Positions 1-48,078 of a stretch of 48,078 nt of DNA are shown one piece after another. Source of the DNA: Gracilibacillus sp. YIM 98692 (GTDB lineage: Bacteria; Bacillota; Bacilli; Bacillales; Amphibacillaceae); assembly GCF_010993965.1 (NCBI RefSeq), contig NZ_WIXM01000029.1:1-48078 (forward strand), given 5' to 3'. The notes beneath the pieces were generated by a model. The model ran no database searches, was not told where the DNA came from, and saw nothing but the letters and a program-made list of their open reading frames with translations. The position numbers were made by a program, and so were the translations under genes. Position 1 is the stretch's first letter. Each line of letters opens with the position of its first letter.

Positions 1-390
1 GCTAGGCACGCGGCACGGCTTCAGCTTCCTCGACAGCTCATTCTTCGCTGTCTGCGGGATCTTCAGCCCGTGCTGTTCCCGCAGGAGTCTACGTATGTTG
101 TCTACGCTGATAGTAATGGTCTAATGTATAAAAGGAGGAAGCCCATTTAATAAATATTTCGTGAACTCCTTCTTTATACAATAGAAAAGCTTTCTAAGCT
201 GCGGAAAAATGCGAGACTCCTGTGGGAAAGGAACAGTCTGAAGACCCCGCAACGAACGGTTTTGGTGAGTGAGGAGGCTGAAGCGTTCCCCACGGAAAGC
301 GAGTGTTTTTCCACAGCGTCGATTAAGCACTCATCGTGAACAGAGTGAGAGGAAAACTGTTCAAAGTTACTGCGTATTATAGCTATTGTG
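1..390. repeat. Dispersed palindromic repeat element, copy R1 (left end cut by window)
   Basis: This is one of four related non-coding elements in the window (others at 13721-14190, 32479-32883, 37531-37856). It has two oppositely oriented arms: a forward core at about 11-94, ending GGAGTCTACGT, and a reverse core at about 211-300 carrying GAGACTCCTGTGG and GAGGAGGCTGAAGCG. Together they could fold into a long cruciform or RNA hairpin. The right tail (AAGCACTCAT, then AGTTACTG near 375) matches the tail of the 13.7-kb copy. Short reading frames inside it are not credible genes. It resembles a MITE or large REP-type element; no transposase is nearby. Confidence 0.75.
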
Positions 391-448
391 CTAGGAGATT
401 TATTTTAAAAAGCGACAATTTTTCATAAAACATCCTGTACACAAAAGT

Positions 449-490
449 AAGCCTGTCCCAAAAGTTTAATTGGACTTTCGGGACAGGCTT
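449..490 (-). terminator. Rho-independent terminator of ilvD
   Basis: A long perfect hairpin pairs AAGCCTGTCCC with GGGACAGGCTT, with an inner AAAGT/ACTTT extension. Read on the minus strand it lies just past the ilvD stop and is followed by the T-rich stretch ACTTTTGTG. It could also work on the plus strand. Confidence 0.8.
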
Positions 491-499
491 CATTATATT

Positions 500-2191
500 T
501 TATAGATCTTTTCGATTTACATAGTCTGTTACAGCACCTTGAGAGGAACAAGATACGTTGTGTGCGTATTTTCCTAATACACCTTTCCTATAAAGCTCTG
601 GTGCTTGCCAGTTTTGACGGCGTTTTTCTAACTCTTCATCTGAAACATCCATGGAAATTTCCTTTTGTTCAGAGTCAATGGTTACCATATCGCCTTCTGC
701 AAGCAAGCCGATTGGTCCGCCAGACTGTGCTTCTGGAGAGATGTGTCCTACTACTAAACCATGAGTACCACCAGAGAAACGGCCATCTGTTAACAAGGCA
801 ACTTTTTCACCTAATCCTTTTCCAACAAGGATGGCTGAAATAGAAAGCATCTCTGGCATACCTGGCCCACCTTTAGGACCTACATAACGAATAACGAGGA
901 CGTCTCCTTCATTAATTTCATTATTCATTACGGCATTTGTCGCCTCTTCTTCTGTATTAAACACTCGAGCAGGGCCAGTATGACGTTTTACTTTCACACC
1001 AGATACTTTTGCAACAGCCCCAGTAGGAGAAAGGTTACCTTTTAACACAACAAGCGGTCCATCAGCACGGTATGGATTATCAAATGGTCGTAATACTTCT
1101 TGCCGTTCTGTTAAGCCTGGTACATCGGCATAGTTTTCAGCAATGGTTTTACCAGTAACGGTTAAGCAATCTCCATGAAGGTAGCCATTTTCTAGCAATA
1201 GTTTCATTACTGCTGGAACACCCCCTACCTTATGTAAGTCTTGCATTACATACTTTCCACTTGGCTTCATATCTGCTAGATGTGGAACTTTGGCTTGCAG
1301 GCGGTTAAAATCATCCATTGTTACGTCTACATTTGCGGCATTAGCAATAGCTAGCAAGTGAAGTACTGCGTTAGTTGAACCTCCTAATGCCATGACTACT
1401 GTAATAGCATTTTCAAATGCTTTTTTTGTTAAGATATCTTTTGGATAAATGCCTAGCTCTAGCAGCTTATATGCAGCTTCCCCTGCTTCACGGCAATCTT
1501 CTGCTTTAGAATCAGACTCTGCTGGGTTAGAAGAGCTTCCTGGTAAACTCATACCTAAAGCTTCTACAGCTGTTGCCATCGTGTTTGCTGTATACATACC
1601 ACCACAAGACCCAGCACCAGGGCATGCAGCACATTCAATGCCATGCATTTCTTCGTCACTAATGTCTCCATTGTTATGCTTTCCAACACCTTCGAAAACC
1701 GAAACAATATCTAGCTTTTCCCCTTTACGGAATCCTGGAGAAATCGTACCACCATACACGAATACTGCCGGCACTTCGGAACGAGCAATAGAAATTAGGC
1801 AACCAGGGATGTTTTTATCGCAACCACCAATAGCAACATATGCGTCCAGATTCTCTGCACCGACTACTGTTTCAATAGAATCTGCAATCACATCACGACT
1901 CGGAAGTGAATAGCGCATACCTGATGTACCCATAGAAATACCGTCGGATACAGTGATCGTGTTAAAAATCATTGGCACACCGCCAGCTTCTTTCGCTCCT
2001 TCTTTCGCACTTTTCGCTAAATCATCGATGTGTACGTTACATGGTGTTACTTCACTCCATGTACTTGCTACCCCAATCATTGGTTTTTTAAAATCTTCAT
2101 CTGTCACCCCAACGGCACGTAACATTGCACGGTTTGGTGCACGTTTGGAATCATCGAAAACATGACTTTTAATACGTAAGTCTTTCCCCAT
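500..2191 (-). CDS. ilvD: Dihydroxy-acid dehydratase
   Basis: IlvD is an iron-sulfur enzyme that dehydrates 2,3-dihydroxy-isovalerate and -methylvalerate to the 2-keto acids, the third common step of valine and isoleucine synthesis. The 563-residue protein matches the family length (about 558) and shows IlvD/Edd signatures: [25 protein letters not shown] with cluster cysteines, and [10 protein letters not shown]. The start chosen is the ATG at 2191, with GGGAGG nine bases upstream; an upstream in-frame start at 2224 adds 11 residues without a better ribosome site. It is monocistronic, with its own terminator at 449-490. Two CodY-like boxes lie at 2244-2276, in keeping with CodY control of branched-chain amino-acid genes in bacilli. 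No other ilv/leu gene is in the window. Confidence 0.96.
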
Positions 2192-2243
2192 TACCAAATG
2201 CCTCCCTACTATATTTTCTAACAACTATACGCTTATGGTTGTC

Positions 2244-2276
2244 AGATTTCAAAAAATTTATATTTTTCTGTAGATT
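2244..2276 (-). promoter_or_regulatory. Two tandem CodY-like boxes upstream of ilvD
   Basis: Plus-strand ATTTTTCTGTAGATT (2262-2276) and AGATTTCAAAAAATT (2244-2258) each match 12 of 15 positions of the CodY consensus AATTTTCWGAAAATT. They lie 53-85 bases before the ilvD start codon. CodY control is inference; AT-rich DNA gives chance matches, but two adjacent ones before ilvD are suggestive. Confidence 0.45.
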
Positions 2277-2377
2277 TTTAATCGAGAAATCCCTAAAGCT
2301 TACTTCTCAATAATGATATAGTATCATATATTTAGTAATTACGGAATAATGGAACTTACAAATCAAAGGGGAAAAAT

Positions 2378-2920
2378 ATGAAAATTCGAGCAATTTTGAG
2401 TATTATCATAATTCTTACTGTCATTCTCTTCGTTATTTATCAATATATGCTTTATCAAAAATACGCCAGCAGACCCATGCCGACAGCACTTCACTCTAAA
2501 GTAGAGGAAGCCAGTCAACAATTAATCACCAAGGCAGAAGAAACCGGTATAACGGTGGTCATTACTGATGGATTTCGTTCTGTTGATGAGCAAAATTCGA
2601 TTTATGCTCAAGGTAGACAGACAGAGGGAAATATTGTGACTTATGCAAGAGGTGGAGAATCTTATCACAATTATGGATTAGCTATTGATTTTGCCCTCCA
2701 AAACAAACAAGGTGGCATCATTTGGGATCTGCAATACGATGGAAATGAGAATGGAAATAGTGACTGGATGGAAGTCGTGAAAATCGCCAAATCACTCGGT
2801 TTTAAATGGGGAGGAGATTTCACTCGATTTAAAGATTATCCTCACTTGCAAATGGATTTCGGTTTAAGCATCCACGAATTAAAACGCGGTAAAAGGCCTC
2901 GGGACGTCATCGATCTTTAG
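2378..2920 (+). CDS. Membrane-anchored L-Ala-D-Glu / D,D-peptidase (CwlK/VanY-type, peptidase M15)
   Basis: This is a predicted cell-wall peptidase acting outside the membrane. Residues 4-25 form a hydrophobic N-terminal anchor or signal, followed by an M15 zinc peptidase domain with the usual blocks: TDGFRSVDEQ, YAQGR, ESYHNYGLAIDF (first His and Asp zinc ligands), DWMEVVKIAKSLGFKWGG and YPHLQMDFG (last His ligand). The pattern is closest to Bacillus CwlK (M15C), which cuts the L-Ala-gamma-D-Glu bond of stem peptides; a D,D- or L,D-carboxypeptidase role cannot be excluded. The start is an ATG preceded by AAAGGGG. It stands alone, and a repeat element (2932-3090) follows the stop directly. 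Confidence 0.85.
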   Translation: MKIRAILSIIIILTVILFVIYQYMLYQKYASRPMPTALHSKVEEASQQLITKAEETGITVVITDGFRSVDEQNSIYAQGRQTEGNIVTYARGGESYHNYGLAIDFALQNKQGGIIWDLQYDGNENGNSDWMEVVKIAKSLGFKWGGDFTRFKDYPHLQMDFGLSIHELKRGKRPRDVIDL

Positions 2921-2931
2921 AAATTAATCAC

Positions 2932-3090
2932 GATAAAGTGAGACGCAATCAGTGGGTGGTTTTTCCCACTAGTGGTTAGTTGAACCAATTAGGTGTTAGC
3001 GCCCGTTATCCTCCACTTAAACTTCTTTGCTTTTGCTGAACTTTTGAACTGGGGGTTTTACGGACGGTTGGTTATTCACCCTGATAAATA
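2932..3090 (+). repeat. Structured intergenic element A, copy A1
   Basis: This is a full copy of an element also found at 13478-13630 and, with its middle deleted, at 44897-44960. Shared features are GATAAAG at both ends, AGACG..ATCAGT at the left, GTTAG then TAGCG(C/T)C(C/T)GTTAT in the middle, and CTTACGGACG..TTCACC.TGATAAA at the right. Two hairpins are visible: GTGGG (2952-2956) with CCCAC (2965-2969), and CTCCACTT (3011-3018) with AACTGGGG. The right end runs into the last codons of the convergent gene that ends at 3072. Confidence 0.65.
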
Positions 3091-4070
3091 ACCGTACTAT
3101 ATACTTGTACTGGCGCCTTTGGATCAATCGATTGGTGAGCATAATTAACGGCTGTGATTGCTTCTGTATAACCGGAAGCAATTAAGGTTGTTTTTCCTTG
3201 ATAGTTCACAATGTCTCCCGCAGCAAATATACCCTCAACATTCGTTGCCATTCTGCTATCTACTGGCACCCGTCCCTTGTCGGTATGTATACCCCATTTC
3301 TTAAAAGGCGTTTTTTGTAACGTAAGTCCATGAAAAATTAATAATTCATCCGCTACGGCCTGTTGTTTAATATTACCTTCATCTATGAAATCTATATATT
3401 TCAGATGGTCTTCATCCATTTCCACATTATCTAAATAAGCATTTGTAAATACCTTCACATCACTTTTGTATAATAATTCCACATCTTCTTCTTTTGCTTG
3501 ATAAAAGCTTTCCTCAGGATTTATTAATGTTATTTCTTTTGCTACATCTTTCAAATATTTCGCCCAACCTACCCCGATTTTATGATCAGACGAAATGGCT
3601 ACACGTTTCCCCTTATATTTTGCTTGATTCATTAGATTTGTCGGCATTTGATCAACCGACTGATAAAAGGGCTTCTGCTCCCAATCGGATGGCTTTTTAA
3701 TATGAAAAGTCCCTAACGCCGTTGCTATTAATAAGGCTTTAGAATAATGGTTCTTTCCTTCGCTTGTTTGCAGACAAAAATAATCTCTTTCTTTTACGAT
3801 TTCTTCTACCCATTCACCTAACAAAACAGTTGGTTGATGCCGTTTAGCTTGCTCTACCATTTGCTCGACTAATTGTTCTCCAGTTATTACAGGAAATCCC
3901 CCTACATCATAGATCTTTTTTTCAGGGAAAAATTGAGTTACCTTTCCTCCTAGTTCCTGTTGCCCCTCTATCAGTTTTACTTTCATTTCTCGCATGGTTG
4001 CATAATAGGTTGCAAATAACCCTGTTGGTCCTCCCCCAATAACCGTCAGGTCGTATATCTCTTCTTTCAT
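3072..4070 (-). CDS. Ferredoxin-NADP reductase-like flavoprotein (YumC family) with degenerate NADPH site
   Basis: The 332 residues equal the length of B. subtilis YumC, the thioredoxin-reductase-like ferredoxin-NADP(+) reductase. FAD-binding features are intact: GGGPTGL at 12-18, KIYDVGGFP near 52, and GIFAAGDIVNYQGK with LIASGYTEA near the C-terminus. There is no CxxC, so it is not a thioredoxin reductase. The second Rossmann segment is odd: where YumC (from memory) has GGGDSA and then HRRD, this protein has SSDHKIG (160-166) and NPEES (184-188), so the usual NADPH phosphate-binding residues look lost. It lies 18 bases downstream of fni on the same strand, so the two are probably cotranscribed. 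A role in reducing the FMN of Fni, or another redox partner, is inference. Confidence 0.8.
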   Translation of the reverse strand: MKEEIYDLTVIGGGPTGLFATYYATMREMKVKLIEGQQELGGKVTQFFPEKKIYDVGGFPVITGEQLVEQMVEQAKRHQPTVLLGEWVEEIVKERDYFCLQTSEGKNHYSKALLIATALGTFHIKKPSDWEQKPFYQSVDQMPTNLMNQAKYKGKRVAISSDHKIGVGWAKYLKDVAKEITLINPEESFYQAKEEDVELLYKSDVKVFTNAYLDNVEMDEDHLKYIDFIDEGNIKQQAVADELLIFHGLTLQKTPFKKWGIHTDKGRVPVDSRMATNVEGIFAAGDIVNYQGKTTLIASGYTEAITAVNYAHQSIDPKAPVQVYSTVIYQGE

Positions 4071-4088
4071 CTTCTTGCCTCTCCTTCC

Positions 4089-5117
4089 TTACCTTTCAAG
4101 CAGCCGATTTGTTTTTTGTAAAGAAGAAATACGGTCTGCTCCAATACCAAACATCACCATTTTCAACTCTAGTTCCCGAACCTCCATCCATTCCTGTACC
4201 GCTTCCTGAGAATTCATCACTTCTTTTAAAATGGATCTTGCAAAACCGACATGACTTGCGCCTAATGCGATCGATTTAGCTGCATCATGGCCATCATTTA
4301 TACCGCCACTTGCAATAACATGTTGATGTGGTAACGCTTCTTTTACCTCCTTGACACATTCAGACGTCGGATTTCCCCAATTGGCAAAAGCTTCTGCTGC
4401 CTGTTTTTTTACCCGGTCATGTGATCGAAGCTTTTCTACTTGGCTCCATGACGTACCACCTGCACCGGCGACATCAATAAAATCTATCCCAATATTGGTC
4501 AACTGTTTAGCAACAGATGCATCAATGCCAAACCCGACCTCTTTTACACCTACAGGTACTGGTAAATCTCGAGACAATGCTTCGATTTTTCTAAGTAAAT
4601 CAGAGAAGTTGGTATCTCCTTCTGTTTGAATAACCTCTTGAATTGAATTTAAGTGTAACACAAACGCGTCTGCCTCGGTCCATTCCAGTATTTGTTTGCA
4701 CTGTTCCACCGTTATCCCATAATTCAATTGTACAGCACCGATATTTGCTACGATGGGAATCGTAGGTGCATAATGCCTCACTTGGAAGGAAGAACGAAAT
4801 TGTTCACTTTCGATCATTGCTCTAGTAGATCCTAGCGCAAAAATCCACCCATTCTCCTCCGCAGCAGTTGCAAGTGTCCGGTTAATGGACTCGGCGTGCT
4901 TTGCCCCACCCGTCATCGAGCTGATTAAATAAGGTACTTTCAACGTTTTATCAAAAAATGTAGTAGTTAAATCAATGTCTTCAAAGTTTATCTCTGGTAG
5001 TGCATGGTGTTGAAAATAATATTTTTCCAATCCTGTTGTTGTATTTTTTCCTAAAGCTTTTTCCGATAAAGCAAAATCTAGATGCTCTTGCTTTCTTTTA
5101 TGTATGGAACCTGTCAT
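4089..5117 (-). CDS. fni: Type 2 isopentenyl-diphosphate delta-isomerase
   Basis: Fni interconverts isopentenyl and dimethylallyl diphosphate, supplying isoprenoids such as quinone side chains and undecaprenyl carriers. It is an FMN enzyme that needs reduced flavin although the reaction has no net redox change. The 342-residue TIM-barrel protein shows KRKQEHLDFAL at the N-terminus, SSMTGG (FMN binding), NIGAVQL, the HLNSIQE motif with the catalytic Gln and Mg-binding Glu, VGVKEVGFG, and DVAGAGGTSW. The start is the ATG at 5117 with GAGGTGAGCG just upstream; the longer frame to 5171 adds 18 unconserved residues. It is first in a likely two-gene operon with the flavoprotein at 3072-4070. Confidence 0.94.
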   Translation of the reverse strand: MTGSIHKRKQEHLDFALSEKALGKNTTTGLEKYYFQHHALPEINFEDIDLTTTFFDKTLKVPYLISSMTGGAKHAESINRTLATAAEENGWIFALGSTRAMIESEQFRSSFQVRHYAPTIPIVANIGAVQLNYGITVEQCKQILEWTEADAFVLHLNSIQEVIQTEGDTNFSDLLRKIEALSRDLPVPVGVKEVGFGIDASVAKQLTNIGIDFIDVAGAGGTSWSQVEKLRSHDRVKKQAAEAFANWGNPTSECVKEVKEALPHQHVIASGGINDGHDAAKSIALGASHVGFARSILKEVMNSQEAVQEWMEVRELELKMVMFGIGADRISSLQKTNRLLER

Positions 5118-5238
5118 GCGCTCACCTCTTCTTTCTTTATTATATAGTATCGGGATGTTTATACAAACCATGTATAGACAAATAATTTAGTCAGGCGTAA
5201 ACTAATATAAAAAGCTATTTAGGAATGGAGTGCTTATT

Positions 5239-6474
5239 TTGAAGGATACATTAATCGAACGACTCACTCGATATGTCAAAATTAATACACAATCCAATGA
5301 AAATAACGATTCATGCCCATCCACAGAGGGACAATGGGAATTAGCACATCTATTAGTGAAAGAACTAAAAGAAATAGGCATGGAGGACATTACCATAGAT
5401 GATCATTGCTATGTCATGGCCACACTCCCAAGCAATATAGAGGAACAAGTTCCCGTTATCGGACTTCTTGCTCATTTAGATACCGCTACAGATTTCACTG
5501 GGGAAGGAGTGAACCCACAAATTGTTTCAGAATATAATGGCGATTCTATTCCTTTACATACTTCATTGTCTATTACCCTTTCCCCAGAGGAATACCCCGA
5601 CCTGTTAAAGTACAAAGGACATACTTTAATGACCACAGACGGAACCACTTTATTAGGTGCTGATAACAAAGCAGGAATTACTGAGATCTTGACAGCCATG
5701 GAGTATTTCATTCAACACCCTGAGATTCCACATGGTAAAATTCGTATTGCTTTTACCCCTGATGAAGAAATCGGCCGCGGACCGCATCGATTTGACGTCC
5801 AAAAATTCGGTGCTGACTTTGCCTATACCATTGATGGGGGCCCTCTTGGGGAATTACAATATGAAAGTTTTAATGCCGCTGCTGCCAAAATTTCGATAAA
5901 AGGAAATAATGTTCATCCAGGAACAGCGAAGGGGAAAATGATTCACGCAACAAAACTCGCGATTGAAATACAAAAACAACTGCCTCAACATGAAGCGCCA
6001 GAGCATACCGAACATTATGAAGGGTTTTATCATTTGCTATCTTTCGAAGGAGATGTAGAGCAAGCAAAGTTATATTATATTATTCGGGATCATGATCGTG
6101 AGAAGTTTCATCATAAAAAGGAATTCTTAACAACACTAGTAGAACAACAGCAGGACATATACGGGAATGAAAACATAACATTAGAAATGAAAGATCAATA
6201 TTATAATATGGCAGAAAAAATTGAGCCAGTTAAAGAAATCGTCGATATAGCTTATCAGGCCATGCAGGATGTTGATGTGACACCGGTTGTTCAGCCCATT
6301 AGAGGCGGAACAGACGGTTCCCAGCTCTCTTTTATGGGATTGCCAACACCTAATATCTTTACTGGCGGCGAGAATTTCCATGGTAAATACGAATATATAT
6401 CGATAGATAATATGCAAAAATCAGTAGAAACAATTGTACAAATCGCTAAACTATTTTCCAAGCAACGGGCTTAA
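5239..6474 (+). CDS. pepT: Peptidase T (tripeptide aminopeptidase)
   Basis: PepT is a cytosolic di-zinc M20B peptidase that removes the N-terminal residue from tripeptides. The 411-residue length matches the B. subtilis enzyme (410). Motifs seen are [10 protein letters not shown] (first metal His and Asp), [26 protein letters not shown] (catalytic Glu and metal Glu), [11 protein letters not shown] and [12 protein letters not shown]. The TTG at 5239 is preferred over a GTG at 5230 because GGAG lies eight bases upstream and the resulting start (MKDTLIERL) matches PepT N-termini. It is a single gene facing fni divergently, with a terminator at 6581-6618. Confidence 0.94.
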
Positions 6475-6580
6475 CGTTCGTTGTTTTTCTCATTGGAACA
6501 GGTATTTTAATTACGGAGATAACATCAACAGCTAGCAATTATGATTTCAAGCCAAAAAAAGCCGCTTAATAGCAAAAATT

Positions 6581-6618
6581 GAGGCTGTTCAAAAAAATTT
6601 TGATCAGCTCCATTTTTT
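6581..6618 (+). terminator. Terminator of pepT
   Basis: An imperfect hairpin pairs GAGGCTGTTCAAAA with TTTTGATCAGCTC and is followed by ATTTTTTG on the plus strand, about 105 bases after the pepT stop. Confidence 0.65.
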
Positions 6619-6720
6619 GTTGTATTTATTTGGAAATCACTTCTGCGTAAGTCTGTTTTTATGGTTTATAGCGTGTTAAAATATAGAGTGTATTTTTTTA
6701 TTTGGGGAGGCGTTTTTTTC

Positions 6721-7626
6721 ATGAGCTCTTTACATAAACCACTAGGATTTGGTGGTATATTGGACCAGACCTTTACCATCATCAAATCACATTTTAAACC
6801 TTTATTTCTTATCTCCTTTTTGATCTCAGTTCCTATCTATTTAATTCATGCCATTATCCTTGCGCTGGATGGTAAGAACTTATTAATTGGTGCACAACCA
6901 GCACAAAACTTTTTCAATCAAATAACCAATAATATTGACTCCTTTACACAAACAACTTGGGTAGAAGATATCTCTGGATTTGTTTCCTTTATTCTTATCC
7001 TTTTTGCAACACCTTTAATTGCTGGAGCTACCATACATGGTATTCAAAAGGTTAGATCAGGAGAAACTTTTACCGCAAAGGAAATGATTAAAATGGCAAT
7101 GCCTCGTTATTGGCCAATGTTTTGGAGTTTATTGTTAATTTCCTTAATTGTGATGGGTATTGTATTCATTCCTATTTTCCTTATTGGTATCACGATTGCC
7201 ATTTTAGCTGTAGCGGAACCAGTTATCGCTATTATAGCGGGAATTCTTATCTCACTTGGAACATTCATTGGTTCCGGACTATTATTGTCAAGGTGGAGTC
7301 TTTTCTTACCATGCGTGTTGTTTGATAAAGTAGCACCTGGGCTTTCTAAGAGCTGGAGATTAACGAAAAAACAAACATGGAAATTTTTTGGCCTTTTTAT
7401 TTTATTATTTATTATTACTAGTATTATAAGCTCTGTCTTACAAATACCGCTTGTATTTCTAGGGAATAGTATAGTCTCTCAATTCTTAACTAATGTCATT
7501 TCTATGGTTACAAATATTGTCCTGCTTGTTGGTTATGCTGTCATGTATTTCGATGCTAGCTTAAGATATGATGCAACAGACTTGAAAGAAATGATTCAAG
7601 ATTATGATACAACAGAACAGCCATAA
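6721..7626 (+). CDS. Multi-pass membrane protein, first gene of MoxR/DUF58 cluster
   Basis: This integral membrane protein of 301 residues has about six hydrophobic segments (around 30-50, 95-115, 135-165, 170-200, 235-260, 265-285). It resembles the DUF975/GDPD-membrane-domain style proteins that sit at the head of MoxR-DUF58 gene clusters in bacilli. No catalytic motif is visible. The ATG at 6721 is chosen because GGGGAGG lies ten bases upstream; the frame extends 20 codons further without a ribosome site. Twelve bases separate it from the next gene, so it is the first member of a five-gene operon (6721-11646). Its function is unknown; a membrane partner of the MoxR/DUF58 machinery is inference. 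Confidence 0.75.
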   Translation: MSSLHKPLGFGGILDQTFTIIKSHFKPLFLISFLISVPIYLIHAIILALDGKNLLIGAQPAQNFFNQITNNIDSFTQTTWVEDISGFVSFILILFATPLIAGATIHGIQKVRSGETFTAKEMIKMAMPRYWPMFWSLLLISLIVMGIVFIPIFLIGITIAILAVAEPVIAIIAGILISLGTFIGSGLLLSRWSLFLPCVLFDKVAPGLSKSWRLTKKQTWKFFGLFILLFIITSIISSVLQIPLVFLGNSIVSQFLTNVISMVTNIVLLVGYAVMYFDASLRYDATDLKEMIQDYDTTEQP

Positions 7627-7638
7627 AGGGGGCTCTAT

Positions 7639-8292
7639 ATGGCCAGACATGAACAAGCTAAGGAAACAATAGAAAACATTCTTGAACAACATGAGTATCA
7701 AATCTATTACGAGGATCACCGAAGCTTTTTAAAAAAAGTATGGGATAAACTGACAACATGGGTTGGTGATTGGTTAAAAGAGTGGTTTGCTTCTTTTGAA
7801 CCAGATTCCACTGCTAGTAATGTTATCGTATCTCTCATCATCTTTACTCTGCTTGTTTCGATTATAGTTGGAGCTTTTTTAATCATCAATAAAATGATAC
7901 AGAATAAAAGATTAGGCAAAAGAAAGCCTTTCCGTACACAAGATATAGAGTGGCAATATCATGAACATTTGTATGAGGTAGAACGCCAAGAAAAAAACGA
8001 GAACTACCCATTAGCGACAAGACACTTATTTTTAGCGTTATTACTACTTCTTCATGATAAAGGCTGGCTCGAAAAAAAGAATTGGAAGACGAACTGGGAT
8101 TATGATAAAGAACTAAGGCAATCTGACCATTACCTAGCAGATAAATTTTATCAAACGGCACTGTATTTTGAACAGATCACCTATGGGGAACAAGCCGCTT
8201 ACTTAGAGGAGTATCAAGTGTACAAAACGAAAGTGTTACAGTGGATCAAACAACTAGAGCCGGATAGGAAACAGAAAGAAGCAGGTGAATAA
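7639..8292 (+). CDS. DUF4129 domain membrane protein
   Basis: A 217-residue protein with one central membrane segment (about 56-80, VIVSLIIFTLLVSIIVGAFL) between a basic N-terminal region and a soluble C-terminal domain. The C-terminal region, NYPLATRHLFLALLLLLHDKGW followed by KTNWDYDKEL and a YGE..A.LEEY stretch, fits DUF4129, a domain typically encoded next to MoxR, DUF58 and transglutaminase genes. The ATG follows GGGGG, and its stop lies one base before the next start. Biochemical function is not known; it probably forms a membrane complex with its operon neighbours. Confidence 0.78.
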   Translation: MARHEQAKETIENILEQHEYQIYYEDHRSFLKKVWDKLTTWVGDWLKEWFASFEPDSTASNVIVSLIIFTLLVSIIVGAFLIINKMIQNKRLGKRKPFRTQDIEWQYHEHLYEVERQEKNENYPLATRHLFLALLLLLHDKGWLEKKNWKTNWDYDKELRQSDHYLADKFYQTALYFEQITYGEQAAYLEEYQVYKTKVLQWIKQLEPDRKQKEAGE

Positions 8293-8293
8293 C

Positions 8294-9415
8294 ATGTTGC
8301 ATCGATCGTCCAATAAAATAGGGATTGCTTTTGTGCTCATACTAGTCGCCGTCAGCTATTTTTCAACAAGTCAGACACCAGAGGAATACCCTGCCTATTT
8401 AAGTGCATCTCCTTCTCCAACAGGTACGAAAGCTTTTTATACTTATTTAGACAAAGAATATCAAGTAACAAAAGAAACAAGCTTACCTTCTGACATTACG
8501 GAAAAACAAAACACCATTCGCTTGTTACTGAATCCACCTCTCTTTACTGATCAGTCTATTCAAAAATCGTACATAGATTATATGAAGGACGGGAATACAC
8601 TTGCCATATGGAAAAACAATCCTGATGGCTTGTTTAATATACAAAGTGATTATGTAGAAGAATTAGTTAATATCGACCAAACAACAGTTGAAACGGACAG
8701 CTCTTCTTACCAAGCATTATCCAGTATACCTGTTCGTATCCAAATGGAAAACGAAGATCATGTACTCTTGAAAGATGAATACGGTCCTATTGCTATAGAA
8801 AGATCAATAGGTGATGGAAAGCTTATCGTTGCATTAGAGCCTGACTGGTTAACGAACGATTGGATTACAAAAGAAGGTCATGTAGCGCTTATTTTTAACA
8901 CTCTTCCGTTAGATCATGAAAAGCATATCATTTTTGATGAGTATAGTTATTATACACAAGAAGGTTTACAGGCCCAATTTAACCTTTACCCGAACTGGGC
9001 TTATGTCTTATTGTTTGAAGGAATCTTACTTACTATCTTGTGGTTGTGGTACAGCGGGAAAAGGTTCGGAGCCATTATTCAACCACGTGATGAAATGGTC
9101 CGGTTCAGTGATGAACGTTTAAAGGCCTTATCTAACTGGTATTTAAAAGGTAAAAACTATCATGCATCCATCCAATATCAAGCGGATTACTTGAAAGATA
9201 GAATAAAAGAACAGTACGGGATTCCTTATCATAAAAGCTGGATCGAAAGATTGTCAGCAATTGAGAATAAAGTGACATCCTCTAACCATGAATTACGTCA
9301 AGTAGCAGAGGAATTGGAAACTTTACTTCATCGTGATTCGTTATTGAAACAGGAGTATCTAATATGGTCTAAAAGATTAGACAGATTACAGAAAGAGGTG
9401 GAAAGCCATGAATGA
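8294..9415 (+). CDS. DUF4350 domain membrane protein
   Basis: A 373-residue protein with an N-terminal membrane segment (IGIAFVLILVAVSYFSTS, about 8-25), an extracytoplasmic DUF4350-like domain (about 35-230, including SPTGTKAFYTYLDKE and a GDGKLIVALEPDWLTND block like a ThuA/GATase fold), a second membrane segment (about 240-260) and a cytoplasmic charged C-terminus rich in KDRIKEQYG and LEKE repeats. DUF4350 genes normally sit between DUF4129 and MoxR genes, as here. The ATG at 8294 is preceded by AGGTGA; an in-frame GTG nine bases upstream is possible. The stop overlaps the moxR start by eight bases, which implies translational coupling. Confidence 0.78.
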   Translation: MLHRSSNKIGIAFVLILVAVSYFSTSQTPEEYPAYLSASPSPTGTKAFYTYLDKEYQVTKETSLPSDITEKQNTIRLLLNPPLFTDQSIQKSYIDYMKDGNTLAIWKNNPDGLFNIQSDYVEELVNIDQTTVETDSSSYQALSSIPVRIQMENEDHVLLKDEYGPIAIERSIGDGKLIVALEPDWLTNDWITKEGHVALIFNTLPLDHEKHIIFDEYSYYTQEGLQAQFNLYPNWAYVLLFEGILLTILWLWYSGKRFGAIIQPRDEMVRFSDERLKALSNWYLKGKNYHASIQYQADYLKDRIKEQYGIPYHKSWIERLSAIENKVTSSNHELRQVAEELETLLHRDSLLKQEYLIWSKRLDRLQKEVESHE

Positions 9416-10337
9416 AACGATTCAATCACTTTTACAACAATATGAGAAAAAAATACTTGGTCAGCAAAAAAACTTGAGGTTATTATTAACTGCTGCTCTT
9501 GCCGACGGGCATGTACTTATTGAAGGGGTACCCGGCACAGGAAAAACACAAATGGTAAAAACACTAGCCCAATTAGTGGGTGGCTTGTTTAAGCGAATCC
9601 AATTTACCCCGGATTTACTTCCTAGCGATATTACAGGGAGCTCTATTTACAATATGAAGGAACACGTTTTTCAAACGGTTAAAGGGCCTATTTTTACGAA
9701 TGTTCTACTTGCAGATGAGATTAACCGAACTCCCGCTAAAACACAAGCGGCTTTGTTAGAGGCGATGGAAGAAAAACAAGTAACGATCCAAGGGGAAAGC
9801 TATGCACTGTCTGAGTTTTTCTTCGTAGCCGCTACACAAAACCCTATTGAATTTGAAGGAACATATCCATTACCTGAGGCACAGCAGGATCGTTTTCTTT
9901 TTAAATTGGCGATTGATTTTCCATCGTTAGAGGAAGAAACAGAGGTATTACAGCAAGTCATTCATGAACAAGACTCTCAATCAGAGGTTCCTGCCTTCTT
10001 TTCTCTAGAGGAGCTATCTACGATTAAGCAAGAAGTACAAAAAGTAACAATCAGTGAACAGATTGCAGATTATATCGTGAAAATTGTGCGTAAAACACGT
10101 GAAATGGAACATATACAACGCGGAGCTAGTACAAGAGCTGCGATTGCTATTGCCAAAACAGCTCGTGCCTGGTCATATTTAGATGGACGAAGTTATGTAA
10201 CACCTGATGATATTAAGCATGTTAGCTTACCAAGCTTACGACACCGAATCCAGCTATCTCCGTATGCCGAATTGGAGGGATCGAATATTGATGAAATCGT
10301 TCAAGAGTTGGTGGGATCGGTTACTGTTCCGAGATAA
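9408..10337 (+). CDS. MoxR-family AAA+ ATPase
   Basis: MoxR ATPases act as chaperone-like factors that assemble or activate partner proteins, often von Willebrand A-type proteins encoded beside them. The 309-residue protein has a Walker A GVPGTGKT (about 41-48), Walker B LLADEINR (about 101-108), the family block TPAKTQAALLEAMEE, sensor 1 ATQNPIEFEGTYPLPEAQQDRF and a C-terminal lid with RGASTRAAIAIAKTARAWS. The start has AGAGGTGG upstream. It overlaps the DUF4350 gene by eight bases and the DUF58 gene by 47, so the three are translated together. It is the counterpart of B. subtilis YeaC. Confidence 0.93.
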   Translation: MNETIQSLLQQYEKKILGQQKNLRLLLTAALADGHVLIEGVPGTGKTQMVKTLAQLVGGLFKRIQFTPDLLPSDITGSSIYNMKEHVFQTVKGPIFTNVLLADEINRTPAKTQAALLEAMEEKQVTIQGESYALSEFFFVAATQNPIEFEGTYPLPEAQQDRFLFKLAIDFPSLEEETEVLQQVIHEQDSQSEVPAFFSLEELSTIKQEVQKVTISEQIADYIVKIVRKTREMEHIQRGASTRAAIAIAKTARAWSYLDGRSYVTPDDIKHVSLPSLRHRIQLSPYAELEGSNIDEIVQELVGSVTVPR

Positions 10338-11646
10338 AGGAATTCTTCCAACCAAGCGATTATTGTATCTGTTTAGTCTCTTCACAGTTGTTGTATTCCT
10401 TATCTCTTTTTGGTTATTTTCTTGGATTTGGTTAATTGTTATAACGTTATTAGGTATTGTTTTTAGCCTCTTAGATATATTTCAGTTACCAAATAAAAAG
10501 GAAATGGCTGTTTTTAGAGATATACCTAATGAACTGGAGCGTTATCAAGAACAAGATGTGCTCATTCATATACATAATGAATCGACCTACGATTTATATA
10601 TACGGCTAAAAGATAATGTTCCTCCATCTTTTCAAGCCGTTTATCCATGCCAACATCGATTAAAAAAACGTGCTGTAACAAAGATTAGCTATCCCATATT
10701 TCCACAAGTTAGAGGGAAATATTTCGTTCAAAACATTTATATAAGGGTAAAAAGCATACTTGGTTTATGGGAAAAACAGATCACTTTCTCTCAATCGGAA
10801 GAAATCAAAGTAATTCCAAACTTATCGGAAACCAAAAGATATCTAGAAAACGCACAACAATACCTATTACATGAGGGCATGAAAATTCGAAAAATGCGTA
10901 GCGGGCCTGGTGAATTTGCTAAAGTACGTCATTATGCAGTTGGAGATGATCCTCGGAAAATTAACTGGCGTCAATCTGCCAAACTTCAGGAAGTCATGAC
11001 GAATGAATTTGAGCCAGAACATGGAAAATATATAACCATTTTAATAGATTGCGGTCGAATGATGGGGGTAGAGCTGGAAGATGGCAATCGCCTCGAAAAA
11101 TCAGTGGAAGCAGCACTAACTGTTGCTGCTGCAGCATTAGACAATGGAGATTACGTATCTGTGATTGCTTTTTCTAAAGATATTCAAGCGGTTGTACCTG
11201 CCGGAAAAGGCTTGGAACATTTACAAACCATCTTGCAAACCATTTATGCTGTGCAAGTGAATCCTCAAGAATCAAATTATGCATTGGCGATTCAATATGC
11301 GCAATCCATGCAAAAGAAGCGAAGCATGCTCCTTTTGTTCAGTGATGTACAGACTTTTATCCATGAGGACTATCATTTGCACTATATGCAAAAGCTCCGT
11401 CGTAAACATTTATTCTTTGTTATAGGAATCCAAGATTCATTATTGCAAAAAAAGTTAGAGATAAGTCCTTCGTCCGTATCTGAGGCAATGGAGAAGAGTT
11501 TGGCTCAAAAGCAATACCTGCAACAAAAAGAAACCATGCTCAAATGGCAAAAGCATGGCTTACCTATGCTGGAAGCCCCAGCTGAGCAGTTAGCTGCTAC
11601 AGCTGTTTCCCAGTATATCAATACATTAAATCGTGGATTGTTGTAA
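10291..11646 (+). CDS. DUF58 domain protein (YeaD-like)
   Basis: A 451-residue membrane-attached protein with two adjacent hydrophobic segments near residues 20-65, then a beta-rich region, then the DUF58 core GDDPRKINWRQSAKL followed by a vWA-like segment beginning ITILIDCGRMMG and ending with an SMLLLFSDVQ strand. DUF58 proteins are the standard partners of MoxR ATPases. The start chosen is the ATG at 10291, with GGAGGG upstream inside the moxR gene; the frame stays open further back to 10207 but only overlaps MoxR codons. Its last 21 bases overlap the 3' end of the convergent SpoIIM-like gene, and no terminator lies between them. Confidence 0.88.
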   Translation: MKSFKSWWDRLLFRDKGILPTKRLLYLFSLFTVVVFLISFWLFSWIWLIVITLLGIVFSLLDIFQLPNKKEMAVFRDIPNELERYQEQDVLIHIHNESTYDLYIRLKDNVPPSFQAVYPCQHRLKKRAVTKISYPIFPQVRGKYFVQNIYIRVKSILGLWEKQITFSQSEEIKVIPNLSETKRYLENAQQYLLHEGMKIRKMRSGPGEFAKVRHYAVGDDPRKINWRQSAKLQEVMTNEFEPEHGKYITILIDCGRMMGVELEDGNRLEKSVEAALTVAAAALDNGDYVSVIAFSKDIQAVVPAGKGLEHLQTILQTIYAVQVNPQESNYALAIQYAQSMQKKRSMLLLFSDVQTFIHEDYHLHYMQKLRRKHLFFVIGIQDSLLQKKLEISPSSVSEAMEKSLAQKQYLQQKETMLKWQKHGLPMLEAPAEQLAATAVSQYINTLNRGLL

Positions 11647-12594
11647 GGATTTTCGCTGCATAAATAGATGACCGAGGAACATATAGACAACGAGTCCTAC
11701 AGCAGTGGTAATGGCAACAAAATACTTCATTTCTAATGATAGGTTTGCTGGTGTAATAAATCCTTCTATTATACCAGCTATGACAAATAAAGGGATCGTT
11801 CCTAATAATAATTGAACAGATCTCATAGCCTGCATTTTCAGCTGATATTTCCTTGTATACTGTCCGGGAACAAATAGCTTGTAGCCCATCAATAGACCTG
11901 CACCACCTGCAATGAAAATGGCCGCAAGCTCCACAACACCATGTGGTACAATATAGGCCCAGAAAGCATAGGAATTACTGTGATTCCAAAATAAACCGGC
12001 TAATGCTCCGACTAAAATGCCATTATAAATCAATAAATATACAGTCAAAATACCAAAAGTGATACCTCCAGCGAAAGCTAATATCGCGACCTGTATATTA
12101 TTGGTCATGATCTCAGCCGACATGACAGAGGCGTCTACGGCATGCGGATCTATCCCTAATTGTTCAGGTTCTACTCCCTGAACCATTTCTTCCGGTAAAA
12201 TACCATAGATATGCATTGGATTTTCCACCACAGCAAAGAAGCTAGCAAGACCGCCAAAGGCAAATAATAACATGGCCACAATGATCGCTTTCCATTGTTC
12301 CAGTAAAAGCCCTACAAATTTAGTACTAATAAAATAGCTAATTTGTTTGAACGACGATTGCTCGGATTGATATAACACATTATGCGCTTTAGAGACTATT
12401 TCATTTAAGTATACTGTCACTTCGTCTTTTGGGAAATAAGTTTGACTGAAAGCTAACTGTTGCGAAACTTTTTGATAGGTATGTTGAAATGATTCAATCA
12501 CGTCTTTTGATTGGTTCTTTTGCAAGAGGGTAGTTAGCTCCTCTAAACGCTGCCATTCAGCACGGTATTGCTTAATAAATTGATTTAATTGCAT
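11626..12594 (-). CDS. SpoIIM/DUF95 family membrane protein
   Basis: A 322-residue protein with a soluble, helical N-terminal 95 residues and about six membrane segments afterwards (around 108-130, 170-195, 200-220, 228-250, 268-285, 298-318). The pattern NNIQVAILAFAGGITFG followed by YNGILVGAL and PHGVVELAAIFIAGGAGL is the signature of the stage II sporulation protein M (DUF95) family. It is longer than true SpoIIM (about 214 residues), and this version usually sits beside MoxR/DUF58/RDD genes rather than sporulation genes. The ATG has AGGTGG upstream. It is read divergently from the RDD gene, with 88 bases between the starts. Confidence 0.85.
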   Translation of the reverse strand: MQLNQFIKQYRAEWQRLEELTTLLQKNQSKDVIESFQHTYQKVSQQLAFSQTYFPKDEVTVYLNEIVSKAHNVLYQSEQSSFKQISYFISTKFVGLLLEQWKAIIVAMLLFAFGGLASFFAVVENPMHIYGILPEEMVQGVEPEQLGIDPHAVDASVMSAEIMTNNIQVAILAFAGGITFGILTVYLLIYNGILVGALAGLFWNHSNSYAFWAYIVPHGVVELAAIFIAGGAGLLMGYKLFVPGQYTRKYQLKMQAMRSVQLLLGTIPLFVIAGIIEGFITPANLSLEMKYFVAITTAVGLVVYMFLGHLFMQRKSLQQSTI

Positions 12595-12682
12595 AATTCC
12601 ACCTACCTTTGTGTCTATTATACTGAAAAAGGATTAGGTTGAATAGATGTGATGGAATTTATTTACTGAAAAGAGGGATAGA

Positions 12683-13477
12683 ATGGAACATAATCAATTA
12701 AATATTAAAACACCGGAATATGTATCATTAAAATTTCAAACAGCCGGCCTTGGTTCACGTGCTGCTGCCCAAATTATGGATCAACTTATTTTACTAACAA
12801 CTCAAATGATTTTAATCCTTTTTCTTTTTTTCTTCATGGATAATCCATTGATGACGTATTTCTTTAGTGAAGGAAATAGTGTTGCAATTGCGATCTTTAT
12901 TATTCTCGTATTTGTGATCAATTTCGGCTATTTCATTTTTTTAGAATATATTTGGGCTGGGAGAACAATTGGAAAGAGAATGTTAGGAATTCGAGTCATA
13001 CAAGAGAATGGGCATCGCATAACTGTATTATCTAGTATAATACGAAATTTCGTCCGACTTATTGATATGCTGCCATCTGCATACGCAGTTGGGATATTAT
13101 TTGTATTCTTTCATTCCAAGCATAAAAGATTAGGAGATATTGCGGCAGGAACTATTGTGGTACATGAGCACAGACGAAAGAACAAGGCTTCACCATTGGG
13201 AAATTATATCGAATCAAAGGGATTACAGGAAGAAATGCTTGAAATTAATGCTTTTCAATTAAAAAGGTTAACCCAAAAGGATTGGGAGCTATTGCAAACG
13301 TATTGTCAACGCGCCATTCATTTAAAATCAAGCGATAGAAATCCACTAACTAACCAGGTGGCACAGATTCTGTTGCCAAAAGTGGATATTCCTTTATCTT
13401 CTCATGAGGAAGTACGAGAGGATCAATTACTCCTTTTATACCTTCACGCCCGTAAAGATTGGGATATTCACCTATAA
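12683..13477 (+). CDS. RDD family membrane protein
   Basis: A 264-residue protein with an RDD domain in the first 165 residues: the N-terminal Arg (GSRAAAQIMDQ, with R-to-D spacing typical of RDD), membrane helices at about 30-50 and 65-90, the conserved WAGRTIGKRMLGIRV block and a third helix near 130, then HKRLGDIAAGT. The last 100 residues are soluble and charged. RDD proteins are poorly defined; some affect Na+/H+ transport or osmotic tolerance. It belongs with the MoxR/DUF58 cluster by position. The start has AGAGGGAT upstream. A repeat element begins at the stop codon. Confidence 0.85.
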   Translation: MEHNQLNIKTPEYVSLKFQTAGLGSRAAAQIMDQLILLTTQMILILFLFFFMDNPLMTYFFSEGNSVAIAIFIILVFVINFGYFIFLEYIWAGRTIGKRMLGIRVIQENGHRITVLSSIIRNFVRLIDMLPSAYAVGILFVFFHSKHKRLGDIAAGTIVVHEHRRKNKASPLGNYIESKGLQEEMLEINAFQLKRLTQKDWELLQTYCQRAIHLKSSDRNPLTNQVAQILLPKVDIPLSSHEEVREDQLLLLYLHARKDWDIHL

Positions 13478-13630
13478 AGAGAGACTTCTATCAGTGAGGG
13501 GTTCTTATCCCCCACTATTGGTTAGCAAAACTTACCATGGTGCTAGCGTCTGTTATTCCCCACTTATCCTTCTTTCATTATTCTAAGTCTTGAGTGGGGT
13601 CTTACGGCCGAATGTTCACCGTGATAAAGC
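13478..13630 (+). repeat. Structured intergenic element A, copy A2
   Basis: A full copy of the element at 2932-3090, in the same orientation and likewise directly after a stop codon. The left hairpin pairs GTG..GGGG (13494-13501) with CCCCCAC (13509-13515): the sequence differs from copy A1 but pairing is kept. The second hairpin pairs CCCCACT (13558-13564) with AGTGGGG (13593-13599). It ends GTTCACCGTGATAAAG. Confidence 0.7.
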
Positions 13631-13720
13631 TAACTTTTTTTACGTAATAAATTTAAGCATAACAAAAACCGGGCAAACCCGCCCAGTCCTATCCGTTCTA
13701 TCTAACACAAACTAACTCAC

Positions 13721-14190
13721 ATCAGAACAAAACTGCGACATAAGCCTTAAAAAAGCTCTGAATACCGCTCCAGAAATATACTTCGCTTTCCGGGGGCACG
13801 GCTTCAGCTTTCTCGGCAGCAAGCTGCCTGCGGGATCTTCAGCTCGCGCTGTTCCCCCAGGAGTCTACGTTATTTCTTCCGCTTGTGAGTAGTAAGAAAA
13901 TGTATTTTTCCTCACTAAAAACGAGCATCCATCCAAGCTGTGGAAAAATACGAGACTCCTGTGGAAAGGAACAGTCTGAAGACCCCGCAGGAAGCGTCCT
14001 TTGCTTCCGAGGAGGCTGAATCGTTCCCCACGGCAAAGAAGACACTGCGAAAGCGACTAAAGGAAGCTTGAGTAGATGTCGCACTTGTGCCCTAGGGTGA
14101 AAGCGAGTGTTTTTCCGCAGCGACGATTAAGCACTCATCTTTAAACGAGTGGGAGGAAAATATTTATAAGTTACTGTGCAGTTTATGTTT
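13721..14190. repeat. Dispersed palindromic repeat element, copy R2
   Basis: The most complete copy of the family. The forward arm is at 13781-13870 (CTTCGCTTTCCGGGGGCACG to GGAGTCTACGT) and the reverse arm at about 13951-14035 (CGAGACTCCTGTGG to CGTTCCCCACGG); the two are inverted relatives. The forward arm is nearly identical to 37608-37697. The right tail, AAGCACTCAT..GTTACTGTGCAGTTTATG, is shared with the other copies. A small minus-strand terminator-like hairpin (13663-13684) lies just outside the left end, as also at 37498-37515. No coding sequence is credible here. Confidence 0.75.
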
Positions 14191-14222
14191 TTCGTGTACT
14201 AATTTTATACTTCTGTTATTAA

Positions 14223-14251
14223 CAAAAAACCTCCTGTACGACTGCAGGAGG
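14223..14251 (-). terminator. Terminator of the 55-aa membrane protein gene
   Basis: CCTCCTG (14230-14236) pairs with CAGGAGG (14245-14251); on the minus strand it is followed by TTTTTTG. Confidence 0.75.
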
Positions 14252-14296
14252 CTTTATCTCATCTAGCCTTCTCTGCTCATCTAAAAGGCTAGTTAC

Positions 14297-14464
14297 TTAT
14301 CTAATTGGTTTCCCAGCGACAACTGGATGCACTTGCTCCGAATTTGCCTCTAAATTCATCTCTACTTTCAGTTTTTTTCTACGTGATGAAATTTTTTCCA
14401 CGACAGATAAAACTAGAAAAGTAAGCAGAATAGTTAAAGAAACCATGTATAAAGACGTTACCAT
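14297..14464 (-). CDS. Small membrane protein, 55 aa, unknown
   Basis: A short gene read by eye. The ATG at 14464 is preceded by AAAGGGGAT at good spacing, and the stop is followed 46 bases later by a clear minus-strand terminator. The product begins MVTSLYMVSLTILLTFLVLS, a single hydrophobic segment (about 4-22), then a strongly basic stretch (KISSRRKKLK) and an acidic/polar tail ending HPVVAGKPIR. By the positive-inside rule the tail should be cytoplasmic. A possible promoter (TTTACA, 16 bases, TACTAT on the minus strand) lies near 14525-14555. I do not recognise the family. The match of ribosome site, hydrophobic segment and terminator makes it likely real. Confidence 0.6.
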   Translation of the reverse strand: MVTSLYMVSLTILLTFLVLSVVEKISSRRKKLKVEMNLEANSEQVHPVVAGKPIR

Positions 14465-14732
14465 AGTTAACTATCCCCTTTCCTAAAAAAATCCTTCATT
14501 TATTAATGAATTCAAGTATATAGTACCATATTTTCTTGATTTGTAAATATAAAATATAAAATTCTTTCAAATACTTTTTTATACTCATACATTTACCTAT
14601 ATACTTCATATTTGCCAAGCTATGGATCATCCTATATACACTGAATATTCTGAATATTTATGCATTTATTGACTAGTCAAAATTCGAGAGAAGAACTTTA
14701 GTTAACAGTGAGACAACCACTTCATTACATAC
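14465..14732. other. AT-rich intergenic stretch, no gene seen
   Basis: It holds the probable promoter of the 55-aa gene on the minus strand and otherwise long A/T runs. A short inverted pair, GAATATTC, recurs around 14643-14655 (TGAATATTCTGAATATTTATG). No reading frame with a ribosome site was found. Confidence 0.5.
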
Positions 14733-14770
14733 AAAACCCCTTTGCTTCTTTGTTCAGCAAAGGGGTTTTT
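14733..14770 (-). terminator. Terminator after the GlnR-like gene (may act both ways)
   Basis: AAAACCCCTTTGCT pairs with AGCAAAGGGGTTTT and is flanked by A and T runs. It begins at the stop codon of the minus-strand gene at 14770-15009. Confidence 0.85.
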
Positions 14771-15009
14771 TAGTCTTTCATCATGGCTTTGATGCCTGCA
14801 ATATTAATACCTTGATCAATATATTTTTTTATTTTCTTTAAGCGCTCGATATCTTGTAATGAGAAAATTCTTCGGTTAGCTTCATTTCTTGCAGGAGTAA
14901 TTAATCCTTGCTCCTCATAATAACGTATTTGCCTGCCACTTAAATTCGTCAAATCCTTCACTACACTTATGGGAAAAGTGGCCACGTGATCTGGAATATC
15001 ATGATTCAC
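14770..15009 (-). CDS. Short GlnR/TnrA-like MerR-family regulator
   Basis: A 79-residue protein consisting only of the winged-helix DNA-binding domain of GlnR/TnrA, the nitrogen regulators of bacilli. The core [18 protein letters not shown] and [13 protein letters not shown] are as in GlnR, and [13 protein letters not shown] ends the protein where GlnR (about 135 aa) and TnrA (about 110 aa) continue. Those C-terminal tails sense feedback-inhibited glutamine synthetase and are wholly missing here. The stop is followed at once by a terminator, so the short form looks natural rather than frameshifted. The GTG start has GGGAG upstream. It is last in the amtB operon, 24 bases after the exonuclease gene. 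The amtB promoter boxes are plausible targets (inference). Confidence 0.82.
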
Positions 15010-15033
15010 TCTGTTTTCGCTCCCTTCAAACCG

Positions 15034-15762
15034 TTAAGGCAAGCTCGCAATATGTGTATAGATATCCTTTAAATTATGGAAGCCCATGTCCTCTACCTTC
15101 TGGACACCTTTAGACCATAATCTAGCGGTTGCAACTGCATCATATAGGGCATGATGCCTTTTGCCAATTGGAACATCATAATGATCACACCAATCATCTA
15201 AACTAACATGCTCTATCTCTGGTGCCATGACTTTTGTTAAAAACGTTGTGTCAATAATTCGGTGCTGAAAGCTAGTTTTTAAAGCAGTCCAACTGGCATG
15301 CTTCATAAATTGTTTTTCATGGCTTGAATGATGGGCAACTAGTGTATCACTTTTTACAAATTGGAAAAATTGCTTTAAAACAACATCTAATGGCTCAGCT
15401 TTTTTTAATTCAGACCCCGTAATACCTGTTAAATCCACAATTTCTTGTGAAGGTGGAGTATCGTTGTAGATTGTTTTATAAAATAACTGATCCTCTAGCA
15501 CTTCAGATCCGATCATTTTGACAGCACCAATCGAAAGAATACAATCTCCATTGTATGGATAGAACCCTGTTGTTTCTATATCAAATACGACAACCGGCAA
15601 TTCTTTAAATGGTACACTTAATACATCTTTTTTCTTCAATTCACGTTGCAAATTACGTAAATAGGCAATTTTTCTTGGATCTGCTTGATTCGATAAAGAA
15701 GTTAAGTCACTTCCATAGATTTTCCCTGACATCTGCTTTATAAATTGCAGCATTTGATTCAT
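15034..15762 (-). CDS. DEDDh 3'-5' exonuclease (DnaQ/PolC-epsilon type)
   Basis: A 242-residue protein with an N-terminal 55-residue helical extension and a DnaQ-like exonuclease domain: VVFDIETTGF (catalytic Asp and Glu), LTGITGSEL, LVAHHSSHEKQF (third acidic-site region, with unusual HH) and HHALYDAVATARLW (catalytic His and final Asp). Such exonucleases occur next to DUF294 nucleotidyltransferases in many bacteria, as here. The start chosen is the ATG at 15762, which shares its A with the stop of the upstream gene (TAATG), an arrangement that favours translational reinitiation; an ATG at 15768 and a GTG at 15777 are alternatives. The substrate is unknown: DNA, RNA or a nucleotide-linked product are all possible. 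Confidence 0.85.
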   Translation of the reverse strand: MNQMLQFIKQMSGKIYGSDLTSLSNQADPRKIAYLRNLQRELKKKDVLSVPFKELPVVVFDIETTGFYPYNGDCILSIGAVKMIGSEVLEDQLFYKTIYNDTPPSQEIVDLTGITGSELKKAEPLDVVLKQFFQFVKSDTLVAHHSSHEKQFMKHASWTALKTSFQHRIIDTTFLTKVMAPEIEHVSLDDWCDHYDVPIGKRHHALYDAVATARLWSKGVQKVEDMGFHNLKDIYTHIASLP

Positions 15763-16727
15763 TACCATTTCGAGCACTCAATTTCTACTTGTTTTTTTGT
15801 TTTTTGAAACAATTCTGAACCATTCTTCATGAAGCTCTTCAACTCCTGCTTATCCCTTTTTCTTAAAGACTTTACCGCAACGTGATGAACCTCGTCATAA
15901 TCTTTAGCATCCTTTGTATACAAATGTTTAAACTTTAATAGTTTCAGGTAAATCTCTTCATAATCTTGCAAGAAGGGATACTTATTCTTTAATAGTTGAA
16001 ATCTTCCTGCAGTGGATGCCTCTTCACATTTATCTACTAATGCAAGTAAACGGAGAGCATTAACATAAGGAAAAATAGTAGTTGTTTTAATATTGATTCT
16101 GCCAGACATCTCTCCAGATTGTTCTGGTAATAACTGACCAAAGATCCCGATCCCTTTTCGAATGAAATCCACATTATCGATTAGTCTCTCATAAACGTGT
16201 ACATGCTGTTCTAAATATTCGAATGCTACTTGCTTAACATCACTTAACAGGAAGGAGTTTCCAATTAAGACACGAGAATCAAAAAATGTAGAAAAGTGTC
16301 TAAGAGATTGCCAAGTAGCATTATCCAGCCACTCATGTATCTTTTTCTCCCACGACTGTCTAGTCTTTGTCCACATAGGCTCTGATGCCATGACTTTACC
16401 ATCGCATTTTTGATAACCAACCATTTCTAAGCCATGAACAATTTCTTCACCTAAAGTTAGAAAGTAAGAAGTGAATTGTTCGTCCCCTTCAAAAATAATA
16501 CCATGATCCTGATCACTCCATACTGATTGCTCTTGTCTTCCGGCACTTCCCATAATAAAAAAAGCGAAGGGAGCAGGTATTTGACCCTGCTCTCTTTCCA
16601 CTTTCTCCATTGCTACATGTACTGTTTTTTCCATTACTTTATCATGAAAAGCATTTAATTGCTGCGCATTTTCCTTCTCTTTTATATACTGCTCTCTAAA
16701 TTGCTTTATTTCTTCATAGTTATTCAA
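15762..16727 (-). CDS. DUF294 putative nucleotidyltransferase (GlnD-like)
   Basis: A 321-residue protein of the DUF294 group, related to the nucleotidyltransferase domain of GlnD, the PII uridylyltransferase. The catalytic signature MGSAGRQEQSVWSDQDHG carries the GS..R.E pair and the metal-binding D-x-D, and the C-terminal half (KTTTIFPYVNALRLLAL..) is the DUF294 substrate-binding helix bundle. The CBS domains often fused at the N-terminus are absent. The TTG at 16727 is favoured by the upstream AAAAGGAGATGA; an ATG at 16781 would overlap amtB by 20 bases and has a poor site. It sits between amtB and the exonuclease gene. The target of nucleotidylation is unknown. Confidence 0.8.
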   Translation of the reverse strand: MNNYEEIKQFREQYIKEKENAQQLNAFHDKVMEKTVHVAMEKVEREQGQIPAPFAFFIMGSAGRQEQSVWSDQDHGIIFEGDEQFTSYFLTLGEEIVHGLEMVGYQKCDGKVMASEPMWTKTRQSWEKKIHEWLDNATWQSLRHFSTFFDSRVLIGNSFLLSDVKQVAFEYLEQHVHVYERLIDNVDFIRKGIGIFGQLLPEQSGEMSGRINIKTTTIFPYVNALRLLALVDKCEEASTAGRFQLLKNKYPFLQDYEEIYLKLLKFKHLYTKDAKDYDEVHHVAVKSLRKRDKQELKSFMKNGSELFQKTKKQVEIECSKW

Positions 16728-16761
16728 ATCGGAGGTCATCTCCTTTTGACTCAAACAGGTA

Positions 16762-18045
16762 TTACCTAGCCTGTTTATCATTTACCTGGTTGTCATTTGG
16801 ATGTGGTATATTCTCAGGATAACCATAGCTTCCGTGTTCACTTAAGTCAAGACCAATGATCTCTTCTTCTTCAGATACACGTATTCCTCCCATAACTTTA
16901 TCCATTACTTTCAAGATGATAAATGATACAACAAATGCGTAAATACCACTTGCTACAACACCCATAATTTGAACACCTAATTGTTCGAAGCTACCACCGT
17001 AAAATAAACCTGGCAGACCCCATTCCATTCCGACTGATAATTCATGTGTAGCAAAGAAACCTGTTGAGATTGTTCCCCAGACACCTACAGTACCGTGAAC
17101 AGATAAGGCGAAAATTGGATCGTCGATACGAGCTCGATCAAAGAAACGCATACTTGCATAAACAATAAGACCACCAATTGCACCGATTAAAACGGCCGCC
17201 CATGGTTCAACAAAACCACAAGATGCTGTAATTGCTACGAGACCTGCTAGTGCACCGTTTAATGTCGTTGGGACATCTGCTTTACCTGTGATCGCCCAAA
17301 CTAATAACATTGCTGCAATAGCACCTGCTGCTGCTGCTAATTGTGTATTTAAAATAACATAGCCAAAGAATGCGTCAGATACGCCAAATGTACTTGCACC
17401 GTTAAAACCGAACCAACCTACCCATAGTAATAATACTGCTAATGCTGTATATACTTGGTTGTGCCCAGCTAACTCATTAGATGAACCATCTTTATTATAT
17501 TTACCAATACGTGGCTTTAAGATAATAGTTGCTGCTAAAGCTGCCATCGCACCTGTTAAGTGCACAACAGTTGAACCTGCAAAGTCTTGCTTACCGTGGT
17601 CAGCTAACCAACCGCCGCCCCAGATCCAGTGTGCAACGACCGGATAAACTAACGCTGAGAAAAGAACTGCGAATACTACATATGCTGATAATTTTGCACG
17701 TTCCGCAAAACCGCCAAATGCAATAGTTAATGCGATAAGTGCGAACATCATTTGGAACATAAAATCAACTGCTGGAGATAACCCTTCGCCATCAAATGAT
17801 GTATCTCCGTAAAAGAAATCTGACAAGCCAATGAACCCGTTACCTTCACCGTAGATGAATCCCCAACCTACAGCCCAGAAGACAATCGATCCAATACCAA
17901 TTGTAAAGATTGTTTTCCCTGCAATGTGGCCGGCGTTTTTCATTCTAGTAGAACCAGCCTCAAGCAAGATAAATCCACCAATCATTAATAAAACTAAGAA
18001 AGTACCAATAATGACCCATAAATTATCCATAAGTACCATTTCCAT
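16762..18045 (-). CDS. amtB: Ammonium transporter
   Basis: A 427-residue Amt/Mep/Rh channel-transporter with about eleven membrane helices. Visible hallmarks are LEAGSTRMKNAGH near the N-terminus, DFAGSTVVHLTGAMAAL with the first pore His, GWFGFNGAST, and ALSVHGTVGVWGTISTGFF with the second pore His. The cytoplasmic tail (about 395-427) is hydrophilic. In B. subtilis the homologue nrgA is paired with the PII gene nrgB/glnK and activated by TnrA; no PII gene follows here. The ATG at 18045 has AAGGAGAGG upstream. Two TnrA/GlnR-like boxes lie at 18062-18078 and 18129-18145. It heads an operon running to 14770. Confidence 0.95.
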   Translation of the reverse strand: MEMVLMDNLWVIIGTFLVLLMIGGFILLEAGSTRMKNAGHIAGKTIFTIGIGSIVFWAVGWGFIYGEGNGFIGLSDFFYGDTSFDGEGLSPAVDFMFQMMFALIALTIAFGGFAERAKLSAYVVFAVLFSALVYPVVAHWIWGGGWLADHGKQDFAGSTVVHLTGAMAALAATIILKPRIGKYNKDGSSNELAGHNQVYTALAVLLLWVGWFGFNGASTFGVSDAFFGYVILNTQLAAAAGAIAAMLLVWAITGKADVPTTLNGALAGLVAITASCGFVEPWAAVLIGAIGGLIVYASMRFFDRARIDDPIFALSVHGTVGVWGTISTGFFATHELSVGMEWGLPGLFYGGSFEQLGVQIMGVVASGIYAFVVSFIILKVMDKVMGGIRVSEEEEIIGLDLSEHGSYGYPENIPHPNDNQVNDKQAR

Positions 18046-18061
18046 TTTGCTTTCCTCTCCT

Positions 18062-18078
18062 TGTAAAAATTATTAACA
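18062..18078. promoter_or_regulatory. TnrA/GlnR-like box 2 (amtB leader)
   Basis: TGTAAAAATTATTAACA fits the TnrA/GlnR consensus TGTNANATTTTNTNACA at all outer positions, with two central mismatches. It lies between the inferred amtB start site and the ribosome site, a position suited to repression. Confidence 0.55.
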
Positions 18079-18093
18079 TCAACTGTTAATCAC

Positions 18094-18145
18094 AGTTTAA
18101 TCCGAATTTAGGCTATCCACAATTTTTATGTAAGGTTATCTTACA
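18094..18145 (-). promoter_or_regulatory. amtB promoter with upstream TnrA/GlnR-like box 1
   Basis: TGTAAGGTTATCTTACA (18129-18145) is a perfect TGTAAG/CTTACA palindrome that matches 11 of 13 defined positions of the TnrA/GlnR consensus. Downstream on the minus strand, TTGTGG (18117-18122) and TAAACT (18094-18099) are 17 bases apart. This puts the box centre about 50 bases before the inferred start site, the distance known for TnrA-activated promoters. Confidence 0.65.
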
Positions 18146-18300
18146 TGGTTTTTTAATTTAGTTAGTAATTGGTAATAGCTGTTAAAAAATTCGCTTGTTA
18201 TCCATAGATCGCAAGTGTGTGACCGCCTATATAGTTCTCTTACAGTGACTTCTATGTTAGTATTTTCTACAGCAAGGTTGTATATTCTTACCTTTTTATA

Positions 18301-18343
18301 GAAAAACCCCCCTATTAAGATAAGCACTCATCCTAATAGGGGG
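18301..18343 (-). terminator. Terminator of manP
   Basis: CCCCCTATTA (18308-18317) pairs with TAATAGGGGG (18334-18343); on the minus strand it is followed by GTTTTTC. Confidence 0.85.
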
Positions 18344-18368
18344 TTCACTGTTTCAAATAAGAACCTTG

Positions 18369-20318
18369 TTATTCAATTTTATCTAACAATTCATAGGCTT
18401 CTTCATCTGATTTTACATTTAATAATTTTTCTCGAAACTCATCATCCATTAATTTTCTTGATAACATTTGTAAGATTTTTAGATGGGCATCTCCTTCTGC
18501 ATGTTTCGGTACAGCGATCATGAAAATAAGTTTAGCTAATGAGCCATCTGCACTATGCCAATCCACTCCATTTTTGTGAATACCAAAAACAACTCTTGGT
18601 ACTTGGACAGCATCAGACTTTCCATGTGGAATCGCTACATTCATCCCAATTCCTGTAGAACTTTCTGCTTCTCTATTCAAAATTGCTTGGCGAAATTCAT
18701 CTTTAGATGTTAACACGTTTTCTTTATCTAACGTTTCAATCATTTCATCTATCACTTCATCTCTTGATTGACTCTCTAAGTTTGTGTTAATAAAAGCTCG
18801 ATCTGTTATGTCGGTTAACTTTTCCATTTTACTTACAGGCTCAGCAACCACCGAATCCTCTACTTTTGTATCTGTGGTTGCGTTAATTTCTTGATCTTCT
18901 TCTGTATCTACTTCCTGTACGTCTTTCTTTAAAAAGTTTACTACAATAGCTGTCACAACAGCACCAATAGCAATAGCTACAAAGAACATGAACACATTGT
19001 CCACTGCCCCTAACACACCAACTATCGGACCACCATGTGCCACTCTGTCCCCGACTCCGCTTAACATAGCAATAACAGAACCTGTCATGGAGCCAATCAT
19101 AATACTAGGGATAACACGCAACGGGTCTTGTGCTGCAAAAGGAATAGCACCTTCGGTAATCCCAAAGAATCCCATTGTTAAGGATGCTTTTCCTGCTTCT
19201 CGTTGTGATGGTTCAAATTTGTTTTGAAATAGCAATGTTGCCAATCCTAAACCAATTGGTGGTATAGCGATAGCTGCTGCTATTGGTCCCATGATTTCAT
19301 AATTCCCTTCTCCAATCATGGCAGCACCAAATAAGAATGCCACTTTATTAACCGGACCACCCATATCAAAGGCAATCATTGCACCTAATATTAAAGCGAG
19401 CAATATAGAGCTTGTCCCTTGCATGCCTTCTAACCATCCAGTTAATGATTCAAATATTTGTGCAACTGGCGCACCAATTAATAGAACAAATAATAAACTA
19501 ACGACTAATGATGATAACACAGGAATAATGATAATCGGCATGATAGGTTGCATCATTTTTGGCACCTTCACTCTTTTAATCCATAGCGCAACATACCCAG
19601 CTAAGAAACCTGCAATAATACCGCCTAAGAACCCTGCACTCGCTTCACTGCCATAAAAACTTCCATTTGCTGCAATAAAGCCGCCAATCATCCCTGGCGC
19701 TAACCCTGGCCGATCCGCTATACTATAAGCTATATAACCCGCTAATATTGGGACCATAAAGCTAAAAGCTGCTGCCCCTATTTGTTCAATCGTCTTCCAT
19801 ATAGAATCCTCTGGTATGGCTATTCCTTCTTCTCCTGGAACACCACCAATAGTTAAAGCTATAGCAATCAACAAACCACCAACAACGATGAATGGCACCA
19901 TAAAGGAAACCCCGTTCATTAAATGACGATAAATAGGGTTTTCCTTCGTTTTATCGGAAGAAGTTGGCATACTATCCTTATCGCCTTTCTTTCCTTCTCC
20001 CTGATGTACGGTAGCTTGATCACTTAAAGCTTTCTCGATGAGGTATTTTGGATTTCTTATCCCTTCCTGTACTCCTGCTGTTATTAATTTTTTACCGACA
20101 AATCGATCTTTGATAACAGTTTTATCTGCAGCAATAATGATCGCATCTGCTTCTTCAATTTCAGAAGAAGTCAACTCATTTTCCGCACCAATAGACCCTT
20201 GTGTTTCTACTTTTATCTCTATACCCATTTCCTCTGCTGCTTTTTCTAAATTTTCTGCAGCCATATAAGTATGCGCAATCCCGTTTGGACAGGATGTAAT
20301 CGCTAATATTTTAGTCAT
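18369..20318 (-). CDS. manP: PTS EIIBCA permease, mannose (fructose-family) type
   Basis: A membrane sugar transporter of the phosphotransferase system that phosphorylates its sugar during uptake. The 649 residues run EIIB (about 1-100, phosphocysteine C10 in ITSCPNGIAHTYMAAE), a linker, EIIC (about 125-465, membrane, with GITEGAIPFAAQDP) and EIIA (about 500-645, phospho-His565 in NVAIPHGKSD). Length, domain order and wording match B. subtilis ManP (650 aa) closely, and the next upstream gene encodes a ManR-like activator. The family also contains fructose and mannosylglycerate permeases, so the sugar is not certain. No manA isomerase gene follows. The ATG is preceded by AAGGGGTG. Its promoter has repeated CCGTAA boxes that may bind ManR. 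Confidence 0.87.
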   Translation of the reverse strand: MTKILAITSCPNGIAHTYMAAENLEKAAEEMGIEIKVETQGSIGAENELTSSEIEEADAIIIAADKTVIKDRFVGKKLITAGVQEGIRNPKYLIEKALSDQATVHQGEGKKGDKDSMPTSSDKTKENPIYRHLMNGVSFMVPFIVVGGLLIAIALTIGGVPGEEGIAIPEDSIWKTIEQIGAAAFSFMVPILAGYIAYSIADRPGLAPGMIGGFIAANGSFYGSEASAGFLGGIIAGFLAGYVALWIKRVKVPKMMQPIMPIIIIPVLSSLVVSLLFVLLIGAPVAQIFESLTGWLEGMQGTSSILLALILGAMIAFDMGGPVNKVAFLFGAAMIGEGNYEIMGPIAAAIAIPPIGLGLATLLFQNKFEPSQREAGKASLTMGFFGITEGAIPFAAQDPLRVIPSIMIGSMTGSVIAMLSGVGDRVAHGGPIVGVLGAVDNVFMFFVAIAIGAVVTAIVVNFLKKDVQEVDTEEDQEINATTDTKVEDSVVAEPVSKMEKLTDITDRAFINTNLESQSRDEVIDEMIETLDKENVLTSKDEFRQAILNREAESSTGIGMNVAIPHGKSDAVQVPRVVFGIHKNGVDWHSADGSLAKLIFMIAVPKHAEGDAHLKILQMLSRKLMDDEFREKLLNVKSDEEAYELLDKIE

Positions 20319-20350
20319 GTTGTCACCCCTTCTTCTGTTTATCTAGAGTC

Positions 20351-20437
20351 ATTATACATGCAAGCTATCTCGGAAAAATGACAAAATGTTACCGCAAGTT
20401 ACGGAAAGACTTGATTTTTTATGAAAAACTCTTACGG
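20351..20437 (-). promoter_or_regulatory. manP promoter and candidate ManR operator
   Basis: An extended -10 (TGTATAAT on the minus strand; TATAAT at 20351-20356) has no good -35. Upstream, the six-mer CCGTAA/CGGTAA occurs at 20389-20394, 20399-20404 and 20432-20437, spaced 10 and 33 bases, so all on one helix face. A weak core promoter plus phased repeats fits activator control. One more copy (20-50 bases before manR is not reached; it is at 22550-22555, about 73 bases before manR) may serve autoregulation. Confidence 0.5.
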
Positions 20438-20504
20438 CTAATTTGTCAGATTTTCCTACAATGCATTCATTAATAAAAATTGCGTCTTTTGATAGATTGC
20501 GTAA

Positions 20505-20540
20505 AAAAAATCCATCGATACCTATTTTCGATGGATTTTT
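20505..20540 (-). terminator. Terminator of manR
   Basis: AAAAAATCCATCG pairs with CGATGGATTTTTT; it reaches the manR stop codon and separates manR from manP. Confidence 0.85.
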
Positions 20541-22477
20541 TATAATAATTCAATTATCTTTTCTTTATCTTTTTCCATCACAATACTTTCAACTTCCGTT
20601 GGATTCCCGGCTAACTTAGAAATTCGATGGAATAATTTCCTCCGGTCATTAGATAATTCATGTTTTAAAGCTAAAAAGAAGATCAAACTCACTTGTTCTG
20701 TTCCCCACTGCATCGGTTCAGGTAATGTGACCACTACTATCTTGGATTCCTTTACTAGATCTGGATTACCGTGAGGAATAGCAATTCTTCCGCCTATTGC
20801 TGTGGCAGACCTTCTTTCTCTTATCAATGCTTCATGACCATAATTTTCTTTTACTATTCCCTGGCGAGCCAAGTGATTAGAGAGTTGTTCAATTAACTTG
20901 AAACGATGATCTGTTTTCATATGAACATAAATATATTCCTCACTCAAATACTTTGCAAGAACAGAATGCGCATTGCCATGTCCTTTTTCTTTTTGCACTA
21001 AATAATTTTCAAGCTTTCGTTGATCTTCCTCTGTAAATAAAGGCGATACGATTATTTGAGGGACCATTTTTTGCTCCAAATCAACGGTAGTGACAACAAG
21101 ATCTACGTGATGGTCCTTTAAAAAAGTGCCCAAATCATTTTGGGATAAAGATGCTTTTACCGATAACTCTTGAAAAGAAGCAGTCAATTTAGAGCGGAGT
21201 ATTTCCGAAACACCTATTCCCATATGACAAACTACTGCCACTTGAAGCTCTTGCTTTTCTTTACCTTGAAGCCTTTCAACTGCCGCTTGATAATGTAAAG
21301 TTAAAAAGGCAACCTCATCTTCCGGGATATCATACGGCAATATCGATTTCATATCGTCTAGAACCGAAATCAACAAGTCAAACATATTAGGATACATTTT
21401 TTTGATATCTTGCAGCAGCGGGTTTTTCACTTGCAAATGATACTTTAACCTATTTAACACAGAATATATATGTGTTTTCAAACCATCCTTTAATTCCTCA
21501 TCTTGATTTAACGGCATTAGTGACATAATGCTTAATCGTTTGGTTAGCTGATCAGTGATCTGACTGGCTTGTCGTTCCGTCTCCACATCAAACGGATAAC
21601 CTTCGCTTAATTGCTCACTAAACTTTGCTCCTAATAATTGAATCGTCAAAAATATAAGTTCATCTTCAGGTAAAGAGACAACAAATCTTTCACTTAGTTT
21701 CTGGCTCATTTCATGGATCCATTGATATTCCACTTTTTCTTGAATATATGACTTGTGTGATGACTCTACGCGAATAAATTGTTCCTTCTTTGTACGATGG
21801 AACATTAATAGAACATATGCTTTCAATTGACCAATACTTTGATCTGTTATAAAAATTTTATGCTTCTTTAATAATTGATCGACTTGCTGATTTACTAATG
21901 ATCTTTCATGAGAAGGCATTTTGGTAAGTATGAACGGTACAGTCCCTTGTTTTTGTTCAGATATTTCGTCTAATGTTGCTAATGCAAGGCGCTTACTTTT
22001 TTCATCCCCTTTTATATAAATGCCGACCCTTTGTTTCGATTGTATTTGTAAATTTTTTGACGAAAACCAAGTCTCTAAGCTTTGTAAAGCTTGTCTTATT
22101 ACTTGCACCGAAGTGTAAAATTGACTAGCCAATGCTTTTAATGTAGCAGGTTCTAATCGGATTAATAAATGATATACCATTTCCATTAATTCTTTATTAC
22201 TCAGATGCTTTTCACCATGTTTTTCAAGGCTGGCATTATAGATTTCATCTAATAAAAGTTGTTTATCTTCATGTATTATATCAAGATAAACGCCTACACC
22301 AGGTTTTCTCATCAACGTTCCTGATACCTTTTTAGTTAAGTATTGTTCGATCATTCGTAAGTCATTGCGAATCGTTTTTTCAGAACATTCAAATTCTTGG
22401 GCAAGAGACTCAACTAATAAGGGGTTCGATTCATGTAATAAAAGCCTTTTCAACACTTTTTGTTGTCTAGGACGCAT
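20540..22477 (-). CDS. manR: PRD-containing PTS-controlled transcriptional activator, ManR-like
   Basis: A 645-residue BglG/MtlR-type activator. Order of domains: two HTH regions (about 1-65 and 95-155), PRD1 (about 195-290), PRD2 (about 305-405, His336 and His395), EIIB-like (about 410-495, Cys417 in VVCHMGIGVSE) and EIIA-like (about 505-645, His569 in IAIPHGNPD). Length and the placing of these residues fit B. subtilis ManR (648 aa), which is switched by phosphorylation from HPr and from its transporter. In PRD1 the position that usually carries a second His reads LTIQLLG (Gln), which may weaken HPr-dependent control. The ATG has AAAGGAGT upstream. It lies directly upstream of manP, its likely target. 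Confidence 0.87.
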   Translation of the reverse strand: MRPRQQKVLKRLLLHESNPLLVESLAQEFECSEKTIRNDLRMIEQYLTKKVSGTLMRKPGVGVYLDIIHEDKQLLLDEIYNASLEKHGEKHLSNKELMEMVYHLLIRLEPATLKALASQFYTSVQVIRQALQSLETWFSSKNLQIQSKQRVGIYIKGDEKSKRLALATLDEISEQKQGTVPFILTKMPSHERSLVNQQVDQLLKKHKIFITDQSIGQLKAYVLLMFHRTKKEQFIRVESSHKSYIQEKVEYQWIHEMSQKLSERFVVSLPEDELIFLTIQLLGAKFSEQLSEGYPFDVETERQASQITDQLTKRLSIMSLMPLNQDEELKDGLKTHIYSVLNRLKYHLQVKNPLLQDIKKMYPNMFDLLISVLDDMKSILPYDIPEDEVAFLTLHYQAAVERLQGKEKQELQVAVVCHMGIGVSEILRSKLTASFQELSVKASLSQNDLGTFLKDHHVDLVVTTVDLEQKMVPQIIVSPLFTEEDQRKLENYLVQKEKGHGNAHSVLAKYLSEEYIYVHMKTDHRFKLIEQLSNHLARQGIVKENYGHEALIRERRSATAIGGRIAIPHGNPDLVKESKIVVVTLPEPMQWGTEQVSLIFFLALKHELSNDRRKLFHRISKLAGNPTEVESIVMEKDKEKIIELL

Positions 22478-22560
22478 GTTTTACTCCTTTCTAACTACTG
22501 ACCATATTCACTATACAATATTTGACGAAAAAACTCGAAAATTATAATTTTACGGACAAT

Positions 22561-22593
22561 AAAAATCCCCTATCTCTATATAAGAGATAGGGG
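22561..22593 (-). terminator. Terminator of the 51-aa membrane protein gene
   Basis: CCCCTATCTCT (22567-22577) pairs with AGAGATAGGGG (22583-22593); the minus-strand tail is ATTTTTATT. It lies eight bases past the stop at 22601. Confidence 0.85.
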
Positions 22594-22600
22594 AAATGTT

Positions 22601-22756
22601 TTATAACAACCGACCAAAAACATAATTAATTAAAAACCACAATATACCAAAAAAGATAATTAAGTAAGTAATATATTTGATGGCTGCTACGCCAACTTTG
22701 CTAGTGTCTGTTTTTTTCTCTCTTTTTTCTACTTCAATATCTTTATTGTCTCCCAT
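22601..22756 (-). CDS. Small single-pass membrane protein, 51 aa, unknown
   Basis: A short gene read by eye. The ATG at 22756 has GAAGGGAG ten bases upstream and the stop is followed by a strong terminator. The first 20 residues are very charged (MGDNKDIEVEKREKKTDTSK); residues 21-48 are one hydrophobic helix (IKYITYLIIFFGILWFLINY) ending FGRLL. The N-terminus should face the cytoplasm. Tiny tail-anchored-like proteins of this layout are common in Bacillaceae, but I do not recognise the family. It has its own transcription unit, judging by the terminators on both sides. Confidence 0.65.
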   Translation of the reverse strand: MGDNKDIEVEKREKKTDTSKVGVAAIKYITYLIIFFGILWFLINYVFGRLL

Positions 22757-22847
22757 AAGAACATAACTCCCTTCATTAGGATGTTATAGTTCCATTCCCT
22801 TTTAGAAATTATTAAAAACATGTTTATTCAGCTCTTTCTACTTTATT

Positions 22848-22878
22848 AAAAAAACACTTGCCTCATAAGAAGCAAGTG
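22848..22878 (-). terminator. Terminator of the CDGSH gene
   Basis: CACTTGC (22855-22861) pairs with GCAAGTG (22872-22878), with a minus-strand TTTTTTT tail directly after. Confidence 0.85.
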
Positions 22879-22883
22879 CTTTT

Positions 22884-23093
22884 TTATTTTGCTCTGATTT
22901 GATCTTCAAAGCCAATTTCCTTATGTGACCCATCACAAAACGGCTTGTTCTTGGATGCACCACAACGACATAAAGAGAACGCTTTTTTAGTTTCGAAAGC
23001 ATTGCCCTCGGCATCAACTAGCTCAACATCTCCTGTAACCAGAACGGAGCCATTGTCTCTCACTTTTAATTGTACTTTCTTCTCTTCACTCAT
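22884..23093 (-). CDS. CDGSH iron-sulfur domain protein
   Basis: A 69-residue protein with a single CDGSH domain, a small redox-active [2Fe-2S] fold like mitoNEET. The ligand set is complete: CRCGASKNKPFCDGSHK gives the C-x-C, the third Cys and the His of the three-Cys one-His cluster. The rest is a short beta-rich N-terminal part (VQLKVRDNGSVLVTGDVEL). It is soluble and cytoplasmic. The ATG has GGGGG ten bases upstream. It is divergent from the AhpD-like gene (111 bases between starts). Proposed roles for the bacterial family are electron transfer or cluster delivery; its partner here is not evident. Confidence 0.9.
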   Translation of the reverse strand: MSEEKKVQLKVRDNGSVLVTGDVELVDAEGNAFETKKAFSLCRCGASKNKPFCDGSHKEIGFEDQIRAK

Positions 23094-23204
23094 CTTTTAT
23101 TACCCCCTACTGCGATTTTACTGATTTTCGTTATTTCTGTCTATACCATCACTGCATAAATATTGTTTAATCACCCCATATTATAATGAAAGGTGGGAAT
23201 AGAA

Positions 23205-23579
23205 ATGGAGAACTTTGAGAATGAACATGTTAATTATTTTGATCAAGCAATTTCTGACTACAAACGCGGAACTACTAGGATGCAAGAGCACTTGCCAGAT
23301 ATGACAAAAGGTTTCTTTGATTTTACAGAAGAAGCTTTTAAAGAAGGAACTATTGATCAAAAGCATAAACAGTTAATGGCCTTGTCTATCAGCATCTATG
23401 CCCAGGATGAATACTGTATTATTTATCATACAAAAGGTGCTGTCGAACATGGTGTTAGCGAAAAAGAGATTATGGAGACATTAGCGATTAGTGCAGCATT
23501 AGGTGGTGGAGCCGCTTTTGCACAAGCGGTTACTTTAGCAATGGACACATACAATCACTATAACCAAACCTTACATTAA
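23205..23579 (+). CDS. Carboxymuconolactone decarboxylase / AhpD-like protein
   Basis: A 124-residue all-helical protein of the CMD/AhpD superfamily, used as peroxidase partners or decarboxylases. The active-site block YAQDEYCIIYHTKGAVEHGV has the E-x-C-x3-H arrangement with a single Cys rather than the CxxC of true AhpD, so a disulfide-relay role is less likely; a general antioxidant or unknown role fits better. The C-terminal helix ISAALGGGAAFAQAVTLAMD is typical. The start is the ATG at 23205 with AAAGGTGG eight bases upstream; an in-frame GTG at 23193 lies inside that ribosome site. A bidirectional terminator separates it from metA. Confidence 0.87.
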   Translation: MENFENEHVNYFDQAISDYKRGTTRMQEHLPDMTKGFFDFTEEAFKEGTIDQKHKQLMALSISIYAQDEYCIIYHTKGAVEHGVSEKEIMETLAISAALGGGAAFAQAVTLAMDTYNHYNQTLH

Positions 23580-23586
23580 CACATAG

Positions 23587-23624
23587 AAAAAATCAGTAAA
23601 GCTTACTTGCTTTACTGATTTTTT
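23587..23624. terminator. Bidirectional terminator between the AhpD-like gene and metA
   Basis: AAAAATCAGTAAAGC pairs with GCTTTACTGATTTTT, with A and T runs on both sides; it serves both convergent genes. Confidence 0.88.
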
Positions 23625-24528
23625 ACAGTTTATATGGTGTTTCTTGATATACATAATAATTAAGCCAGTTGGATATTAACATGTTCGAATGGGAACGCCA
23701 TCTTAATCTAGGCGTTTGGCTTGGGTCATTGTTCGGGAAATAGTTAGCGGGTATCTTTGGATTTAACCCTGCTGCCACATCACGATCAAATTCTTTTTGC
23801 AAAGTATATGCGTCATACTCAGGGTGCCCTGTTACAAATATTTGCTTACCATCAGTAGATGCAATCATATAAACTCCAGCTTCTTCTGACTCACTTAACA
23901 CTTTTAAACTGGGCTCTTTTTCAATATCTGTTTTTCGAATATCTGCATTTCGAGAATGCGGCACATAAAATTCTTCATCAAAGCCACTTAATAGCTTTTC
24001 TTGAGGATCTGTAAGATAATGTGTGAATATACCGGACAGCTTGTCTTCCATAATATATTTATCAATACCATAATGATAATACAGTCCAGCCATTGCTCCC
24101 CAACAAATATGAAGAGTAGAAGTGACATTCGTCTTACTCCATTCCATTATTTGCGACAATTCGTCCCAATAAGTGACATCTTCATATGGTAATTTCTCAA
24201 TTGGAGCACCGGTTATAATTAACCCATCATACTTATTCTCCTTTACATCTTCAATCGATTTATAAAATTGTTGCAAATGTTCAGGAGATGTATTTTTAGA
24301 TGTATGTGAACTTGTATGCAAAAGACTTACATCTATTTGTAGTGGACTATTTCCCAACAAACGCAATAAATGGGTTTCTGTTAATTGTTTTAAAGGCATC
24401 AAATTTAAGATTAATATTTTTAAAGGACGTATATCTTGCGTAAATGCCCTACTCTCATCCATGACAAATATATTCTCTTCTTGTAATTTACTTTTAGCAG
24501 GTAATAAATCTGGCACTTTGATAGGCAT
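23623..24528 (-). CDS. metA: Homoserine O-acetyltransferase
   Basis: MetA acylates L-homoserine, the entry to methionine synthesis. The 301-residue sequence carries the catalytic Cys142 (ICWGAMAG), His235 and Glu237 (VTGHPEYDA). Residue 111 is Glu (GAPIEKL), the residue that in the MetA family marks acetyl-CoA rather than succinyl-CoA use, so acetylation is predicted. The ATG has AAAGGAG upstream. A promoter with TATAAT (24596-24601, minus strand) lies about 70 bases before the start, and no riboswitch is seen in that short leader. A SAM-I riboswitch does occur further upstream, ahead of ypjP, so a long ypjP-metA transcript might be methionine-controlled. Confidence 0.95.
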
Positions 24529-24690
24529 TTCACGTTTCTCCTTTATTCAAAATATGACTAATATCGATCACTTTTATTTTTGCACGACAACTTTCATTAT
24601 ACCTATTTTTCTAAATAAAATAAAGCAAATTGTTCCTATTTTCAGATATTTTAAGTTAAATGTCCAAGCTTCAAGACGCTTTAAATGGGA

Positions 24691-24725
24691 AAAAGATGCC
24701 TTGACTTTGTAAAGGCACCTTTTCC
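24691..24725. terminator. Terminator between ypjP and metA
   Basis: AAAAAGATGCCTT pairs with AAGGCACCTTTTT around a nine-base loop, T-tailed both ways. It would stop most ypjP transcripts before metA. Confidence 0.75.
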
Positions 24726-24728
24726 ACT

Positions 24729-25328
24729 TCAGGTCATCCATTTCGGTGGTGTATTTTTCCCCCAATATATCTCAGCAATTTGATTATGCTGCTCATAATT
24801 ATCTACTTTCGAATGGTAATGAAATTGAAAATAATATCCTTCATTTGGCCGTTTTAACCGATTGACATGGAATCTTGCAACATCACTTTTGGTTTCTGCA
24901 TGATGTAAATTAAAGATCCGCTCTCCGTAACCAGGTGATGGTTCCTCTGCAATCATTAAGAATTGGCTGTCCTTTTCCCCTATTTCTTCATAATAGTGAT
25001 CTAATACAGATTCAATATTAGGTAAAACGACATCTTCTAACTCTTCGTTCATTTTTGATGCAATACGCTCGCCTAGCTTTTCGATTACTTGTTGCTTCGC
25101 CCGCTCATTTAATGATTGCAAATAAAGATGATTCGTTGTCTGGTCAACCGACAAGGGTGCTTCTATTTGAGCTGTTGCTTGTGAAACTGGTGTATCTTCA
25201 TTATTAGGAGCTACTTCCCCTTTATCTACCTTCTCTAGATCTGCATCAAGGTAGATAGGCGGAACATACAGCCCTAAAGTCAAAATCGCAATCAACACAA
25301 CCGTTATTTTTTTCATCCACCATTTCAT
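24729..25328 (-). CDS. ypjP: YpjP-like exported protein
   Basis: A 199-residue protein with an N-terminal signal or anchor (KKITVVLIAILTLGLYVPP, about 6-24), an acidic linker to about residue 60, and a domain with GYYFQFHYHSKVDNY and the C-terminal GKNTPPKWM. Length, the opening MKWWMKK and the closing motif agree with my memory of B. subtilis YpjP (203 aa), a protein of unknown function. The ATG has GAGGGAG upstream. It has its own promoter (TAGACA, 16 bases, TAAAAT on the minus strand, 25362-25389), but 145 bases further upstream a complete SAM-I riboswitch also points at it. Confidence 0.78.
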   Translation of the reverse strand: MKWWMKKITVVLIAILTLGLYVPPIYLDADLEKVDKGEVAPNNEDTPVSQATAQIEAPLSVDQTTNHLYLQSLNERAKQQVIEKLGERIASKMNEELEDVVLPNIESVLDHYYEEIGEKDSQFLMIAEEPSPGYGERIFNLHHAETKSDVARFHVNRLKRPNEGYYFQFHYHSKVDNYEQHNQIAEIYWGKNTPPKWMT

Positions 25329-25361
25329 ATAGACCGAACTCCCTCAACATTTCTTACTAAA

Positions 25362-25389
25362 ATTTTATCATGTTTATTGTATTTGTCTA
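25362..25389 (-). promoter_or_regulatory. ypjP promoter
   Basis: Minus-strand TAGACA (25384-25389) and TAAAAT (25362-25367) are 16 bases apart, 34 bases before the ypjP start and downstream of the riboswitch terminator. Confidence 0.5.
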
Positions 25390-25472
25390 TATCTTTGAAA
25401 GGATTTACACGATTTTTACTTAAGTTTGTGAAAAGGCTTATACCGGATATTTCTCCTTAAAATGGAGAAAAT

Positions 25473-25680
25473 TAAAAAGATCCTTCTCCATTTAATTGAG
25501 AAGGATCCGTTGTTTATGAAAGTGAATAAACGTGGAAACTTAAGAATATAAAAACTTAAGCACTCGGATCTTCTCATCTTCGGATACGTTATATACCCTC
25601 TGAAATTGGCACCGGGCATTTCGACAATGCTGGTTGCCGAGGCCTCTCAGGGTCAGTCCCTCCGCCTCTCTAGATAAGAA
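25473..25680 (-). ncRNA. SAM-I riboswitch (S-box) with transcription terminator
   Basis: On the minus strand the aptamer begins CTTATCTAGAGAGG (from 25678), then GGAGGGACTG, CTCGGCAACC and CGGTGCCAATTTCAG, and closes with GATGAG (25573-25578), which pairs with CTTATC as P1. All are standard S-box blocks. The expression platform is visible: the P1 3' strand GAGAAGATCC can pair with GGATCCTTCTC (antiterminator), while GGATCCTTCTC otherwise pairs with GAGAAGGATC (25479-25508), followed by TTTTT (terminator). Bound S-adenosylmethionine should therefore stop transcription. Its own promoter is at 25711-25739. The next gene is ypjP and then metA. Confidence 0.93.
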
Positions 25681-25710
25681 AACCTTACTATATTCAATTG
25701 ATTTGATGCA

Positions 25711-25739
25711 ATAGTATCATAACATGAGCCATTAGACAA
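25711..25739 (-). promoter_or_regulatory. Promoter of the SAM riboswitch transcript
   Basis: Minus-strand TTGTCT (25734-25739), a 17-base spacer and TACTAT (25711-25716) lie 33 bases before the aptamer. Confidence 0.6.
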
Positions 25740-25832
25740 GTTATTTTTTGAATTTTCCGATAATTGTATAGAATAATGGCAATGTTGGTAAGATAATAAT
25801 AGTATTTTTTGTAGGAATATGGAGGAAAAATA

Positions 25833-26654
25833 ATGGACCGAGAATTTTTAGATCAAATCAACAACGACCATGATTTGGATCATGCCATTGCGGAAGAAAT
25901 ATCAGATGACATTGCTTATTACCGAACAATTCTATCTAATGTCGTGATGATTGGTGCTCCCGATGAAGATTGGGTTTTAGTAGATACAAGTATTCGAAAA
26001 TATCATGAACGTATTCTTCATGCTTGTGAAAAGCGATACGGTAATAAACCGCCAAAAGCCATCCTGCTTACACATGGTCATTTTGATCATGTCGGATCAG
26101 CCAAAAAGCTCGCAGAATATTGGAATATTCCTATTTATGTTCATGAAAACGAACTAGATTATGTAACAGGGGAAAAGTCTTATCCTCCTGGAGATCCAAC
26201 TGTAGGAGGGGGAATGATTTCCTTATTATCGACTATATTTCCAACAAAGCCAGAGCATTTAGAAAAATGGGTAAAAGTGTTGCCAAACGATGGTTCTATT
26301 CCTTTTTTAAAGGATTGGCGTTATATTGAGACGCCAGGCCATACACCTGGGCATATCAGCTTATTTCGTGATAGTGACAGTTGTTTAATCGCAGGGGATG
26401 CCGTTTCAACGGAGAAGCCGGAATCTTCCTGGGCGATTTTCTTTCCTTTGCAGCATATTTATGGACCACCTGCTTATTTTACGGAAGATTGGATGAAAGC
26501 AGAAGAATCAGTCAAAACTTTAGCACAATTAAAACCAGCTAATATTATTGCTGGTCATGGATTACCAATGCATGGAGAGAAAATGCAGGAAGAGTTGCAA
26601 CATTTAGCTGATCACTTTATAGATCAAGCTATCCCCAAACACAAAAGGCACTAA
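25833..26654 (+). CDS. Metallo-beta-lactamase-fold hydrolase
   Basis: A 273-residue cytosolic MBL-fold protein with the zinc motif THGHFDHVGSA (H-x-H-x-D-H), the later metal ligands in ETPGHTPGHISLF and AGDAVSTE, and a C-terminal IIAGHGLPMHG that supplies the last His. The family includes glyoxalase II-like thioesterases, lactonases and many uncharacterised hydrolases; nothing in the sequence fixes the substrate. The ATG has GGAGG eight bases upstream. It is a single gene converging on the efflux pump, with a shared terminator. Confidence 0.88.
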   Translation: MDREFLDQINNDHDLDHAIAEEISDDIAYYRTILSNVVMIGAPDEDWVLVDTSIRKYHERILHACEKRYGNKPPKAILLTHGHFDHVGSAKKLAEYWNIPIYVHENELDYVTGEKSYPPGDPTVGGGMISLLSTIFPTKPEHLEKWVKVLPNDGSIPFLKDWRYIETPGHTPGHISLFRDSDSCLIAGDAVSTEKPESSWAIFFPLQHIYGPPAYFTEDWMKAEESVKTLAQLKPANIIAGHGLPMHGEKMQEELQHLADHFIDQAIPKHKRH

Positions 26655-26688
26655 AAAGACTGGCATTCGTGACATGCTAGTCTTTTTT
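26653..26688. terminator. Bidirectional terminator
   Basis: AAAAAGACT..GCAT pairs with ATGC..AGTCTTTTTT between the convergent hydrolase and MFS genes. Its right side includes the last codons of the MFS gene. Confidence 0.8.
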
Positions 26689-28107
26689 GATTTCTGGGGC
26701 TTCCGTTTCTTGATTTTCAAGATCGGAAGGGCGGCTATTTTTAACAAAGAAAGAGAGAACCAATCCAATTAAGGTTATGATGGATAATACTAAAAACGCA
26801 GTATTGGCCCCGTATATACCTGGGAATTCCTTCTCGCTATTTTCTGCAGCTCCTTCAGCAGTAGTCATAACCGTTACTAAAATGGCCGTACCAACAGAAG
26901 CAGAGACCATACGGAATGTATTATCCATAGCAGCACCATGTGCAATTAATTTCTTTGGCAGTTGGTTTAAACCTGCTGTGGCTAGCGGCATCATCACCAT
27001 TGATATACCTAGCATTCTGAGGGAGAAAACAATCATCAAATATGTGATCGATGTTTTGTCATCTAAAATAGTAAACAGAAATGAACCGGCAGTCATCAAA
27101 ACAAAGCCTATGATAGCAAGCCATCTCGCACCAACTTTATCAAAAATCCTCCCCGTTATTGGTGACATGATTCCCGTAATAATAGCGCCTGGTAGTATGA
27201 CTAGACCCGACTCAAAAGCACTAAAATCTCTCGCATCCTGCATATATAAAGGAAGTAATGTTTCCACCCCGATCAATCCCATAAAGGCCACCATTCCTAA
27301 TGATACTGTTAATGGGAATATAGAATATTGGAAAACTCTAAACTCAAGCATTGGGTGTGCTAACTTTATTTGTCTTATAATAAATAATAGAAGTGCCACC
27401 GCACCAACAAATAATGACACTATGGTTATAACAGATGTCCATCCGTTGTTCCCTGCACTGGTGAAGCCGTAGAGTAAACCACCAAAACCAAAGGTTGATA
27501 GAATAATAGATATCACATCAACATTAGGTTTAGATATCTCCGTTACATTTTTCATGACAAAATAGGCAATGATGATATCAATAATCGCTATCGGTAATAT
27601 TATATAAAACAACACACGCCAAGAGTAATGTTCTGTCACCCAACCAGATAATGTTGGACCAATAGCAGGTGCAAACGAGATAACTAGTCCAACAAGGCCC
27701 ATAACAGAGCCGCGTTTATTTACAGGAAAAATCATTAAGAAAACAGTTTGCATGAGCGGCAGCATGACACCAGCTCCTGCTGACTGGATGACTCGTCCTG
27801 CCAATAAAACGGAAAAATTAGGTGCCACACTTGCCACTAAAGTTCCGAATGCGAAGACACTCATAGCTGCTATAAACAATTGTCTTGTTGTAAAGCGATC
27901 TATTAAAAATGCACTAACTGGAATCATAATTCCATTTACAAGCATAAAAATCGTCGTTAACCATTGTGCTGAATTAGCTGTTACTCCCATTTCATTCATA
28001 ATTGGAGGGATTGCTGTAATCATTAATGTTTGATTTAAAATAGCAATAAAGGAACCCGCAAGCAGTAAAGTCACAATTGTGCTGCGTTTATATGTAGTTT
28101 CTGCCAA
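26677..28107 (-). CDS. MFS multidrug efflux transporter, DHA2 (14-TM) family
   Basis: A 476-residue membrane pump of the DHA2 drug:H+ antiporter family (EmrB/LmrB type), about 14 hydrophobic helices. Visible motifs are LNQTLMITAIPPIM in helix 1, QWLTTIFMLVNGIMIPVSAF, the motif A-like FLIDRFTTRQLF, and the antiporter motif C region SFAPAIGPTLSGWVTEH followed by SWRVLFYI. The TTG at 28107 (AETTYKRS..) is chosen for the AAAGGGTGG just upstream; a GTG at 28140 would add 11 residues. No adjacent TetR or MarR repressor gene is present. The substrate cannot be told from sequence. Confidence 0.88.
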   Translation of the reverse strand: MAETTYKRSTIVTLLLAGSFIAILNQTLMITAIPPIMNEMGVTANSAQWLTTIFMLVNGIMIPVSAFLIDRFTTRQLFIAAMSVFAFGTLVASVAPNFSVLLAGRVIQSAGAGVMLPLMQTVFLMIFPVNKRGSVMGLVGLVISFAPAIGPTLSGWVTEHYSWRVLFYIILPIAIIDIIIAYFVMKNVTEISKPNVDVISIILSTFGFGGLLYGFTSAGNNGWTSVITIVSLFVGAVALLLFIIRQIKLAHPMLEFRVFQYSIFPLTVSLGMVAFMGLIGVETLLPLYMQDARDFSAFESGLVILPGAIITGIMSPITGRIFDKVGARWLAIIGFVLMTAGSFLFTILDDKTSITYLMIVFSLRMLGISMVMMPLATAGLNQLPKKLIAHGAAMDNTFRMVSASVGTAILVTVMTTAEGAAENSEKEFPGIYGANTAFLVLSIITLIGLVLSFFVKNSRPSDLENQETEAPEIKKD

Positions 28108-28189
28108 TATTACCACCCTTTCTAAATGGAAGTATTTCACACATTATTTCTAGTCACGAAATATATTGTATTCGTTCTTGCTATGAAAA

Positions 28190-28224
28190 GCAAAAAATAG
28201 AAACTGAGATTCAGCTTCTATTTT
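28190..28224 (-). terminator. Terminator of the desKR unit
   Basis: AAAATAGAA.CTG pairs with CAG.TTCTATTTT over the desR stop codon; the minus-strand tail is TTTTTTG. Confidence 0.8.
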
Positions 28225-28817
28225 AACCACCCTTTTTCTTTCACTTTCGCAATCGCTTCAATACGGTTTTCCACCTCTAATTTATCTAAAATGATAGAGA
28301 TATAATTGCGCACTGTTCCATGTGACAAATAAAGATCTTTTGCAATATTTTTTGTTGTCCTTCCATCTGCCATCAATTTCATCACTTCTATTTCTCTTTC
28401 TGTTAATGGATTTGGATCAGAAAAAGCTAAATCCACCAGCTCCGGTGCATATATTCGTTTTCCTTTTATAATCTGACGAATTGATTGAGCCAGGTCTTCA
28501 CTTGGGCTATCTTTTAATAAGTAACCGCTCACCTCTGCTTTTCTTGCACGCTCAAAATATCCAGGTCTTGCAAAGGTGGTTAATATAATGATCTTACAGG
28601 GATGTTGTCTTAACGCTTCTGCAGCATCCAATCCCGTTTTAACAGGCATTTCAATATCCATAATACATACATCTGGATTTTTTTCCTCTACCAGCTTTAA
28701 TACCTCTTCCCCATTACTTACTTGGCCAACTACTTCCATATCTTCTTCTAAATTGAGTAATGAACCCATTGCACCTAATAATAATTGCTGGTCTTCTGCG
28801 AGCACAATCCGAATCAT
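28218..28817 (-). CDS. desR: Response regulator DesR
   Basis: A NarL/LuxR-type response regulator of 199 residues, the same length as B. subtilis DesR. The receiver domain has the acidic pair ED near the N-terminus, phospho-acceptor Asp54 in VCIMDIEMP, the switch Thr in ILTTFARPGYF and Lys in YLLKDSPSED; the HTH covers about 135-195 (LTEREIEVMKLMADGRTTK). Phosphorylated DesR activates the desaturase gene in the cold. The start overlaps the end of desK by four bases (ATGA). A palindrome upstream of des is the likely operator. Confidence 0.93.
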   Translation of the reverse strand: MIRIVLAEDQQLLLGAMGSLLNLEEDMEVVGQVSNGEEVLKLVEEKNPDVCIMDIEMPVKTGLDAAEALRQHPCKIIILTTFARPGYFERARKAEVSGYLLKDSPSEDLAQSIRQIIKGKRIYAPELVDLAFSDPNPLTEREIEVMKLMADGRTTKNIAKDLYLSHGTVRNYISIILDKLEVENRIEAIAKVKEKGWLK

Positions 28818-29947
28818 GCTTCGCCCTCCTCTATCTGTTTAATCACTTTAGGAACCGTTACGATAAGATGAAAGCCTTTATTTGTAGTTAAAATGGTTAA
28901 TGAGCCATCTACAAAATCTAAACGTTCCTTCATTCCCTTTAATCCATGACCTGAGGATTTTTCACCTGTACTGCCCTTTCCGTTATCTTGCACCTCTATT
29001 AGAAAGGAATCTGCAGTTTCCTTCATCACAACCTTACAATAGGTGGCATCACTATGTTTCACGACATTTGTTATTGCTTCTCGCAAACACATGCTCAACA
29101 CATTCTCTATAAACATAGGGATGCTATCAACCTCACACTTTATGTCCACATGTCCCTTTATATTGGCAACTTTAAGCAATTGTTGCGTGTGCTCGATCTC
29201 GTCTTTTAATCGAACAGCACGCATATTGGACACCATTTCCCGTACTTCTTTTAAAGCCTGACGAGACACTGCCTGGATATCTTCAATTTCCCTCTTAGCG
29301 TTTTTCTTATCTTTCCCTATCAATTTCCCCGCCAATTCGCTTTTCAACCCTATCATGGATAACTTTTGCCCCAATGTGTCATGTAAATCCCGTGCAATAC
29401 GATGGCGTTCTTCTACAATGGCTAATTGATCAATTCGTCGATTCGCATCCTTTAGTTTTCCTTCTAATTCTTCCTGCTTTAACCGATTGTAACGATTAAT
29501 GGGAATAAGAATGACGCCAAGTACAGTCATAGCAAGAAAAGGAATTTGACCTAAAAGCAAAGAATAACTGAACAGAAATCCTACCGTAATCGTTAAAATG
29601 GTTGTAACGAGATGAACCACATATAACGAAATAAACGCTGCTTTCCTTCTTATATTACCAATAAAAAAAGCGATAAATAATGCAAAATAAACATAACCAA
29701 ACATAAAAGTCATGGCAATGTTGATCACCATTTCCACACTTACTGCAACATAGGAAAGACTTCCTTTTTTTGATGTAAAAGAAACCCAATACGCTGCAAA
29801 AAAGAGCAGAGTCACTGCGATCCCAAATCCAACCTCAAGGAAAGAAGTAGATCGAAATATGAAATAAAAGGGAAGGACACAAAAAATAATCCAAATGTAT
29901 AAACTAACCCCTGTATTTTTAGGAAATATATGATACCAATGTTGCAT
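28814..29947 (-). CDS. desK: Membrane-fluidity sensor histidine kinase DesK
   Basis: A thermosensor kinase of 377 residues (B. subtilis DesK 370). About five membrane helices fill residues 15-150, followed by a coiled-coil linker, the HisKA_3 motif ERHRIARDLHDTLGQ with phospho-acceptor His189, and an HATPase domain with REAITNVVKHSDA, VQDNGKG and GHGLKGMKERL. It works with DesR to sense membrane order on cooling. The ATG at 29947 is preferred for the AAGGA eight bases upstream; two ATGs at 29968 and 29965 are alternatives. It follows des after 50 bases that hold a terminator-like hairpin, so it may be partly uncoupled from des. Confidence 0.92.
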   Translation of the reverse strand: MQHWYHIFPKNTGVSLYIWIIFCVLPFYFIFRSTSFLEVGFGIAVTLLFFAAYWVSFTSKKGSLSYVAVSVEMVINIAMTFMFGYVYFALFIAFFIGNIRRKAAFISLYVVHLVTTILTITVGFLFSYSLLLGQIPFLAMTVLGVILIPINRYNRLKQEELEGKLKDANRRIDQLAIVEERHRIARDLHDTLGQKLSMIGLKSELAGKLIGKDKKNAKREIEDIQAVSRQALKEVREMVSNMRAVRLKDEIEHTQQLLKVANIKGHVDIKCEVDSIPMFIENVLSMCLREAITNVVKHSDATYCKVVMKETADSFLIEVQDNGKGSTGEKSSGHGLKGMKERLDFVDGSLTILTTNKGFHLIVTVPKVIKQIEEGEA

Positions 29948-29981
29948 ACTTACCGTCCTTTCCATCATACTCTATTATAGC

Positions 29982-30014
29982 AAAACAAACGCTTCGTTTA
30001 AGAGCGAAGCGTTT
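29982..30014 (-). terminator. Hairpin terminator between des and desK
   Basis: AAACGCTTCG (29987-29996) pairs with CGAAGCGTTT (30005-30014) across the des stop codon; the minus-strand tail is GTTTTG. A TATAAT (29963-29968 region, minus strand) follows, which may start a separate desKR transcript. Confidence 0.65.
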
Positions 30015-31065
30015 GAGATTTCGATACATTGGCCGTAGAAGTGGCGATATTTTTTCGTTGTTTTTGTTCTTTCTCCAATGTCTTTATTTCCTTAAAGCTG
30101 ACAAATGTTTTTTTCTCTTCATCATACAGACGAAACTTAATCGACTCTAGGCTTGTTTTAAGAGTTATGGTTGTAGCTTTTTGTAATGGCGGTGTATCCT
30201 GATGCGCTTTGTCTAAATGGTAATTTGGCACTCTAGGACTTAAGTGATGAACATGATGATAACCGATATTACCTGTTAACCATTCTAACCATTTTGGCAA
30301 TTTGTAATAAGAGCTGCCATCCACTGCCGCTTTCACATAATCCCATTCTGATTCATTTTCAAAATAAGAATCTTCAAATTGATGCTGTACATAGAATAGC
30401 CAAATACCAACTACACCTGCTGTATATACGATTGGAATTTGTACGAGTAATAACGTCTTCCAACCTAAAGTGAAAGTAATCGTTGTATAAATTACCGCTA
30501 GTAACGCATTAATCAAGTAAGTGTTATACCGTTCTTTTTTCTTTGCTCCTTTACGGTTGAAACGATTATCATATAAAAACAGTAATAACGGACCTAAACC
30601 GAACATGACAAAAGGATTTCGGTACAATCGATATTGTAATCGAAGCCATTTGGATGCTTCTTGATACTCTTTCACTGTCATGATCCAAATATCGCCCGTT
30701 CCACGTTGATCTAAGTTTCCACTTGTGGCGTGGTGAATGGAATGTGATCTTTTCCATTTTTCAAAAGCAAAATGCGTGAGGACACCCGTTATGGTTCCTA
30801 ACACTCTATTCCATTTTTTGTTTTGGAAAAAAGATTGATGGGCACAATCATGGAATATAATAAAGGTTCGAACCATAAATCCAGCAGCCAAAACAGAAAA
30901 TACAAGACTTAGAAGAATGGAAAGAGATAGGCTTTGGTAAGCTAAAAACCATAATAGAAAAAATGGTGGTATCGTATTCAATAGTTGTATGGCACTTGCC
31001 TTTCCATCTGGTGAAGCAAAAGGCATCACTGCTTTTCTCAATTGAGCTTGTTTCTGTTTGCTCAT
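29998..31065 (-). CDS. des: Acyl-lipid fatty acid desaturase
   Basis: An integral membrane di-iron desaturase of 355 residues that puts a cis double bond into acyl chains of membrane lipids (delta-5 in B. subtilis Des). All three histidine boxes are present: HDCAH (72-76), HSIHH (107-111) and HHVHH (269-273), with hydrophobic segments before and between them. It is almost colinear with B. subtilis Des (352 aa), including the TGNIGYHHVHHLSPRVPNY block. The start taken is the ATG at 31065 with AGGGATGA upstream; an ATG at 31074 is possible. It heads des-desK-desR, with a promoter and DesR-type palindrome at 31116-31167. Confidence 0.94.
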   Translation of the reverse strand: MSKQKQAQLRKAVMPFASPDGKASAIQLLNTIPPFFLLWFLAYQSLSLSILLSLVFSVLAAGFMVRTFIIFHDCAHQSFFQNKKWNRVLGTITGVLTHFAFEKWKRSHSIHHATSGNLDQRGTGDIWIMTVKEYQEASKWLRLQYRLYRNPFVMFGLGPLLLFLYDNRFNRKGAKKKERYNTYLINALLAVIYTTITFTLGWKTLLLVQIPIVYTAGVVGIWLFYVQHQFEDSYFENESEWDYVKAAVDGSSYYKLPKWLEWLTGNIGYHHVHHLSPRVPNYHLDKAHQDTPPLQKATTITLKTSLESIKFRLYDEEKKTFVSFKEIKTLEKEQKQRKNIATSTANVSKSQTLRS

Positions 31066-31115
31066 TGGTATCATCCCTACTTTCTCTATTTCTTACTATT
31101 TAGTGTACACCAAAC

Positions 31116-31167
31116 AGTACAAGCTTATTAGACTCACCTGTCAGGAATCTTACATGACAAATGTCAT
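31116..31167 (-). promoter_or_regulatory. des promoter with DesR-type operator
   Basis: Minus-strand CTGACA (31139-31144) and TGTACT (31116-31121) are 17 bases apart. The perfect palindrome ATGACATTTGTCAT (31154-31167) is centred about 52 bases before the inferred start site, inside the region DesR protects at B. subtilis des. Confidence 0.7.
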
Positions 31168-31186
31168 ACTCCCTTTTCTCTTAGAA

Positions 31187-31223
31187 TAAAAAACTTGGCA
31201 CCATCTGTTGTGCCAAGTTTTTT
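31187..31223 (-). terminator. Terminator of yfkAB
   Basis: AAAAAACTTGGCAC pairs with GTGCCAAGTTTTTT just after the stop at 31230. Confidence 0.9.
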
Positions 31224-31229
31224 CATATC

Positions 31230-32360
31230 TTACCTTGAAATATTGGTGGATCGTTGGGTGAAATCGATGTCTTGATAGTACGTGTTTTTTACTAATATAT
31301 TAGGACCAAGGCATTTCACTGCGGGACAGTGGCAATTCAACGATTTAGCCGTTTTAGAATCCATCCAACGATCATATGCTTTTTGTAAAGTCGTATCTTG
31401 AATATTTCCTAAAGACGGCTCTTCTTCATCCCCAAAATCGGTCACAATGACATCACCTGAAAAGATATTTACATTTAATCTAGAACGACCGTCAGGATCA
31501 TTACGAACTGTTACATTTTTTTCTCGATATAAGCGGCGAAGCAAATCCAGCTCTTTCTCACTTTTATTACAAGGATAAAAAGGCAATGTTCCAAAAAGCA
31601 TCCAAACTGACTGGTCACGGTGATTTAATAACCTTTCAATCCCTTCTTGCATCTCTTCTAATGTCAATGTCTGCAAGTCGCTAGCAAAATCAACTGGATA
31701 CATTGGATGCACTTCATGTCGCACACATCCCATCTCCATCACATGATCATGAATGGTTTCTAAATAGGGAAAAGTTCGCTTATTCAGCATTGTTTCTGCA
31801 GATACCATCACACCTTCTGCTACTAATCGTTGTGAATTTTCTACCATCCGCTCAAAATATTTCTTTCGATTTTCGATCGTAGGCTTGCGCTCCATATTCG
31901 CAAATCCTGTTTCAGCGAATTCCTCTGCTGTTCCCCAATTATGCGAAATGTGTAACACGTCTAAGTAAGGAATAATCGTTTCATACCTTGAATAAGGCAA
32001 GGTTAAATTCGAATTAATCTGAGTTCTTACTCCTCGCTCATGTGCATATCGAAGCAGCGGAACCACATATTCACGGACAGATTTCTTCGACATCATCGGC
32101 TCTCCACCCGTAATACTTAAAGTCCTCAAATGCGGTATCTCATCTAACCTTTTTTTCATCAAATCAAAAGGCAATGCATCCGGATCTTTATCCTGAAGTG
32201 TATATCCTACCGCACAGTGTGCACAGCGCATATTACATAATGTAGTTGTCGTGAACTCTATATTCGAAAGTGTCATCTCGCCATATTCTTCCACATCCAA
32301 ATAAGCTTCCCACGGATCATAATGCGGCGTAATTGGACGAATTTTTTCCATAGATGTCAT
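31230..32360 (-). CDS. yfkAB: Radical SAM/CxCxxxxC protein YfkAB
   Basis: A 376-residue radical S-adenosylmethionine enzyme of unknown reaction. The cluster motif CNMRCAHC (Cys42, 46, 49) is followed by SITGGEPMMS, the SAM-binding GGE. Near the C-terminus CHCPAVKC (Cys343, 345, 350) is the CxCxxxxC signature of the YfkAB family, possibly holding a second Fe-S cluster. Length agrees with B. subtilis YfkAB (about 373). The ATG at 32360 has GAGGGAG eight bases upstream; the frame runs back to 32387 without a site. Possible promoter on the minus strand: CCGACA (32426-32431), 18 bases, TACAAT (32402-32407). It is a single-gene unit. Confidence 0.9.
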   Translation of the reverse strand: MTSMEKIRPITPHYDPWEAYLDVEEYGEMTLSNIEFTTTTLCNMRCAHCAVGYTLQDKDPDALPFDLMKKRLDEIPHLRTLSITGGEPMMSKKSVREYVVPLLRYAHERGVRTQINSNLTLPYSRYETIIPYLDVLHISHNWGTAEEFAETGFANMERKPTIENRKKYFERMVENSQRLVAEGVMVSAETMLNKRTFPYLETIHDHVMEMGCVRHEVHPMYPVDFASDLQTLTLEEMQEGIERLLNHRDQSVWMLFGTLPFYPCNKSEKELDLLRRLYREKNVTVRNDPDGRSRLNVNIFSGDVIVTDFGDEEEPSLGNIQDTTLQKAYDRWMDSKTAKSLNCHCPAVKCLGPNILVKNTYYQDIDFTQRSTNISR

Positions 32361-32478
32361 GTTCAAGACTCCCTCTCTATCATTCATAACCTTTTCCCTC
32401 TATTGTATCAAACATGACAAGCCTTTGTCGGAACAAAAAAAACGAGCAAACCTCACCCGATCTCTTCATCCTTTCTCT

Positions 32479-32883
32479 ACATGCATAAATGTCGTAGTAG
32501 AACAAAACTGCGCAATAATCAAAATTTGTCTTGCTGTAGCTTCTTCCATTCTAGTTTGAGATGTGTGCTATCATTCGCTCCGTCAGAATACTTCGCTAAT
32601 AAAGAAGTTCTACCTTTCAGGAGAATAGGCGCATAGGAACTTATTTCTTTTGTGCTCTTTCTTTCTTCCATCAGAACACCACACAAAGCGGAGGCAAGAT
32701 ACGTAGACTCCAACGGGAACAGCGCGAGCCGCAGACTCCGAAGGAAAGCGACTTTTGCTTTCTGAGGAGGCTAAGGCCGTGCCCGTGGAAAGCGAAGTAT
32801 CTTGCCGAAGCGATTCTTTGCACTTAGCTTCGGAAGAGTGGTAGAAAGCCATGCTACAGTTATTGCATCGTATATGGATATGA
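32479..32883. repeat. Dispersed palindromic repeat element, copy R3
   Basis: Left end ACATGCATAAATGTCGTAG and ACAAAACTGCG are shared with copy R4. The core at 32701-32799 (ACGTAGACTCC..GGAGGCTAAGGCCGTGCC) is in the opposite orientation to the R4 core, and the forward arm is missing. The right end TATGGATATGACGAAC resembles the R4 right end. This fills most of the 635-base gap between yfkAB and the 657-aa gene; the frames inside it are not credible genes. Confidence 0.7.
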
Positions 32884-32920
32884 CGAACGAATTTTTATAC
32901 TAAGAACGTTCTTTTTCTTC

Positions 32921-32980
32921 ATAAAAAAAGCTATCTCAAAAGTCAGCTTGCTGATTTTGCAGCTAACTATGAGACAGCTT
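32921..32980 (-). terminator. Terminator of the three-gene operon 32996-37214
   Basis: AAGCTATCTCA pairs with TGAGACAGCTT (one G-U pair) around a 30-base loop; the minus-strand tail is TTTTTTTATG. Confidence 0.75.
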
Positions 32981-32995
32981 CTGAATCTTTATTGT

Positions 32996-34969
32996 TTAAA
33001 GGTCTACCCAAGTGTACTTCTCGCCCCAGCTCTCCTTGGCAAGTTTCTCCACTTTTTCAACAAATTGATTGTCCACCGCATAAGCATCACCTTGTTCATA
33101 TGGATTATAATGAAAGGCGTAAAGTCTTGCGGCAAATTCATGAAATGGCAGGGAAGACTCACCAGGTATCTCATCATGGCCGGTAACAGTAGGTGTAATG
33201 CCTTGTCCCCAATCCTGTGCACTATCATTATTCGGGTTATAAAAGTAAACCCGATATTTGCCGTTTGAATCCTTGGCAATTCGTTGGATTGATACAGCAT
33301 GCAATCCTAACATATGGCCAAAGGAATTGGTAATAAAAATACCAACAGGATTCGGATATATTAATTCATATCCATTATTATATTCCGGATGGTGCGTAGC
33401 ATAAAACAATCGAACAAAGCCTGGATAGTCAGCAATCGAGCCAGTTAGCGGATCAATAGTTGAACTAAATCCTCTTGGAATCCAATCTCCATAGAAGGCT
33501 GGGTTCACCCATTTATGCACATCATCCCCGCGAAACTTAGATCTTCTTACCAGCTCGCCGTAAATACGATCTAGGTGCGGAACTAAAATTAACGAAACTG
33601 GGTCCAGCTCTTCATGTAAATCATTAACTAGTCCTTCACGAAGGTTCTTAGAATGAATTCGTTGCCCTTCAAATTGTACGTCAACGTCTCCATCCCTTGC
33701 AGCACGAGGAATTAATTCTAATAAATAACCAGGTGCATGCAAAGACCATAAACTAATACCACGAGCAGTTTGACAGGTTGGGTTCATCCCTTGTCCAACT
33801 CCTAAAGGTTGCCCCAACACACTAATCACACCTGCCATCATAATATCATTGGCCGTAATCCCTTCATTGCCATTTATAGAATTTAATAATACTTTACGAA
33901 CATCTGGCTGCAGGTCTAACTCGATCAGCCTTTTTAATCCAGGGATCACTGGTGTTGATGACAATACACCTCGCTCTAACATACAAGCTAATCCGTACAA
34001 CGCCTGTCTCATTGGAGGATGTATCGCTACCGTGATGAGCTTACTAACAATATCTGCATGTTGTTCAGCATTTGCTTTTCCTTTTTTAGTTAATCGAAGT
34101 GCCTCAGGCAATAGTTTTTCACGATGCTTATTTAAATAGCGAACTAGTACAACATGATGCTTTGATACAAGCCCTGTTTCTCTCATTGATTTCGCAAATG
34201 TTCTGGCTTCTTCTTCTAGCTCTTTATCCGACATCTCTTTTAATTGTTTTCGATATTCACAGGGTTCTTGGTACTTTTGACATTTTTTCGTCGGACAAGT
34301 AATAGCTCGTACATAGCGTTTAATAGCTCTTTTATCCTGCTCATCAATATCCTTATCCAATAATGATCGAGAATTTTTAATCATGTGGACAATTCGATTT
34401 ACCATAATAGGCCGCTGTGCCACAAGATCATCAATTTCTTTTAACAATTTTCCAGATATAGGTGCTAAGGTTAATTCATCAGCTAAAAATTGAAATAACC
34501 TTTCTGCTCGATTTTTTTCTTTTTGTTTTCCTTCGATTCGGGATGCTTCTGTTTCCTCTGGAAATAGAATATCCACATTTAAGGCCATGACTTCATTTAA
34601 AAACTCTTTTGCTTGTTCTTTAGAAACATTTTGATGCTTATAGTTTCCTTTAGCGATGGCAACCATTCTTAATTCACTTAGAATCTCTACAATGGATGTC
34701 ATACCACTATCCATTAAAGATCCGGCTACTAAACGCGGTTCCAACTTAGAAGGCTCTGCCCATGGACCTCCTTCAAAAATACCCGACTCATCAAAACGAT
34801 CAGCATGTTGATACAAAAATTTCATCCCGTCTTCTTCATCCATCACTCTTGCAGCAGCTTGAAACAGGTCTGACTGATACATTTTTTTTGCATATGGAAA
34901 AGCATTTTCCAATGTATCTAGTGCCTGCATAAAAGCTTCTGTTTGATTTGTATCTACTTTTAAGCTCAC
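32996..34969 (-). CDS. Unknown 657-aa protein, possible papain-like C-terminal domain
   Basis: I do not recognise this protein. It is soluble, with no signal peptide or membrane segment. Residues 1-200 are helical; C225-x4-C230-x6-C237 may bind metal; 240-390 are helical; 390-640 look like a different, beta-containing domain. In that part GVGQGMNPTCQTARGISLW (Gln393, Cys399) and GLHAVSIQRI..YFYNPNNDSAQDWG (His557, Asn579 or Asp582) follow the Q-C-H-N order of papain-like and transglutaminase-like enzymes. This is a reading by eye only. The GTG start has AAAGGAG eight bases upstream. It lies 13 bases after the ATP-grasp gene, so the two must act together; a peptidase, amidase or acyl-transfer role is open. 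Confidence 0.75.
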   Translation of the reverse strand: MSLKVDTNQTEAFMQALDTLENAFPYAKKMYQSDLFQAAARVMDEEDGMKFLYQHADRFDESGIFEGGPWAEPSKLEPRLVAGSLMDSGMTSIVEILSELRMVAIAKGNYKHQNVSKEQAKEFLNEVMALNVDILFPEETEASRIEGKQKEKNRAERLFQFLADELTLAPISGKLLKEIDDLVAQRPIMVNRIVHMIKNSRSLLDKDIDEQDKRAIKRYVRAITCPTKKCQKYQEPCEYRKQLKEMSDKELEEEARTFAKSMRETGLVSKHHVVLVRYLNKHREKLLPEALRLTKKGKANAEQHADIVSKLITVAIHPPMRQALYGLACMLERGVLSSTPVIPGLKRLIELDLQPDVRKVLLNSINGNEGITANDIMMAGVISVLGQPLGVGQGMNPTCQTARGISLWSLHAPGYLLELIPRAARDGDVDVQFEGQRIHSKNLREGLVNDLHEELDPVSLILVPHLDRIYGELVRRSKFRGDDVHKWVNPAFYGDWIPRGFSSTIDPLTGSIADYPGFVRLFYATHHPEYNNGYELIYPNPVGIFITNSFGHMLGLHAVSIQRIAKDSNGKYRVYFYNPNNDSAQDWGQGITPTVTGHDEIPGESSLPFHEFAARLYAFHYNPYEQGDAYAVDNQFVEKVEKLAKESWGEKYTWVDL

Positions 34970-34982
34970 TTTTCCATCTCCT

Positions 34983-36329
34983 TTACATAAAGAAATCGTG
35001 ATCTACATAATCCGTTAATGGCTGTTTAACTTGCTCGTGATCTTCATGATGAAAAAATAATGTTCCTAAATGATTGCCATACCCTTCTTGGTCTTGTACT
35101 TTTGCTTGCATAGGCTTATACAATGTATGTTTATCAAAACCAGGATGTTCTTCTAGTTCATCTGGTATATTTACACCTTGTATAAAGTTCTTTTTTGGAT
35201 AAACTAAGAAGCTGCCTGCATGTCCATTTGTTTCATCTTCTTGTGGAAAGAATCCATCCAGCTCTTCAGTTGAAGTATGTGGATCTGAGCATAGAATATG
35301 CCCAACATAAGGATTAAACTGATATGCTTTTTGCATTAAATCAAAAATATGTCCGCCAGGAATACGATACGCCACTTCTCCAAAATATATTTCGTCATCA
35401 TTAGTAATAAAAAATTCTGGATGAATAATGCCATATTCAATATCAAAGGCATCTACCACTTTTTGTACCTCATTACGAATAGCTGAGCGATACTCTTCAA
35501 TGTCTGGAGAAGGCGGCACCATCATCGAATAACCAAATACCACATATTCTGTAATATTTAAAAACAACACTTTGCCTTGATGAATAAAGGCTTCACACGA
35601 AACTTCTATTCCATCTAAATGACTTTCCATTAAACAAGGAAAATTGTCATCACTTAGCTTCTGATCAATATCTTCAACAGAGCGAATCATACGATGTCCA
35701 GCTGCACCTGCTTTATTTAAAGCTTTAATATGAACAGGGTCTGGATCTTCTCCGTGATGACGCAACAATGAATCATTCACTCGCTGGAAGAATTGCTTTA
35801 CATCTTCTTTCTGATTTCCTTCTTCAAAAACACCTACTCTTAAACCACCTATATGAGCACGTCGTTTCATCATGGCTTTATCTCTAAATAAGATAGAGTG
35901 ATGAAAAACACGAGGTTCATTCCTAAAATAGGCATTTAACGCTCCTGCCCATTCCACTGTTTCTTCAAATAGTGGAATCGCATGATCGACCTCAAGAGCT
36001 CGCAGTTGTTCTGATAAATCTTTTGCTTGTTGATAAACCTGTTGATAACCAAGCTCATTATTAAAATCCCAAGCAAAAAATGGTATATTGTGCTGTTTCG
36101 CATAATCATTAAATTCTGGTAAACTAACCACTACATATGGTCTCTTTAGCTGATCCATCGCTTCAATGGTTGGAATACTCCAGCCAATTAAAGCAATTTT
36201 TTTCCCTTTCTCCGGTTTTGTAATTTTCAATTTTTTGGGACCAGTTTGAATATTTTCAATTATTTTACGATCTGTTTGATCCGTTTGTTTAAAAGAAATT
36301 TCTTGTGCTGTTGGTTGATCAAATGTCAT
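34983..36329 (-). CDS. ATP-grasp ligase, unknown substrate
   Basis: A 448-residue protein of the ATP-grasp carboxylate-amine ligase type. From about residue 45 there is a Rossmann-like preATP region (KKIALIGWSIPTIEAMDQL), then DKAMMKRRA, the ATP lysine region IKALNKAGAAGHR, LMESHLDGIEVSCEAF and the metal-binding end YFGEVAYRIPGGHIFDLM with the Glu/Arg/GG pattern. This is the pattern of enzymes that join an acid to an amine via an acyl phosphate. The first 40 residues are polar and probably disordered. The ATG has AAAGGAAAG upstream. It lies between the AblB-like acetyltransferase gene (36 bases) and the 657-aa gene (13 bases). The product could be an amide-linked amino-acid derivative; the substrate is not known. 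Confidence 0.85.
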   Translation of the reverse strand: MTFDQPTAQEISFKQTDQTDRKIIENIQTGPKKLKITKPEKGKKIALIGWSIPTIEAMDQLKRPYVVVSLPEFNDYAKQHNIPFFAWDFNNELGYQQVYQQAKDLSEQLRALEVDHAIPLFEETVEWAGALNAYFRNEPRVFHHSILFRDKAMMKRRAHIGGLRVGVFEEGNQKEDVKQFFQRVNDSLLRHHGEDPDPVHIKALNKAGAAGHRMIRSVEDIDQKLSDDNFPCLMESHLDGIEVSCEAFIHQGKVLFLNITEYVVFGYSMMVPPSPDIEEYRSAIRNEVQKVVDAFDIEYGIIHPEFFITNDDEIYFGEVAYRIPGGHIFDLMQKAYQFNPYVGHILCSDPHTSTEELDGFFPQEDETNGHAGSFLVYPKKNFIQGVNIPDELEEHPGFDKHTLYKPMQAKVQDQEGYGNHLGTLFFHHEDHEQVKQPLTDYVDHDFFM

Positions 36330-36365
36330 GTTACTTCTTTCCTTTCTTATATGTTGTGATAGAAT

Positions 36366-37214
36366 TTATAACACTTTATACCAAATATTCATGTTTTCCA
36401 TACTGCCTGCGATATTGCTGTTTTGCACCATTCTACCCCCGAACGTGAAGCCATGTTTTACATTGACTAAATTCATTCCAACAGAATTAGCACGTGAATA
36501 GGAAAATAATGTACGGATGCCCATTTTCTTTACCTTTGGAATTAAATGTGCTACCTGATAGGATAATAATTGTTTGGCTCTGTGTTCAGGGTATGTAGCA
36601 CAATCTGAAAGCTCTGCTGATCGAAAATGAGGCAGAATATCGGCAGAACAAGCACTTACAATCATACCGTTGTGCTGCACTACTAAAAAATAGACATCAC
36701 TTTGCATCATTTCTTCTATAAATACCGGATCATTCATTGGCGTTGGATACGATTGAAAAACAGTTTGATAAAGGTTTGCCATTTGTTTAGCATCTTTCAA
36801 ATCCGCCCATCTCATTTGATAACCTGTTGGTAATTCAAAATTAGTAGAAATTTGTTGCCTCTTTTGAATAACATCAAATACTTTCTTTTCTGATGCGAGT
36901 CGATCTGTCTTATGACGAGCAGGATCTAAAAACAAGGCATAGATGTATGCGGTAGCACCATTAAAAAAACCTTTGATTTTCCCTTCATAACAAGCACCAT
37001 GTTGTTTGATCTCCCCTGTTTGATGATCGCGCAAATAAAAAATTAACTTATCACAATTCGTATCCTTCGCCACTAGCTTTAAACGGTCTAAAAAAGAATT
37101 CAATTCCTCCCCGGTAGGCATTTGATAAATTTTTATCCGTTGACTGATGGGTTCAACAGATACCGTCCTGCCAAAATAGGCTAAATCTTGCGGCGTTGTT
37201 TTTAACATTTTCAT
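36366..37214 (-). CDS. GNAT acetyltransferase, AblB (beta-lysine acetyltransferase)-like
   Basis: A 282-residue protein. The N-terminal half (about 1-140) has the non-GNAT region typical of AblB (KLIFYLRDHQTG, FFNGATAYIYALFLDPARHKT); the C-terminal half is a GNAT domain ending with SNSIAGS-like SNIAGSMENMNIWYK, the hallmark of putative beta-lysine N-acetyltransferases (AblB/YodP). AblB normally pairs with lysine 2,3-aminomutase (AblA) to make the osmolyte N-epsilon-acetyl-beta-lysine. No AblA is in this window; an ATP-grasp ligase and the 657-aa protein follow instead. The acetyl-CoA loop is somewhat degenerate (YPEHRAKQLLSYQ). The ATG follows GGAG by 13 bases. It is probably first in its operon. 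Confidence 0.82.
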   Translation of the reverse strand: MKMLKTTPQDLAYFGRTVSVEPISQRIKIYQMPTGEELNSFLDRLKLVAKDTNCDKLIFYLRDHQTGEIKQHGACYEGKIKGFFNGATAYIYALFLDPARHKTDRLASEKKVFDVIQKRQQISTNFELPTGYQMRWADLKDAKQMANLYQTVFQSYPTPMNDPVFIEEMMQSDVYFLVVQHNGMIVSACSADILPHFRSAELSDCATYPEHRAKQLLSYQVAHLIPKVKKMGIRTLFSYSRANSVGMNLVNVKHGFTFGGRMVQNSNIAGSMENMNIWYKVL

Positions 37215-37530
37215 AAATGGAAATACGCTCCTTTATCGATTCACTTCATATTTATTGATGCTTGCAAACCTACAACCTAGTTTGTTTATAATTGCTCTTC
37301 GTATACACGAGTTAGTAAAAAGCTCCGCGTTATAGCAAAAAGAATTGTTGGTACGTTTTACAGAAAAAGGATATTAGGATAAAACCCTATAAGAGAGCGC
37401 ATTATTGGAAGGGAAAATGTTTTTACTTTCATGGAAAAAGCGTAATTTACTACGTATAAAAACTAAATTTTACACTCTTGTATAACATTAAGAAAAAACC
37501 GGCCAAAATTCCGGTCTCTAATAATTTTTT
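37215..37530. other. Intergenic region upstream of the acetyltransferase operon
   Basis: It holds the leader and presumed promoter of the operon on the minus strand; no convincing -35/-10 pair was found. A small hairpin ACCGG..CCGGT (37498-37515), with a minus-strand TTTTTT tail, looks like a terminator and mirrors the one beside repeat R2. No gene seen. Confidence 0.5.
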
Positions 37531-37856
37531 AACATGCATAAATTTCGTAGTAGAACAAAACTGCGAAATAAGCCTTAAAAAGCTCTGAAGACCGCTCCAG
37601 AAATATACTTCGCTTTCCGGGGGCACGGCTTCAGCTTCCTCGGCAGCAAGCTGCCTGCGGGATCTTCAGCTCGCGCTGTTCCCCCAGGAGTCTACGTATA
37701 TTTCTTCCGCTAGTGAGTAGTAAGAATATGTTTTTTTCTCACTTAAAACGAGCACCGCGTTCCCCACGGAAAGGGAGTATTTATCCGCTTCGCCGGACTA
37801 GCACTCACCTAAGAAAGAATGATAGAAAGACGGTTACGTTGCAGTTTATGGATGTT
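37531..37856. repeat. Dispersed palindromic repeat element, copy R4
   Basis: The ends are inverted repeats: AACATGCATAAA (37531-37542) and TTTATGGATGTT (37845-37856) match at 11 of 12. The forward arm 37608-37697 is nearly identical to 13781-13870 of R2. The reverse arm is reduced to GCGTTCCCCACGGAAAG (37757-37773). Size about 326 bp. It looks like a non-autonomous inverted-repeat element with internal deletion. Confidence 0.75.
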
Positions 37857-37883
37857 ACGAAAAAATTTTATGTTTTCCTAATC

Positions 37884-37921
37884 ACAAAAAAATCCCACGG
37901 AGATTTTTATCTCCGTGGGAT
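37884..37921 (-). terminator. Terminator of the pectinase gene
   Basis: ATCCCACGGAGA pairs with TCTCCGTGGGAT; the minus-strand tail is TTTTTTTGTG. Confidence 0.9.
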
Positions 37922-37934
37922 AACTTATCCGTAT

Positions 37935-40900
37935 TTACGAATCTGATACATTAGGAACCCAACCGTCCAGCACATTTTCTACTGTATAGTTCGCTGCTTC
38001 TTCATCCGTAAGCTGTCTTCTACTATCATTCACGATAGCGCCTGGGCCTTCATTTTCATATTCATATAACTTAGCATCTTCTGGCTGGAAACCGCCCATC
38101 TCTGTCCAGCCTTCTTCCTTAATATGCTCACCTAAATGAGAATTTTTATAAACGACATGAGCAATTGCACTAGGGTTACTACTTGGCTGCCAAGGTCTGC
38201 CTAAATAAACTGTATTTGCTTTCGCATCACTTGTTAGAGTACTGTTTAAAAACAAGAAGCCAAATTCTTGATCATCTTGAGTACTCGCTGCTGTAATGTA
38301 TCCATTGTTAGAATCTGATCCTCGGTCTAAAGAATGAATCGTACTATTTTCAAACACAGCTCGAGCTGCACCAAAAATAAAGTCTACATCCCCTTCAATA
38401 TAACTATTATAGTAATATTGAGAACCGGAGTGAGCGAAAAGCGTATCTTGATTACCTAGTAAACGAACATTATCAAAAATCATACGCTCACCAGTTGCAT
38501 AGACAGCCACTGCTTGCTTCCCATCTGTTTCAACAGACTCATCAAAGCTATTTTCAATCGTGATATCTTGTACTAAGAAATCATTTGCTCGGAAAAATGC
38601 TGTCGCACTATTACTTGTACCAATTGTCCCTCCAACACCATTATCTTTACCGGCATAATTATCGTAATGAATCACTGTTTCGTGCTCATCCTCACCGATT
38701 AGATTAATAAACGGTTTATCAGCAGGAACGGTAATTACCTCTTTATATACGCCATTTTTCACGAAAATATCTACGAGGTTCTGATTATCATTTGGTACAG
38801 CATCAATTGCTGCTTGCACGGTTTGATAGTCACCCGATTCATCTGTGGCTACCACCAATTTATTTTCAATGGCAGCTAGACTATCCGTGAAATCTTCTAC
38901 TTTTTCCACTTGTCCATCAACTAATGTGTATCCTTGATCATTCGCACTATTAGTTTCCACTACTTGAGCATAAATGTTGCCTTCAAAATACCCTGTTGTT
39001 TTTGCTGTTTCTAACAATAACTGTCCATAGCTTCCGCCCCATTGATAGCCATTTCTTCTCTCTGCCTCAATCTCATGAATATCATGTTTAATAACACCAT
39101 CACGTCCAGAGAAAATCGGCTTATTTGTACCTATTTCATAAAAACGATACCACGTTACTGCATTTTCATCTTCTACAAAGTATTCACCATTTTCATTACC
39201 GCCACTTACATAGCGAACACCTTCTACTTTCACTTCATCATACCATTTTAAAGCACTTAACACCGCTTCTTTTATTTCATTGGATTGATCCATTCGTTCC
39301 ATTAAAAACTGTACAATCGCTACGGATTCCTTACCTGAAATAGAAGGATGTTCATACGAACGAGCACCCACTGGCTCATACGTTTGCGGATGATGTTGTT
39401 GACCCCAAGCTGTTTTCTCACCATCGGCAACAATTTGTGATTTTAGAATATAGTCTAAAGCTAGATCTAGTGATTCCTCTATATCAGCAATGCCCTCGTC
39501 TGTTACAATATCTGTGTGGAACGGATACTTTTGGTCCACTATATCTTCAAACATATTAATTACTCGTATCATGGCCTCATCATTAAATGTCACCATGTCA
39601 GAATAATTTCCTCTTCTTGGATATACTTGGGCAAAACCACCCGTATCATATTGCAGATCAAACAGAAACGCTAACCCTTTTTGGAAACTTTCACGATATT
39701 TCTCGTCGCCTGTTTCTGCATACACTTCAGCTAAAAATTCCATTTCCTTAATTGTCGCGTCATTATCAATCATTCCAAGTTCGACACCATTACTATTCAC
39801 CCACTCAGAACGAGTTGCTTCACCATCCCAAGGCTCACTATAATCTATTGCTTTTGACCAGCCGCCATGTTCTATTTGCCAGCTAACCATATTATCTGCT
39901 TGCTCAATAGCAGCTTGTAAATCCCCATTAAAGGTAGGTTCATCTTCTGGGATAATATACTGATCTCCGTCTAATGATTCGATTACTTCATAGATAATAA
40001 CGGTGTTGCCATATCGGTCCTGAGTCACTGCCGCTTCTTCAGCACGTAAATGTTGACTTAAAAGAGGAGATAAACTGCTCCAAGAGCCATTTGGTAAAGA
40101 CAGTTTGATATCATTTACATCAACATCCGTTAACTCTCCATTTAAAGTAACTGCAATGAAATGTTCTGTTAATACATCAGCTCTTGCAATATGAATGTCT
40201 TCAGAAGGCTTATTGGATTCTTTCACAAGTAAATCCACCATATCTATTGCTTCTCCCCAAGTCATATCTTCCTTAACACCGTAATTATTCGGGCTATTTG
40301 GATTCATGATACCTTGGCGAGCCAGCTTACCAAGCATATTAGAACCTTCTTCATCCTCAGACACCATATCCAGCAAATCTCCGACAATAAGAGCAATCTC
40401 TTCTTTTTCTAATGGATTTTGAAAAGAAGTGTCTTCCCATAAAAAGGAAGGGACATATTCATTCGCCTTTGCTATCTCCGCTGCATAAATTCCCCATTCA
40501 TCTGCAGGAATATGACCGATTGCTTCTCGGTCTGACATATTTTTAAATACTTCTTGCTGATCAAAGCCAAACTCACGATTGATTAATGCTAGTAATTCTA
40601 CTCCAGTGATTAACTGATCTTCTTGATAAGCATCCCCTACCACACCTAGTTGCTTTAATTTTTTCAATGTAAGGCCAGGCACTAATTCTTCGAGTTCTAC
40701 TTTCTCTGTGATAACTGGACCGTTATTCTCACTGTCACTTTTCTGATTATGGATACGTAAGTGGTCAATATTTCCACCACCTTCTGCTCCAGTTGCTGTT
40801 AATCGAATAACATTTTCTCCAGCAGGAAGCTGCAATTTAGTACCTTCTACTTTCCATTCTGCCCAGTCTCCAGTTGGAGGAAATTCTAATTCCTGCATCG

Positions 40901-41621
40901 TTTCACCGTTCACACTGATTTCTGCTGGCCGATTGCTTCCTCCAGCATGCGCATATCGAAAATCCACGTTATACGTAGCTTCAACAGGAAGTTCTACGAC
41001 CCATTCGATATAACCGCCAGGAACGTTAGGGTTAAAATCAACAAAACCATCCCCAGTGAAACCAGCATGCTTATTGTCAATTATAATCCCATCACCATTT
41101 GCATCTTCTGCCTCTTTTAATTCGTCAACACTTCGATATACATATAAATGATCAATATTAGCTCCACCCTCTGGAGCAGTTGCTGTTAAAGTAACTTCAT
41201 TGGTTCCCTCTTGTAACATTGCTTCTTCTGTTACATAAACATAATCTACAAAATCTCCTGTTTGAGGAAAGTCCATTTGCTCGTTCACAACGTTTTCATT
41301 TACTTCCAAACGAGCATGTCTGTTATCAGGCTTGCCATGAGCGTAACGAATCGCCAACACATATTCCGCTTCTTCTTCGACCTCAACCGTCCAATTTAAA
41401 TAACCTCCTGGTTCATTGGGGACAAAATCAATAAACCCATCCCCTGTAAAGCCTACATGCTTATTATCTACCATAGTGCCTTCTCCATCTGCTTCCTCTG
41501 CTTCATACAGCTCCCCCGGGAAACTGATTGTTTCCGCTTGGGCTTGTCCAACTCCAAATAAAAACATCACAAATAGTGCTAGTACAAGAACTTTACACTT
41601 TCTAGAAAATGAATTGTCCAA
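37935..41621 (-). CDS. Secreted multidomain pectinase: CBM-CBM-SLH-like-pectate lyase PL10-pectin methylesterase CE8
   Basis: A 1228-residue exported enzyme. In order: signal peptide (about 1-29, VLVLALFVMFLFG..AQA), two related carbohydrate-binding modules of CBM35-like type (about 35-163 and 168-292, each with DNKH.GFTGDGF and PGGY), a region with S-layer-homology-like spacing (about 310-475), a linker, a PL10 pectate lyase (about 562-885: HGGWSKAIDY, DNDAT, GARSYEHPSISGKES) and a CE8 pectin methylesterase (about 920-1222: GNQDTLF, GDVDFIFG and YLGRPW hold the catalytic Gln/Asp/Asp/Arg). De-esterification and cleavage of pectin are thus in one chain. The TTG at 41621 is favoured by AGGAGAGGTG upstream; a GTG at 41630 is alternative. 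A cre-like site lies just upstream. Confidence 0.92.
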   Translation of the reverse strand: MDNSFSRKCKVLVLALFVMFLFGVGQAQAETISFPGELYEAEEADGEGTMVDNKHVGFTGDGFIDFVPNEPGGYLNWTVEVEEEAEYVLAIRYAHGKPDNRHARLEVNENVVNEQMDFPQTGDFVDYVYVTEEAMLQEGTNEVTLTATAPEGGANIDHLYVYRSVDELKEAEDANGDGIIIDNKHAGFTGDGFVDFNPNVPGGYIEWVVELPVEATYNVDFRYAHAGGSNRPAEISVNGETMQELEFPPTGDWAEWKVEGTKLQLPAGENVIRLTATGAEGGGNIDHLRIHNQKSDSENNGPVITEKVELEELVPGLTLKKLKQLGVVGDAYQEDQLITGVELLALINREFGFDQQEVFKNMSDREAIGHIPADEWGIYAAEIAKANEYVPSFLWEDTSFQNPLEKEEIALIVGDLLDMVSEDEEGSNMLGKLARQGIMNPNSPNNYGVKEDMTWGEAIDMVDLLVKESNKPSEDIHIARADVLTEHFIAVTLNGELTDVDVNDIKLSLPNGSWSSLSPLLSQHLRAEEAAVTQDRYGNTVIIYEVIESLDGDQYIIPEDEPTFNGDLQAAIEQADNMVSWQIEHGGWSKAIDYSEPWDGEATRSEWVNSNGVELGMIDNDATIKEMEFLAEVYAETGDEKYRESFQKGLAFLFDLQYDTGGFAQVYPRRGNYSDMVTFNDEAMIRVINMFEDIVDQKYPFHTDIVTDEGIADIEESLDLALDYILKSQIVADGEKTAWGQQHHPQTYEPVGARSYEHPSISGKESVAIVQFLMERMDQSNEIKEAVLSALKWYDEVKVEGVRYVSGGNENGEYFVEDENAVTWYRFYEIGTNKPIFSGRDGVIKHDIHEIEAERRNGYQWGGSYGQLLLETAKTTGYFEGNIYAQVVETNSANDQGYTLVDGQVEKVEDFTDSLAAIENKLVVATDESGDYQTVQAAIDAVPNDNQNLVDIFVKNGVYKEVITVPADKPFINLIGEDEHETVIHYDNYAGKDNGVGGTIGTSNSATAFFRANDFLVQDITIENSFDESVETDGKQAVAVYATGERMIFDNVRLLGNQDTLFAHSGSQYYYNSYIEGDVDFIFGAARAVFENSTIHSLDRGSDSNNGYITAASTQDDQEFGFLFLNSTLTSDAKANTVYLGRPWQPSSNPSAIAHVVYKNSHLGEHIKEEGWTEMGGFQPEDAKLYEYENEGPGAIVNDSRRQLTDEEAANYTVENVLDGWVPNVSDS

Positions 41622-41644
41622 TCTTTTCACCTCTCCTTTTTATT

Positions 41645-41660
41645 AGGATAACGCTTTCAG
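41645..41660 (-). promoter_or_regulatory. cre (CcpA) site upstream of pectinase
   Basis: Minus-strand CTGAAAGCGTTATCCT matches the cre consensus WTGNNARCGNWWWCAW at all but two positions. It lies 24 bases before the start codon, where CcpA would block transcription. Confidence 0.6.
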
Positions 41661-41741
41661 GTTTAAGTATATCAAGAGAAAAACAACATTTTTTGCACAT
41701 TTCTTATCGAGATATTTACATTTTTTTCACGAAAAAGCCTG

Positions 41742-42569
41742 TTATTTTTGTCGATACTGATTAGGAGAGATGCCTTTAATTTTTTTAAAGACTCGATGAA
41801 AATGAACATTGGTTTTGTATCCTACTTGCTTTGCAATCACCTGGACAGATCCATCTGTTTCATTTAATAAACGTTCTGCCTCTGCTACACGAAGACGGTT
41901 TACATATTCCGTGAAACTATACCCTGTAACACGTTTAAACACACGACTTATATAATGTTCATTTAAGTGGAATTGACTAGCTAACATCGATAAAGATAGT
42001 TCTCGATGATAATGAGAATGGATGTAAGTTAGCAGATTAGATACATGGTGTTTACTTGTTAGTGGACGAGCACTGCTCACGAATTGCTGGGATTCAAGCA
42101 TTCTTCGGCTATCGATTAACAGTTGAGTTAATAATGATTGAAAATATAAGTAGCTTTCTGGTGTATCCTTTTGATACTCCTTTAATAAATCCGTAAATAG
42201 TTGATTGATCTTCCTTACCATAGACTTCGGAATCGTGACAACATGCGGACCTTGTTCAAATAACTTTTTTAATAGCCCTTGTGCACCATCAGATAGAAAC
42301 TGGCCGTGGAAATTCAGAACAATTCTTTTATGAGAAACCCCCTTTTTTTGCTTCGTTTGATGCAGCATATTTTTATCAATAAAAACTAGCTGATTTTCTT
42401 TTACCTTAAATTTCTGACCTTGGATGTCATAATATCGTTCTCCTTCTAGTAAGTAATAAATTTCGTAATCTTGATGTAAATGCGGATTTTTCATGAGAAT
42501 CGTATTATTTTCATCTGCTTCATGAATGTAAAAAGAGCGATTTCTCATCGAGACGCTCACTTTTTCCAT
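41742..42569 (-). CDS. AraC-family transcriptional regulator
   Basis: A 275-residue regulator with an N-terminal cupin-type sugar-sensing domain (HQDYEIYYLLEGERYYDIQGQKF, about 28-50) and a C-terminal double HTH of AraC type (about 175-275: LSMLASQFHLNEHYISRVFKRVTGYSFTEY.. with LNETDGSVQVIAKQVGYKTN). It is immediately upstream of the pectinase gene on the same strand and is its likely regulator, sensing a pectin breakdown product; both statements are inference from position. The ATG has AGGAGGG upstream. Confidence 0.88.
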   Translation of the reverse strand: MEKVSVSMRNRSFYIHEADENNTILMKNPHLHQDYEIYYLLEGERYYDIQGQKFKVKENQLVFIDKNMLHQTKQKKGVSHKRIVLNFHGQFLSDGAQGLLKKLFEQGPHVVTIPKSMVRKINQLFTDLLKEYQKDTPESYLYFQSLLTQLLIDSRRMLESQQFVSSARPLTSKHHVSNLLTYIHSHYHRELSLSMLASQFHLNEHYISRVFKRVTGYSFTEYVNRLRVAEAERLLNETDGSVQVIAKQVGYKTNVHFHRVFKKIKGISPNQYRQK

Positions 42570-42757
42570 TAAACGATCCCTCCTCTATCGTTAATTATTA
42601 CGACTTGTCCTAGGAAAATCCTGCTAAATTTTAAAAATTGAGTGGAATGGACTATTTTTTATCTGATCAAGGAACCTTTTGCCCATAAAATCCGTATATA
42701 GATTGACTAGAGAATGATCATATCGTCTCTGGTACTAAATAAAGGAAGGTGAACCTA

Positions 42758-43213
42758 TTGAAAGTAATAGGAAAATTAGTACTTATGTCCGCTATCATGT
42801 GTCTATCCAGTGTTCTTTTCACCCCAGAAATTTCTGCACAAGATTCTCCACCGAAATCATCTAGTGAAGACTCTATCAACATTCAATCTACAGACTATAT
42901 TCGAGATGGTGAGGCAAGCATTAATAAGCAAGATGCAGATACCGTTACCGGAAGCTGCTCCACTACCAGCTACTCGTACGTGGATCGCATTCATTGCGAG
43001 ATTTACTTACAAGTATGGGATGAAGAAAATGGTACGTGGGAAGAAGCGGGTGTACGAGAAGAATTTATGAACTATGACGACAATCATGTTTTCGGAGATA
43101 CCTCTTTCGATGTCCCTAAAGGTTTTTACTATCGTTTTAGATCGATTCACAAAACAGTTCATAACGGGAAAATTGAGGTTCTCACCGGTACAACACCTTA
43201 CGTGAAAATGTAA
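42758..43213 (+). CDS. Small secreted protein, unknown
   Basis: A 151-residue exported protein: signal peptide about 1-28 (GKLVLMSAIMCLSSVLF..ISA), a polar linker to about 65, then a beta-rich domain with two cysteines (GSCSTTSYSYVDRIHCEIYLQVWDE) that could form one disulfide, and aromatic strands to the C-terminus. I do not recognise the family. It may be a carbohydrate-binding or wall-associated protein, but nothing proves that. The TTG at 42758 is chosen because AAAGGAAGGTGA sits just upstream; a GTG at 42749 lies in that site. It is divergent from the AraC gene and convergent with the anti-sigma gene. Confidence 0.7.
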   Translation: MKVIGKLVLMSAIMCLSSVLFTPEISAQDSPPKSSSEDSINIQSTDYIRDGEASINKQDADTVTGSCSTTSYSYVDRIHCEIYLQVWDEENGTWEEAGVREEFMNYDDNHVFGDTSFDVPKGFYYRFRSIHKTVHNGKIEVLTGTTPYVKM

Positions 43214-43346
43214 AGAAAACTAGTCGATTGACGAGCTTTTGGCGAAGTCAGAGACGTAGTTGCACTTATCTATATTCCCCAAATTGTCCAATACGTCGAG
43301 ATTGCTTCCTTGCTGAGAATTTATACTTTCTTAATACGGTAAAGAG

Positions 43347-43391
43347 AATAAGGCTATCTCCAACCTTTGCAAGATGGATATAGCCTTATTT
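43347..43391. terminator. Bidirectional terminator
   Basis: AATAAGGCTAT.TCC pairs with GGA.ATAGCCTTATT between the secreted-protein gene and the anti-sigma gene. The interval 43214-43346 otherwise shows nothing. Confidence 0.82.
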
Positions 43392-43402
43392 TGTGCTTTG
43401 TT

Positions 43403-44170
43403 TTACCTAATAGACTGTGCCACTTCTACAATTTGTTCTTCACTATAGCTTCCTTCTACCACCCATTGATTTAACTCTGATTTCCATCTTAACTGTAACC
43501 ATCCATCTTTATACGTCAATAATGTCGCTTTTTCCCCTTGAATCGTTAAGGTCTCTATTTCCGTATCTTGATTGTCTACAATTTTGCTATAACCTAAACC
43601 TTGTGAAGCTGGCTTTTGTATAATCACCAATTGCCGTTCTTGTTCATTTTGATAAAGGGATTGGACTTTTCTTGTTTTATCTTGATCATAATATATCGTT
43701 ACCCGTTCAAGTTGTAAATCCTCTGGCATGTAATCAGGTCGTGATAAATCCACTTCTGTGATTTCTTGCGCTTCTGCGAAAGTTGACACCTCATGAGATT
43801 TGGTGCTATTTCGTACATGAATATCCGCTTCTGTAGGTAATAGTTGTTTTTTTACAGCGGGAGGATCTCCTTGTATTTCACTAATCTGTGTCACTTCTCC
43901 CTCTGTTGTTACAAAGTATTTCGTAAACCAAGAAAAAGCTTGTATTTGGTCCTCTTTCATAAATAGGGATCCAACAGCAAAAAGAGCCAAAATGGCTACA
44001 GCTATTAAGCCTTTTTGTTTTATCCAACTAGGGCGGCTTTGTTTCTTTATGCCTGTTTGGGATACGATATGACTCCACGTTTCTTCTTTTGTTTTTATCG
44101 GTTCTTCTACATTATCATAGTATTCCCTGAGCCAATTTTCTTCCGTTTGGTCTTTCGAGGAATGGGTCAT
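43403..44170 (-). CDS. Membrane anti-sigma factor-like protein (DUF4367)
   Basis: A 255-residue protein with a cytoplasmic N-terminus (about 1-50, WLREYYDNVEEPIKTKEETW), one membrane helix (about 53-72, LIAVAILALFAVGSLF) and an extracellular domain (RPDYMPEDLQLERVTIYYD..GWLQLRWKSELNQW) like DUF4367. Overlap by four bases with the ECF sigma gene shows they are a sigma/anti-sigma pair. The N-terminal part lacks the zinc-binding HxxxCxxC motif, so it is not a classical ZAS anti-sigma domain. The signal sensed is unknown. Confidence 0.82.
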   Translation of the reverse strand: MTHSSKDQTEENWLREYYDNVEEPIKTKEETWSHIVSQTGIKKQSRPSWIKQKGLIAVAILALFAVGSLFMKEDQIQAFSWFTKYFVTTEGEVTQISEIQGDPPAVKKQLLPTEADIHVRNSTKSHEVSTFAEAQEITEVDLSRPDYMPEDLQLERVTIYYDQDKTRKVQSLYQNEQERQLVIIQKPASQGLGYSKIVDNQDTEIETLTIQGEKATLLTYKDGWLQLRWKSELNQWVVEGSYSEEQIVEVAQSIR

Positions 44171-44742
44171 GAGATTTCACCACCTATCCAACTCCGCTTT
44201 GGATCCTTCTCAATATCTTTTTTTAATATGTTTCGTGCACGATGTAGTCTAGTTTTAACTGTGCTTTCTTTCATCTCTAAATATTGGGCCATTTCATTTA
44301 TAGATAATTCGTGTATATACTTTAATAATATGGCCTCTCGATACTCTGGCTTTAATTGGTTAATTTTCTGAAAAAGTTCCTCTTTCATTATGTTTCCTTC
44401 CACCATATCTTCTAATGAACTCCATTGATAATCTGATAAGTATTTATCATTATGTGTCATATCTTCTGTCAAAATTTCACTAGAACCTTTTCTTCGGCGC
44501 AAATAATCAATAGCTGTCCTTGTTGCAATAGTCGATAACCACGCACCAATTCGTTCCTTATCTTCGACACGATACATATTGTTATATGCTTTCACAAAGG
44601 TTTCCTGAAGAGCATCTTGGGCTAAATGACTATCCCTTGTAATAAAGTACACATCACGATAAACCCTTGAGTAAAACATTTCATATAGAAGACGGAATTC
44701 AGCTTCTGTAGGTTTCGCCTTTTTCAAAAATTTTTTAAACAT
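44167..44742 (-). CDS. ECF RNA polymerase sigma factor
   Basis: A 191-residue group 4 sigma factor. Region 2 is at about 25-95 (YRDVYFITRDSHLAQDALQETFVKAY..RIGAWLSTIATRTAIDYLRRR) and region 4 at about 120-175 (LKPEYREAILLKYIHELSINEMAQYL.MKESTVKTRLHRAR). It directs polymerase to a stress or envelope regulon; the closest B. subtilis kin are SigV, SigX and SigY-like factors. The ATG has AAAGGAAG upstream. It is translated with the downstream membrane protein through an ATGA overlap. A TATAAT 45-50 bases upstream may be its basal promoter. Confidence 0.9.
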   Translation of the reverse strand: MFKKFLKKAKPTEAEFRLLYEMFYSRVYRDVYFITRDSHLAQDALQETFVKAYNNMYRVEDKERIGAWLSTIATRTAIDYLRRRKGSSEILTEDMTHNDKYLSDYQWSSLEDMVEGNIMKEELFQKINQLKPEYREAILLKYIHELSINEMAQYLEMKESTVKTRLHRARNILKKDIEKDPKRSWIGGEIS

Positions 44743-45061
44743 AGCAATTCGCTTCCTTTAATTTAACAAAATCATGAATAAGAAAATTATAACATTTTTT
44801 AGGTAAAACATAATAGTTAGAGGAGGATTCTAGTAATTTTTTGTTAATTTATTCCTCCTTCTCTTATTCTTTGGCAAGAGAAAGGAAGAATATAAGGATA
44901 AAGATAGACGTTCATCAGTCTTTGGTGAAGGCTTACGAACGATTGTTCACCGTGATAAAAAGTTTCATTGCTAAATATATTCCAAACGCTATATACTTAA
45001 ATAAAGGATGCATCACTTAGAAAGTGACTCATAGAAATAAAAAAGATAGGAGGGTCCTTTT
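44743..45061. other. Intergenic region between sigma factor and dat
   Basis: It contains the divergent promoters, the hairpin AGGAGGA (44821-44827) with TCCTCCT (44853-44859), repeat copy A3 (44897-44960) and the dat leader. No other gene seen. Confidence 0.5.
44897..44960 (+). repeat. Structured intergenic element A, copy A3 (internally deleted)
   Basis: Only the two ends of the element remain: GATAAAGATAGACG..TCATCAGT and CTTACGAACGATTGTTCACC, ending GTGATAAAA. The two central hairpins are missing. It lies about 100 bases upstream of dat. Confidence 0.6.
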
Positions 45062-45919
45062 TTGGAAAAATATTTGATTTGGAATGGTAAGTTTCTAGAT
45101 AAAGATAATCGAGATGGGCTTATCTCCTTTGAAGACCGTGGTTATCAATTCGGAGATGGTGTCTATGAGGTCATACGTATATATAGCGGAAAAATTCATT
45201 TACTCGAATGGCACTTAGACCGCTTATTTTATTCCATGAATGAAATTGGTATTATTCCACCTTTTACTCGAGAAGGTATTACAGACCAGTTAAAAGAGTT
45301 GATCACCCGTAATCAATTTAGAGAGGACGGGAACATTTATTTACAAGTCACAAGAGGGGCGCAAGAACGTGATCACATTTATGTAGAGAATTTGGATGCC
45401 ATCTACTATGTGAAAATTGATCAAGTAGATCGTCCTAATGAATGGATTGAAAATGGAGTCACTGTCACACTGCAAGAAGATATTCGATGGGCTCGCTGTG
45501 ACATTAAATCGCTGAATTTGCTTCCTAATGTTATGGCAAGAACCAATGCACAACGAAAAGGATTTAATGAGGCGTTATTCTACAAAAATGGCATTGTACG
45601 TGAATGCGGTGCCTCTAATTTTTTTATGGTGAAAAATAAAACTTTGGTGACACACCCTGCTAATCATTCTATTTTAGGTGGAATAACGAGAAAGAAAGTA
45701 TTGGATATTGCTCGTGAATTAGAAATTCCGGTTGAAGAGCGCGAGATTAAAAAGGAAGAATTAGAAAAAGCTGACGAATGTTTCTTAACGGCTACTTCCT
45801 TAGAAATTGTACCAATTCTAAAAATAGACGAAATCAGTATTAATGAAGAAAGAATTGGTACACTAACCAAAAAGCTGCAGAAAAACTATACAGAAAAAAT
45901 TCCAGAATCGCTCACATAA
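45062..45919 (+). CDS. dat: D-amino-acid aminotransferase
   Basis: A class IV PLP aminotransferase of 285 residues that makes D-glutamate/D-alanine for peptidoglycan from 2-keto acids. Signatures are FEDRGYQFGDGVYEV near the N-terminus, the PLP lysine in DIKSLNLLPNV (about residue 145), ECGASNFFMV and GGITRKKVLDIA near the phosphate site. Length and wording fit Bacillus DAAT (about 282). The TTG start has TAGGAGGG upstream. It stands alone, ended by a strong terminator; branched-chain or 4-amino-4-deoxychorismate activity is less likely. Confidence 0.92.
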   Translation: MEKYLIWNGKFLDKDNRDGLISFEDRGYQFGDGVYEVIRIYSGKIHLLEWHLDRLFYSMNEIGIIPPFTREGITDQLKELITRNQFREDGNIYLQVTRGAQERDHIYVENLDAIYYVKIDQVDRPNEWIENGVTVTLQEDIRWARCDIKSLNLLPNVMARTNAQRKGFNEALFYKNGIVRECGASNFFMVKNKTLVTHPANHSILGGITRKKVLDIARELEIPVEEREIKKEELEKADECFLTATSLEIVPILKIDEISINEERIGTLTKKLQKNYTEKIPESLT

Positions 45920-45954
45920 AATCCGGGAGGGCATAAGACCCCCGGAATTTTTTA
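45919..45954 (+). terminator. Terminator of dat
   Basis: AATCCGGGAGG pairs with CCCCCGGAATT and is followed by TTTTTATT. Confidence 0.88.
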
Positions 45955-45986
45955 TTCGTTATTTGCTCTCACCAATATGCACCATA

Positions 45987-46015
45987 TTGACATGTGCTGT
46001 GGCTGTGGCTAGAAT
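45987..46015 (+). promoter_or_regulatory. Promoter of the Rrf2 gene
   Basis: TTGACA (45987-45992), a 17-base spacer and TAGAAT (46010-46015): a near-perfect housekeeping promoter, about 22 bases before the TTG start. Confidence 0.75.
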
Positions 46016-46036
46016 TATTCTGATGGTGGTGATAAC

Positions 46037-46447
46037 TTGATTAGTACAAAGTTTTCGGTGGCTATACATATATTAACTTTAGTTGCTTCTAATGAAGAGG
46101 AAGGAACAACCTCTGATTTCATTGCTGGGAGTGTGAATACGAACCCTGTTGTGATAAGAAGAATTAGTGCCATGCTTAAAAAAGCTGGTATTTTAGATGC
46201 TAAAGCAGGGAGATATGGCTATTTTTTGACTAAAAAACCTGAGGATCTTACTTTGCTAGATATCTACTTAGCTGTGCAAAAGCAAGAAGACTTATTTGCC
46301 ATTCATGACCAGCCTAACCCTAACTGTCATGTTGGCAGCAAAATACAAGATACACTTGAAGACACATTTACACAAGTACAACAAGCTATGGAAAACGAAT
46401 TAGCAGCCCAAACCTTAGCAGATATGCTTAAACATCTCTCTCCTTAA
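46037..46447 (+). CDS. Rrf2-family transcriptional regulator (YwnA-like)
   Basis: A 136-residue winged-helix regulator. The Rrf2 HTH spans about 1-70 (STKFSVAIHILTLVA.. VNTNPVVIRRISAMLKKAGIL, then a wing AGRYGYFLTK) and a dimer helix follows. The three cysteines that hold an Fe-S cluster in IscR/NsrR are absent; only one Cys (NPNCHVGSK) is in the equivalent loop, so sensing by a single thiol or no cluster is likely. It resembles B. subtilis YwnA. The TTG start has GGTGGTGAT upstream and a strong promoter just before. The target gene is not evident. Confidence 0.85.
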   Translation: MISTKFSVAIHILTLVASNEEEGTTSDFIAGSVNTNPVVIRRISAMLKKAGILDAKAGRYGYFLTKKPEDLTLLDIYLAVQKQEDLFAIHDQPNPNCHVGSKIQDTLEDTFTQVQQAMENELAAQTLADMLKHLSP

Positions 46448-46465
46448 TAGAGAGATGTATTTTTG
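46433..46465 (+). terminator. Terminator of the Rrf2 gene
   Basis: CATCTCTC (46433-46440) pairs with GAGAGATG (46450-46457) and is followed by TATTTTTG; it overlaps the stop codon. Confidence 0.8.
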
Positions 46466-46574
46466 CTGATAAGCGTGTTATCTCCCAACCCCTCTGTTCC
46501 TATGCTTAAATACCTATAACGTGTTATAATAAAGTACGTTTATTGAGAATTATTAGTAAACTTGAGGTGAAAGT

Positions 46575-47744
46575 ATGATGACATCCGTCTATCCAGACCT
46601 AAAAGACATAGAGAAAAAAGTACTAAAGGAGGAAAAACGCTACGGTGATAAATATTTTAAGGAAGGAAGCACCCCACTAGGATTATATGATGCCTTAATG
46701 GACCTTACCCTTGACGACCTACATCAAATTCGCCAAACGTTAGAGATTAATGGAATAAGCAAACTAAAAAAACCTGAGTTAGTACAATATCTTACTGATA
46801 CCATCCCTTCTGAACTGCAAAATCAAATATCTTTGTTTGATCAATCGTTATTTCAAGTAATAAATACAACAGCCGATCATAATGGAGTCTATCATCTAGG
46901 AAATCAACTCATAATAGATGAAAAACATACCTTTTGGCGTAATCATGGTATTCTTTTCACTAAACGGTTAGACGAAGAATATGTCTATATCATGCCAATT
47001 GAAATTCAACAAGCTTTCCTTAAAATGAAAAATGAAGTAAAACCTGCTATTGAAAGAAACACGAATTGGTACCTTCTAACAAAAGGAATGCTAGAATACT
47101 ATGGTGTTCTCACAACGTCCGACTTATTCGAGCAACTCCATCGATTAAAGACAGCACCGAAACCAGAAGAATTATTAGATTTTTACCGAGTACTAGATAA
47201 GTGCTCTGATTATCATGGTGAGATATTGAATCAACCAGATTATTTCTGTATTGCTTCTTGTGAAGAACCAGAAGAACTGTTGCAAGTACAAAAGAATCGC
47301 TCAGACCTAGACTTTAATCTATTCTCCAAACAACAACTGCTAGAGGCAGGAGAAGCAGAATTTTTTCAGAAAAATCGTCAGCATACTAAACTAGTCGACT
47401 TCTTAATAGAACAATATGCCGTAACACATGAAGAAGCAGAAGCTTTTGTGATAGATTTACAAGAATTATTACAAACAGTCTATAACACTGATATTATTCT
47501 TCAAATGTTTCAAGATGCCTTTGACATTAAACACCAAAACGAAATAAAACAGTATTTTGGTCTCGCTGTAGATTTACATAATCATTTAAAACAATGGCGT
47601 TTAAAAGGATTTAGTCCAAGAGAACTGTCCACAGCATATCAAAAAACATCCTCTAACCAGCCAGTAAGAGTAATAAAAGTAGGCAGAAACGAGCCTTGCC
47701 CATGCGGAAGCGGGAAAAAACACAAAAAATGTTGCGGAAAGTAA
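46575..47744 (+). CDS. SEC-C motif protein, unknown
   Basis: A 389-residue soluble protein ending in a complete SEC-C zinc motif, GRNEPCPCGSGKKHKKCCGK (CxC and HxxxCC-type ligands), as found at the end of SecA and many nucleic-acid- or ribosome-associated proteins. The rest is helical and acidic. Residues 40-80 (LDDLHQIRQTLEINGISKLKK.ELVQYL) resemble a SAP/Rho-N-like helical motif (weak call); the centre has no signature I know. The start is the first of two ATGs, with GAGGTGAAAG upstream. TATAAT at 46525-46530 may be its -10. Function unknown. Confidence 0.82.
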   Translation: MMTSVYPDLKDIEKKVLKEEKRYGDKYFKEGSTPLGLYDALMDLTLDDLHQIRQTLEINGISKLKKPELVQYLTDTIPSELQNQISLFDQSLFQVINTTADHNGVYHLGNQLIIDEKHTFWRNHGILFTKRLDEEYVYIMPIEIQQAFLKMKNEVKPAIERNTNWYLLTKGMLEYYGVLTTSDLFEQLHRLKTAPKPEELLDFYRVLDKCSDYHGEILNQPDYFCIASCEEPEELLQVQKNRSDLDFNLFSKQQLLEAGEAEFFQKNRQHTKLVDFLIEQYAVTHEEAEAFVIDLQELLQTVYNTDIILQMFQDAFDIKHQNEIKQYFGLAVDLHNHLKQWRLKGFSPRELSTAYQKTSSNQPVRVIKVGRNEPCPCGSGKKHKKCCGK

Positions 47745-47830
47745 AAAATAATCACATTAGATTATAATAGACATATTGTCGCATCGAAACAAACAGTTGT
47801 TATTTACCTAACGAATTAGTGAAATGTAAC

Positions 47831-47867
47831 TAAACAAAGCAGCAATCCTCAAAATGGGTTGCTGCTT
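47831..47867 (-). terminator. Terminator of the rhamnosidase-like gene
   Basis: AAGCAGCAA (47838-47846) pairs with TTGCTGCTT (47859-47867); the minus-strand tail is TGTTTAG. Confidence 0.65.
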
Positions 47868-47911
47868 AAGGTTTATGGAGGTGATAAAGGAGACTAGCAT
47901 CCGCTGTCCCC

Positions 47912-48078
47912 TTACACATATTTCCTTATTAAATAAGTAGGTGTACAACTCCACGCATGGCAATAGCTATTAATTAAATGATTGCCATATGGCGAAAACT
48001 CCTTGTCCTCTGGATTATATAATTCCCAAAAAGTGTCTGCTCCATCTTTCAGCATGCCACCCCAATACATTTTCATCC
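47912..48078 (-). CDS. Alpha-L-rhamnosidase-like glycoside hydrolase (GH78), C-terminal end only
   Basis: A minus-strand frame enters from the right edge and stops at 47912, giving 54 residues of the C-terminus. MYWGGMLKDGADTFWELYN and NSYCHAWSCTPTYLIRKYV are the closing blocks of the (alpha/alpha)6 barrel of GH78 rhamnosidases, which end in a typical CHAWSA.P.YLL stretch. Such enzymes remove rhamnose from rhamnogalacturonan and fit the pectin theme of the pectinase gene 6 kb away. The N-terminus and active site lie outside the window, so substrate and completeness cannot be judged. Confidence 0.7.
   Translation of the reverse strand, partial: MKMYWGGMLKDGADTFWELYNPEDKEFSPYGNHLINSYCHAWSCTPTYLIRKYV

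Follow-up and report, generated by a model that had tools for sequence, protein, structure and literature searches.

What does a compact three-gene operon of Gracilibacillus sp. YIM 98692 encode, and which of its genes belong together? The window analyzed here, a 48,078-nucleotide stretch of DNA from this strain, had been annotated initially as containing three closely spaced minus-strand genes for an AblB-like GNAT acetyltransferase, an ATP-grasp ligase and a 657-aa protein that might have a papain-type fold.

Operon structure

ORF coordinates confirmed three minus-strand reading frames separated by gaps of 36 and 13 bases. Gene 1 (36366 to 37214) encodes the 282-aa AblB-like acetyltransferase, gene 2 (34983 to 36329) a 448-aa ATP-grasp amide ligase and gene 3 (32996 to 34969, with a GTG start) the 657-aa protein, which belongs to an unnamed family. 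An intrinsic terminator was located after gene 3 on the same strand (32921 to 32982), consisting of a predicted fold of −30.3 kcal/mol and a T run. None of 200 shuffled sequences was equally stable (z = −5.0), in agreement with the claim of one terminator common to the three genes; this terminator was absent from the output of a simple terminator scan. Good ribosome sites, claimed for each gene, were apparent on visual inspection before genes 2 and 3, but the GGAG of gene 1 is 13 nt from the ATG, an unusually long spacing. Between gene 1 and position 37935 upstream of it, no sigma-70-like sites were listed, and four upstream regions aligned in the search for a shared promoter were alike only in a short run near the start. 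The three-gene operon is real in the host genome, but the unit that is conserved elsewhere, and hence the core, consists of the last two genes, the ligase and the 657-aa protein.

A predicted papain-type domain in the 657-aa protein

The initial annotation had called for a profile search of the 657-aa protein; no Pfam or NCBIfam cutoff was reached. No matches were obtained in PADLOC or PHROGs at an E value of ≤0.1, and a profile search of solved-structure sequences gave a single chance-level match (E = 0.6; none below 0.05) for the protein and none for its C-terminal domain. Relatives were absent from phage records and, in a search with two peptide patterns, from viral contigs. An origin in phages or defense systems was dropped because none of these sources, PADLOC and PHROGs included, held a relevant match.

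A Foldseek search with the whole model produced no matches at an E value of ≤0.001; most of the proteins returned were helical repeats, and TM scores were only around 0.1 to 0.2. The C-terminal domain (residues 363 to 657; 32996 to 33883, minus strand) was, therefore, modeled separately. The resulting AlphaFold2 model had a pLDDT of 85.7 and a pTM of 0.84, and its top Foldseek matches were calpain cores (3bow_A, E = 5.1e-4, probability of 1.00, TM of 0.40/0.20; 1mdw_B, E = 6.1e-4), although the fold match was moderate, with TM scores of at most 0.43. The suspicion of a papain-type fold was thus supported for this predicted domain. The remainder of the protein (residues 1 to 362; 33884 to 34969, minus strand) is predicted by AlphaFold2 to be an all-helical region, for which no fold was identified.

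The positions proposed for Gln393, Cys399 and His557 proved to be correct. These residues and Asn578 were invariant in all 45 proteins of an alignment, A1, hand-picked for spread from 87 proteins (a further alignment, A2, contained 25 of 80 chosen in the same manner). Gln393 and Cys399 (33773 to 33793, minus strand) are the predicted oxyanion Gln and nucleophile, and their Q-x5-C spacing is that of papain. His557 (33299 to 33301, minus strand) is the predicted catalytic base, while Asn578, the predicted third triad residue, opens an NPNND motif (residues 578 to 582; 33224 to 33238, minus strand). The motifs Q..NP.CQ, HA..I.R and NPNND were each present in 87/87 proteins, with NPNND always 21 residues past the His. 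In the domain model, the Gln is followed by the Cys at a helix start, the His is in a strand and the Asn comes after the next strand. A three-Cys cluster, also noted initially, was rejected as a feature of the protein as it was not conserved across the 45 rows (Cys225 in 1, Cys230 in 2 and Cys237 in 5).

The C-terminal half of the 657-aa protein is thus modeled as a thiol enzyme of the papain/calpain type, in which the Gln-Cys-His-Asn set does not vary. The predicted fold and the order of these residues are shared with the calpain and staphopain cores of the papain superfamily; the large helical N-terminal half, the fixed His-Asn spacing and the absence of a Pfam papain-like match are not. Neither the protein nor its domain had a sequence match to papain-like families, and PF00648 (Peptidase_C2) was not among the six families matched by any of the 45 domain sequences (E ≤ 10, HMMER filters on). 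Bacterial calpain-like proteins, sought as a sequence bridge, numbered zero in 249 genomes and likewise zero in the controls.

A conserved pair of ligase and thiol protein

Gene 2 matched PF13535 (ATP-grasp_4) above the cutoff (E = 7.1e-8; 32.7 bits versus a cutoff of 27 bits), in keeping with its first description as an ATP-grasp ligase. Profile matches were obtained with the L-amino acid ligases 4wd3 (E = 1.9e-12) and 3vot, the ATP-grasp core aligning with 4wd3 over about 250 residues. From its sequence, gene 2 is a distant relative of these enzymes; it differs from them in reaching only the general ATP-grasp_4 cutoff and in having a conserved thiol-enzyme partner.

Loci were surveyed in the best 80 of 523 stretches of DNA with relatives of the 657-aa protein. 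The ligase gene was directly before the 657-aa gene on the same strand in all 80, with a median gap of 29 bases as measured from the first possible start codon. Among 199 genomes of the host's order, the ligase and the 657-aa protein occurred in an identical set of 32. Kinship among the genomes inflates this and the other co-occurrence figures given here. The pair was also present in 6/7 loci from other orders, and a Halomonas replicon carries it with 46% and 40% identity, the ligase scoring just under the ATP-grasp_4 cutoff (26.0 bits). These observations showed that the ligase and the 657-aa protein form a conserved gene pair.

Pairing was one-sided, however. A second 657-aa-type protein without a second ligase was found in 10 of the 32 pair genomes, the extra copy being far from the ligase in 6 of these 10, and extra thiol-protein copies without a ligase were present in 7 of the best 80 of 523 loci. 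The thiol protein may, therefore, have a role of its own, which slightly lowers our confidence in the reading favored below. An alternative reading is reversible protein tagging, whereby the ATP-grasp enzyme modifies a cellular protein with an amino acid or peptide, and the thiol enzyme, guided by its helical N-terminal half, takes the tag off again, a parallel being tubulin tyrosine ligase and vasohibin. The conserved pairing, a helical region large enough to bind a protein and the copies without a ligase are consistent with tagging, but the relatives listed for the ligase join free amino acids, its listed matches include neither TTL nor RimK models, a GNAT partner is better suited to small molecules and no substrate gene stands out in the neighbor counts given below. 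We regard tagging as unlikely, though deserving of some weight.

In the neighbor counts, from which ORFs had been dropped if they were of <60 aa or overlapped a longer one, no family besides the three genes exceeded a count of 15 in the best 80 of 523 loci. A second GNAT of 190 aa, which we take to resemble Bacillus YjbC, was divergently oriented upstream in 15 of these 80 loci and was treated as a neighbor rather than a member.

No transporter or resistance family stands out among the more frequent neighbors in these counts, which argues against a peptide natural product. In that reading, the product of the ligase would be a small inhibitor or signal resembling a peptide, which the thiol protein would mature or to which it would confer self-resistance. 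L-amino acid ligases are known to make bioactive dipeptides, and this counts for such a product. The accessible part of a paper on the fungal pathway for E-64, a cysteine protease inhibitor, mentions both ATP-grasp and calpain (PMC12568646), a further point in its favor. A peptide product nevertheless appears rather improbable.

A separate clade of AblB-like acetyltransferases

The AblB-like character attributed to gene 1 was upheld by a score of 241.6 bits against TIGR03827 (AblB; cutoff of 205.1 bits). The reported absence of lysine 2,3-aminomutase (AblA) extended to the whole host genome, with no matches in a search that was positive in 8/14 control genomes. A tree was constructed from 63 GNAT rows (59 different), for which 40 of 118 places over the cutoff were fetched, namely those under 260 bits plus a hand choice; the GNATs of the host (G000) and of G389 entered as the rows named window and L007. 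An operon clade of 34 rows (29 operon, 5 unlinked) was split with a support of 100/99 from 29 rows comprising 27 AblA-linked proteins and 2 others. In a subsequent comparison with all 199 genomes, the host GNAT was 26 to 39% identical to matches outside the clade. Clade GNATs were detected in 13 of the 199 genomes; every one of these 13 contains the pair as well, in 5 cases unlinked. These results showed that this GNAT forms a separate AblB-family clade, found in the 199 sampled genomes only where the pair occurs.

The converse did not hold. The initial annotation had treated the three genes as a set, and while the ligase invariably preceded the 657-aa gene, the AblB-like gene adjoined them in only 22 of the best 80 of 523 loci, lying upstream in 16 and convergent in 6, across genera generally known to be salt-loving. 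As the other 58 of these 80 loci had no adjoining AblB-like GNAT and the clade was missing from 19 of the 32 pair genomes, acetylation falls outside the core.

An ordinary N-acetyl-beta-lysine pathway, with the GNAT acting as AblB and the other two genes being chance neighbors, would account for a score above the AblB equivalog cutoff. The search for AblA covered 18 of the 22 genomes with a GNAT beside the pair (all except L004, L010, L012 and L013) and 5 others. Two genomes, G770 and G771, contain AblA and only the operon GNAT; hence, the operon GNAT may serve AblA there. However, 13 of these 18 genomes had no AblA over the cutoff, and AblA is absent from the host. Five genomes (G307, G349, G763, G764 and G766) have a clade GNAT alongside an AblA-linked GNAT (30 to 35% identical). 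The separate clade, the adjacency kept across genera in both arrangements and the presence of the pair in every clade genome likewise argue against chance neighbors, making an ordinary pathway improbable. These findings suggest that some proteins named by the AblB equivalog model no longer belong to the beta-lysine pathway. The operon protein thus differs from the YodP-type beta-lysine N-acetyltransferase AblB, despite exceeding its cutoff, in its clade, in a host without AblA and in its tie to the ATP-grasp/thiol pair.

Proposed activity of the gene set

The pair probably makes or edits a small amide. Our favored reading, held tentatively and at somewhat less than even confidence, is of an amide ligase and a thiol hydrolase or transferase, to which some lineages have added a diamino-acid acetyltransferase. 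At the expense of ATP, the ligase would couple an amine with an amino acid or small acid. The thiol enzyme would take up the amide through an acyl-enzyme at Cys399, which may then be hydrolyzed or pass its acyl group to another amine. The acetyltransferase, where present, would cap a diamino acid such as lysine or ornithine at its side-chain amine, this diamino acid being a building block or a product of the pair. The end product would be an amide or peptide of an N-acetylated amino acid and might serve as a compatible solute. The enzymes are presumably cytoplasmic, as no signal peptide was seen by eye.

Two known systems resemble this scheme in part. Glutathionylspermidine synthetase/amidase couples an ATP-grasp ligase to a papain-fold amidase; it is one fused enzyme, whereas here there are two genes, neither listed in that family. 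Synthesis of N-acetylglutaminylglutamine amide combines GNAT and ATP-grasp activities, but in a fused protein rather than separate genes, and the third protein here has no amidotransferase match. The titles and abstracts listed in literature searches held no description of this gene set, though it may be mentioned in a review on ATP-grasp amidoligases; the accessible part of PMC4685198 contains no mention of ATP-grasp.

Halobacillus halophilus, like the salt-loving genera in which the GNAT adjoins the pair, provides a possible, indirect link to osmolytes. In the accessible part of a review (PMC4187189), this species is reported to produce N-epsilon-acetyl lysine and N-delta-acetyl ornithine, the acetyltransferase for the latter being "so far unidentified" and the N-epsilon-acetyl lysine step deduced from the genome only; the locus tag it gives for the epsilon-acetylation is Hbhal_3877. 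The accessible part of another paper, which would favor the ordinary AblB pathway, names N-acetyl-beta-lysine among the minor solutes in its discussion but N-acetyl lysine in its results (PMC3995056). H. halophilus AcN7-4 has a clade GNAT and no AblA match. In its fullest form, the proposal would be of a new, widespread amide module in which an ATP-grasp ligase and an undescribed papain-fold cytoplasmic transacylase acquired, in halophilic Bacillota, a diamino-acid acetyltransferase. This acetyltransferase would be the Halobacillus enzyme that is missing for N-delta-acetylornithine/N-epsilon-acetyllysine, and the module would make an acetylated amide solute not recognized so far. We consider this conjunction unlikely to hold in every part.

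The relatives of the 657-aa protein number in the hundreds (523 stretches), with no Pfam or NCBIfam cutoff reached and no PHROGs or PADLOC match. Given its invariant catalytic residues and its constant partner enzyme, the chemistry of this family is directly testable. For the H. halophilus acetylation step described in the accessible part of PMC4187189, the acetyltransferase clade supplies a concrete candidate.

Organization and distribution of the locus

The three genes lie on the minus strand, encoding a GNAT acetyltransferase (36366-37214), an ATP-grasp ligase (34983-36329) and the 657-aa third protein (32996-34969). The intergenic gaps of 36 and 13 bases agreed with the initial annotation, and the terminator proposed there was supported by a strong fold at the transcript end (-30.3 kcal/mol, z -5.0). 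The assembly containing the window comprises 4.37 Mb in 69 contigs. Directly downstream of the terminator is a YfkAB radical SAM protein (31230-32387, minus strand; TIGR04478, 639 bits). Positions 28218-31074 (minus strand) hold, consecutively, a response-regulator-like ORF recognized by eye, the gene for a sensor kinase of the DesK type (PF23540, 1.4e-52) and that for a fatty acid desaturase (PF00487, 3.6e-38), a row that we take to resemble a cold-responsive membrane-fluidity system. In a single 1,231-aa chain (37935-41630, minus strand), a pectic acid lyase (PF09492, 1.9e-107) is combined with a pectinesterase (PF01095, 8.5e-56) and with carbohydrate-binding modules.

Co-occurrence of all three genes was examined in the best 80 of 523 stretches with relatives of the third protein. 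In all 80 loci the gene immediately before the third gene, on its strand, was an ATP-grasp gene (median gap, 29 bases), but a GNAT gene adjoined this pair in just 22, lying upstream on the same strand in 16 and downstream and convergent in 6. What is conserved is a real two-gene module in which the acetyltransferase is optional. A different GNAT of about 190 aa (one example scanned) was encoded upstream of the pair, in divergent orientation, at 15 of the 80 loci (L047, L048, L057, L061, L067-L071, L073, L075, L076 and L078-L080).

Among 199 genomes of the order, profiles for the ligase (E ≤ 1e-20) and the third protein (E ≤ 0.001) selected the identical 32 genomes. The third protein was detected in 9 of 299 genomes of the class, two of which (the window's own genome, G000, and G389) were already in the earlier count. 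At the other seven loci, the ligase was beside the third protein in six, with a GNAT gene too in L160 and L161; in L166 the third-protein frame was partial with an internal stop, and no ligase match was present within the stretch examined. The only positive among 299 genomes of the phylum was the window's own. A plasmid record of Halomonas sp. PA16-9, from another phylum, carries a tandem of ligase (46%) and third protein (40%) separated by 30 bases, with no match to the window GNAT in the 21.8 kb examined. Two Halobacillus species have two copies of the pair each (L015/L059 and L016/L051). The patchy distribution and the Halomonas case suggest that the pair may have spread by transfer.

The third protein and the ligase

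The nearest named relatives of the third protein, among the best 80 of the 523 stretches, were from Gracilibacillus (83-85%). It reached the cut-off in neither Pfam nor NCBIfam, and no sequence of a solved structure matched below E 0.05. A model of the whole protein, built from an alignment of 45 relatives, was confident (pLDDT 87.3, pTM 0.82), with residues 1-362 predicted to be helical. A fold search with the whole model gave no match at E ≤ 0.001, returning mainly helical-repeat proteins, with staphopain further down (E 0.73). The C-terminal 295 residues modeled separately (pLDDT 85.7, pTM 0.84) gave calpain protease cores as best matches (3bow_A, E 5.1e-4; 1mdw_B, E 6.1e-4). Above E 0.001, more calpains, a bacterial dipeptidyl aminopeptidase, staphopain and cathepsins were intermixed with unrelated proteins. 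As TM scores to the calpains were 0.13-0.43, the predicted C-terminal domain is taken as papain-type rather than calpain.

The papain-like order of Gln393, Cys399 and His557 was upheld: these residues and an NPNND motif were invariant in all 45 aligned proteins (7 of them second copies), and the surrounding motifs occurred in 87/87 proteins of the 80 loci, always with 21 residues between His and Asn. The model places Cys399 at a helix start, His557 within a strand and Asn578 after the next strand. The three-Cys cluster of the initial annotation was rejected, as these cysteines are not conserved among the aligned relatives.

The ligase matched ATP-grasp_4 (7.1e-8), and its profile matched L-amino acid ligases (4wd3, 1.9e-12; 3vot, 6.6e-6) and 4dim, named phosphoribosylglycinamide synthetase (7.1e-6). 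No NCBIfam model reached its cut-off, the top one being PRK07206 (44 of 302 bits).

Proposed chemistry and extra third-type copies

The ligase would form an amide using ATP, and the third protein, as a thiol enzyme, would use Cys399 to process this amide in a hydrolysis or transfer reaction; these steps are proposed because of family chemistry and the conserved pairing. The acetyltransferase, where present, may cap a side-chain amine, as its relation to AblB suggests. This combination of amide ligase and thiol hydrolase or transferase, with an acetyltransferase in some lineages, is our tentative main reading. The kinds of enzyme are already known; titles and abstracts, with one key review outside the coverage, yielded no description of the combination or of the third protein's family.

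Pairing of the ligase and the third protein is one-sided. Two third-type proteins were found in 11 of the 32 pair genomes and two ligases in only one of those 11 (G467), leaving 10 with an extra third-type copy and no second ligase. These extra proteins fit an alternative in which the ligase tags a protein and the thiol enzyme removes the tag; they make such tagging slightly more probable, though still unlikely, and weaken the main reading slightly.

The extra copy was close to the ligase in three of the ten genomes (G358, G424 and G489), and in G315 the two were on different contigs. In six (G318, G360, G393, G422, G449 and G474, of one genus) it was distant from the sole ligase or on a different contig and was a nearly full-length relative (893-919 bits). 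At seven loci (L048, L061, L068, L070, L073, L075 and L079) the first copy was followed downstream by a second, 33-42% identical, about 590-630 aa and shorter at the C terminus; each of these loci has a single ligase.

The acetyltransferase, AblA and a possible link to acetylated solutes

The GNAT passed the AblB equivalog model, in keeping with its initial annotation as AblB-like, and lysine 2,3-aminomutase (AblA), the usual partner of AblB, was absent from the window's whole genome. A tree of 63 rows (59 different) had a branch (100/99) that separated 29 operon and 5 unlinked GNATs from 27 with AblA in the stretch examined and 2 others; for two of the AblA proteins, TIGR03820 confirmed the identity (650 and 655 bits). 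The window GNAT matched in 112 of the 199 genomes, equal to the AblB model over its cut-off, and the search is hence a fair test for AblB-type proteins. The best match was 44-100% identical in 13 genomes and ≤39% in the remainder. All 13 fall within the 32 pair genomes (hypergeometric figure, 4e-12, computed as though the genomes were independent, although they are not). This clade GNAT was next to the pair in 8 and elsewhere in 5 (G349, G372, G431, G442 and G493), and was absent at that identity level from 19 of the 32.

Among 18 named genomes tested with a GNAT beside the pair, AblA was over the cut-off in 5, represented by weaker relatives only in 4 and absent from 9. Three of the five (G763, G764 and G766) have a second GNAT near AblA that shares 31-35% identity with that of the window. 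In the other two, G770 (Paludifilum, L018) and G771 (Melghirimyces, L019), the operon GNAT was the sole AblB-type match and, for that reason, may act with AblA. In five more pair genomes with the GNAT not beside the pair (L032, L049, L053, L055 and L064), the clade GNAT was elsewhere in two and AblA was found in none.

The 22 GNAT loci belong, by record titles, to genera such as Gracilibacillus, Salipaludibacillus, Halobacillus, Salimicrobium, Salibacterium, Alteribacillus and Paludifilum, which are generally known as halophiles. In Halobacillus halophilus AcN7-4, there was no AblA match, and the single match to the window GNAT was the operon gene. A review reports that H. halophilus produces N-epsilon-acetyl lysine and N-delta-acetyl ornithine by pathways inferred solely from the genome, naming Hbhal_3877 for epsilon-acetylation and calling the N-delta-acetyltransferase "so far unidentified" (PMC4187189). 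A second paper describes the amounts as minor and at one point uses the name N-acetyl-beta-lysine (PMC3995056), wording that would fit an ordinary N-acetyl-beta-lysine pathway with the GNAT as AblB. A tie between the clade GNAT and the acetylated solutes of H. halophilus is a lead.
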